Shown here: piece after piece, positions 1-36,265 of the stretch
Layout of the letters: every line of letters starts with the position of its first letter
Numbering within the stretch: the stretch's first letter is position 1
NCBI GenBank assembly: GCA_017399625.1
Contig: JAFQBT010000027.1
Coordinates: 1-36,265, forward strand
Length of the DNA stretch: 36,265 nucleotides
Reading direction: 5' to 3'
Source: Oscillospiraceae bacterium
GTDB lineage: Bacteria > Bacillota > Clostridia > Oscillospirales > Ruminococcaceae
Position numbers and translations under genes: made by a program
The notes under the pieces: generated by a model
Seen by the model: the letters and a program-made list of their open reading frames with translations, nothing else
Databases searched by the model: none
Told to the model about the DNA's origin: nothing

Positions 1-27
1 GAGCCAGGATCAAACTCTTTGATAATG
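1..27 (-). rRNA. rrs: 16S ribosomal RNA, 5' end only
   Basis: The first bases are the reverse complement of the near-universal 16S 5' segment AGAGTTTGATCCTGGCTC. The gene is read leftward and leaves the window, so only about 20-27 bases of the mature RNA are present; the exact mature 5' end is not determined. It follows a leader and a strong promoter at 224-252 on the same strand. A window or contig starting exactly inside an rRNA gene suggests an assembly break at a multicopy operon. Confidence 0.93.
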
Positions 28-217
28 TTATATATCAACCACCTTCCGGTGGCTAACAAATCAAAGTCTTTGTTTCCTTAGCATCAAGTCATTGCTGACT
101 TTACTATTACTTTGGAATTTACTCAAATGAATACAAGGGTTTAATTCTTTTCTTCATATCTGTTGTTCAATTTTCAAGGTCCTATCTGGTTTGCTGTCCA
201 CTCTCTCGCGGGTCAGC
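28..217 (-). ncRNA. pre-16S rRNA leader
   Basis: This is the transcribed spacer between the rRNA promoter and the 16S 5' end. It contains the segment ACCTTGAAAATTGAACAACA (minus strand, about 160-180), typical of rRNA leaders and spacers in Firmicutes, and a GC stem CCACC/GGTGG at about 41-53 just before the mature 5' end, probably part of a processing structure. No open reading frame is apparent. Confidence 0.75.
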
Positions 218-223
218 TTGATT

Positions 224-252
224 AGTATATCATTCTGAAACAGATATGTCAA
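224..252 (-). promoter_or_regulatory. rRNA operon promoter
   Basis: On the minus strand a consensus -35 TTGACA (247-252) is separated by exactly 17 bases from -10 TATACT (224-229). Expected initiation is near 217, about 190 bases before the 16S 5' end. The AT-rich bases 253-300 with T runs would suit an UP-type element. Confidence 0.88.
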
Positions 253-460
253 CTGTTTTTTTAAACTTTTTTTCAAAAATGCATCGCCGCCGTGTGTTCG
301 GTGAATAACATTCCACATTTGGTGGAAACATCCAATTTTCAGACACCGGTTTTCAACAAAATGCCCTGTTTTTCAACATTTTTTCAACAAAAATGCCTCT
401 GAGCACCGAAAATCAAATTTCGAACCCAAAGGCAAGTTTATTAATTATAATCTATAATTA
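253..460. other. Intergenic region between pgsA and the rRNA promoter
   Basis: No gene seen. It holds AT-rich sequence upstream of the rRNA promoter, a small stem TTCCAC/GTGGAA near 310-326, and several copies of the word TTTTTCAACA between about 350 and 390. An AT-only inverted repeat near 438-462 follows the pgsA stop, but no GC-rich terminator is evident. Confidence 0.6.
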
Positions 461-1006
461 TTACAATTTCTCAAAAATCTCTTTATTTTTAAGACAATAA
501 TTTACTCCGGAATAAATTGTCAGCAGAACCATAACCCACGTTACAGCATAGACAAAAATTCCGATAAGGCTGTCGGAACCGACTCCGAGGGCGCACCTGA
601 AAAGAACAAGGATCGCAGTTACATCCTGGGAGATGGTTTTGAGCTTGCCCCATATATCCGCGGCAATTATCTTTCCCTTGGATGAAGCAATCATCCTTAT
701 TCCGGTAACAAGAAATTCCCGGGACATAACAACGATTGCCACCGCCGGATGAAATATTCCCGCGTATGTAAAACAGATGAACGCGGACATAACAAGAATT
801 TTATCCGCAAGGGGGTCCATCAGTTTTCCGAAATCCGTAACAAGATTCTTTTTTCTTGCAATATATCCGTCAAGCGCATCCGTAAGCGCCGCAATTATAA
901 AAAGTGCCAGAGCCGCCCAATTGCTGATTCCGCCGGCAAGAAAAGCTACAACAAAAAGCGGAATCATAATGACCCTTAAAACGGTCAGCATGTTCGGAAC
1001 GTTCAA
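461..1006 (-). CDS. pgsA: CDP-diacylglycerol--glycerol-3-phosphate 3-phosphatidyltransferase
   Basis: The enzyme makes phosphatidylglycerophosphate from CDP-diacylglycerol and glycerol-3-phosphate, the committed step to phosphatidylglycerol, in the cytoplasmic membrane. The 181-residue protein has the complete CDP-alcohol phosphotransferase signature: D46-G47-x2-A50-R51-x8-G60-x3-D64-x3-D68. Several hydrophobic segments surround it, and the length is normal for the family. The start is a TTG at 1006, seven bases after AGGGAGG; the first ATG lies five codons further in, without a better ribosome site. It is last in the recA-recX-rimO-pgsA run, 21 bases after rimO, a pairing common in Clostridia. 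The downstream neighbour is the rRNA promoter. Confidence 0.93.
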   Translation of the reverse strand: MNVPNMLTVLRVIMIPLFVVAFLAGGISNWAALALFIIAALTDALDGYIARKKNLVTDFGKLMDPLADKILVMSAFICFTYAGIFHPAVAIVVMSREFLVTGIRMIASSKGKIIAADIWGKLKTISQDVTAILVLFRCALGVGSDSLIGIFVYAVTWVMVLLTIYSGVNYCLKNKEIFEKL

Positions 1007-1027
1007 AAAAGCGCCTCCCTTTCTTTA

Positions 1028-2380
1028 TTATTCCGCAATTTCGCCGAGAAGGTCGTATTCGGAGGATTTTACGATTTTAACTTTTACAAAATCGCCGATG
1101 CAATGTTTTTCCGGGCTCACGAAATAGACGATTCCGTCAATTTCCGGTGCATCCTGGGAACTTCTGCCTTTGAAAACTTTGTTTTTATTATCGTATCCTT
1201 CAACAACAACATCCATGACTGTGCCGACTTTCTTTTTGAGGAGCGCGGCGGAAACATTGGTCTGGATTTCCATGATAACTTCGGCGCGGCGCTGTTTTGT
1301 TTCCTCATCAAGCTGGTTCGGCATATCGTAGGATTTTGTGCCTTCCTCTCTGGAATATGCAAAGCAGCCGAGGCGGTCGAACTTCGCCTGTTTTACAAAT
1401 TTGCAGAGTGCCTCAAAATCGTTGTCGCTTTCGCCGGGGAATCCGGTAAGAAGGGTTGTGCGGAGGGTGATTCCCGGAACTCTTTCACGGAGGTGTTTTA
1501 CCATTGCGATGAGCTCCGCAGGAGTGCTCTGTTTTCTGTGCATGGCCTTGAGCACTTTTTTGCTGCAGTGCTGGAGCGGAATATCGAGATATTTTACGAT
1601 TTTTTCTTCAGAAGCCATTACGTCAAGAAGCTCTTCGGTAACTCTTTCCGGATATGCATAGAGGATTCTTATCCATCTGATGCCGTCGATTTCGCAGATT
1701 CTGCGGAGAAGTTCCGGAAGCATACGCTTTCCGTAAATATCCTCGCCGTATCTGGTGGTATCCTGCGCGATGATGATAAATTCCTCAACGCCCTTTGCCG
1801 CAAAAGCTTTGCATTCCTCGACGATGTTTTCCATGGGTCTGCTGCGGTATCTTCCGCGGATTGCAGGAATTGCGCAATAGGCACAGCGGTTGTCACATCC
1901 GTCGGCAATTCTTATATATGCATAATAAGGATAGTTAACAAGGATTCTCTTGCCTTCCATCTCAAGATTTTCCGGAGCATAGAACTTGCGGACCTTCTGT
2001 CCTTCAAGAGCCTGGCGGATGGATGCGGCAATTTCGTCGTTTGCGCCGATTCCGAGGATTACGTCCGCTTCGGGAATAAGTTCCGCAACTTCCTCGCGGT
2101 AACGTTCCGCAAGGCAGCCGGTTACAACAACAAGTTTTACGTATCCCTGCTCCTTGAGCTGGCAGCACTGGAGAATATTTTCGATGGATTCGCGCTTTGC
2201 GCTTTCGATAAATCCGCAGGTGTTGACGATTACAACGTCGCAGTCCGCGGCGTTTTCAACAATCTCAAAGCCTTCTTTTTCAAGAGCGCCGAGCATAAGC
2301 TCAGCATCGACCTGGTTTTTGTTGCAGCCGAGGGCGATCATTCCGATTTTTACGGTTTCATTCGTTTCCATACAGTTCAT
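1028..2380 (-). CDS. rimO: Ribosomal protein S12 methylthiotransferase RimO
   Basis: This radical-SAM enzyme adds a methylthio group to the conserved aspartate of ribosomal protein S12. The N-terminal UPF0004 domain opens with GCNKNQVDAE, holding the first cysteine of the auxiliary cluster. The radical-SAM motif follows as CDNRCAYC (CxxxCxxC), and a C-terminal TRAM domain includes VVVEGYD. Length of about 450 residues fits RimO, and NQVDAE with the S12-type organisation favours RimO over MiaB. The open frame extends to a TTG at 2386, but AAAGGAAG sits about nine bases before the ATG at 2380, so that start is preferred; an ATG at 2371 is also possible. The 5' end overlaps recX, suggesting translational coupling. 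Confidence 0.93.
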   Translation of the reverse strand: MNCMETNETVKIGMIALGCNKNQVDAELMLGALEKEGFEIVENAADCDVVIVNTCGFIESAKRESIENILQCCQLKEQGYVKLVVVTGCLAERYREEVAELIPEADVILGIGANDEIAASIRQALEGQKVRKFYAPENLEMEGKRILVNYPYYAYIRIADGCDNRCAYCAIPAIRGRYRSRPMENIVEECKAFAAKGVEEFIIIAQDTTRYGEDIYGKRMLPELLRRICEIDGIRWIRILYAYPERVTEELLDVMASEEKIVKYLDIPLQHCSKKVLKAMHRKQSTPAELIAMVKHLRERVPGITLRTTLLTGFPGESDNDFEALCKFVKQAKFDRLGCFAYSREEGTKSYDMPNQLDEETKQRRAEVIMEIQTNVSAALLKKKVGTVMDVVVEGYDNKNKVFKGRSSQDAPEIDGIVYFVSPEKHCIGDFVKVKIVKSSEYDLLGEIAE

Positions 2381-2873
2381 CTGCAATTTCTTCCTTTACT
2401 TTATATATCGCTCCCTTTATCATATCATATCCGTAGCCAAGACGAAAGAGCGAATTTATAACTTTTTTGCAATTTTTTTCATCTGTGAGCAGATTTTTGT
2501 ACCGGATCTCGATAATTCTGTCCAGTCTTTCCTCCGGAGAGCCGATTTCCTCCTCCGCCGCAAGGATTGCTCTCTCCGCGGTTTCATCATCGATTCCTTT
2601 ACGGGAAAGTTCCATCCGGAGCCTTTGGGGTCCGAGGAGCTTCAGTTCCATAAGGTCACGGGCATACTGGAAGGCATAGGCTTCGTCATCAAGAAGTCCG
2701 CCATCCTCCAGCATATCAAGAACCTCGTTCGCAGTTCCGATATCGGTGAAGCGCTTCAGTTTATCAAAAAGCTCCCTACGAGAATGAGCCCTGTACTCTA
2801 ACAAGTTCAGGGCTTTTTCTTTGGTCTGTTCGGTTGTGAATTTTTCCTTCGGATTATTCTTCGTCGTCCACAT
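2358..2873 (-). CDS. recX: Regulatory protein RecX
   Basis: RecX binds RecA and modulates filament extension. The protein of about 171 residues is helical and carries tandem three-helix RecX repeats: [15 protein letters not shown] early, then the typical [14 protein letters not shown] and [14 protein letters not shown]. The ATG at 2873 lies inside the last codons of recA, giving a 20-base overlap, a classic recA-recX arrangement. An upstream in-frame TTG at 2903 would add ten Pro/Leu-rich residues with no homologous look and is rejected. The 3' end overlaps rimO. It would be co-induced with recA from the SOS promoter at 3983-4011. Confidence 0.9.
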
Positions 2874-3930
2874 CTGCTTCAATATCAATGCCGGTGGGGG
2901 CAACGTTCAGTACTTTGGATTTTTTTGAGGGTTTGGAAACCTCGTTGAGTTTGTCCATGTTTTCGCGGACCTTTGCTTCAATTTCATCGCAAAGAGCGGT
3001 GTTTGCACGGAGGAGTTCTTTTACGTTGTCGCGTCCCTGTCCGAGTCTTTCTCCGTTATAAGAGAACCATGCGCCGGATTTATCGACGATATCAAGTTTT
3101 ACCGCGATATCAAGGAGCTCGCTTTCCTTGCTGATGCCTTGTCCGTACATGATATCAAATTCCGCTTCACGGAAAGGCGGAGCAACTTTGTTTTTGACGA
3201 CCTTAACCTTGGTGTGGTTGCCGATTACCTCACCGCCCTGTTTGAGCTGTTCCTGTTTGCGGACGTCAAGACGGACGGAAGAATAGAATTTGAGTGCGCG
3301 GCCGCCGGGGGTTACTTCCGGGTTGCCGTACATAACGCCGACCTTTTCGCGGAGCTGGTTGATGAAAACCGCAACGCAGTTGGTCTTGCTGATAACGCCG
3401 GTGAGTTTGCGGAGCGCCTGGGACATAAGTCTTGCCTGAAGACCAACGTGGGTGTCACCCATAAGACCTTCGATCTCTGCTTTCGGAACCATTGCAGCAA
3501 CGGAGTCCACAACGATTACGTCGATTGCGCCGGAACGAACAAGCGCTTCGGTGATTTCAAGAGCCTGCTCGCCGGTATCCGGCTGGGAAACAAGAAGGGA
3601 GTCGATATCAACTCCGAGTGCCTTTGCATAAACCGGGTCAAGGGCGTGCTCAACGTCGATAAACGCCGCTTCGCCTCCGGCTTTCTGCGCGGATGCTATG
3701 ATATGGAGCGCAACGGTTGTTTTACCGGAACTTTCCGGACCGAAGATCTCAACGATTCTTCCTCTCGGAACACCGCCGATTCCAAGAGCGCTGTCAAGGG
3801 AGATGGAACCTGTTGAAATTGCTTCAACGTTGAGCGCCGGTGCCTGACCAAGCTTCATGACGGTTCCTTTTCCGTACTGTTTTTCAAGTTGTTTGATTGC
3901 GGTTTCAAGTGCTTCTTTTCTGTCTGCCAT
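2854..3930 (-). CDS. recA: Recombinase RecA
   Basis: RecA forms ATP-dependent filaments on single-stranded DNA for homologous recombination and LexA cleavage. The 358-residue form starts [10 protein letters not shown]. Walker A is GPESSGKTT (residues 64-72), and the L2-region motif [20 protein letters not shown] is clear. The C-terminus is acidic ([10 protein letters not shown]), as usual. The open frame continues to an ATG at 3972, but the predicted transcription start is near 3976, and GGGGGA lies nine bases before the ATG at 3930, so the shorter start is chosen. A LexA-type box and a good promoter precede it. recX overlaps its 3' end. Confidence 0.97.
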
Positions 3931-3982
3931 AAATCTCATTCCCCCATTATCATAATATCCAATCGGCTTCATTTCTGCCTAT

Positions 3983-4011
3983 AGTATAATATATATTCAA
4001 ATTAAAATCAA
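3983..4011 (-). promoter_or_regulatory. recA promoter
   Basis: Minus strand -35 TTGATT (4006-4011), 17-base spacer, -10 TATACT (3983-3988). Initiation is expected near 3976, which leaves a leader of about 45 bases to the chosen recA ATG at 3930. Confidence 0.8.
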
Positions 4012-4030
4012 CACTTTTCGAACAAAAAAT

Positions 4031-4044
4031 CGAACATTTGTTCT
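4031..4044. promoter_or_regulatory. LexA (SOS) box of recA
   Basis: CGAACATTTGTTCT matches the Gram-positive SOS box CGAAC-N4-GTTC. It lies about 20 bases upstream of the recA -35. Extra half sites (TTCGAAC near 4017-4023, AAGTTCG near 4046-4051) flank it. Confidence 0.82.
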
Positions 4045-4084
4045 AAGTTCGTTTCTGTCGGTGCGTTTTCGTCCAACTGCTTAA

Positions 4085-4157
4085 GCCTCCCTTGTGTAAA
4101 TGGAGGTGGATTTTGCCGCAGGTAAAAGACGGAGGGATCGTAACCCTGTCCCATTCG
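4085..4157. repeat. Hairpin repeat, copy 1
   Basis: Read on the minus strand it shows the family design: ATCCCTCCGTC, a first imperfect stem (TTTTACC ... GGCAAAA), CCACCTCC, then a stem ending AAGGGAGGC. The same architecture occurs at 10774-10821, 16051-16125, 29892-30090 and 36033-36093. It sits between the recA control region and the promoter of the Cys-rich microprotein and contains no gene. Confidence 0.65.
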
Positions 4158-4163
4158 AAAAAA

Positions 4164-4192
4164 TTCAGAATATAAAATAATAATCGTATAAT
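4164..4192 (+). promoter_or_regulatory. Promoter of the Cys-rich microprotein
   Basis: -10 TATAAT (4187-4192) with a poor -35 TTCAGA (4164-4169) at 17 bases. Initiation would be near 4199, about 27 bases before the ATG. Confidence 0.55.
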
Positions 4193-4225
4193 ACTATATA
4201 TACATTATATAAAGGAGATATTTTT

Positions 4226-4375
4226 ATGTTCAGAGAAGGTAAACCCGCAGATCTTGACCGTGCCCAGCTTGATAAGCTCAACGCCCTCCAGCACGAAATC
4301 ACCGATACCTCCGGAAACGGAGTTATCCTCGTTGCCTACTGCAAAAACTGCTCCGGCTGCAATGGCTGCAAATAA
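4226..4375 (+). CDS. Cys-rich microprotein of 49 residues, unknown function
   Basis: I do not recognise this family. The protein begins MFREGKPADL, continues with a polar, probably helical stretch (DRAQLDKLNALQHEI), then a short hydrophobic strand (GVILVAY), and ends with the cysteine cluster CKNCSGCNGCK: four cysteines in eleven residues spaced C-x2-C-x2-C-x2-C. Reality is supported by a strong site AAAGGAGA seven bases before the ATG, a TATAAT box upstream, codon use like its neighbours, and a terminator right after the stop. The spacing recalls [4Fe-4S] or metal-binding clusters and also precursor peptides with Cys-rich cores, but no maturase or transporter lies nearby. It stands alone between the recA region and a convergent gene. 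Confidence 0.78.
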   Translation: MFREGKPADLDRAQLDKLNALQHEITDTSGNGVILVAYCKNCSGCNGCK

Positions 4376-4411
4376 AAAGCTCCGTGCTCATTTTGAGCAC
4401 GGAGCTTTTTT
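4374..4411. terminator. Bidirectional terminator
   Basis: A 15-base perfect stem (AAAGCTCCGTGCTCA / TGAGCACGGAGCTTT) with a 3-base loop and A/T runs on both sides. It separates the plus-strand microprotein from the convergent membrane protein gene. Its arms contain the overrepresented word TGAGCACG. Confidence 0.92.
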
Positions 4412-5646
4412 CAAACAAAATCCTCGAAAGTATATTCAATTCTTTCGGTCAGCCATTCCTCACTGCCCTCGATTCTGTAAGTAACTTCCACAAATGCTTT
4501 CTTTCTGCCTTCGATAACACCGAAATCATTTCCGTCAACATAATATTCCGCCGTGTCCTCAAAGTTATTTTCATCGACAAAACTGATATCCCAGATTTTT
4601 TTCGTCTCAAAATCAACATTAAGGTGTGCCGTAACGGTGAATCTTCCGCTTTCGCTTGTTTTTTCAACCTCGATCTGAGAGCGCGTCGCCTCCGGAAAAT
4701 CAACGGTCTGCGCCTTTGCAAAGCGGAAGAACGGCTGGAGATGGATATGCTCCGCAATAATCGAAATTTTGGTGCGCCAATCACTGGTACTGAAATCCTG
4801 CATCCTTCTGGACCAGTACATCCGGTAAATCCTTCCGAAATCAACGGTAAAGGTTTCGCCGGAAAGAATATGCTCCTCCGCGGAGGGTCCTTTCTGCTTA
4901 ATGAAAACGAATCCAAGGTAAATATCGCCGTTTTTCTCCGTGCGGAAATAATCAAAATATCCGTTATAAAAACTTTCGCCGGCTTCAAGAGTTATGTGTC
5001 CGTGGCTGACTTTCACCCTGTTGACGTCGTCGATATGTCCGTATGACCAGAGATTTACCGGCAGATCGACCGATTTCAGAACCGATATTCTTGAAACGAA
5101 CGGAATTTTTACCTCGGCGGAAATTCTTTCGCCATCCTCGCTGAAAACAAATTTTTCGAATTCCTTATCGTCAAAAATATCTTCGCCTTCGATTATTTCG
5201 TATTCCTCGCCGTTAAACGAAAGATAATATTCCTTTCCCCGGCCCTCTTTCTGTTTTATCGCAACCGTTTCATAACCGATAAAATTATATCTGTCCGGGT
5301 TGTTGAGCGCATGGGCAAGACCCATTTCCTTTTCAAAATAAAAATCGCTCGTGAAATATAAAAGCGCTTCGAACGCAAGAACGGCAAAAACCGCAAGAAA
5401 AGCCGCCTGCCATCTTTTCACGATTCCCCGCCGGGGAAGACTTTTCAGTATTTCCGCCGCAAATTCCTCCGCGGTTCCTTCGTGGATTTCCGAAAGAGGA
5501 AGTTTTTCCTTCTGCGCGTCAAAATATAGCGCATAGATATTCTCAAAAGCCTCTTTTCTTGCTTTTCCGGGCTTTGCGCCCTCCCTGACTATTCTCTTGA
5601 CCTTCAGATATTCCGAATAATATTCCTGAAAAAGCTCATTTTTCAT
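4411..5646 (-). CDS. PadR-associated membrane protein, function unknown
   Basis: The 411-residue protein has an N-terminal helical, charged cytosolic part (about 1-75), a single transmembrane segment at about 80-102 (AAFLAVFAVLAFEALLYFTS) and a long extracytoplasmic C-terminal part of about 300 residues rich in beta-like alternation. The N-terminal helices resemble the HAAS/DUF1700-type modules that accompany PadR regulators, but this is a weak family call. Its ATG overlaps the 3' end of the PadR gene by 11 bases, so the two are translated together from the promoter at 6022-6050. I cannot assign a function; an envelope-stress or signalling partner of the regulator is the natural guess. It ends in the shared terminator. 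Confidence 0.8.
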   Translation of the reverse strand: MKNELFQEYYSEYLKVKRIVREGAKPGKARKEAFENIYALYFDAQKEKLPLSEIHEGTAEEFAAEILKSLPRRGIVKRWQAAFLAVFAVLAFEALLYFTSDFYFEKEMGLAHALNNPDRYNFIGYETVAIKQKEGRGKEYYLSFNGEEYEIIEGEDIFDDKEFEKFVFSEDGERISAEVKIPFVSRISVLKSVDLPVNLWSYGHIDDVNRVKVSHGHITLEAGESFYNGYFDYFRTEKNGDIYLGFVFIKQKGPSAEEHILSGETFTVDFGRIYRMYWSRRMQDFSTSDWRTKISIIAEHIHLQPFFRFAKAQTVDFPEATRSQIEVEKTSESGRFTVTAHLNVDFETKKIWDISFVDENNFEDTAEYYVDGNDFGVIEGRKKAFVEVTYRIEGSEEWLTERIEYTFEDFV

Positions 5647-5974
5647 CTTCCTCTCCTCCTTTCAGAATCCCGTTTACCATTAAATAAAGTTCTTTCCATT
5701 CTTTTTCAAAGCTTCTGAGCTCCTCAATGCCCTTTTCGGTGGCGGAATAATATTTCCTGCTGGGTCCGTTGGCAATGGGGCATTTTTCATAAGCAATCCA
5801 GCCTTCGTTTTCCATCCGCAGAAGAAGCGGAAGAATTGTTCCCCTGCTGATTCCGCCGACACCGAGATTTTCGAACCTTTCGCAGATTTCCTGAGAATAG
5901 AGCTTTTCTTCCGAAAGGATTCTGAGCACGCATCCTTCAAGGATGCCCTTGAGCATCTGTGTTTTGTTCGCCAT
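5636..5974 (-). CDS. PadR family transcriptional regulator
   Basis: This is a winged-helix repressor of 112 residues, MANKTQMLKG to GGEEDEK. The PadR hallmark is visible: LRILSEEKLYSQEICERF, then RGTILPLLLRMENEGWI as recognition helix and wing approach, and GPSRKYYSATEKGIEEL, which matches the usual G-R-x-R-K-Y-Y-x-L-T-x-x-G. The start at 5974 follows GAAAGGGG by seven bases; an upstream frame extension to 6037 runs through the operator and promoter and is rejected. It is the first gene of a two-gene unit with the membrane protein, and a 13-base inverted repeat overlapping its promoter suggests autorepression, as is usual for PadR proteins. The effector is unknown. Confidence 0.9.
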   Translation of the reverse strand: MANKTQMLKGILEGCVLRILSEEKLYSQEICERFENLGVGGISRGTILPLLLRMENEGWIAYEKCPIANGPSRKYYSATEKGIEELRSFEKEWKELYLMVNGILKGGEEDEK

Positions 5975-5994
5975 AAAAAAGCCCCTTTCACCGG

Positions 5995-6037
5995 TTGATT
6001 GCAATACATTCAACTGAGTATATTGTAATGCAATCAA
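5995..6037. promoter_or_regulatory. Probable PadR operator, inverted repeat
   Basis: Arms TTGATTGCAATAC (5995-6007) and GTAATGCAATCAA (6025-6037) match as an inverted repeat at 12 of 13 positions, with arm starts 30 bases (three helical turns) apart. The right arm overlaps the spacer and -10 of the padR promoter and the left arm lies just after the expected start point. Confidence 0.75.
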
Positions 6038-6050
6038 CTGCCGCTGTCAA
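6022..6050 (-). promoter_or_regulatory. padR operon promoter
   Basis: Minus strand -35 TTGACA (6045-6050), 17 bases, -10 TACAAT (6022-6027). It is embedded in the inverted repeat at 5995-6037. Confidence 0.82.
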
Positions 6051-6061
6051 TAGTTTTTTAT

Positions 6062-6104
6062 AAAAAAACTCCCGTGCTCAAATTTTGAGCACGGGAGTTT
6101 AATC
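6062..6104 (-). terminator. Terminator of the acyltransferase-symporter unit
   Basis: Stem ACTCCCGTGCTCAAA / TTTGAGCACGGGAGT around a very short loop, followed on the minus strand by a T run. It lies between the symporter stop and the padR promoter. The core is the same GTGCTCA/TGAGCAC palindrome as in the terminator at 4374-4411. Confidence 0.9.
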
Positions 6105-6111
6105 TTTAAAA

Positions 6112-7500
6112 TCAAACTTTTGTTTTGTTTCCGGATTTGAAAATCTTGCTTCTGAAAAGAAGAATATTCATCGCAGCAAAGAAAACAAAAAGGATTCCGA
6201 GGGTCAGCAAAGGTTTTTTCGGTGCAAGCATTGCAAGAAGCATCATCGGGAAACCGAAAACGATTGCCGGGAAGTTCTGATAAACCATGTTGTCCGCCGC
6301 CGGGGTTTTAAAATCGCCGTCTATCTCACGGAGAAGAATGGTGCCGGTGCTGGCGGTTCCGGTAAGCATTCCGTACATCATAAGGAACTGCTCCTCAGCA
6401 TAGCCCGGGAAAAGGGTTTTTGCAACAAAATGGTTGTAAAAATAGGTGACGAAAAGGCCAACAATTCCAAGGATAAGCATGATTCCCCAATACTGTTCAA
6501 GAACGGAAAGGCGGATCGCCGCAATTCCGGAAACGACCATGATATCAAAGAAAAAGTTGCTTGCCCGGGTGAGAAGGAAGTTGTTTGTATATTCCTTCTG
6601 AATGGCCTTTTTCCTCTTGAGGAACTTCATTGTTTCCTTAACAAGGGTTGCAGAAAGAACGCCCAGGAGGAAGTTGAATCCGAAGATGAGGGAGGTCATT
6701 CCCGGAAGAATCTTCGAAAGCACAGTCATAATGAAATACGAAATCATATAGGTGACAACGATGAGCGCAATCTGTACGGTCATTTTATCGATGCTTTCCT
6801 GCATCGGGATTTCGTCGTCACCCTCAATTTTCTCGTGTTTTCCGGTTTTGCTTGCCTTGTTTCCGATGATTCCTTTTCCCTTGAGGATGTTGAGATGAAC
6901 AACGCCGCCGATGCTTGCACTGAGGAATCCAAAGGCCGCGATGGTAAGTCCAAAGCTCTTTCCGCCTTCAAAACCAAAGTCGTTTTCATAAATTCCGCCA
7001 TAGTTCATGGCCTGGCCGGTTCCCTGTCCGTATCCGAAAGGAAGAAGAACTCCCGCCGCCTCGAAAAAATCCGGAATGAAGAACGCCGCGGCAGCGATTG
7101 TGATAACCATTCCGCAGACCGCCTGGAGAAGATATGTGGAAACGGTGGTAACACCGGTGTTAAAAACCTCGGTGGCTCTTTCCTTCGTGATTTTTCCGTC
7201 GCCGGTTTTAAGGGTCGATGCAATAAAACCAAGGGCAAGGCAGTGATAGGTGAACATTTCAAGGGTCTTTGTGCCGGAAGCACCAAAAAACGCCGTATCG
7301 AACATGATATCGCCGGTGATGAGCTTATAGACCCAGGCAACAACAATAAGGATTCCTCCGCCGAGAACGGAAATCGGAATCAGCGAATTTTTAAGAAATC
7401 CGACGGATTTTTTAAGAATATTGCCTATAAGAAGGCTTGCAAGAAGCACAGCCACAACGTTGAGCGTACCCCAGACACTATAGTCCCAGAAATTTTCCAT
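6112..7500 (-). CDS. Sodium/glutamate symporter family (ESS) protein, GltS-like
   Basis: A polytopic membrane protein of 462 residues, probably with ten or more transmembrane segments. The segment GYGQGTGQAMNYGGIYE followed by GGKSFGLTIAAFGFLSASIG resembles the glycine-rich substrate and sodium region of ESS (GltS) transporters. A second glycine-rich stretch, MMYGMLTGTASTGTILLREI, lies in the C-terminal half, consistent with the two-fold fold of the family. Usual GltS is near 400 residues, so this is a longer relative; a charged cytosolic loop (about 208-232) separates the halves. The ATG at 7500 follows AAAGGAAGG and lies 23 bases inside the 3' end of the acyltransferase gene, so the two are coupled. 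Substrate as glutamate is inferred, not shown. Confidence 0.75.
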   Translation of the reverse strand: MENFWDYSVWGTLNVVAVLLASLLIGNILKKSVGFLKNSLIPISVLGGGILIVVAWVYKLITGDIMFDTAFFGASGTKTLEMFTYHCLALGFIASTLKTGDGKITKERATEVFNTGVTTVSTYLLQAVCGMVITIAAAAFFIPDFFEAAGVLLPFGYGQGTGQAMNYGGIYENDFGFEGGKSFGLTIAAFGFLSASIGGVVHLNILKGKGIIGNKASKTGKHEKIEGDDEIPMQESIDKMTVQIALIVVTYMISYFIMTVLSKILPGMTSLIFGFNFLLGVLSATLVKETMKFLKRKKAIQKEYTNNFLLTRASNFFFDIMVVSGIAAIRLSVLEQYWGIMLILGIVGLFVTYFYNHFVAKTLFPGYAEEQFLMMYGMLTGTASTGTILLREIDGDFKTPAADNMVYQNFPAIVFGFPMMLLAMLAPKKPLLTLGILFVFFAAMNILLFRSKIFKSGNKTKV

Positions 7501-8689
7501 TTTCGTTTCCTTCCTTTATATTTTTCCATCTGTAATAGATATTCACGTATTTAAGCGCGTTGAAGCTTTTGCTTCCGGTGATCTGGAAAACGTCCCTGTC
7601 GTGATAGATGTTCAGCTTGTTTCTGCCGAGCACCGAAACCGCCGAAAGCTCCCCGAAAGGAAGGACCCATTCATTTTCCTTTCCTTCGTCGGCAACGATT
7701 CTGTCGCCATAAAGGGCAAAATCCGCCTTTTCGCGCAAAAGGCGCTTGTTTTTCCGGATTATTACCTCTTTTATCTGTACCGAATCACGGAAAAGCGGTT
7801 CTTCGGTATAATCAAGGACGTTGAGCCCATTGACAAAATCTGTCTGGTAATCGTACCATTCGCCGAAAAATTCAAAAGGAAAATCAAATCCTTTTCCGGT
7901 GATTCTTTTATCTTCGCCGTAAAAAGCGGTTCTGCCGCATTTTTTACAGGTTACCTCGTTTCCGTGGCTCTCAAATTCCGAAAGCCCGCAGAAAGGGCAG
8001 ACATAGGCAGCTCTTTCAATATATTCCGCCCGTTTTTCGGATCTGAAGATTCCGCCTTCCTTCGCTTCGTCAACAAAAAGCCCTTCCCGGATTCTTCCGA
8101 TAAGTTCCTCGTCGGTCATGGCGGAATATTCCTCCGGCATGATGACCTCGGAAACATAGGAACGCATTTTTCCTTTTCTGGTTCCGTCGCTCCAGCGCGG
8201 CTGAACTCCGTATCCGCCCTCGATTCTGTAAAGAACTATCGGAACGCGGATTTTTCTTGCAAGGGCGGCAATGGCAGGATTTATATATTCGGTTCTTCCG
8301 CTGTAAGTTCTGTTGCCTTCCGGCGCAAGAGCAATTGTTCCGCCTTCCTTTGCAACCCTGAGACAGTTCATAACAGCGCCGATATCGGTGGTCTGCTTCT
8401 TTATCGGAATTGGCTCCACCGCAAAACGCAGAAGGGAGGAAAGAAATCCCATGGAGAAAATATCCTCCGTTGCAAGGTAATAGATGGGATTTCTGAAGGA
8501 CATTCCCACAAAAAACTGGTCAAATGCCGTCTGGTGATTATAAAGAATCAGATAGGGGCGATTCTCCTCTTCGGTGAATTTTTCAATAGTAATGCCGTAT
8601 TTGATTTTACAAACCGGTTTAAGAACGATTTTTGCAATCGCCTGAATGATCCGGTGGCGCGGCTTTATCCATTTTTTCTTTTTCGCCAT
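7478..8689 (-). CDS. PlsC-like acyltransferase with zinc ribbon and C-terminal extension
   Basis: The N-terminal 210 residues are a glycerolphosphate acyltransferase domain: the NHxxxxD catalytic box reads NHQTAFD and the substrate box EGNRT. It probably transfers an acyl chain to a lysophospholipid or related acceptor at the membrane. After it comes a zinc ribbon (CPFC at about 231-234, then CKKC about 15 residues later) and a further region of about 130 residues ending LPFGELSAVSVLGRNKLNIY, which looks like a small PH-type or lipid-binding beta domain. Ordinary PlsC proteins are near 240 residues, so the tail is a clear addition. RBS AGAGGAG precedes the ATG. A CRP-type palindrome lies in its leader. 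Confidence 0.85.
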   Translation of the reverse strand: MAKKKKWIKPRHRIIQAIAKIVLKPVCKIKYGITIEKFTEEENRPYLILYNHQTAFDQFFVGMSFRNPIYYLATEDIFSMGFLSSLLRFAVEPIPIKKQTTDIGAVMNCLRVAKEGGTIALAPEGNRTYSGRTEYINPAIAALARKIRVPIVLYRIEGGYGVQPRWSDGTRKGKMRSYVSEVIMPEEYSAMTDEELIGRIREGLFVDEAKEGGIFRSEKRAEYIERAAYVCPFCGLSEFESHGNEVTCKKCGRTAFYGEDKRITGKGFDFPFEFFGEWYDYQTDFVNGLNVLDYTEEPLFRDSVQIKEVIIRKNKRLLREKADFALYGDRIVADEGKENEWVLPFGELSAVSVLGRNKLNIYHDRDVFQITGSKSFNALKYVNIYYRWKNIKEGNENGKFLGL

Positions 8690-8712
8690 TTTTTCTCCTC
8701 TTTTTTCAAAAA

Positions 8713-8728
8713 TGTGATTCCCATCACA
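8713..8728. promoter_or_regulatory. CRP/FNR-type palindrome in the acyltransferase leader
   Basis: TGTGATTCCCATCACA is a perfect match to TGTGA-N6-TCACA, with six-base arms. It lies 24 bases upstream of the acyltransferase ATG, between the AT-rich promoter region (about 8735-8800) and the ribosome binding site, where binding would repress. No Crp/Fnr family gene is in the window. Confidence 0.5.
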
Positions 8729-8860
8729 AAATGCACATATTTAATATATAATACTACAATTTAATAAAAACTTAAATATTTTTTTAACAAATCTTAAACA
8801 ATTTTACATTTTGTTCAAAATTGACAAAGTAAATTTATGGTCTTCCCTTTCTCCGGAAAC
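8729..8860. other. AT-rich intergenic promoter region
   Basis: No gene seen. The minus strand carries several AT-rich -10 candidates (TATTAT, TATATT near 8737-8750) without a clear -35, so the acyltransferase promoter is not pinned down. Confidence 0.45.
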
Positions 8861-8890
8861 AAAAAATCCGGCAATTACCGCCGGATTCTT
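8861..8890 (-). terminator. Terminator after the small membrane protein
   Basis: Stem AATCCGGC / GCCGGATT (8865-8872 and 8880-8887) followed on the minus strand by a T run. Confidence 0.8.
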
Positions 8891-8937
8891 ATGTAAAAAT
8901 ATATTATTACCTCTTCTTTTTCATTCGTGCTCCGTTT

Positions 8938-9183
8938 TTATTTCCCGGATTTTTTCAGAAATCCCCTTATCGTAAGAACCGCCGCAAGAACGGAAACCGC
9001 AATAAAAGCTGTTCCGGCAATAATGAGAAACACAAAAGAAAAAATCGGGATTCCGTGTCCGTTTCCGGCCGAACCGGAAAAAATCGCCGTATCTAAAAAT
9101 ACCCCAAGCCGCATGAACAAAAATCCGATTCCGGCAGTAACCGGAACAAGCAAAAGCCAGAGCATCGGCAAAAGTTTTTTCAT
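8938..9183 (-). CDS. Small two-helix membrane protein, unknown
   Basis: An 81-residue hydrophobic protein. The first segment (about 4-26, LLPMLWLLLVPVTAGIGFLF) and the second (about 48-71, FSFVFLIIAGTAFIAVSVLA) are predicted membrane helices joined by a small polar loop, with a basic C-terminus (RGFLKKSGK). GAAAGGA stands about ten bases before the ATG. It is flanked by two terminators, so it is either monocistronic from a promoter I cannot find or fed by read-through from rsmI. I do not recognise a family. Alternative frames over the same bases are less convincing because only this one gives ordered membrane segments. Confidence 0.6.
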   Translation of the reverse strand: MKKLLPMLWLLLVPVTAGIGFLFMRLGVFLDTAIFSGSAGNGHGIPIFSFVFLIIAGTAFIAVSVLAAVLTIRGFLKKSGK

Positions 9184-9208
9184 TCAGTCCACATCCTTTC
9201 GTAAAAAA

Positions 9209-9246
9209 CAAAAAAGGAAACACTTTCAAGGTGCTTCCTTTTTTTA
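9209..9246 (-). terminator. rsmI terminator
   Basis: Stem AAAAAGGAAACAC / GTGCTTCCTTTTT (one mismatch) directly after the rsmI stop, with a T run on the minus strand. Confidence 0.85.
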
Positions 9247-9247
9247 A

Positions 9248-10078
9248 TCATTCTTCTTCCATAAGGCATTTATAAACTTCGCCCTTGGTCTGTCCGGTAA
9301 GTTTTGCGGCTTCCTTTGCGGCCATGGAAGCGGGTTTTCCCTTTTCCATAAGTTCCTTCGCAATGGAAATTGCCTCTTCCATCGGGTCGCGCATTTCTTC
9401 TTTTTCAATCTGCTCGCCGTCGAGGACAAGAACGTATTCGCCTTTCGGAGGATTTTCCGTGTGGTATGCCACTGCTTCGGAAAGATTTCCCCTCCAGGAA
9501 GTTTCGTGGATTTTCGTAAGCTCTTTTACAACAACAATGTTTCTGTCACCGAAAACGGACTTCATATCCTTAAGGGTATTGAGGAGCTTATGCGGCGCTT
9601 CATAAAAAACCATGGTGCGGCGTTCGTGGCGGAGTTCCATAAGGTGCTCCATCCTGCTGGTGCGCTTTACGCTGAGGAATCCTTCGAAAGTGAAGCGGGA
9701 AACCGAAAGTCCCGAAACCGCCAGCGCGGAAATTACCGCGGAAGGACCGGGCACAACTTCAACCTTGACGTCAGCTTTGATGCAGAGTTTAACAAGGGTT
9801 TCGCCCGGGTCGCTGATGCAGGGCATTCCCGCATCGGTAACAATCGCGCAGCTTTCGCCATTGAGAAGGCGGGAAACGATTATATCCCCCTGCTCATATT
9901 CATTGAACTTCTGATAGACCACCATCGGCTTTTTGATTCCGAAATGGTTGAGAAGCTTAACGGTGACTCTGGTGTCCTCCGCCGCGATAAAATCAACTTT
10001 TTCAAGGGTCTCCACCGCTCTCGGAGAAAAATCCCCGAGATTTCCGATGGGCGTTCCCACAACATAAAGAATTCCCAT
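9248..10078 (-). CDS. rsmI: 16S rRNA (cytidine-1402 2'-O)-methyltransferase RsmI
   Basis: RsmI methylates the ribose of C1402 in the ribosomal decoding centre. The 276-residue protein has the tetrapyrrole-methylase fold signature: LYVVGTPIGNLGDFSPRAVE at the N-terminus, then AAEDTRVTVKLLNHFGI, IVTDAGMPCISDPGE and VVPGPSAVISALAVSGL. These are diagnostic of the RsmI (YraL) family and the length is standard. The ATG at 10078 follows AGAGG. It lies 14 bases downstream of the TrmN6-like methyltransferase, a common Firmicute pair, and ends in its own terminator. Confidence 0.95.
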   Translation of the reverse strand: MGILYVVGTPIGNLGDFSPRAVETLEKVDFIAAEDTRVTVKLLNHFGIKKPMVVYQKFNEYEQGDIIVSRLLNGESCAIVTDAGMPCISDPGETLVKLCIKADVKVEVVPGPSAVISALAVSGLSVSRFTFEGFLSVKRTSRMEHLMELRHERRTMVFYEAPHKLLNTLKDMKSVFGDRNIVVVKELTKIHETSWRGNLSEAVAYHTENPPKGEYVLVLDGEQIEKEEMRDPMEEAISIAKELMEKGKPASMAAKEAAKLTGQTKGEVYKCLMEEE

Positions 10079-10092
10079 AATACCTCTTTTAT

Positions 10093-10752
10093 TCAGCGTC
10101 CGTTCCGGACGTAGTTTATTTTAAGACCGGCGTGACCGCCTTTTTTGCCTTCGATAAGTATAAGCCAGGGTTCGTCCGAATCCGTCGCGTTGTTGACAAA
10201 AGTAAGCCGCTTCGGTTCGATTTTGTTCTTCCGCATTTCAAAAATAACATCCGCAAGCCTTTCGGGTCTGTGGCACATGCAAAGCCTTCCGCCGTATTTG
10301 AGCAGCCTTCCGGCAACTTTTGTAACCTGCGCAAGGGTGCATCCGCTTTCCCGCCTTGCAAGATCCCGGGAGGTTGTTCCGTTTTCCTTGCCCGCTCCGG
10401 AAACAAAATATGGCGGGTTCACCGTTATAAGGCTGAAGCTTTCCGCTTCCCAGTCCAGCTCATTAAGATCTGCCAGCACCGGGAAAAATCTGTCCTCAAT
10501 GCCGTTTTTCTCCGCGGTCCATTTACAAAGTTCAATGGCTCCGGGCTGGATATCAACGGCAGTGACCCTTCCTTTGAATCCGTTCGCCATCATCATAACC
10601 GGAACAACTCCGCATCCGGTGCAAAGGTCGAGCACCGCATCCCTGAATTTCGGCTTTGCAAATTCCGCAAGAAGAAGCGCATCCCCGCCGAAGCCGTATT
10701 CCTTTGTGGTGGCCATATCAAGACCGTAAAAATCGTTTACTATAATATCCAT
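10093..10752 (-). CDS. TrmN6-like tRNA1(Val) adenine N6-methyltransferase
   Basis: A class I SAM-dependent methyltransferase of 219 residues. Motif I is VLDLCTGCGVVPVMM, the acidic post-I loop VTAVDIQPGAIELC, and the N6-adenine catalytic motif NPPY appears in ITVNPPYF. The NPPY box plus the YGFGGDALLLAEF opening match the YfiC/TrmN6 family that methylates A37 of tRNA1(Val). In Firmicutes this gene is commonly beside rsmI, as here. The exact RNA substrate in this organism is inferred. The ribosome site AAAAGG is rather far (about 13 bases) from the ATG. Confidence 0.87.
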   Translation of the reverse strand: MDIIVNDFYGLDMATTKEYGFGGDALLLAEFAKPKFRDAVLDLCTGCGVVPVMMMANGFKGRVTAVDIQPGAIELCKWTAEKNGIEDRFFPVLADLNELDWEAESFSLITVNPPYFVSGAGKENGTTSRDLARRESGCTLAQVTKVAGRLLKYGGRLCMCHRPERLADVIFEMRKNKIEPKRLTFVNNATDSDEPWLILIEGKKGGHAGLKINYVRNGR

Positions 10753-10773
10753 TTCAATTATTATTCCTTTTTC

Positions 10774-10821
10774 GGCTCCCTTGTATAAAGGGAGCTGTCA
10801 GCAAAGCTGACTGAGGGATTG
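10774..10821. repeat. Hairpin repeat, copy 2
   Basis: Two stems in series: GGCTCCCTT ... AAGGGAGCT and GTCAGC-AAA-GCTGAC, then TGAGGGATTGT. On the minus strand this is the family order ATCCCTCAGTC, stem 1, stem 2. It fills the gap between the band-7 gene and the methyltransferase gene and may act as terminator for the former. Confidence 0.75.
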
Positions 10822-10832
10822 TTTTTCAGTTT

Positions 10833-11756
10833 TCAGTTGGGCAGATTGAGCAGGAATGAACCGCCTTCGCCGAGAATTGTGCTGGGCATCTGTCCGTTCC
10901 ATCTCTGTACGTAGTAATACTGAACAAGTTCCGGAGTAAGGCTTTCGGCGATCTTTTTGTTGACCTCAGCTTCCTTTTCACCGGCATAATATGCGGATTC
11001 CGCCTGGATCTTGGTTACTTCAAGTTCCGCCTGGGCAGCGATAACGTCACGTTCTGCCTGAGCTTCCTGCTCCATTGTAAGCTGTTCCTGTTTTGTCTGT
11101 GCAGTGAGTTTTTCCTGCGCCGCAACCTGTTTTGCCTCAACCGCATCGGTGAATGCTTCGGTGAAGTCGATGTCCTCGATGGAAATATCATTTACGGTGA
11201 TTCCGTAAGGTTCCATATCCGTTTTCATTGCGGAAACGATTTCTCCGGAAAGAAGTTCGCGGTTTGCAATAAGGTTTTCGGCGGTATAGTTTGCAAAAAC
11301 GGCCTTTACGTTTTCAAGAGCCCGGGGCAGAATGATGTTGTCATAATAATTCTTGCCGACGGTTTTATAAAGGGTGTATGCCGTCTGGGAGTTGATGCTG
11401 TAGTTGATGGTGGTGGCAACCTGAACCTGCTGGATGTCGCTTGAAAAAGCCTCGGTGTTGATGCTTACCTTCTGAACACGGTTATCAAGGTTTACGACCT
11501 TCTGCCAAGGAAGAACAAAGTTGGGGCCGGAATCAAGGGAAGCGTCCTCAACTTTTCCGAAGGTTACAACAATTCCGGTGTGACCGGTGGGAACGATTCT
11601 TAAGCAGGAGAGAAAAGCGACCAGAACAAGGACCGGAAGAATTATCAGAAGGACCCTTCCCGTGCGGAGTTTGCTTTCCCTTCTTGTTCTTTCAATGCCG
11701 TTTTCGTCAACATAGGGAACACTTTCGACTTTGGTGAAAAAACCGTCTTTTTTCAT
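10833..11756 (-). CDS. SPFH/band-7 (prohibitin-like) membrane protein
   Basis: A 307-residue membrane-anchored scaffold protein. A basic N-terminal region of about 33 residues precedes a transmembrane helix (VLLIILPVLVLVAFLSCL). The band-7 domain follows: IVPTGHTGIVVTFGKVED, then the GPNFVLPWQKVVNLDNRVQK segment typical of prohibitin and HflK/C relatives, and an Ala/Glu/Gln-rich coiled coil (AAQEKLTAQTKQEQLTMEQE). It ends QYYYVQRWNGQMPSTILGEG, common in bacterial prohibitin-like proteins. The ATG at 11756 follows AAAAGGAGA; a longer frame to 11792 enters the ferredoxin terminator and is rejected. SPFH proteins organise membrane microdomains or modulate FtsH; no protease partner is adjacent. 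No separate promoter was found. Confidence 0.9.
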   Translation of the reverse strand: MKKDGFFTKVESVPYVDENGIERTRRESKLRTGRVLLIILPVLVLVAFLSCLRIVPTGHTGIVVTFGKVEDASLDSGPNFVLPWQKVVNLDNRVQKVSINTEAFSSDIQQVQVATTINYSINSQTAYTLYKTVGKNYYDNIILPRALENVKAVFANYTAENLIANRELLSGEIVSAMKTDMEPYGITVNDISIEDIDFTEAFTDAVEAKQVAAQEKLTAQTKQEQLTMEQEAQAERDVIAAQAELEVTKIQAESAYYAGEKEAEVNKKIAESLTPELVQYYYVQRWNGQMPSTILGEGGSFLLNLPN

Positions 11757-11792
11757 GTTACGTTCTCCTTTTAAAAATAGATTATTAATCAA

Positions 11793-11824
11793 AAAAGCGG
11801 GAAGGTTTTTTCCCTTCCCGCCAT
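11793..11824 (-). terminator. Terminator after ferredoxin 1
   Basis: Stem GCGGGAAGG / CCTTCCCGC (11797-11805 and 11813-11821) with a T run on the minus strand. Confidence 0.88.
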
Positions 11825-11831
11825 TGAAAAA

Positions 11832-12005
11832 TCATTCCTTCGGTTTCGGCGCGCCGACGGGACAAACTTTTGCGCAGCGGCCGCAATTGATGCACATTCT
11901 TTTTATAACAACATACTGTCCGCAGCTGGGATAAATTGCGCCCTTGGGACATTCTTTTTCGCATTTTCCGCATTCAATGCATTTTCCGTCTATTACGTAT
12001 GCCAT
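11832..12005 (-). CDS. 2[4Fe-4S] ferredoxin 1
   Basis: A 57-residue low-potential electron carrier. Both clusters are complete: CIECGKCEKECP (from C9) and CINCGRCAKVCP (from C38), each CxxCxxCxxxCP, in the clostridial ferredoxin layout. It differs from the two paralogues in having a longer, basic linker (VVIKRM) and a basic tail (GAPKPKE), so it is not a recent copy. AAAAGGAGG precedes the ATG, an own promoter lies at 12032-12060 and a terminator follows the stop, so it is monocistronic. Partner enzyme unknown. Confidence 0.92.
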   Translation of the reverse strand: MAYVIDGKCIECGKCEKECPKGAIYPSCGQYVVIKRMCINCGRCAKVCPVGAPKPKE

Positions 12006-12031
12006 ATTGCGCCGCCTCCTTTTCTATTATA

Positions 12032-12060
12032 ATTTTATCACCTTATCATATAAAAATCAA
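12032..12060 (-). promoter_or_regulatory. Ferredoxin 1 promoter
   Basis: Minus strand -35 TTGATT (12055-12060), 17 bases, extended -10 TGA-TAAAAT (12032-12037). Confidence 0.7.
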
Positions 12061-12065
12061 TAGCG

Positions 12066-12515
12066 TCAAAGCCGTTTTATATATACTCTTGAATCTTCGC
12101 CGTCAACGGCCTTCATTGTTTTATAAAATTCAAAACCGTATTTTTCATAAAGTCCCACATGGTTTGTGGAGATATAAATGTTTTTGATTCTCTCTTTTTT
12201 TGCAAGTTTTTCCGCGTGTTCAAGCAGTTTTCCGGCAAATCGGTTTCCTCTGTATTCCGGAAAAGTATATACCCAGCCAATCCAGGGAGTAAGCTCCGTC
12301 GGCTGAATATCGTCTTTTTCCGCAAAAGTGCAGAAAGAAATAAGTCTTTCCCTGTCCGTAAGCAAAAGCAATTTCGTGCTTTCTCCGACAGTTTCTTTTA
12401 ATTTTTCTTCCTTCAGAAGCCTGTGCAGAAATTTCCCCGCTCCCCAATCGGATTTTCCGATTTCCGAAAGCCAATGTTCTTTATCTTCCGAAGTGAAATA
12501 TTCCAGTATTTCCAT
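12066..12515 (-). CDS. GNAT family N-acetyltransferase
   Basis: A 149-residue acetyl-CoA-dependent transferase. The GNAT core is visible: strand IGWVYTFPEYRGNRFAGKLL, where the R-G-N-R-F-A-G-K part is motif A (Q/RxxGxG/A-type acetyl-CoA pyrophosphate loop), followed by EHAEKLAKKERIKNIYISTN and the motif B segment HVGLYEKYGFEFYKTMKA. The acceptor cannot be told from sequence. The ATG at 12515 follows GAGGAAT. It lies between ferredoxins 2 and 1 on the same strand with a terminator upstream; no clear promoter of its own was seen. Confidence 0.88.
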   Translation of the reverse strand: MEILEYFTSEDKEHWLSEIGKSDWGAGKFLHRLLKEEKLKETVGESTKLLLLTDRERLISFCTFAEKDDIQPTELTPWIGWVYTFPEYRGNRFAGKLLEHAEKLAKKERIKNIYISTNHVGLYEKYGFEFYKTMKAVDGEDSRVYIKRL

Positions 12516-12540
12516 TTTTATTCCTCGAATCGTTTATATT

Positions 12541-12576
12541 TAAAAAAGCGGAAGGTATTTTCTCCCTTCCGCTTTC
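12541..12576 (-). terminator. Terminator after ferredoxin 2
   Basis: Perfect 11-base stem AAAGCGGAAGG / CCTTCCGCTTT just after the ferredoxin 2 stop, with T run on the minus strand. Confidence 0.9.
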
Positions 12577-12582
12577 CGCAAA

Positions 12583-12762
12583 TCAGTATTCTTCAACGGG
12601 TTCCGGAGCGCCGACGGGACAAACATAGGAACAGGTTCCGCAGTCGATGCATTTTGCGGGGTTGATCTCATATTTTCCGTTGCCGGGGGTAATTGCCTTT
12701 ACCGGGCAGTTTTCCGCGCAGGTTCCGCATTCGATGCAGGTATCGGTGATTTTATAAGACAT
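12583..12762 (-). CDS. 2[4Fe-4S] ferredoxin 2
   Basis: A 59-residue ferredoxin with clusters CIECGTCAENCP (from C9) and CIDCGTCSYVCP (from C38) and the usual linker VKAITPGNGKYEINPAK. The tail GAPEPVEEY is acidic and ends in tyrosine. AAGGAGG precedes the ATG, and it has its own extended -10 promoter and terminator. Residue differences from ferredoxin 1 and 3 suggest distinct redox partners rather than redundancy. Confidence 0.93.
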   Translation of the reverse strand: MSYKITDTCIECGTCAENCPVKAITPGNGKYEINPAKCIDCGTCSYVCPVGAPEPVEEY

Positions 12763-12794
12763 TGCAAAAAGCCTCCTTATGATTCAATGATTCC

Positions 12795-12822
12795 ATTCTA
12801 TCACAATTTTTACAAAAAGCAA
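12795..12822 (-). promoter_or_regulatory. Ferredoxin 2 promoter
   Basis: Minus strand -35 TTGCTT (12817-12822), 16 bases, extended -10 TGA-TAGAAT (12795-12800). Confidence 0.65.
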
Positions 12823-12829
12823 TATTGCG

Positions 12830-12866
12830 CAAAAAAACAAACGGAAAGGTTTTTCGCCTTTCCGCC
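12830..12866 (-). terminator. Terminator after ferredoxin 3
   Basis: Stem CGGAAAGG / CCTTTCCG (12842-12849, 12857-12864) with a T-rich tract on the minus strand. Confidence 0.85.
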
Positions 12867-12884
12867 TGAAAATACTTTTTTTAA

Positions 12885-13116
<232 letters not shown>

Positions 13117-13168
13117 TAGTATGGCAAAATATACTTTCCGTGACAAAGCCCAATTTTTTATTTCAAAA

Positions 13169-13810
13169 TCAATATTCTGAAAAGGTGTTTATTGTATCCT
13201 GAACTTCGTTGAAAAACCTTGAAAGATGAAAACCGTCCGCCACCGCGTGGTTTATATTCATAGAAAGCGGCATAATCAGCCTTCCGTTTTCCTCTTCATA
13301 TTTTCCCCAGGTCACGACCGGAGCGAGAAATTTCCCATCATCGAAAATATGCATATCAAAATGTTTATATTTTACCCAGGGAAGGCAGGAAACATCGAAG
13401 AAATTTCTCGGGTGGTTTTTAACTATCGCCCTTTCGTTTTCGTGCTCTTTTCTGTCCTTTCTGACTCTGTCGCAAAACTCCCGAAAGTCTTCGGAATATT
13501 CCGTAAGCATTTTAGTAAAGTTTTCGTCATCTTTATGAAAAACTGTGTATGAAGGGGAAACAATGTCCCATTTTATAAGTTCGCCTTTTTCGTTCCATCC
13601 GTATCTGAATTCATCGTGAGAATTGATTACTTTCGAAACAACCCATATCATAAGCGAATAAAAATCATTTCCGCTTTCCTTTGAATATTCCTTGATTGGA
13701 GTCACATCAACATCCACCGTAAGGCTCATCACTATCCGCATATAATCCATATAATGAGAAAAAAGTTTTCCCCTTTCCCATTTTTCAATATCAACTACAG
13801 TAAAGTTCAT
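13169..13810 (-). CDS. Chloramphenicol acetyltransferase (CatA) family protein
   Basis: The 213-residue protein matches the CAT trimer family along its length: WERGKLFSHYMDY at the N-terminus, FYSLMIWVVSKVINSHDEFR, then YTVFHKDDENFTKMLTEYS and LPLSMNINHAVADGFHLSRF-type C-terminus. The catalytic motif HxxxDG is present as H188-A-V-A-D192-G193. CatA enzymes transfer acetyl from acetyl-CoA to chloramphenicol; chromosomal relatives may have other acceptors, so resistance is inferred only. It has its own promoter (13851-13879) and RBS TTGGAGG. Base and codon use look like the neighbours and no mobile element flanks it. Confidence 0.87.
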   Translation of the reverse strand: MNFTVVDIEKWERGKLFSHYMDYMRIVMSLTVDVDVTPIKEYSKESGNDFYSLMIWVVSKVINSHDEFRYGWNEKGELIKWDIVSPSYTVFHKDDENFTKMLTEYSEDFREFCDRVRKDRKEHENERAIVKNHPRNFFDVSCLPWVKYKHFDMHIFDDGKFLAPVVTWGKYEEENGRLIMPLSMNINHAVADGFHLSRFFNEVQDTINTFSEY

Positions 13811-13850
13811 TTAAGTTTCCTCCAAAGCAAAGCCGTTTTGTTTCAAAACA

Positions 13851-13879
13851 ATCATATCACAGGATGAAAATCTTTACAA
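13851..13879 (-). promoter_or_regulatory. CAT-family gene promoter
   Basis: Minus strand -35 TTGTAA (13874-13879), 17 bases, extended -10 TGA-TATGAT (13851-13856), giving a leader of about 34 bases. Confidence 0.7.
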
Positions 13880-13896
13880 CAAAAGCCAATACTGAA

Positions 13897-14754
13897 TTAC
13901 TCTTCCTCTTCTTCGGTGCGCTGTTCTTCCCTTTCGCCGCGGATTCTTTTTACAACAGCTTTGTGGAAGGATTTCGGTGCGCCGTCCGGAGCATCGTCCA
14001 TCTTTACGGTGATCATTCCGGTCATGAGGTTGAGGTCAACAACCGTTCCGGTGCCGTCGGGAGTTTTTACGTTGTTGCCGACTCTCGGCATGGTGCGGAT
14101 AAGCTCCTCATAACCTTCCTGCTCATATTTAAGGCAGCACATAAGCCTTCCGCAGGTTCCGGAAATTTTTGTGGGGTTGAGGGAAAGTCCCTGCTCCTTC
14201 GCCATTTTTACGGAAACCGGCGCAAATTCGCCGAGGAACTGGGAACAGCAGAAAGGTCTTCCGCAGATTCCGAGTCCGCCCATCATTTTTGCTTCGTCAC
14301 GGACGCCGATCTGGCGAAGTTCGATTCTTGTTCTGAAAATCGCCGCAAGGTCTTTTACAAGTTCCCGGAAGTCAACTCTTCCGTCGGCGGTGAAATAGAA
14401 AATGATCTTGCTGTTGTCAAAGGTATATTCAACGTCAACAAGCTTCATGTCAAGTCCGTGATCGGCAATTTTAACAAGGCATTTTTCAAAAGCCTGTTTT
14501 TCGAGCATTTCGTTTTCCTTAACGTGCTCAAGGTCCTCCGCCGTTGCAAAGCGAAGAACTTTTTTAAGGGGCATAACAACTTTTTCTTCGGAAACAAAAC
14601 GGTTATCCGCCGCAACTTCGCCGCATTCGGTTCCGCGGCTTGTTTCAACAATAACCCTGTCGCCGATGGAAAATTTTTCGCCCTCCGGGTCAAAATAATA
14701 GACTTTTCCGACTTCCTTGAAGCGGACGCCTATAACTTCGATCTTTTCGCTCAT
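13897..14754 (-). CDS. ricT: RicT/YaaT (PSP1 domain) RNA-maturation cofactor
   Basis: In Bacillus the YaaT (RicT) protein is part of the Y-complex with YlbF and YmcA, which stimulates RNase Y processing and affects sporulation and competence; it carries Fe-S clusters with its partners. This 285-residue protein has the PSP1 C-terminal domain: RFATAEDLEHVKENE, then the diagnostic GGLGICGRPFCCSQFL and ISGTCGRLMCCLKYEQ with conserved cysteines. The C-terminus is a Glu-rich tail. The ATG at 14754 overlaps the holB stop (ATGA) and follows GGAGGAAA, so it is coupled to holB, the same order as in Bacillus. Confidence 0.94.
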   Translation of the reverse strand: MSEKIEVIGVRFKEVGKVYYFDPEGEKFSIGDRVIVETSRGTECGEVAADNRFVSEEKVVMPLKKVLRFATAEDLEHVKENEMLEKQAFEKCLVKIADHGLDMKLVDVEYTFDNSKIIFYFTADGRVDFRELVKDLAAIFRTRIELRQIGVRDEAKMMGGLGICGRPFCCSQFLGEFAPVSVKMAKEQGLSLNPTKISGTCGRLMCCLKYEQEGYEELIRTMPRVGNNVKTPDGTGTVVDLNLMTGMITVKMDDAPDGAPKSFHKAVVKRIRGEREEQRTEEEEE

Positions 14755-15692
14755 AAATTTCCTCCGAAAACGCCGGAAAGTTCCATGCAAAGCCAGCTTT
14801 CGATAAGTTCCAAAGAACAGTTCTGGAGCAGGGCAAGCTTTCCGCGTTCAATAATATCTGCTGTTTTTACTGCTTCGGAAGGGGTTACCCTTACCGGTGT
14901 TGTTTTTCCGGCGGCGCGGTCAATTCCGCATCTGCCGGTTATATTGAGAAATCTTTCGAGAAATTCCGAAAGATCAGCTCTCGTTCTGCATTTTGCCGAA
15001 AGTTCCGCCGCAAGGGAATATCCGGTTCCCTTCCGGAGAAGATCCGGCGCCTTTGCCGCAAGAAAAACGATTTCCGCTTTTCCTTCCGCAGCTCCGGAAT
15101 CCGCCGCACCGAAATTTCCGCCGTAGGCAATGGAAAAAATCTCCGCATCCCTTTCGGAAAAATCCGGATATTTTTCCCGCAAAGCCGCGGCGCATTCCTC
15201 TCTGGTTGGCGGTTCAAGGGTATAGACCGTTGAACGGCTTATGATGGTATCAAGAAGGCTCCGGCGGTTGTCACATGTAAGAATGAATCTTGCGTGGGCG
15301 GGGGGTTCTTCCAACGATTTGAGAAGAGCATTCTGCGCCTCCGGTGTCATGTTTTCGGCATTGAGAAGGATATAGATTTTCTGTTCCGATTCATTCGGCG
15401 CAAGCCAGAGGGAATTTTTTATCTCCCTGATGCTTTCGATATGAAAGCTTCTTGCCCCGCCGGATTCGCCGAAAATTTCGACGTCCGGGTGGTTTCCGCT
15501 TTCGATTTTTCTGCAGACGGAACAGTTTCCGCAGGGATGGTTTTTATCCCTGCAGAGAATCGCTTTTGCAAGCCAGAGGGCAAGCGCCTTCCGTCCCGTT
15601 CCCTTTTCCCCTTCGATCAGAACCGCATGGGAAAGAACGCCTTCGTCCAATGCTGACAAAAGCGTTTTTTTAAGCTCCTTCGTTCCGGGCAT
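14751..15692 (-). CDS. holB: DNA polymerase III delta' subunit
   Basis: Clamp-loader subunit of 313 residues. The P-loop region is degenerate, GEKGTGRK (about 28-35), as expected for a delta' subunit that does not hydrolyse ATP. The zinc-binding cysteines are C47 and then CGNCSVC, the usual four-Cys module. NAQNALLKSLEEPPAHARFI is the conserved DnaX-type box. The usual SRC motif of the family reads SRS here (in ISRSTVYTL). It starts at ATG 15692, one base after the darA stop region, with GAAGG inside darA, and overlaps ricT downstream. Confidence 0.93.
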   Translation of the reverse strand: MPGTKELKKTLLSALDEGVLSHAVLIEGEKGTGRKALALWLAKAILCRDKNHPCGNCSVCRKIESGNHPDVEIFGESGGARSFHIESIREIKNSLWLAPNESEQKIYILLNAENMTPEAQNALLKSLEEPPAHARFILTCDNRRSLLDTIISRSTVYTLEPPTREECAAALREKYPDFSERDAEIFSIAYGGNFGAADSGAAEGKAEIVFLAAKAPDLLRKGTGYSLAAELSAKCRTRADLSEFLERFLNITGRCGIDRAAGKTTPVRVTPSEAVKTADIIERGKLALLQNCSLELIESWLCMELSGVFGGNL

Positions 15693-15693
15693 C

Positions 15694-16014
15694 TTAAACC
15701 TTCTCGAACTGCTCGACGTTCATTACAAAGATGGTTGCGCCGCCGACGGTTACTTCAACCGGGAAGGAAGCATACATTCCGGTATCAAAGCTGTTGTTGG
15801 GAACCATCTGTTTGCGCTTTTTGCTGTGCTGTGCAATGGTGTCGATAACATCCTGAACCTGGTCATCGTTTACGCCGATGAGGAAGGTGGTGTTTCCGCT
15901 CATGAGAAAACCGCCGGTGGTGGCAAGTTTTGTAACGGAATATCTTGCTTTGGTAAGTGCTGCGGAAACAGCGCTGCTGTCGTCGCCGGATACGATTGCC
16001 ATGATCATTTTCAT
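15694..16014 (-). CDS. darA: Cyclic-di-AMP receptor DarA/PstA (PII-like)
   Basis: A 106-residue PII-fold trimer that binds cyclic di-AMP. The family pattern is clear: MKMIMAIVSGDDSSAVSAAL, TKLATTGGFLMSGNTTFLIG, VQDVIDTIAQHSKKRKQMV and the C-terminal PVEVTVGGATIFVMNVEQFE. Here GGFL-x-GNTT is the ligand-binding T-loop side. It corresponds to Bacillus YaaQ, which likewise stands before holB. Unlike Bacillus, neither tmk nor yaaR is present around it; a hairpin repeat occupies the upstream gap. AAGGAGGAAC precedes the ATG. Confidence 0.95.
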   Translation of the reverse strand: MKMIMAIVSGDDSSAVSAALTKARYSVTKLATTGGFLMSGNTTFLIGVNDDQVQDVIDTIAQHSKKRKQMVPNNSFDTGMYASFPVEVTVGGATIFVMNVEQFEKV

Positions 16015-16050
16015 ATTATTGTTCCTCCTTGGGAAGATTATGTAACATCT

Positions 16051-16125
16051 TATGCCTCCATTGCCAAAGGGAGGCGGATTTTCGTCCCTTCGGGACGAAA
16101 AGACGGAAGGATTCCTCCTTAATCC
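16051..16125. repeat. Hairpin repeat, copy 3
   Basis: Two stems: GCCTCC ... GGGAGGC and TTTTCGTCCC-TTC-GGGACGAAAA, then GACGGAAGGATT. On the minus strand it follows the family order. It lies inside the decarboxylase-to-darA run, at the position where Bacillus has tmk. Its minus-strand end also offers a weak TTGGCA-17-TACATA promoter toward darA. Confidence 0.7.
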
Positions 16126-16134
16126 GCGGCAAAA

Positions 16135-17421
16135 TCATTTCACCACGTTTATTTTATCAATGCCGTATTTTATAAGCAACGCGGCAATTTTTTCGTCAAT
16201 TATTTCTCCGGGCACCGCAAGGGCAATGCATGGCGGACAAGGAAGATTGAGCCTTGAGGCAATTCTGCCGACCGCTTTTTCCGTTTCGATTTCCTCCGTT
16301 TCGGAGAAAACCGCATCCCTTACGGACATTGCCTTTTCCGGCATTGCGGAAAGCCACTCCTCAAAAGCGGCAAAACCGTTTCCGAAGGTATCTTCGATGA
16401 ACTTTGCGATCCGCTCAAAATCCCTTTCGGTATTGAAAGGCGAAGCCATGAGCACCGCCCATTCATCGTTGACGTATTCCGGTTCAATTCCGTGCTCACG
16501 GAGTTTTCTGCCGAATTCCTCCCCGGTCATTTCGGTGGCTTTTACCGAAAGGGTAAGCCTTGCGGGTTCAACGCTGCGGACTTTCGGAGCAAGCCCGTGC
16601 TCAAAGGCTTTGTAGCGAAGATTCGCCACTTTTCCGTTGAGCATGGCAAAATCATATTTTGCCTTTGTTTCAAGATATTCCGCGCATCTGTCCGCGGAAA
16701 GCATTATAAGATAGCTGGGGCTTGTGCTTCCGAAAAGCCGCATTTTCTGCTTTGCAGCATCCCTCAGGCTTCCGTCTTTAAGATGGAGAAGCGCTCCTCC
16801 GGTCAGAACCGGAAGGCTTTTATGGAGGGAATCCGCGCACATATCCGCTCCGAGTGCTATCGGGTGCATTTCGATTGGCGTGAAATGCAGATGAGCACCG
16901 TGAGCATTGTCAACAAGGAGCTTTGCTCCCCGTTCCTCACAAAGCTTTGCAAAAGCGGGAATATCGCTGAGCACGCCGAAATAATCCGGCGAAGTGAGGT
17001 AAACCGCTTTCGCTTCGGGGTGCTCGTCAAAAGCCTTTGCCGCCGCTTTGATGTCCCTCGGATTTATCCAGATCGGGTTCAGATCCAGCAGAGCCATGGT
17101 GTTGACGGCAGAAGCATGGCAGTTTCTTGCGGCAATAAGTTCATCTCCGGGATTGAGCACCGCCGCGAGCATTGCCTGTATGCAAAGGGTGGAGCCTCCT
17201 GCGGAAAGAAGGCTTGCGCCGCTTCCGTAAATTTTTGCAAAGCGTTTTTCAGTTTCAAAAATCGCTTCGGAGGATTCAAAAAGGCTGTCCGCGCCCTCAA
17301 CTTCGGTTATATCATATTTAAAATATTCCGGAAAATTTTCTCCGCCTTTATGCCCGGGCATATGGAAGCGCGAAAGGTCTTTTCCGATATATTCGTTCAG
17401 TGCGTTTTCGATGGGGTTCAT
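16135..17421 (-). CDS. Orn/Lys/Arg decarboxylase family protein (YaaO-like)
   Basis: A PLP-dependent fold-type I enzyme of 428 residues. The N-terminus FHMPGHKGG and DITEVEGADSLFE are characteristic of the arginine/lysine/ornithine decarboxylase group. LSAGGSTLCIQAML binds the cofactor phosphate, LLVDNAHGAHLHF holds the cofactor aspartate, and ADSLHKSLPVLTGGALLHL contains the Schiff-base lysine. The C-terminal domain is of the short Firmicute type. YaaO sits near tmk-yaaQ-holB in Bacillus, so this is the same neighbourhood. Which amino acid is decarboxylated cannot be told; polyamine synthesis (arginine or lysine) is likely. The ATG overlaps the femX-like stop (ATGA). It contains six copies of TGAGCAC, on both strands. 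Confidence 0.9.
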   Translation of the reverse strand: MNPIENALNEYIGKDLSRFHMPGHKGGENFPEYFKYDITEVEGADSLFESSEAIFETEKRFAKIYGSGASLLSAGGSTLCIQAMLAAVLNPGDELIAARNCHASAVNTMALLDLNPIWINPRDIKAAAKAFDEHPEAKAVYLTSPDYFGVLSDIPAFAKLCEERGAKLLVDNAHGAHLHFTPIEMHPIALGADMCADSLHKSLPVLTGGALLHLKDGSLRDAAKQKMRLFGSTSPSYLIMLSADRCAEYLETKAKYDFAMLNGKVANLRYKAFEHGLAPKVRSVEPARLTLSVKATEMTGEEFGRKLREHGIEPEYVNDEWAVLMASPFNTERDFERIAKFIEDTFGNGFAAFEEWLSAMPEKAMSVRDAVFSETEEIETEKAVGRIASRLNLPCPPCIALAVPGEIIDEKIAALLIKYGIDKINVVK

Positions 17422-18470
17422 TTTCCGAACCTCTTTTTAAGTTTATGGAGCTTTCCGTTAAGTTTTATTGCGTGTTTTACCATTTTCGCCGCAAGGGGTT
17501 TATAGGTGATATCAAATTCGCCGGGAAGCTCATCAACCTGGCCGTTGAATCCGCGCTTGAAGCGGTAAAGGCCGTAAAGATGGTCGCTTTCGTCCTCAAG
17601 GTTTCCGGAAATTCCCTGGAAGTCATAAACTTCGCATCCGGTTTCGATGGCCCATTTTATCATTTCCCACTGGATGAGATAGTTCGGCATAACGTTGCGG
17701 TAAGCGTTATCGGAAGCGCCATATACATAGCAGCATTTTCCGGCATAGTTGGTGGTGATTGTTCCGCAGACAGCCTGTCCGTTATAAAAACCCATATAAA
17801 GACGGACATGTTCGCCGAGGGAATCCAGCATTCTCTCAAAATATTCCTTCGGGCGGATGTTGAATCCGTCCCTTTCGCCGGTGGTCTGCATGATTCTCAT
17901 AAATTCATCAAGATATTCCTTGCCGACGATTTTTATCTCAACCCCGTGCTTCATTGCAACGCGGACGTTATAGCGGCATTTCTGGGTAAGGTTCATAAAA
18001 ACCTCGTCCTCGGTGCGGTCTTTAATATAAAGCCGGTAGTTGAAGCGGCACTGAATGGTTTCAAAACCGGTGGGACCGAATTTTCTTGAAAAGCCGAGTT
18101 CATCGGCAATTTTAAGAAATTCCCCGTCGGAAACAGGAACGTCCGGATCCATTTTGAAGTTATGGGCGTTATGCTTTTTTGCAAGGACCTTTGCGCCGTT
18201 CATAAGATCTTTCAGGACGGTTTTATCGTGAAGATTGCAGACCGGACCCCGGGGCGCATAGAGAAAGCTTGTTCCGATAAGGGGGATTTTCTGTATTAAA
18301 ACGGACATTCCGCCGACGATTTCGCCGGTTTCGTTCCGGGAAACAACAACCTCATGACCCCAGTTGTTCTTGACGCCGTACCAGAGGGTGGACTGGGTGA
18401 ATCCGCCCTGGGGGTGGCTTTTGCAGAAAGCTTCGTATTCGGGGTATTGTTCCTTTTTAAGGATCTCCAT
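17418..18470 (-). CDS. FemABX-family peptidoglycan aminoacyltransferase
   Basis: A 350-residue tandem-GNAT protein of the Fem family, which adds bridge amino acids from aminoacyl-tRNA to lipid II or other muropeptides at the membrane. Family segments include FTQSTLWYGVKNNWGHEVVV, LYAPRGPVCNLHD, LTQKCRYNVRVAMKHGVEI and CYVYGASDNAYRNVMPNYLI, then GCEVYDFQGISGNLEDESDH. The basic C-terminus (KHAIKLNGKLHKLKKRFGK) is usual for membrane-associated Fem proteins. No coiled-coil insertion is evident, which favours a FemX-like enzyme. GGAGG precedes the ATG, one base after the QueG-like stop. The added residue is unknown. Confidence 0.92.
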   Translation of the reverse strand: MEILKKEQYPEYEAFCKSHPQGGFTQSTLWYGVKNNWGHEVVVSRNETGEIVGGMSVLIQKIPLIGTSFLYAPRGPVCNLHDKTVLKDLMNGAKVLAKKHNAHNFKMDPDVPVSDGEFLKIADELGFSRKFGPTGFETIQCRFNYRLYIKDRTEDEVFMNLTQKCRYNVRVAMKHGVEIKIVGKEYLDEFMRIMQTTGERDGFNIRPKEYFERMLDSLGEHVRLYMGFYNGQAVCGTITTNYAGKCCYVYGASDNAYRNVMPNYLIQWEMIKWAIETGCEVYDFQGISGNLEDESDHLYGLYRFKRGFNGQVDELPGEFDITYKPLAAKMVKHAIKLNGKLHKLKKRFGK

Positions 18471-18471
18471 T

Positions 18472-19251
18472 TTAATCCTCCGTGATTATTTTATAATTGC
18501 GCTCAACGTTCGCCGGTTTCCAGCCGTAGGAGCGGTCGGACATATCCATTCCGGGAGTATAGACCGGCTTTGCGCTTTCCTTGAACTCCTTCCATCCGGT
18601 TCCGTCCGCATGACGGTTCATGGGACAGCAGTCGGTGCAGCAGTCGCATCCGCAGATGAAGCCGACTTTTCTGATAAGGGCTTCGTCCTCCGGGGTGAGT
18701 TCCTTTTTCATCTGGTTGATATATGCAACGCATTTTTCCCGCTCGTAACCTTTTTCGGAAAGAGCGCCGGCAGGACATTCCCGGATGCATTTTCCGCAGT
18801 CGAAGCAGGTTCCGACGGATTTTTTGGATTTTGCAAATTTTCTGGTGGTGATGATTTCGCCGATGGCGCATCTTGTGCCGTATTCCTTGCTGATGAGCAG
18901 GTTGTTCTTTCCGCGGACTCCGAGTCCTGCAAGAACGGCGGCTCTTACCTCCGCAATTGGAGAGGAATCCACGAAGAACCTGAAGGTTTCCTCCGGAAAT
19001 GCTCTGCGGAGAATTTCCGTTGCAACGGAAAGATGTTCCGCCGCAACTTCGTGATAGTTTCTGCCCACGGCATATCTTGCCATATTTCTTCCTTCGTTCA
19101 TGCCGGTATCCCAGGGGATGAGGCAGACGATTACGGACTGGATTCCATCGAACATTTCCCTCTGTTTGAATCCGGTTCCGGGAAGGGTTTCGTTATAATC
19201 CGCAACGCCGAAAACTTCGATTCCGGCGGCTTTCATGATTTCTTCAAGCAT
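18472..19251 (-). CDS. QueG-like 4Fe-4S protein (epoxyqueuosine reductase family)
   Basis: A 259-residue protein with QueG-type sequence: ARYAVGRNYHEV, DSSPIAEVRAAVLAGLGVRG followed by KNNLLI, and two [4Fe-4S] motifs, CFDCGKCIRECP and CGCDCCTDCCPMN. QueG performs the cobalamin-dependent last step of queuosine synthesis. Here the protein is shorter than typical QueG (over 300 residues), lacks any C-terminal HEAT region and reads GLGVRGKN where I expect an aromatic residue before GKN. It may be a bona fide short QueG or a related cobalamin/Fe-S reductase. It follows the comM-like gene by three bases and is coupled to femX. Confidence 0.75.
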   Translation of the reverse strand: MLEEIMKAAGIEVFGVADYNETLPGTGFKQREMFDGIQSVIVCLIPWDTGMNEGRNMARYAVGRNYHEVAAEHLSVATEILRRAFPEETFRFFVDSSPIAEVRAAVLAGLGVRGKNNLLISKEYGTRCAIGEIITTRKFAKSKKSVGTCFDCGKCIRECPAGALSEKGYEREKCVAYINQMKKELTPEDEALIRKVGFICGCDCCTDCCPMNRHADGTGWKEFKESAKPVYTPGMDMSDRSYGWKPANVERNYKIITED

Positions 19252-19254
19252 CTT

Positions 19255-20784
19255 TCAGTTCCCCCAATATTTTCTGTCAAGGCTTCTGTATTGCAGAGCT
19301 TCCGCAATATGCTGAACATCTATATCCTCACTGCCGTCAAGGTCGGCAATGGTTCTTGCAACTTTTAAAATTCTGTCGTATGCCCTTGCGGAAAGACCCA
19401 TCCGCTCAAAAGCGGTTTTGAGCATATTCTGTGCCCCCTCGGTAAGGATGCAGAACTGATGGAGAAACGCCGGAGTGAGCATTGCGTTGCAGGTGATTCC
19501 CGTTCCGGCATAGCGCTCGTTCTGGATCTTTCTTGCGGCGTTGACTCTTTCCCGGATTGCGGAAGAAGGTTCCGCCTTCGCTCTGTCATTAAGATCCGCA
19601 AATTCAACGGGCATGACCTCCACATGAAGGTCTATTCTGTCAAGAAGCGGTCCGGAAACTTTTGAAAGATAGCGGGCAACCGAACCCTGGGAGCAGGTGC
19701 ATTTTCTGGTGGGGTGTCCGTAATATCCGCAGGGACATGGATTCATTGCCGCCACAAGCATTATGGAGCAGGGATAGGTAAGCCTTCCCGCCGCTCTGGA
19801 AATGGTGACTGTTCCGTCCTCCAGCGGCTGGCGGAGAACTTCCATTGCGGTGCGGTTGTATTCCGGAAGCTCATCAAGGAAAAGAACACCGTTGTGTGCA
19901 AGGGAAATTTCTCCCGGACGCGGAACAGAACCGCCTCCGGTAAGTCCCGCAGGAGAAACGGTATGATGCGGCGCACGGAAGGGACGCTTTTTAACAAGTC
20001 CCGCTCCCTCCGGAAGAGTTCCGCAGATGGAATGGATCTTCGTTGTTTCGATGGATTCCTCGAAGGTCATTTCTGGAAGAATTGAGGGAAGGCGCTTTGC
20101 AAGCATGCTTTTTCCCGCTCCGGGAGGACCGATGAGAAGGATGTTATGAAAACCCGCTGCCGCAATTTCAAGGGCGCGTTTTGCTTCATACTGACCTTTG
20201 ACGTCCTCAAAATCCGCTTCATAAATATCAAAGGCGGAGGAATGATCGTTCATGGGCTTCAGCGGTTCAAGAATCTCATCACCCCGGAGATGGGAAACAA
20301 CATCTCCGACAGAGCCCACCGCATAAACTTCGATTCCTTCAACAACGCTGCCTTCCGGCGCATTGCCCTCCGGAATAAAAATCTTTTCGATGCCGAGTTT
20401 TTTTGCCTCCAGAACCATCGGCAGGATTCCGGTAACGGGCTTTATCGTTCCCTCAAGGGAAAGTTCGCCGATGAATGCGCATCCTCTGCAGTCGCAGTCG
20501 ATCTGTCCGTCCGCCCGGAGGATGCTTATAAGAATCGGAAGGTCATAAAGAGAACCGGCTTTTTTGATATCGCTGGGTGCAAGGTTCACAACGATTTTTC
20601 CGATGGGAAAATCAAAACCGCTGTTGATGATTGCGGTGCGGACTCTGTCGCGGGATTCCTTTACCGCAACGTCCGGAAGACCGACAATATCAAATCCCGG
20701 AAAAGATTCCGAAAGGTCAACTTCCACCGCTACCTTATATGCATTTATTCCAAGAAGTCCCATGCTTGTGCAGGTGCAGAACAT
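19255..20784 (-). CDS. YifB/ComM family Mg-chelatase-like AAA+ ATPase
   Basis: A 509-residue protein of the YifB/ComM group; ComM is a hexameric branch-migration helicase in natural transformation of Gram-negatives. The N-terminal domain has GFDIVGLPDVAVKESRDRV and VVNLAPSDIKKAGSLYDLPI. The ATPase core follows: Walker A GPPGAGKS, RAPHHTVSPAGLTGGG, Walker B VLFLDELPE and the arginine segment LLDRIDLHVEV. A zinc-like CPCGYYGHPTRKCTC loop and the C-terminal Mg-chelatase part (ARAYDRILKVARTIADL) complete it. The ATG at 20784 follows AAAGGGGAG; an upstream extension to 20859 runs through the promoter. It heads the long minus-strand run ending at ricT. Confidence 0.93.
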   Translation of the reverse strand: MFCTCTSMGLLGINAYKVAVEVDLSESFPGFDIVGLPDVAVKESRDRVRTAIINSGFDFPIGKIVVNLAPSDIKKAGSLYDLPILISILRADGQIDCDCRGCAFIGELSLEGTIKPVTGILPMVLEAKKLGIEKIFIPEGNAPEGSVVEGIEVYAVGSVGDVVSHLRGDEILEPLKPMNDHSSAFDIYEADFEDVKGQYEAKRALEIAAAGFHNILLIGPPGAGKSMLAKRLPSILPEMTFEESIETTKIHSICGTLPEGAGLVKKRPFRAPHHTVSPAGLTGGGSVPRPGEISLAHNGVLFLDELPEYNRTAMEVLRQPLEDGTVTISRAAGRLTYPCSIMLVAAMNPCPCGYYGHPTRKCTCSQGSVARYLSKVSGPLLDRIDLHVEVMPVEFADLNDRAKAEPSSAIRERVNAARKIQNERYAGTGITCNAMLTPAFLHQFCILTEGAQNMLKTAFERMGLSARAYDRILKVARTIADLDGSEDIDVQHIAEALQYRSLDRKYWGN

Positions 20785-20829
20785 TTCCGGCTCCCCTTTC
20801 CCCGATAAAAAGACATATATAATCAATTT

Positions 20830-20859
20830 ATTATATAACATTATAGTGTATAAATACAA
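20830..20859 (-). promoter_or_regulatory. Probable promoter of the comM-like gene
   Basis: Minus strand -35 TTGTAT (20854-20859), 18 bases, -10 TATAAT (20830-20835); a second TATAAT lies within the spacer. It would drive the comM-QueG-femX-decarboxylase run. Confidence 0.5.
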
Positions 20860-20917
20860 GTGGAATTTGAATTTTTGTGCTGAAAAGACCGGAGGAAATC
20901 CGTGCGATTACTGCAGC

Positions 20918-20936
20918 GGCGGATATTATCCGCCCG
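20918..20936. repeat. GGCGGATATTATCCGCCCG palindromic repeat, copy a
   Basis: A 19-base palindromic word that occurs identically at 29849-29867, almost 9 kb away. Both copies are intergenic. The surrounding 20860-21050 has no gene; it lies between the divergent comM-like and flavoprotein promoters. Confidence 0.7.
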
Positions 20937-21056
20937 ATTTTCAGAACCGCCGCAAAAAAACGCCGGTAATGGCAATCCTTGCTCCCGCCCGTTATCAGAC
21001 GAATCGTTCCTCCCGCATTTTGCCCTTTTTTATCATAAAAGTGGGATAATTTTAAG

Positions 21057-21085
21057 TTGCTTTTATTTCCGTTTGGGTCTATAAT
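21057..21085 (+). promoter_or_regulatory. Promoter of the flavoprotein gene
   Basis: -35 TTGCTT (21057-21062), 17 bases, -10 TATAAT (21080-21085). A second TATAAT at 21093-21098 lacks a -35. Confidence 0.65.
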
Positions 21086-21127
21086 TAGTTTGTATAATTT
21101 TGTTCAAATGAAGGGTGCTGATATTCA

Positions 21128-21751
21128 ATGAAAGTGCTTCTTGTTAACGGAAGCCCCCATAAAAACGGCTCGACCTATGCCGCGCTCCGGGAAGTTGAAA
21201 ACGCTCTCAACAGCGATGGAATCGAAACTTCCATTGTCTGGCTCGGAACGGACGCAATTTCCGGCTGTCTCGGCTGCGGATATTGTTCCCGCAACGGAAA
21301 ATGCATCAAAAACGATATCGTAAACGATTTTGTCCAGCGGGCAAAAAATGCCGACGGTTTCGTTTTCGGAACTCCGGTGCATTATGCCGGCGCTTCCGGC
21401 GCAATAACCTCCTTCCTCGACAGGGTTTTTTATTCTGCTCCCGGCGGAACTTTCCGCCATAAACCCGCGGCGGTCATCACCGTTGCAAGAAGAGGAGGCA
21501 CCACCGCCGCCTATGACCAGCTCATAAAATATCCCGCCATTGCGGAAATGCCGATCATCTCCTCCCATTACTGGAACATGGTCCATGCCGCCGTCCCTTC
21601 CGAAATTCCGGAAGATAAGGAAGGCGTTCAGTGCATGCGTATCCTCGGAAACAACATGGCATATTTCCTCAAATGTATCGAAGCCGGCAAAAAATCCGGA
21701 ATCAATCCCCCAGCGCCCGAAAAACGTGACGTAACCAATTTCATCCGCTGA
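21128..21751 (+). CDS. Flavodoxin-family NAD(P)H-dependent FMN oxidoreductase
   Basis: A 207-residue flavodoxin-fold protein. The FMN phosphate loop is VNGSPHKNGSTYAAL near the N-terminus, followed by the cysteine-containing CLGCGYCSRNGKCIKND and the second FMN-contact region FGTPVHYAGASGAITSFLDR. This is the layout of iron-sulfur flavoprotein-like and multimeric flavodoxin reductases; the four cysteines (C51, C54, C57, C63 region) could bind a cluster or act in thiol chemistry. Substrate unknown. GAAGGG is some 13 bases before the ATG, rather far. It is 20 bases upstream of phosphoglucomutase and possibly co-transcribed. Confidence 0.88.
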   Translation: MKVLLVNGSPHKNGSTYAALREVENALNSDGIETSIVWLGTDAISGCLGCGYCSRNGKCIKNDIVNDFVQRAKNADGFVFGTPVHYAGASGAITSFLDRVFYSAPGGTFRHKPAAVITVARRGGTTAAYDQLIKYPAIAEMPIISSHYWNMVHAAVPSEIPEDKEGVQCMRILGNNMAYFLKCIEAGKKSGINPPAPEKRDVTNFIR

Positions 21752-21771
21752 TTTTCTGGAGGTTTTACATA

Positions 21772-23433
21772 ATGACTGAAAACGAAAAATATTTTGAATG
21801 GAAAGAATTTGTCCGCGACGAAGAACTTGCTTCCGACCTTGCAAACGTTGAAGGCAACGAGGAAGAGATTTTCGAGCGTTTTTACCGCAGCCTTGAATTC
21901 GGCACCGCCGGACTTCGCGGCATTCTCGGCGCAGGCACAAACAGAATGAATATCTATACCGTCCGTCAGGCAACCCAGGGACTTGCGGAATATCTCAATT
22001 CCCATAAGGAAGGCGCCTCCGTCGCCATCGCTTATGACACCCGCCACAATTCCGAAAAATTTGCAAAGGAAGCCGCCTGCGTTCTTGTTGCAAACGGAAT
22101 CAAGGTCTGGCTTTATGATGCTCCCGCACCCACCCCGATGCTTTCCTATGCGGTTCGCGAAAGATTCTGCGACGCAGGTATCGTTATCACCGCAAGCCAC
22201 AACCCCGCAAAATACAACGGCTATAAAGTCTATGGCTCCGACGGCTGCCAGATTTCCCCCGATGTTGCAAAAGAAATCCTTGCCGTAATCGATAAAACCG
22301 ACGTTCTCAAAGGCGCAAAAACCTGCGATTACGCAACCGCCCTTTCCGAAAAGAACATTGTTCTTATTCCCGAAAGCTTCTGGCGCCGCTTCTATGCAAG
22401 AGTTCTCAAGGAAGGCGTTGACCGCGAACACCATTCCATGAACGATCTCCACGTCGTCTATACTCCTCTCAACGGAACCGGCGCAATCCCGGTTGTCAAC
22501 ACCCTTTCTCTTGCCGGTTTCGGCAACATCGAAATGGTCCGTGAACAGGAAAAACCCGACGGCGCATTCCCCACCTGTCCCTTCCCGAACCCGGAACTCC
22601 GCGAAGCTCTTGCCCTTGCTCTCAGGCAGGCTGAAGCTTCCGGCGCAGACCTTGTTCTTGCAACCGACCCGGACGCAGACCGCGTTGGCATTGCTTCAAG
22701 GGAAAAAGACGGTTTCCGCCTTTTCACCGGCAACGAAGTCGGCGCGCTTCTTCTTGATTTCATCGCCACCGCAAGGGAAGAAAACGGCACCATGCCCGAA
22801 AATCCCGTTGCAGTCCGCTCCCTTGTTTCCACAAAACTTGCGGACGCCATCGCCGCAGGCCACGGAATCGAAATGAGAAGCGTTTTCACCGGCTTCCGCT
22901 TCATCGGAAAAGTCATCGCCGAGCTCGAGGAAATCGAACAGCCCGAAAGATTCCTCTTTGGATTCGAGGAAAGCTGCGGCTATCTTTCCGGAACTTACGT
23001 ACGCGATAAGGACGCAGTCGATGCTTCCCTTCTCATCTGCGAAGCCGCAAACTTCTGGAAACTCCGGGGCAAAACCCTTGGCGAAGCTCTTGCGGAAATC
23101 CAGGCAAAATTCGGTTATTACCACGACTTCCAGGATAACTTCTACTGCGAAGGCGCCGACGGCGCAAAACGCATTGCAAAAATCATGAGCGATCTCCGGG
23201 AGGAAGCTCCGAAAGCAGTCTGCGGAAAAGCAATCGTTGCCGCAAAGGATTATAAACCCGATGCAAACATGATCGAATATACCCTCGAGGGCGGCTCCAG
23301 CTTCATCGTCCGTCCTTCCGGTACCGAACCGAAGCTCAAGATCTATTATTCCGTAAAAGCGGCAGATTTTGAATCCGCAAAGGCCGAAGGCGAGGCAATC
23401 AAAGCCGAAGTCAACGCGCTTCTTGGCTTCTGA
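21772..23433 (+). CDS. Phosphoglucomutase / phosphomannomutase
   Basis: An alpha-D-phosphohexomutase of 553 residues interconverting hexose-1- and hexose-6-phosphates through a phosphoserine. The four domain signatures are present: FGTAGLRGILG early, the active serine in TASHNP (S142), the metal loop DPDADR, the sugar loop FGFEESCGYL and the phosphate loop RPSGTEPKLKIYY near the C-terminus. Length matches the PgcA type of Firmicutes, which supplies glucose-1-phosphate for UDP-glucose and cell-wall polymers. TGGAGG lies ten bases before the ATG. Confidence 0.95.
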   Translation: MTENEKYFEWKEFVRDEELASDLANVEGNEEEIFERFYRSLEFGTAGLRGILGAGTNRMNIYTVRQATQGLAEYLNSHKEGASVAIAYDTRHNSEKFAKEAACVLVANGIKVWLYDAPAPTPMLSYAVRERFCDAGIVITASHNPAKYNGYKVYGSDGCQISPDVAKEILAVIDKTDVLKGAKTCDYATALSEKNIVLIPESFWRRFYARVLKEGVDREHHSMNDLHVVYTPLNGTGAIPVVNTLSLAGFGNIEMVREQEKPDGAFPTCPFPNPELREALALALRQAEASGADLVLATDPDADRVGIASREKDGFRLFTGNEVGALLLDFIATAREENGTMPENPVAVRSLVSTKLADAIAAGHGIEMRSVFTGFRFIGKVIAELEEIEQPERFLFGFEESCGYLSGTYVRDKDAVDASLLICEAANFWKLRGKTLGEALAEIQAKFGYYHDFQDNFYCEGADGAKRIAKIMSDLREEAPKAVCGKAIVAAKDYKPDANMIEYTLEGGSSFIVRPSGTEPKLKIYYSVKAADFESAKAEGEAIKAEVNALLGF

Positions 23434-23476
23434 TCAAAAAATTTTCAATTTGGAATAAATTTTCCGAAAAAAATTG

Positions 23477-23505
23477 TTGCATTCCGTCCCGGAATGTGAT
23501 ATGAT
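23477..23505 (+). promoter_or_regulatory. rpmE promoter with inverted repeat in the spacer
   Basis: -35 TTGCAT (23477-23482), 17 bases, extended -10 TGA-TATGAT (23500-23505). The inverted repeat CATTCC-GTCCC-GGAATG (23480-23496) lies between the two boxes and could be an operator. Confidence 0.72.
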
Positions 23506-23567
23506 ATCAATACTGATGTAAAAAAAGGACTTGTAATATAAGCTCTGTAGAGAAAGAGGTGACATAG

Positions 23568-23768
23568 ATGAAAGAAGGTCTTCATCCTAATTACAAACCC
23601 ACCACCATTACCTGCGCTTGCGGCGCAACTTGGGAAACCGGTTCCACCAAAGAAGACATCCACGTAGAGGTTTGCTCCAAATGCCATCCTTTCTACACTG
23701 GTCGTCAGAAACTCGTTGATACCGGCGGTCGTGTTGACAGATTCAAAAAACGTTTCGGTATGGAATAA
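23568..23768 (+). CDS. rpmE: 50S ribosomal protein L31
   Basis: The 66-residue zinc-binding (type A) L31: [20 protein letters not shown] at the start, then [20 protein letters not shown] and [13 protein letters not shown] at the end. Cysteines are C16 and C18 with C36 and C39 (CxC...CxxC), so it is the zinc form, not the Cys-free paralogue induced under zinc limitation. GAGGTG precedes the ATG. It has its own promoter and terminator. Confidence 0.97.
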
Positions 23769-23777
23769 TTCCAAAAC

Positions 23778-23813
23778 CACAAAGCCCGGATTATTTCGGG
23801 CTTTTTTTCTATC
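23778..23813 (+). terminator. rpmE terminator
   Basis: Stem AAAGCCCG / CGGGCTTT (23781-23788, 23797-23804) followed by a T run. Confidence 0.92.
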
Positions 23814-23840
23814 CGTTTTTAAAGAAAGGAGCGGGAGATT

Positions 23841-24461
23841 TTGGCCGAATATAAAACCATCAAAAACCGGGCAAGCGACGAATTTGTTGAAAAAAAATCC
23901 CGCTTCATCGGATACATCGCTCCGGTCGAAACCGAGGACGAAGCCATCGCTTTTATAAACGAAATCCGCACGAAGCACCGGGACGCAACCCATAACGTCT
24001 ATGCCTATTCCCTTCGGGCAGGTCAGATAAAACGTGCCTCCGATGACGGTGAACCCCAGGGCACCGGAGGCGTTCCCATGCTCAATGTCCTGAACGGAAA
24101 CGAACTTGTTGACGTCTGCTGCGTTGTGACCCGCTATTTCGGAGGAACTTTGCTCGGTGTCGGAGGACTTGTCCGTGCCTATACCGAAGGTGCAAAAATC
24201 GCAGTTGCCGCCGGCGGAATCAAAACCGTTGCGGAAAGCGCGGATATAATGGTCACCTGTGACTATAACCTTTACGGAAAAATCGAACATTTCATCAATG
24301 AGCACCGCATTTTTGTGGTGGAAAGTGATTTCGGCGCAGACGTGAGCATCGTGGTCCGCCTTCGCACCGAAGACGTTTCCGCGTTTGAGCACGATATCAC
24401 CGAACTCACCTCCGCAAAGGCAAAAACAGAGATAATCGACCGCGGCTGGAACGAAATGTAG
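23841..24461 (+). CDS. YigZ/IMPACT family protein
   Basis: A 206-residue member of the YigZ (UPF0029, IMPACT) family. The conserved core is visible: KKSRFIGYIAPVETEDEA, HRDATHNVYAYSL, the SDDGEPQGTGGVPML box and VTRYFGGTLLGVGGLVRAY; the C-terminal DUF1949 domain follows. IMPACT relatives in eukaryotes bind the translation-control protein GCN1; the bacterial role is unknown. The start is TTG at 23841, preceded by AGGAGCGGGAG. The phosphodiesterase gene follows by 17 bases. Confidence 0.92.
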   Translation: MAEYKTIKNRASDEFVEKKSRFIGYIAPVETEDEAIAFINEIRTKHRDATHNVYAYSLRAGQIKRASDDGEPQGTGGVPMLNVLNGNELVDVCCVVTRYFGGTLLGVGGLVRAYTEGAKIAVAAGGIKTVAESADIMVTCDYNLYGKIEHFINEHRIFVVESDFGADVSIVVRLRTEDVSAFEHDITELTSAKAKTEIIDRGWNEM

Positions 24462-24478
24462 AAAAAAGGGGCGTTTTT

Positions 24479-25012
24479 ATGAAACTTATGATTGCATCCG
24501 ACATCCACGGAAGCGCTTTTTACTGCAAAGAGATGCTCAAAGCCTTTGAAAATGAGCACGCGGATAAAATTCTGCTGCTCGGGGATATCCTTTACCATGG
24601 TCCCCGGAACGATCTTCCGAAGGATTATGCCCCGAAGGAGGTCATCTCCATGCTCAACGGCATAAAGGAACACATCCTCTGCGTCCGGGGAAACTGCGAT
24701 ACCGAGGTCGATCAGATGGTTCTTGAATTTCCGGTGCTCAGCGAACAGGTTTTCCTGAGCATCGACGGAATCGAGATGCTCGCCGTTCACGGCCACAAGC
24801 CCTTTCCCCCGCTTAAAAGCGGAACTTTCGTCCTTTCGGGGCATACCCATATCCCGAAACTCGAGGAAAAAGACGGCATAATCTTTATGAACCCCGGTTC
24901 CGTTTCCATTCCGAAGGAGAACAGCCACCACGGCTATATGATTTTTGAGCACGGTGAATTTCTCTGGAAGGATTTTGAGGGCAGCATAATCAACAGATTT
25001 TCTGTAAAATAA
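24479..25012 (+). CDS. yfcE: YfcE-family metallophosphodiesterase
   Basis: A calcineurin-like phosphoesterase of 177 residues. All metal boxes are seen: SDIHGS (8-13), GDILYHGPRN, GNCD, the VHGHK histidines and SGHTH. The GDxLYHGPRN form is specific to YfcE/MJ0936-type phosphodiesterases, which cleave small artificial phosphodiesters with manganese; the natural substrate is unknown. AAAAAGGGG precedes the ATG. A terminator follows at once. Several TGAGCAC words lie in this gene and its upstream partner. Confidence 0.93.
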   Translation: MKLMIASDIHGSAFYCKEMLKAFENEHADKILLLGDILYHGPRNDLPKDYAPKEVISMLNGIKEHILCVRGNCDTEVDQMVLEFPVLSEQVFLSIDGIEMLAVHGHKPFPPLKSGTFVLSGHTHIPKLEEKDGIIFMNPGSVSIPKENSHHGYMIFEHGEFLWKDFEGSIINRFSVK

Positions 25013-25046
25013 AAAAAGCTCCGGCAATGCCGGAGCTTTTTTTATT
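25013..25046. terminator. Bidirectional terminator
   Basis: Stem GCTCCGGC-AAT-GCCGGAGC flanked by A and T runs, between the convergent yfcE and nucleotidyltransferase genes. Confidence 0.93.
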
Positions 25047-25940
25047 TTATCCCCAGATCGGGGAGGGATATTTTCCTTCGTCGGTAAGTTTTTTAAGCGC
25101 TTCAACAAGCGCGGGAGTATCTTCCTTATAGGTAACACCGTACCATTTGTCGCAGCATTCCTGAACTTTTACCGTAACTTCTCCTTTGCAAAGGGCTTCG
25201 CCCACAACGCTTGGAAGATAGCATTCCGCCTTAAGCGGGTTTTCCGGAAGTTCTTTCGCCCTGAATTCCTCAAGCGCTCTGTCCAGATAATCGAAAATAT
25301 CCGGAGTGAAACCCCAGAAGTTCATGGAAACGGGAGTTCCCGCCGGGAGCGGAATCCAGTTTTCGCCGTCTTCGGTATATTCGGCGCATTCGCCGCGTTT
25401 TTCAATATGGGTGCGCTCGTTGATTTCAGCAAGCATTCCGTTTTCGGTTCTGCAGACACCCCTTGCGACGTGGCCTTTATCGGTGATGGTGTTTTCTATT
25501 CTGTAACCGATCATCACGTATTCGCCTTCGCCCTCCATTTTATCAAGAAGGCTTCCGATAAGACCGAAGCAGCTCTGTCCGTAATAATCGTCCGCGTTGA
25601 TCACCGCAAAAGGTCCCTCAACATGACCGCGGCAAAGGGCAATTGCTTCGGCGGTGCCGAAGGGTTTGTTTCTGCCTTTTTCCGCAAATTCCGGATCGAT
25701 CTCCTGAAAAACATAGTCAACTTCCATGAATTTTGAAACCGGATCACCTATGGCTTCCCGGAAATCCGCCTCGAAGCTTTTGCGGATTATGAAAACGATT
25801 TTTTCAAAACCGGCTTTATAGGCATCGAACATGGAAAAATCGATTATTCTTTCTCCGCAGGGACCCACCGGGGTGATCTGTTTTGCTCCGCCGTATCTGT
25901 TTCCGATTCCGGCGGCAAGAATTACAAGAGTTTTTTTCAT
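25047..25940 (-). CDS. Sugar-phosphate nucleotidyltransferase family protein
   Basis: A 297-residue NTP-transferase. The signature LAAGIGNRYGGAKQ at the N-terminus binds the nucleotide, GTAEAIALC and FAVINADDYYG hold the substrate and metal sites, and VSMNFWGFTPDIFDYL is typical of a family annotated only as nucleotidyltransferase, distinct from GalU or GlmU. Product sugar nucleotide unknown. It follows the YgeW-like gene by 53 bases with no terminator between them, so co-transcription is likely. Its ribosome site is weak (CCTTTTAGAAA). Confidence 0.87.
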   Translation of the reverse strand: MKKTLVILAAGIGNRYGGAKQITPVGPCGERIIDFSMFDAYKAGFEKIVFIIRKSFEADFREAIGDPVSKFMEVDYVFQEIDPEFAEKGRNKPFGTAEAIALCRGHVEGPFAVINADDYYGQSCFGLIGSLLDKMEGEGEYVMIGYRIENTITDKGHVARGVCRTENGMLAEINERTHIEKRGECAEYTEDGENWIPLPAGTPVSMNFWGFTPDIFDYLDRALEEFRAKELPENPLKAECYLPSVVGEALCKGEVTVKVQECCDKWYGVTYKEDTPALVEALKKLTDEGKYPSPIWG

Positions 25941-25993
25941 TTTTTCTAAAAGGTCTTCTTTCGTTTTTTTAAAAAATATATATGCGCAATAAA

Positions 25994-27169
25994 TCAGAAA
26001 TATCTTTTTGTCGCTCTTTCCGCAATGGTTCTGAATGCGGCTCTGGGATTTTCGGATTTTGCAAGAATGATCATTGCGGCAATTACATAGGGACGCATTC
26101 CCGCTTCCGCAAGAAGGCTGGAAAGGTTTGCGCCGTAAACCTGTGCGGTCATTTCGCCGCGGATGCAGGTGATATCGGTTACGTCTGCCGGAAGGTCATG
26201 GAGAAGAAGGGCTTTTCCGTCCTTTGTTTTCTCCATCATTTCCTCGGTTACTTCCCAGTCGATGAAAGCCTTGTTGTTTTCACGGAGCTCGTGCTCAAGA
26301 AGGTCGATATAGGTTCCGAGGTTTGCGGCATGGAGCTCGGTGCGTTTTTCAAGGAAGCTGAAAGGTGCCCAGTTGATGGGAACGATGATTTCGGCATCGG
26401 TCACCGCTTCCTCCATGGAGGAAACCTTTGCAAAGGTTCCGCCGGAAGCTTCGGCGTTCTTTTCCGCTCTTTCAATGGTGCCGGGCATGAGATCCATGCC
26501 TTCCGGTGCGGCAAGAACAACGTTCATTCCAAAACGGGTAACAAGAGAAACAAGTCCCTGGGGAACAGCAAGGGAACGGGTTCCGTTGGGGGAATATGCC
26601 CAGGTGACGGCGATTTTTTTGCCTTTGAGGTTTTCGATTCCGCCGAATTTTGCAGCCATATACTGAAGGTCCGCAATGGTCTGGACGGGGCTGTCCTCAT
26701 CGCTTCCGAGGTTAAGAACACAGGGTTTATCGGTGATGACTCCGTTGTTCTTGCTTTCCTCAACGGTATCGGCAACTCTTTTGATGTATCTGGAGCTTTT
26801 TTCGATAAAATCGCTTTCGCAGACGCCGAGGGTATCTGCCATATAGGAAGCCATTGCGGCGTTTTCGTTGATATTGCTGTTGCTGAGCTTTTTATCCATA
26901 TCGATGATGGTAAGACCAAGAAGGTCGCATCCGGCAGCATAGGCAAGCTTCATTCCGCTGTCCTCTTTGCTGAACATGGAAACAGCAACGCCGGAATCAA
27001 AAATTTTCGGGGAAACGTTGCTTTCGCGCATTGCTTTAAGAGCGCAGGCTCCTCTTGCAACGGAAATGATTTCTTCGTTGCTCATATCCCAGGTGCGGAG
27101 ATAATTTTTCCCGTAAAGGCTGTTTCCGGAATTTTCGGGAAGTTTGTTGATTGCGTCGCAATAATCCAT
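25994..27169 (-). CDS. YgeW-type carbamoyltransferase homologue lacking carbamoyl-phosphate motifs
   Basis: Length (391) and much of the sequence match the knotted carbamoyltransferase YgeW family: ENSGNSLYGKNYLRTWD, IFDSGVAVSMF, FGGIENLKGKKIAVTWAYSP, FGMNVVLAAPEGMDLMP and WEVTEEMMEKTKDGKAL. Yet where carbamoyltransferases have the carbamoyl-phosphate loop S-T-R-T-R, this protein reads D-S-G-M-K (residues 70-74), and the H-C-L-P motif is H-D-L-P (314-317). The histidine/glutamate box after DMDKK is also changed (SNSNINENAAMASYM). It may therefore be a pseudo-enzyme or act on another substrate. GGAGG precedes the ATG, and it has a good promoter divergent from the DUF1538-PII operon. Confidence 0.82.
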   Translation of the reverse strand: MDYCDAINKLPENSGNSLYGKNYLRTWDMSNEEIISVARGACALKAMRESNVSPKIFDSGVAVSMFSKEDSGMKLAYAAGCDLLGLTIIDMDKKLSNSNINENAAMASYMADTLGVCESDFIEKSSRYIKRVADTVEESKNNGVITDKPCVLNLGSDEDSPVQTIADLQYMAAKFGGIENLKGKKIAVTWAYSPNGTRSLAVPQGLVSLVTRFGMNVVLAAPEGMDLMPGTIERAEKNAEASGGTFAKVSSMEEAVTDAEIIVPINWAPFSFLEKRTELHAANLGTYIDLLEHELRENNKAFIDWEVTEEMMEKTKDGKALLLHDLPADVTDITCIRGEMTAQVYGANLSSLLAEAGMRPYVIAAMIILAKSENPRAAFRTIAERATKRYF

Positions 27170-27210
27170 TTATATATTCCTCCGTTTTGGTAAGATTCGG
27201 TTTTTTATTA

Positions 27211-27239
27211 AGAATAACAATTATTTTTCTTTAAGTCAA
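27211..27239 (-). promoter_or_regulatory. Promoter of the YgeW-like gene
   Basis: Minus strand -35 TTGACT (27234-27239), 17 bases, -10 TATTCT (27211-27216), 42 bases before the ATG at 27169. Confidence 0.72.
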
Positions 27240-27319
27240 CACAAATATTGTTAATAAATGAATCATGTTTTGTGAATAATAACCTTTTTTGTGTAAAAAA
27301 TTTCATACAATATCCCGAA

Positions 27320-27349
27320 TTGACACAAAACCATCACATAAGTTACAAT
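27320..27349 (+). promoter_or_regulatory. Promoter of the DUF1538-PII operon
   Basis: -35 TTGACA (27320-27325), 18 bases, -10 TACAAT (27344-27349). Upstream, at 27268-27295, two near-direct copies of TTTTGTG occur (TTTTGTGAATA, TTTTGTGTAAA), and the reverse form GACACAAAA overlaps the -35, a possible regulator array. Confidence 0.72.
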
Positions 27350-27389
27350 TATGTTATACAATTCTAATACAGAAGGGCGGTAACCCTCC

Positions 27390-28985
27390 TTGATCCGTGA
27401 ACTCTTATCGAAATTCAAAGAAACGTCTGTGGCGGTTCTTCCCGTTGCGGGAATTGTTCTGCTGCTCCATTTCACAATTGCACCGATGCCCTCCGGCGTC
27501 CTGGCGCTTTTTTTATCCGGAACCTTTTTGCTGATAGTCGGCATGACCCTTTTCCAGCTTGGTTCGGAAGTGGGCATGACCCCTATCGGAAACCAGATTG
27601 GCGGAAAGCTTGTTGAGCTCAAAAATCTCAGGATTTTTCTCATCACCGCTTTTATCCTCGGCTTCCTCGTAACCATTGCGGAACCGGACCTTCAGGTTCT
27701 CGGAAAACAGATGCCGGACCAGACGATGTTCAGCCTTCTTGGTCTGGATGTTTCCGTCGGCCAGACCCTTATTTACATGGTCGCCATCGGCGTTGCGATT
27801 TTCCTCACCATTGCAGTAATCCGCGTTGTTTTCGGCTTTGATCTTTCAAAGCTGTTCTTTGTGCTGTATCTTATTGTTTTTGCTCTTGCATACTTTACAA
27901 AACCGGAATATCTTGCGGTTTCCTTCGATTCCGGCGGCGTTACAACCGGACCCATCACCGTTCCGTTCATTCTCGCTCTCGGCGTCGGCATTGCTTCCGT
28001 TAAAAATGGCAAGGATTCCGAAACCGACAGCTTCGGCTTCGTAGGTCTTTGTTCCGTAGGTCCCATCATTGCTGTTGCAATTATGGGCATGCTCGCAAAG
28101 GGCAGCGCTTCCTATGAATCCACCCCCATTCCGGAAATTGAAAATTTCGGCGACGCAATAATGGTCTATCTCCGGGCATTCCCCACCTTCTTCGAGGAAG
28201 TTGCCCTTGCTCTTTCGCCGATTATCGCCGTTTATCTTTTCTTCCAGGTTGTTTATCTCAAACTCCCGAAAATCTCCGTTGCAAAAACCCTTGTGGGCGT
28301 TCTCTATACATACATCGGTCTTGTAATCTTCCTCACCGCGGCAAATGTCGGTTTTATGCCTGCGGGAAGTTTTATGGGCGGTGCTCTTGCAACCCTTCCC
28401 TATAATTGGATAATAATCCCCATCGGCATGCTGGTCGGATTCTTCATTCTTCTTGCGGAACCCGCGGTTTATGTTCTCACCGTTCAGGTTGAGGAAGTCA
28501 CCGGCGGTTCCATAACAAGAAAAATGATGATGATTGCCCTTATGATCGGCATGAGTATTTCCGTCGGTATGGCAATGACCCGCGTCATCACCGGACTTTC
28601 CATCTGGTATCTTCTCATTCCGGGCTATGCAATCGCCCTCGGTCTTCTGTTCTTTGTTCCGGATGTATTCACCGCCATTGCATTTGACTCCGGCGGCGTT
28701 GCTTCCGGTCCCATGACCGCAACCTTCCTTCTCCCCTTTGCAATCGGTGCCTGCAGCGCGGTCGGCGGAAACGTTCTTATGGACGGGTTCGGCGTTGTTG
28801 CAATGGTCGCAATGACTCCCCTTGTTGCAATCCAGATTCTCGGTGCAATCTATGCAATCAAATCCAGAAAAGCAAAGGCCGAAGAATCCGAAGAACTTGC
28901 CGAAATCTATGAGGAGATCGAAGAGGAAATCGAAGAATATCAGCTCGACCTTACATGCGCAATCATCGAACTTGATTATGATTAA
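27390..28985 (+). CDS. DUF1538 two-fold membrane transporter-like protein
   Basis: A 531-residue polytopic membrane protein with an internal duplication. Each half carries the same signature: AVSFDSGGVTTGPITVPFIL in the first and AIAFDSGGVASGPMTATFLL in the second, each followed by GFG/DGFG and a conserved membrane segment. This is the DUF1538 family; substrate unknown. The C-terminus is a very acidic helix (EELAEIYEEIEEEIEEYQLD) that could contact soluble regulators. The start is a TTG at 27390 after AGAAGGG. The two PII-like genes that follow, one 15 bases later, make a transporter gated by PII-like sensors the natural model, by analogy with AmtB-GlnK and SbtA-SbtB. Confidence 0.88.
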   Translation: MIRELLSKFKETSVAVLPVAGIVLLLHFTIAPMPSGVLALFLSGTFLLIVGMTLFQLGSEVGMTPIGNQIGGKLVELKNLRIFLITAFILGFLVTIAEPDLQVLGKQMPDQTMFSLLGLDVSVGQTLIYMVAIGVAIFLTIAVIRVVFGFDLSKLFFVLYLIVFALAYFTKPEYLAVSFDSGGVTTGPITVPFILALGVGIASVKNGKDSETDSFGFVGLCSVGPIIAVAIMGMLAKGSASYESTPIPEIENFGDAIMVYLRAFPTFFEEVALALSPIIAVYLFFQVVYLKLPKISVAKTLVGVLYTYIGLVIFLTAANVGFMPAGSFMGGALATLPYNWIIIPIGMLVGFFILLAEPAVYVLTVQVEEVTGGSITRKMMMIALMIGMSISVGMAMTRVITGLSIWYLLIPGYAIALGLLFFVPDVFTAIAFDSGGVASGPMTATFLLPFAIGACSAVGGNVLMDGFGVVAMVAMTPLVAIQILGAIYAIKSRKAKAEESEELAEIYEEIEEEIEEYQLDLTCAIIELDYD

Positions 28986-29000
28986 AGGAGGTGTTCCGCT

Positions 29001-29375
29001 TTGGCACAGAACGAAAGAATAGATTCCGTATCGAGCAGCAGACGCCTTGATATGGTTATTGCCGTTGTTTCAAGAGGCGAAGGCGAAGAGGTTGTTGAAG
29101 TTCTCCGTGAAAACGGAATTTTCCAGAATCTCATCTGTCAGGGACACGGAACCGCGCCTTCGAGCATTCTTGAAATGCTCGGACTCGGCGCAACCGAAAA
29201 AGACGTTGTCATAAGCTTTTCCGCCCACGAAGACAGCAGAAAAACCCTTGAAATCATTTCCAGAAAAATTGAATTCGAAAAACCCGGCCGTGGAATCGCT
29301 TTTACTGTTCCGCTCGAAAGCATCGGCGGAATCATGGCCTTTAAATTTCTCACCGCTGAATTACCGGAGGATTGA
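29001..29375 (+). CDS. PII-like regulator 1
   Basis: A 124-residue PII-superfamily protein. The core follows the ferredoxin-like plan: LDMVIAVVSRGEGEEVVEVL, CQGHGTAPSSILEMLGLG as loop and helix, TEKDVVISF, then GRGIAFTVPLESIGGIM at the C-terminus. The classical PII T-loop tyrosine (Y51) and its usual context are absent, so uridylylation is not expected. The start is TTG at 29001, seven bases after AAAGGAGGTG. The stop overlaps the ribosome site of PII-like 2. In this family such pairs usually accompany DUF1538 proteins; ligand unknown. Confidence 0.86.
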   Translation: MAQNERIDSVSSSRRLDMVIAVVSRGEGEEVVEVLRENGIFQNLICQGHGTAPSSILEMLGLGATEKDVVISFSAHEDSRKTLEIISRKIEFEKPGRGIAFTVPLESIGGIMAFKFLTAELPED

Positions 29376-29377
29376 TC

Positions 29378-29722
29378 ATGGAAAACAAAAACGAATTTTC
29401 TCTTATAATCAGTATTGTTAACCGCGGCTATTCCGAAGAACTTATGGATGCCGCAAGAGATGCCGGCGCAAAAGGCGGCACAATCATGTATGCCCACGGC
29501 GCAGGACTCCGGGATGCGGAAAAATTCTTCGGAATCTCCATCCATCCCGAAAAGGAACTTGTTCTGATCCTCGCTTCCGAGGAAGCAAGACCCCATATCA
29601 TGCAGGCAATCGTAAAACGCGTCGGAATGGAATCCGAAGGCGCAGGAATCACCTTCTCCCTTCCTGTAACCGACGTTGAGGGCATTGCCCATCTCAACAA
29701 CCCTGCATCGAACGGAGAATAA
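29378..29722 (+). CDS. PII-like regulator 2
   Basis: A 114-residue paralogue of the preceding gene: FSLIISIVNRGYSEELMDAA, GGTIMYAHGAGLRDAEKFFG, HPEKELVLILASEEARPHIM and GAGITFSLPVTDVEGI. The two share the layout R-G...G-H-G...G...EK-(D/E)-V/L but are clearly diverged, suggesting a heteromeric or two-signal sensor. ATG 29378 follows GGAGG by seven bases; an in-frame TTG at 29372 is less likely. A terminator closes the operon at 29729-29766. Confidence 0.86.
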   Translation: MENKNEFSLIISIVNRGYSEELMDAARDAGAKGGTIMYAHGAGLRDAEKFFGISIHPEKELVLILASEEARPHIMQAIVKRVGMESEGAGITFSLPVTDVEGIAHLNNPASNGE

Positions 29723-29728
29723 AAACGA

Positions 29729-29766
29729 ACAAAAAATCCCGCTCCCATGAGCGGGATTTTTTTATA
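29729..29766 (+). terminator. Terminator of the DUF1538-PII operon
   Basis: Perfect ten-base stem AATCCCGCTC / GAGCGGGATT with a four-base loop and T run. Confidence 0.93.
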
Positions 29767-29779
29767 AATTGCCGGCTGA

Positions 29780-30117
29780 ATTGTAATACCCTCTCAGAGG
29801 AGGGATTATCCCTGACCGGTTGCGATGGATTCGTAAAATTAATGTAGGGGCGGATATTATCCGCCCGTTTAAAAAACGGCGATTTGCAAGGGAACACCTC
29901 ATCCGTCAAAACCTTCGGTTTTGCCACCTTCCCCTCAAGGGGAAGGCTGAATGGCTGAATTTAACGGGATGGGATTACAATCCCTCCGTCATTTCTTTCA
30001 GAAATGCCACCTCCCTTTGCACAAGGGAGGCTGTTCGTCCTATTTTAACCGGATGGGATCGGCACCCTTCTGTCCGCGTTGCGGACACCTCTGCGGTTTC
30101 CGGATGAACACCTCATA
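29780..30117. repeat. Tandem hairpin-repeat array, copy 4 (three units)
   Basis: About 340 bases without a gene. Units A (29892-29949), B (29977-30032) and C (30060-30090) each start with a conserved (C/T)CCGTC or CTGTC, followed by stem 1 (A: CAAAACC-TTC-GGTTTTG; B: CATTTCT-TTC-AGAAATG; C: GTCCGC-GTT-GCGGAC). A and B then have CCACCT and stem 2 (A: CTTCCCC-TCAA-GGGGAAG; B: CTCCCTT-TGCAC-AAGGGAG). The GTC landmarks are 83 and 84 bases apart. Linkers share TTTAACGGGATGGGAT / TTTTAACCGGATGGGAT. At 29849-29867 lies the 19-base palindrome also found at 20918. Confidence 0.85.
29849..29867. repeat. GGCGGATATTATCCGCCCG palindromic repeat, copy b
   Basis: Identical over 19 bases to the copy at 20918-20936. 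It lies upstream of the tandem hairpin units and is preceded by TGTAGGG. Confidence 0.75.
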
Positions 30118-30158
30118 TGAAAAAAACGGCAGGAACAAATTCCCGCCGTTCTTTTTTT
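30118..30158 (-). terminator. Exonuclease III terminator
   Basis: Stem AACGGCAGGAA / TTCCCGCCGTT with one mismatch and T runs, right after the exonuclease stop. Confidence 0.88.
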
Positions 30159-30912
30159 AATCTTTTGTGATAATCGCAACCGGGCAATGGTCGCTTCCGT
30201 AATATTGAGGAAGGATAAGGCTGTCCTCCAGCTTTTCCGCAAAACGTTCGGAACAGATGAAATAATCGATTCTCCATCCCGCGTTCTTTTCCCTTGCGTG
30301 GAACATATAGCTCCACCAGGAATAGGAATCGCCTTTTTCCGGATAAAGATAACGGAAAGTATCCGCAAAACCCGCTCCGAGGAGCTCGGTCATTTTCGAA
30401 CGTTCCTCATCAGTAAAACCGGCGTTGCCCCGGTTTGTTTTATAGTTCTTAAGGTCGATTTCCTCATGCGCAACATTCATATCGCCGCAGATTATAACCG
30501 GCTTATGCTTATCGAGGGAACTTACGTATTCCCGGAAGCAATCCTCCCAGTCCATGCGGTATTCAAGCCGCTCAAGGTCGCGTCTTGCGTTGGGAACATA
30601 GACGTCAACAAGATAGAAATCCGGGTATTCAAGGGTGATGACCCTTCCCTCGTGGTCGTGGCGTTCAACGTCGATTCCGTAATTTACGGAAAGGGGTTCG
30701 TGCTTCGTAAAAATCGCCGTTCCGGAATATCCTTTTTTCTCCGCACTGTTCCAGAACTGATAATATCCCGGAAGCTCAAGGGAAATCTGGTCCGGCTGGA
30801 GCTTTGTTTCCTGAAGGCAGAAGAAATCCGCGTCCATTTCATTGAATGAATCCATAAAGCCTTTGCCCATGCAGGCACGAAGTCCGTTTACGTTCCAGGA
30901 TACGAATTTCAT
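30157..30912 (-). CDS. xth: Exodeoxyribonuclease III (AP endonuclease)
   Basis: A 251-residue Mg-dependent AP endonuclease and 3'-5' exonuclease for base-excision repair. The family motifs are in order: SWNVNGLRA, FFCLQETKLQ with the metal-binding glutamate, VDVYVPNARRD, ICGDMNVAHEEID, WWSYMFHAREKNAGWRIDYF and the C-terminal YYGSDHCPVAI with the catalytic Asp-His. Residues and length are those of the ExoA type of Gram-positives. AAGGAG lies about nine bases before the ATG. It follows the DUF1846 gene by 14 bases, so both may be one transcript. Confidence 0.96.
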   Translation of the reverse strand: MKFVSWNVNGLRACMGKGFMDSFNEMDADFFCLQETKLQPDQISLELPGYYQFWNSAEKKGYSGTAIFTKHEPLSVNYGIDVERHDHEGRVITLEYPDFYLVDVYVPNARRDLERLEYRMDWEDCFREYVSSLDKHKPVIICGDMNVAHEEIDLKNYKTNRGNAGFTDEERSKMTELLGAGFADTFRYLYPEKGDSYSWWSYMFHAREKNAGWRIDYFICSERFAEKLEDSLILPQYYGSDHCPVAIITKD

Positions 30913-30926
30913 TAAAACACTCCTTT

Positions 30927-32411
30927 TTATGCGTGATAAAGTTTTTTGTTGCGGTATTTTGGTTCGCAGGTAAGGTTAAGACCAAGCTTTTTGAAGGTCT
31001 GGGTATCGACCTGAGAAAGAATTACGGTGGAATGGCATTCGCATCCCCGGAGTTCATCAAGGCAGGCAAGGGCTTTTGCCGCATCCGGATTCTTCGGCGC
31101 GCTTACCGCAAGAGCAAGAAGAGTTTCGTCAAGATGGAGCCTTGCATTGTTGTGACCAAGGTGCTTTTTCTTGAGCTCCTCAACCGGGTTCATAACAAGC
31201 GGGTCGATGATATCTATCGAATCGTCGATTCCGGCAATTTCCTTGAGGGCATTGAGAAGCATTGCTGCGGAAGAACCGAGAAGGGAGCTTGTTTTTCCGA
31301 CGATTATTTTTCCGTTTTTAAGTTCAATTGCGGTTGCGGGCATTTCGGTTTCCTCCGCTTTATCAAGAGCGGCAGCAACAACCGGTCTGTCCTCCGGACC
31401 GATTTCAAGGCGCTCCATAAGGAGCTCGATGCGGAGCATGGGGTTTTCGTCGCATTTTCCCTGGCGGTATTCGCAGGCTGCTTCATAGAAGCGGCGGATG
31501 ATTTCCTGTTTTGCTGCGTCGCAGACCGCTTCGTCATCGCAGATGCAGTTTCCGACCATGTTGACGCCCATATCCGTCGGGGATTTATAGGGACTTTCGC
31601 CGAGGATGGTTTCAAAAATCCTGTTGAGCACCGGGAAAACTTCAATATCACGGTTATAGTTTACGGTCATTTCGCCGTATGCCGCAAGGTGATAATGGTC
31701 GATCATGTTGACATCGTCAAGATCGGCGGTGGCGGCTTCATAAGCAAGGTTTACCGGATGATTAAGGGGCAGGTTCCAGATGGGGAAAGTTTCGAATTTT
31801 GCATATCCGGCTTTTACGCCGCGCTTGTTTTCATGGAAAAGCTGGGAAAGGCAGGTTGCCATTTTTCCGCTTCCGGGACCGGGAGCGGTTACCACAACAA
31901 GGGGTCTTGTGGTTTCGATATAATCGTTGTGTCCGAAGCCTTCGTCGCTTACGACGAAGTTGACGTCCATGGGATATCCTTCGATGGGATAGTGGATATA
32001 GCTCTTTATTCCGAGGGAATCAAGCTTTTTGCGGAATGCATCTGCGGCTCTCTGTCCGGAATACTGGGCGATTAGCACGCTTCCCACATAAAGACCGAGG
32101 GAGGAAAAAGCGTCGATAAGGCGTATTACCTCAAGGTCATAGGTAATTCCAAGGTCGCCGCGGATTTTGTTTTTTTCGATGTCGGTGGCGTTGATAACAA
32201 TGATGATTTCCGCCTGATCCTTCATTTCGCAAAGGAGCTTTACCTTTGAATCGTAAGCAAAACCGGGAAGCACTCTTGAGGCATGGAAATCGTCAAAAAG
32301 TTTTCCGCCGAATTCAAGATAAAGCTTTCCGCCGAATTCTTTGATTCTCTCCTTTATTTTTTCGGACTGCATTTTAAAATATTTTGCGCTGTCAAAACCG
32401 ATTTTCTGCAT
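30927..32411 (-). CDS. DUF1846 domain protein
   Basis: A 494-residue member of the DUF1846 family, which is found in many Firmicutes and structurally known but without a firm function. The typical opening is QKIGFDSAKYFKMQSEKI, then LYLEFGGKLFDDFHASRVLP, TAPGPGSGKMATCLSQLFHE (a glycine-rich nucleotide-type loop), FPIWNLPLNHPVNLAYEAAT and MVGNCICDDEAV. Full length and uninterrupted. AGGGGGA precedes the ATG. Position upstream of exonuclease III is noted but gives no clear functional hint. Its promoter on the minus strand is not resolved (TATAAT near 32438 without a good -35). Confidence 0.92.
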   Translation of the reverse strand: MQKIGFDSAKYFKMQSEKIKERIKEFGGKLYLEFGGKLFDDFHASRVLPGFAYDSKVKLLCEMKDQAEIIIVINATDIEKNKIRGDLGITYDLEVIRLIDAFSSLGLYVGSVLIAQYSGQRAADAFRKKLDSLGIKSYIHYPIEGYPMDVNFVVSDEGFGHNDYIETTRPLVVVTAPGPGSGKMATCLSQLFHENKRGVKAGYAKFETFPIWNLPLNHPVNLAYEAATADLDDVNMIDHYHLAAYGEMTVNYNRDIEVFPVLNRIFETILGESPYKSPTDMGVNMVGNCICDDEAVCDAAKQEIIRRFYEAACEYRQGKCDENPMLRIELLMERLEIGPEDRPVVAAALDKAEETEMPATAIELKNGKIIVGKTSSLLGSSAAMLLNALKEIAGIDDSIDIIDPLVMNPVEELKKKHLGHNNARLHLDETLLALAVSAPKNPDAAKALACLDELRGCECHSTVILSQVDTQTFKKLGLNLTCEPKYRNKKLYHA

Positions 32412-32472
32412 ATTTCCCCCTGTTTGCCCAAATTATATTTTTGAAAAGAATATTAAGTTTATATAAAAAGTG

Positions 32473-32501
32473 GTGACAAAAGCAAACAAATCCGCTATAA
32501 T
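32473..32501 (+). promoter_or_regulatory. Promoter of the lipoprotein gene
   Basis: -35 GTGACA (32473-32478), 17 bases, -10 TATAAT (32496-32501). The leader is about 110 bases and contains two related words, AAACCGTTTTATAAAA and AAAACCGTTATAAAAA, about 57 bases apart. Confidence 0.65.
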
Positions 32502-32616
32502 TACTTTTGTAAACCGTTTTATAAAACATCACCATATAAATATAAACCTATTTGCTTTTTCAGTCAATGAAAAACCGTTATAAAAAGAAACAAAATTTTA
32601 TTTTTGGAGGATAAAA

Positions 32617-33360
32617 ATGGCAAAAAGAATCCTTGCGGCTTTGCTTTCGGCAATAATGCTTCTTTCCTTTTCCGGATGTTCCCCGGCGGAAACCATAAGC
32701 GGATGGCTCGACGAAGCAAGCGCACTTATCCCGAACGACATCGAACTTATAATTTCCCAGATCCTCGGAACCGAAACCGAACAGGAAGCCCACGAAATAA
32801 TTTTTTCCGAAGGCTATGTAAAAATGCTCGAAAACGGAACTTATTTTATTACCTATCTCCTTCCGGACGGAACGGAGGTCCTTCACGGAAGCAACGGAGT
32901 CCGCACCGGTTCGAGCTATCCGGAACCTGCCGAACTTGAAGGCGTTGAACCGGAATATGATGCCGACGGAAACCCCATCGAACAGGAAATCCCCCATGAG
33001 CACATCGTTCTTTTCGAGGGAACCTATTATTATATCGACGATAACCGGGCAAAAATGTTCACCGTAAATCCCGCGGATTATAAAGCCGTTCCCTTCGAAA
33101 TTTCCACCGAGAACATAAAACTCATTTCCGCCGGCGATGAATCCTTCGGCGGAAAAAACTGCCGTTTTGAACGTTACAGCACAAACGAAGGCAACATCAC
33201 CTTCTATTTTGAGAACAGCGTTCTCTTCGGTCTTAAGGTCGAACAGGGCGAAACCGTTGTTATCGAAAACATCACCGCGTTCAATAAATATCTCAACCCT
33301 TCCCTTGTTTCCATGCCGGATTCCTACCAGATTGTCGAACACTGGACCCCGGAAGCATAA
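32617..33360 (+). CDS. Putative lipoprotein, unknown function
   Basis: A 247-residue secreted protein. The N-terminus has a short basic region (MAKR), a hydrophobic core and a lipobox LSFSGC with the lipidated cysteine at position 21. The mature part is acidic and beta-rich with alternating Tyr/Phe (LENGTYFITYLLPDGTEV, IVLFEGTYYYIDDNRAKMF), which resembles small extracytoplasmic outer-leaflet proteins with no named family. I do not recognise it. TTGGAGGAT precedes the ATG, and it has a promoter and terminator of its own. Confidence 0.82.
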   Translation: MAKRILAALLSAIMLLSFSGCSPAETISGWLDEASALIPNDIELIISQILGTETEQEAHEIIFSEGYVKMLENGTYFITYLLPDGTEVLHGSNGVRTGSSYPEPAELEGVEPEYDADGNPIEQEIPHEHIVLFEGTYYYIDDNRAKMFTVNPADYKAVPFEISTENIKLISAGDESFGGKNCRFERYSTNEGNITFYFENSVLFGLKVEQGETVVIENITAFNKYLNPSLVSMPDSYQIVEHWTPEA

Positions 33361-33373
33361 ATAAACCGAATAA

Positions 33374-33408
33374 AATCCGGGCGGCCGCAAAGGCCGCTCT
33401 TTTTTTAT
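33374..33408 (+). terminator. Lipoprotein gene terminator
   Basis: Stem GCGGCC-GCAAA-GGCCGC (33381-33397) followed by a T run. Confidence 0.9.
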
Positions 33409-33667
33409 TTTGCCTTTGGTAAATCAGCCTGGCTTTGACCGAAATACCGTTCTGCAATAAATTTCAACAAAAACGAGTAAAAGGAAGAAAAAATATTCTA
33501 CAAAACTTGTCACCGTAAATTATAAAAAACATCTTGCGGAAAAGAATATATTTATGTATAATATTCTGTTGTAGATATTGCTTTTTTCGCTTGAAAAAAG
33601 ACGAAAAAGGGACTTTTTTACAATAATTCATTAAAAAAGTCTTCATATAGAAAGGATCTGTATTTTT
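33409..33667 (+). promoter_or_regulatory. Leader and promoter of the CofE-like gene
   Basis: -35 TTGCGG (33534-33539), 17 bases, -10 TATAAT (33557-33562). The transcribed leader of about 100 bases holds a perfect nine-base inverted repeat GACTTTTTT / AAAAAAGTC (33611-33619 and 33633-33641) and, before it, an imperfect CTTTTTTCG / CGAAAAAG pair. The second arm ends some nine bases before GAAAGGA, so the leader might influence translation. No gene in 33361-33667. Confidence 0.6.
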
Positions 33668-34861
33668 ATGGCAAACACCAGAAGAGTTGGAACCGTATCC
33701 CGCGGCATTCGCTGCCCCATTTTCCGTCAGGGAGATAACCTTGGCGAAATGGTAACCGCAGCCGTTCTTGAAGCAGCGGAATGCGAAGGATTTGAAATCC
33801 GTGACCGCGACGTAATCGCCGTTACCGAATCCGTTGTTGCAAGAGCCCAGGGCAACTATGCAACCGTTGACGACATTGCGTCAGACGTAAAAGCAAAATT
33901 CGGCGGAGAAACCGTTGGCGTAATCTTCCCGATCCTTTCCAGAAACCGCTTTGCAATCTGCCTTCGCGGAATTGCAAGAGGCTGCAAAAAAGTTGTTCTT
34001 ATGCTTTCCTATCCTTCCGATGAAGTCGGCAACGAACTTGTAAGCCTTGATAAACTTGACGAAGCAGGAATCAACCCCTATTCCGACGTTCTTTCTCTTG
34101 AAAGATACCGCGAGCTTTTCGGCGAAAACAAACACGAGTTCACCGGCGTTGACTACGTTGAATATTACGGAAACCTCGTAAAAGAAGAAGGCGCAGAAGT
34201 CGAAATCGTTTTTGCAAACCAGGCAAAAGCAATCCTTGATTATACCGATTGCGTTCTTACCTGCGATATCCACACCCGCGCAAGAACCAAACGCATCCTC
34301 AAAGCTGCAGGCGCAAAAATCGTCCTCGGTCTTGACGATATTCTTACCGCTCCCATCAGCGGCGGTTATAATGAAAAATACGGCCTTCTCGGTTCCAACA
34401 AAGCAACCGAAAACACCGTAAAACTCTTCCCCCGCGACAGCCAGGCTCTTGTTCTCGATATTCAGAAACGCGTTCTTGAAGCAACCGGAAAACACGTTGA
34501 AGTTATGGTATATGGCGACGGCGCATTCAAAGATCCTCAGGGAAAAATCTGGGAACTTGCAGACCCGGTTGTTTCTCCCTTCCATACCGAAGGTCTTATC
34601 GGCACCCCCAACGAACTCAAACTCAAATATCTTGCCGATAACGATTTCAGCAACCTTTCCGGCGAAGAACTTAAACAGGCAATTTCCGAAAGCATCAAAG
34701 CAAAAGACGCAAACCTTGTCGGCAATATGGCTTCCGAAGGAACAACTCCCCGCCAGCTTACCGACCTTATCGGTTCTCTCTGCGACCTTACCTCCGGTTC
34801 CGGCGATAAGGGCACTCCCGTAATCCTTGTACAGGGTTATTTCGACAACTACACCAACTGA
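33668..34861 (+). CDS. CofE-like (F420-0:L-glutamate ligase family) protein
   Basis: A 397-residue protein of the family annotated as coenzyme F420-0:gamma-glutamyl ligase. The N-terminal RCPIFRQGDNLGEMV and RDRDVIAVTESVVARAQGNY match the family (DVIAVTEKV/SKAEG type). The central part, VIFPILSRNRFAICLRGIAR, and GAKIVLGLDDILTAPISGGYN are conserved in Clostridia-type members. CofE adds glutamates to F420-0 in archaea and actinobacteria, but nothing else of F420 synthesis is seen here and this lineage is not known for F420, so another amide ligation is likely. Start ATG 33668 after GAAAGGA at a long spacing (about 11). Terminator follows. Confidence 0.83.
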   Translation: MANTRRVGTVSRGIRCPIFRQGDNLGEMVTAAVLEAAECEGFEIRDRDVIAVTESVVARAQGNYATVDDIASDVKAKFGGETVGVIFPILSRNRFAICLRGIARGCKKVVLMLSYPSDEVGNELVSLDKLDEAGINPYSDVLSLERYRELFGENKHEFTGVDYVEYYGNLVKEEGAEVEIVFANQAKAILDYTDCVLTCDIHTRARTKRILKAAGAKIVLGLDDILTAPISGGYNEKYGLLGSNKATENTVKLFPRDSQALVLDIQKRVLEATGKHVEVMVYGDGAFKDPQGKIWELADPVVSPFHTEGLIGTPNELKLKYLADNDFSNLSGEELKQAISESIKAKDANLVGNMASEGTTPRQLTDLIGSLCDLTSGSGDKGTPVILVQGYFDNYTN

Positions 34862-34869
34862 TAAAACAA

Positions 34870-34905
34870 GCGAAAAAAGCCTCCCTTGCGGAGGCTTTTT
34901 TGTTT
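34870..34905. terminator. Bidirectional terminator
   Basis: Stem AAAAAAGCCTCC / GGAGGCTTTTTT around CTTGC, between the convergent CofE-like and SpoIID-like genes. Confidence 0.92.
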
Positions 34906-34913
34906 TGCAAAAA

Positions 34914-35930
34914 TCATTTCAATTCATCAAACGCAATTATCTCCGTTCCGGGATAATAGTGCATAAGGATTTCCTCAAAGGTCGCGCCCTCCTTTGCCAT
35001 ATAGTTTGCGCCCACCTGCGAAAGACCGACTCCGTGCCCGTAACCCCGAACGGTGAAGATAAATTCGCCGTTTTTATATTCAGCATCAAAAGCGGAGGAA
35101 CGCAGACCGAAAAGATTCCGTATCCTTTCGCCGGAAAAGGTAGCCGCGCCGATTGTGATGCGGTCAACGTAGCCGGCAGAGGTCATTTCGGCTCCGCTGA
35201 ACCATTCTTCCGGCTTCTTTCCGGAAAGACCCGCTCCGTTCTTATTGAGAATTTCAAGGGCGTTTTCAGCGCTCAGTGATACAGTGCTTTCGTAACCGGG
35301 AGAAAATTTATCCCCGGGGCTTTCGACGGAAACGAGATACGGAACGGCGCCGCTCCATGCGTTTTCGGAACTTTCGGTCCTTCCGCAGGAAATTGCGTGA
35401 TATACCGCAAGAGCGGGTTCGCCGTCATAAACGAGTACGTACCGGAGAGCCTTTTCCGCCGCTTCGGAAATCACCGCCCATTTTTCATCGAATTTTTCTC
35501 CGTATATTTCCCTTGCTTTTTCTTCGGTTATGTAACCGAGCTTCTGCCCCGGCGCGGCGGAAAAATCATAATCCGCGGCAAAATGGATTTTTTGCTGATA
35601 AAGCCCACAGCTGAAAGCGGCAATTCCCTGGGCAACAAGGGCTTCCTGCTCAAAATCTGCGCCCATTTCGGAGGCAATTGCGCCTTTTACGTAATCGGAA
35701 AAACTGACTTTGGAAAGTTCCTCCGTTTCAAGGTCGAAAATCCGGAAAGTTCCTTCTGCGGGTTTTGCCATGGGATTTCCTTCCTGGATTTCGGCTTCTG
35801 AGGATGAATTTTCCGGTGGCGGAGGATTTTCCGCTTCCGGAGGAGTTTCGATTTCCGGCATTGCGGAAAACGGGATAAAAAACATTGCCGCAAGGGCGAT
35901 TGCGATTATTGACGCACGGAATTTTGACAT
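34914..35930 (-). CDS. SpoIID/LytB domain protein
   Basis: A 338-residue exported protein related to SpoIID, the peptidoglycan lytic transglycosylase of engulfment. A signal-anchor helix (about 6-25) is followed by a Pro/Glu linker (ETPPEAENPPPPENSSSEAE). The SpoIID domain follows: SFSDYVKGAIASEMGADFEQ, EALVAQGIAAFSCGLY, YHAISCGRTESSENAW, VPYLVSVESPGD and the hallmark YGHGVGLSQVGANYMA near the C-terminus. The glutamate in SEMG matches the catalytic position of SpoIID. The ATG at 35930 follows AAAGGAAG; a longer frame to 36041 is rejected since it crosses the promoter. It is isolated, not in a spoIIQ or murA context, so a sporulation role is only likely. Confidence 0.9.
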   Translation of the reverse strand: MSKFRASIIAIALAAMFFIPFSAMPEIETPPEAENPPPPENSSSEAEIQEGNPMAKPAEGTFRIFDLETEELSKVSFSDYVKGAIASEMGADFEQEALVAQGIAAFSCGLYQQKIHFAADYDFSAAPGQKLGYITEEKAREIYGEKFDEKWAVISEAAEKALRYVLVYDGEPALAVYHAISCGRTESSENAWSGAVPYLVSVESPGDKFSPGYESTVSLSAENALEILNKNGAGLSGKKPEEWFSGAEMTSAGYVDRITIGAATFSGERIRNLFGLRSSAFDAEYKNGEFIFTVRGYGHGVGLSQVGANYMAKEGATFEEILMHYYPGTEIIAFDELK

Positions 35931-35951
35931 TTTGTTCCACTTCCTTTTTGT

Positions 35952-35980
35952 TTTGTACAAGCCTATGCAAAAGGAAGCAA
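35952..35980 (-). promoter_or_regulatory. Possible promoter of the SpoIID-like gene
   Basis: Minus strand -35 TTGCTT (35975-35980), 17 bases, -10 TACAAA (35952-35957), giving a very short leader. A sporulation sigma factor may be used instead. Confidence 0.4.
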
Positions 35981-36032
35981 AAAAATTCCGGAAAAGCCGG
36001 ATCCCCTTGCGGAACATGCAGAATCTGTCAGG

Positions 36033-36093
36033 GATTATCACTCCTCTGTCACGCCTTTATTCTTATGGGCGTGCCACCTCCTCCTCCGAGGAG
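36033..36093. repeat. Hairpin repeat, copy 5
   Basis: Family order on the plus strand: ACTCCTCTGTC, stem 1 (CACGCC ... GGGCGTG), CCACCTCC, stem 2 (CCTCCTC / GAGGAGG). It shares the design but not the stem bases of the other copies. Confidence 0.7.
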
Positions 36094-36137
36094 GTATTCG
36101 TCCGCCACAAATAGCCGAGTGAAAAATACAAAATCAT

Positions 36138-36265
36138 AACCACCAGCTGAGCTGGTGGTTTGCACAAGCCCTTCAAGGGCATGATACGGCGGCGTCTTAA
36201 GACGCGTCGAAAGGTTAACAGCCGCATCAACATTTTCAGGCCGCCGCTAAAGCGGCCTGTTTTTA
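36138..36265. mobile_element. Hairpin-rich edge, possible IS200/IS605-type end
   Basis: Four hairpins follow in 128 bases: AACCACCAGCT-G-AGCTGGTGGTT (36138-36160), GCCC-TTCAA-GGGC (36168-36180), palindrome GCGTCTTAAGACGC (36192-36205) and AGGCCGC-CGCTAAA-GCGGCCT plus T run (36238-36263). There is no open frame in this stretch. Dense subterminal hairpins before a transposase gene are typical of IS200/IS605 left ends, but the transposase would lie beyond the window, so this is a hypothesis only. The last hairpin is also a plausible terminator. Confidence 0.4.

Follow-up and report, generated by a model that had tools for sequence, protein, structure and literature searches.

A fused UmpAB-type DUF1538 membrane protein near-obligately linked to diverged PII-type proteins: a candidate PII-gated cation/proton antiporter

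The model we propose for the operon at positions 27390 to 29722 of the window (the whole stretch of 36,265 nucleotides analysed here, from an Oscillospiraceae genome) is that of a PII-gated monovalent cation/proton antiporter, in which a fused UmpAB-type membrane protein would be bound at its cytosolic face by two dedicated PII-type proteins, PIIa and PIIb. We give this reading a probability of about 0.6. Its established basis consists of the genes themselves, their homology, the near-obligate linkage of DUF1538 to a PII subfamily and the natural fusion of the two. The DUF1538/PII pairing is new and very widespread; the transporter family and the sensor fold were already known.

The arrangement reported in the initial annotation, a fused DUF1538 gene followed in a tight operon by two diverged PII-type genes and a terminator, is confirmed. 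The first open reading frame (27390..28985, plus strand, TTG start) encodes 531 residues and contains two DUF1538 domains at 27447-28094 and 28221-28847. PIIa (29001..29375, plus strand, TTG start, 124 aa) begins 15 bases behind it and is preceded by the Shine-Dalgarno-like AAAGGAGG, and PIIb (29378..29722, plus strand, ATG start, 114 aa) follows after 2 bases with GGAGG upstream, an in-frame TTG at 29372 being also open as its start. A promoter-like site of the TTGACA-18-TACAAT kind lies at 27320..27349 on the plus strand; it is a consensus match only (11/12), and the window holds 7 such sites against 4.0 in shuffles. Behind PIIb stands a terminator-like hairpin (29731..29762) with T-runs on both sides, placed on the minus strand by the scan and read on the plus strand from the sequence; the same scan finds 9 terminator-like sites in the window against 5.1 in shuffles. 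As judged from dN/dS against four relatives of the same genus (about 0.06-0.12 for the membrane protein, 0.14-0.38 for the PIIs), purifying selection acts on all three genes and is tighter on the transporter than on the PIIs. The source genome (146 contigs, 2.10 Mb, 86.9% complete) has Oscillospiraceae genomes from ruminant guts as its nearest named relatives, and the named relatives are mostly Oscillospiraceae and other Clostridia.

The membrane protein is, on profile evidence, a clear DUF1538 member and a fused version of UmpA-UmpB. Its match to PF07556 (E 2.2e-131, 436 bits against a gathering cut-off of 22.6) covers two domains, which are 29% identical to each other, and no other Pfam family matches it at E <= 1; it is the single DUF1538 gene in the contigs searched. 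The two signatures noted in the initial annotation are both exact, FDSGGVTTGPIT at residues 179-190 (27924..27959, plus strand), in which Asp180 is 97% conserved, and FDSGGVASGPMT at residues 432-443 (28683..28718, plus strand), in which Asp433 is present in 110/110 representatives. Across the 110 representatives, Glu98/357 of the E-P motif, Arg145/398 and Asp180/433 of the F-D-x-G-G motif are 91-100% conserved, which agrees with a mechanism of ion transport common to the family without proving the substrate. The predicted structure (pLDDT 80, from 20 sequences) has no clear fold match among solved PDB structures.

The description of this protein as undescribed and of its substrate as unknown was overstated, because a DUF1538 pair has already been characterised. 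UmpA and UmpB of Halomonas zhaodongensis, reported in 2017, together carry out pH-dependent Na+(Li+,K+)/H+ exchange in E. coli KNabc, confer salt and alkali tolerance on this strain, and co-precipitate as what is reported to be a heterodimer (PMC5484666). The clone that was active in E. coli carried no P-II gene (PMC5484666), so the cognate PII would be dispensable for UmpAB activity in that host. This is qualified by the presence of E. coli's own PII during the assay, which our PF00543 search of the E. coli genome, run as a control, also returned. The window protein resembles UmpAB in its two homologous DUF1538 halves with conserved Glu, Asp and Arg; it differs in that both halves are joined in a single polypeptide carrying an acidic tail, in the two PII genes behind it, and in scoring below the UmpA and UmpB equivalog cut-offs (NF041627 and NF041628, 168.4 and 137.1 bits against 490 and 500).

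Because these cut-offs are missed, the substrate of the window protein could differ from that of UmpAB, and the PIIs would then gate a transporter of something else, the window's DUF1538 clade not being a Na+/K+ antiporter. In favour of such a reading, UmpAB is the only DUF1538 assay that we found, and the PII partners listed in a 2023 review carry ammonium, nitrate, urea and bicarbonate (PMC10710835). We nevertheless consider it rather unlikely in view of the Glu, Arg and Asp retained in both halves; residues common to UmpA/UmpB homologues include two Asp, one Glu and three Arg (PMC5484666), and DUF1538 is among the top 20 Pfams in a model predicting optimal growth pH (PMC13255231).

The association between DUF1538 and PII proved much stronger than the sequence alone could tell the reader who made the initial annotation. 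In a sample of 398 genomes of the phylum, 139 carry DUF1538, the window's own included, and the PII subfamily adjoins DUF1538 in 134 of the 138 others: in 90/93 examined via fetched loci, with locus L149 counted by eye, and in 44/45 examined by match coordinates, where 23-628 bases separate the PII and DUF1538 matches. Such conserved gene linkage is expected of PII-gated transporters, and it is the opposite of a DUF1538 family mostly devoid of PII neighbours, the outcome which the initial annotation had named as speaking against it. Where the adjacent PII is missing, DUF1538 lies at a contig end (G401 and G410), is a decayed copy whose best match contains six stops, in a genome where PII gives no match (G155), or is intact on a different contig from a tandem PII (G316). 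The fetched loci of this sample number 94, from 93 genomes, and 90/94 pass the rule, L041, L125, L149 and L152 failing it. In the first locus sets, a same-strand PII-type gene stands directly behind DUF1538 by rule in 163/169 loci, a figure in which genomes shared by two collections recur and the window's own is present twice; the six others comprise four contig ends (L012, L041, L082, L152), L149, in which the PII lies in an overlapping long frame, and L125, which has none. Since these first sets favour strong matches, the search was extended to all other genomes of the phylum sample that carry DUF1538.

The reverse search gives the same picture. At E <= 1e-6, the window PIIb matches 139/398 genomes, and comparison of the two lists leaves 137 genomes with both, 2 with DUF1538 only and 2 with PII only (G148, E 5.6e-9, and G463). 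Among 100 relatives, a strong PII match (>= 72 bits, a threshold chosen after the gap in scores was seen) occurs in 47/48 genomes with DUF1538, the sole miss (G048) ending at a contig edge, and in 0/52 of those without it, where the best PII match reaches 42 bits. DUF1538 and PII queries against 72,556 plasmid records match the same 9 records; these extend to two alphaproteobacterial genera, with the order umpA-umpB-P-II on a Methylocystis plasmid and likewise on a Chelativorans plasmid, where the first DUF1538 gene is annotated short. When the neighbours of 15 loci were compared, none besides PII was common to more than 3. The linkage of DUF1538 to PII is near-universal in the phylum sample, and near-obligate.

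The observation that bears on direct contact between PII and transporter is their natural fusion in three genomes. The DUF1538 protein ends in a PII domain at residues 506-599 in genome G484 (iE 8.6e-16) and at residues 509-600 in G424 (iE 1.5e-17), two genomes of different orders, and the same C-terminal fusion is found on a contig-end copy in G518 (iE 5.3e-17), which belongs to one genus with G484; these loci are L171, L172 and L175, respectively. The fusion occurs in 2/138 genomes of the phylum sample and in one from an order sample of 60. Pfam does not recognise the fused PII domains at E <= 0.01, and they were found by profiles built here. As judged from these sequences, the fusion argues strongly, if indirectly, for a single working complex of PII and transporter. 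A tandem PII gene overlaps the start of the fusion gene by four bases in L171 and L172 (open reading frames as called), and these operons encode three PII domains per transporter; that this equals the number of subunits in a PII trimer is suggestive only.

Fusion to the transporter is one extreme of a range of architectures, which we counted in a representative set obtained by reducing 146 loci, the window added among them, to 110 at 80% identity; beforehand, 17 loci had been set aside as duplicates of the window's own, contig ends or broken or multiple copies, and a further 7 for having only one DUF1538 ORF above 100 bits. Calling tandem any single PII ORF over 195 aa, fused DUF1538 is accompanied by a tandem PII-PII protein in 66 representatives, by two PII genes in 6, by one PII in 1 (L028, cut by the locus edge) and by no PII in 1 (L125). 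Separate umpA-umpB genes are accompanied by one PII in 17, two in 6 and a tandem in 13. Outside this count, five loci (L116, L129, L143, L159, L162) have a single DUF1538 ORF and one PII. A midpoint-rooted tree was built from the 217 PII domains left after dereplication of 307. In it, the group of the window PIIa holds 56 tips, 55 of them in first position (support 0.975); another group, with 45 tips (support 0.921), is made up of second-position domains only; first-position domains form several groups, and 52/107 lie outside that of the window PIIa. Because the two PIIs of the window fall into separate supported clades, PIIa and PIIb are, on this tree, separate lineages kept in a fixed order and not the product of a recent duplication.

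Both proteins are diverged. PIIb passes PF00543 (32.9 bits against a gathering cut-off of 25); PIIa has no Pfam or NCBIfam match at E <= 1 and is homologous to PIIb by our own profiles, the two sharing 25% identity over 108 positions. In the source genome (86.9% complete), PF00543 matches PIIb alone, and this search thus revealed neither a canonical GlnB nor a canonical GlnK. A profile of 22 single-domain members finds 9p1x_H as its best PDB match (E 2.1e-6) and also GlnK1 7p52 (1.5e-4), the matched stretch being about five residues shorter than GlnK1 and one shorter than 9p1x_H. A tandem relative in locus L081 has a predicted PII fold (pLDDT 77) with the PII protein 4usi as best Foldseek match (E 6.2e-5), among 45 matches at E <= 0.001 of which some are non-PII chains. 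The family keeps a core of G-G-T, G-R-G-T, F-G-I, E-P-E-K-E and G-x-G-I-A-F. In the alignment to GlnK1 7p52, PGDGKIF pairs with pgkGiaf and the C-loop RVRT with Givh, and the features of canonical GlnB/GlnK, namely the T-loop tyrosine, the GDGK loop and the C-loop arginines, are absent. No tyrosine is conserved in the T-loop of the aligned family members; PIIa contains none at all and PIIb has two, at residues 18 and 38, which in the alignment as read precede the T-loop region. The earlier statement that both PIIs lack the context of the uridylylation tyrosine holds.

The GDGK loop, the C-loop arginines and the T-loop tyrosine are what we take to be the ATP-phosphate, 2-oxoglutarate and modification sites of PII. 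Because they are lost, sensing of ATP and 2-oxoglutarate and uridylylation by the window PIIs appear unlikely from the alignment, and a ligand different from the canonical one is likely. Public annotation shows the pair as 'DUF1538 domain-containing protein' beside 'P-II family nitrogen regulator', and the second label is probably misleading for PIIs of the window type, since the nitrogen-sensing residues are gone. The control of potassium transport by cyclic di-AMP in Gram-positive bacteria made this nucleotide worth considering as a ligand. The c-di-AMP receptor family PstA (PF06153) matches neither PIIa nor PIIb at E <= 1, and a relative in locus L033 gives a non-significant E of 0.48.

The loss of the canonical ligand residues, the near-obligate pairing and the fusions would also suit PIIs that serve the transporter as permanent structural or assembly subunits, without any sensing function. 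We judge this improbable: the glycines that are invariant in PII, and its loop pattern, are retained, the separate, well-supported clades of first- and second-position PIIs to which those of the window belong suggest two different jobs, and UmpAB by itself is active in E. coli (PMC5484666). Very remote is the idea that the transporter is the sensor, which would hold the PIIs at the membrane and release them to act on another target: the sequestering of GlnK at the membrane by AmtB (title of a reference in PMC10710835) is a precedent, and with no canonical PII found in the genome the window PIIs could serve other roles, but no other partner recurs in more than 3/15 loci and a fused PII domain has no free form.

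In the model of a PII-gated antiporter, the UmpAB-type protein would swap Na+ or K+ for H+ by means of the E-P, R and F-D-x-G-G residues of both halves. PIIa and PIIb, either in trimers or in oligomers that mix a and b, would sense a small ligand, probably a nucleotide, through contacts other than the canonical ones for ATP and 2-oxoglutarate. In one state of the ligand, a PII loop would dock at the cytosolic side and slow or lock the exchanger, the docked PII being tethered, in the window's clade, by the terminal IIEL motif of the transporter; a change of ligand would free the exchanger. Antiport is here carried over from one distant family member in the literature, and we infer transport by the window protein, the binding and gating by the PIIs, the sign of the control, the ligand and the role of the tail. 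By analogy with known pairs, PIIa and PIIb most likely attach to UmpAB and hold it back in one state of the ligand. The restraining sign follows a faint hint: in E. coli, a clone lacking any PII gene gave active UmpAB.

The tail of the model is the acidic C-terminal stretch (residues 497-531, 28878..28982, plus strand), which is as acidic as had been claimed, with 16/35 acidic residues and none basic. Its conserved part is the short terminal motif (IIEL, 28962-28973): tails of the window's clade often end hydrophobic-hydrophobic-acidic-hydrophobic, as in DAIIEL, DIIEL or DEIVEF, and a strict pattern, picked after viewing the alignment, is found in 26/45 representatives of this clade versus 0/29 of the sister fused clade, so that it stands above chance only in the former. 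The docking role proposed for the whole tail is narrowed accordingly in scope: the terminal motif could be a docking peptide in the window's clade, but it cannot be the general PII contact, because PII partners also accompany the transporters of the sister fused clade and of the separate-gene systems, which lack the motif.

Several known systems may be set beside the window operon. Like AmtB-GlnK, in which transporter and PII gene are genetically linked (PMC10710835), it joins the two, but its transporter belongs to another family (DUF1538 only by Pfam) and its PIIs are two unlike ones without the T-loop tyrosine, GDGK loop and C-loop arginines. SbtA-SbtB combines, in one operon, a Na+-linked trimeric transporter with a dedicated PII-like protein whose T-loop enters a cleft of SbtA (PMC8352866); the window shares the pairing of a transporter with dedicated PII-type proteins, and differs in its membrane family by Pfam and in the absence of the CGPxGC hairpin from its PII sequences. 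Two unlike adjacent PIIs, as in the window, are found in NifI1/NifI2 of methanogens, both of which are needed to control one target, nitrogenase, with 2-oxoglutarate, Mg and ATP reversing the switch-off (PMC9765008); the window PIIs adjoin a DUF1538 transporter instead. The PG0541 family (NF045581) is transporter-associated by name, and PIIb matches it weakly, far below its cut-off (E 0.063, 13.3 against 45 bits).

According to the 2023 review, PII control appears restricted to transporters able to be trimers (PMC10710835), and the reported heterodimeric state of UmpAB is a point against gating. Also against the model stand the missed equivalog cut-offs, the activity of UmpAB in E. coli from DNA with no P-II gene, the membrane model with no clear PDB counterpart, the fused domains missed by Pfam, the split genome G316 and the PII of G463. 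The DUF1538/PII module offers a test case of whether PII control requires a trimeric transporter. More tentatively, we envisage that the module is widespread and brakes the exchange of monovalent cations for protons under the control of a ligand. Unlike PIIs might then sit as a mixed ring on a transporter other than a simple trimer; such a ring might be made of two PII paralogues and, in some lineages, of a third domain supplied by the transporter itself. Such a module would be, to our knowledge, the first case of PII acting in Na+/K+ and pH homeostasis, and its ligand would not be 2-oxoglutarate.

If the PII-gated antiporter is real, PII signalling extends beyond the uptake of nitrogen and carbon, for which it is known, to the homeostasis of monovalent cations and pH in a large share of the window's phylum (DUF1538 in 139/398 sampled genomes), and proteins labelled 'P-II family nitrogen regulator' gain a concrete partner and a likely function. 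A DUF1538-PII pairing was not found in titles or in the beginnings of abstracts among the matches listed, in a search with subscription journals and preprints outside its scope. The terms P-II, GlnB and GlnK do not occur in the searched text of the DUF1538 papers found ('P-II' alone being looked for in PMC13255231); the main text of PMC5484666 contains no P-II term, and the passages of PMC10710835 on PII-controlled transporters do not mention UmpAB. PMC7221264 contains the letters 'PII' once, inside a sequence string.

In genome G463, where no DUF1538 was found, a PII of the same subfamily, scoring 110 bits with the b profile, lies in front of an ArsB/CitMHS-type permease. Among NCBIfam models this permease matches MamN best, at a score below the MamN cut-off. 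As one case and not as proof, it hints that a PII of the window's subfamily can serve another ion transporter.

The DUF1538 transporter carries a C-terminal PII domain, as a natural fusion, in three genomes, all from the phylum of the window, at loci L171 (2638-4494), L172 (1922-3802) and L175 (1785-3014, a contig-end copy), and in L171 and L172 a gene for a tandem PII, that is, a single PII-PII protein, lies immediately upstream of the fusion. One DUF1538 ORF is accompanied by one PII at each of five other loci (L116, L129, L143, L159 and L162), which possibly represent a minimal homodimeric form.

PIIs are also found away from DUF1538. At L177:4158-6092, a PII of the DUF1538-linked subfamily adjoins an ArsB/CitMHS-type permease, whose nearest NCBIfam family is MamN, with a score under the cut-off of that family; DUF1538 was not found in this genome. 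At L176:3892-6397, a tandem PII, on another contig than the DUF1538 gene of its genome, is divergent from a 455-aa ORF, which has a hydrophobic start and matches neither a Pfam nor an NCBIfam family at E <= 0.01.

DUF1538 relatives are encoded by seven phage-collection records (MT835770, MT835548, MT837261, MT839021 and three Listeria phage records), which may be bacterial contigs misfiled as phage. The matching of TAL-effector repeats by PIIa (window 29001-29375) in a PDB sequence search was set aside as an artefact of short repeats being summed. Divergent from the DUF1538/PII operon lies the gene of a YgeW-like knotted carbamoyltransferase (window 25994-27169, minus strand), which scores 425.8 bits with TIGR03316, a family whose cut-off is 500.
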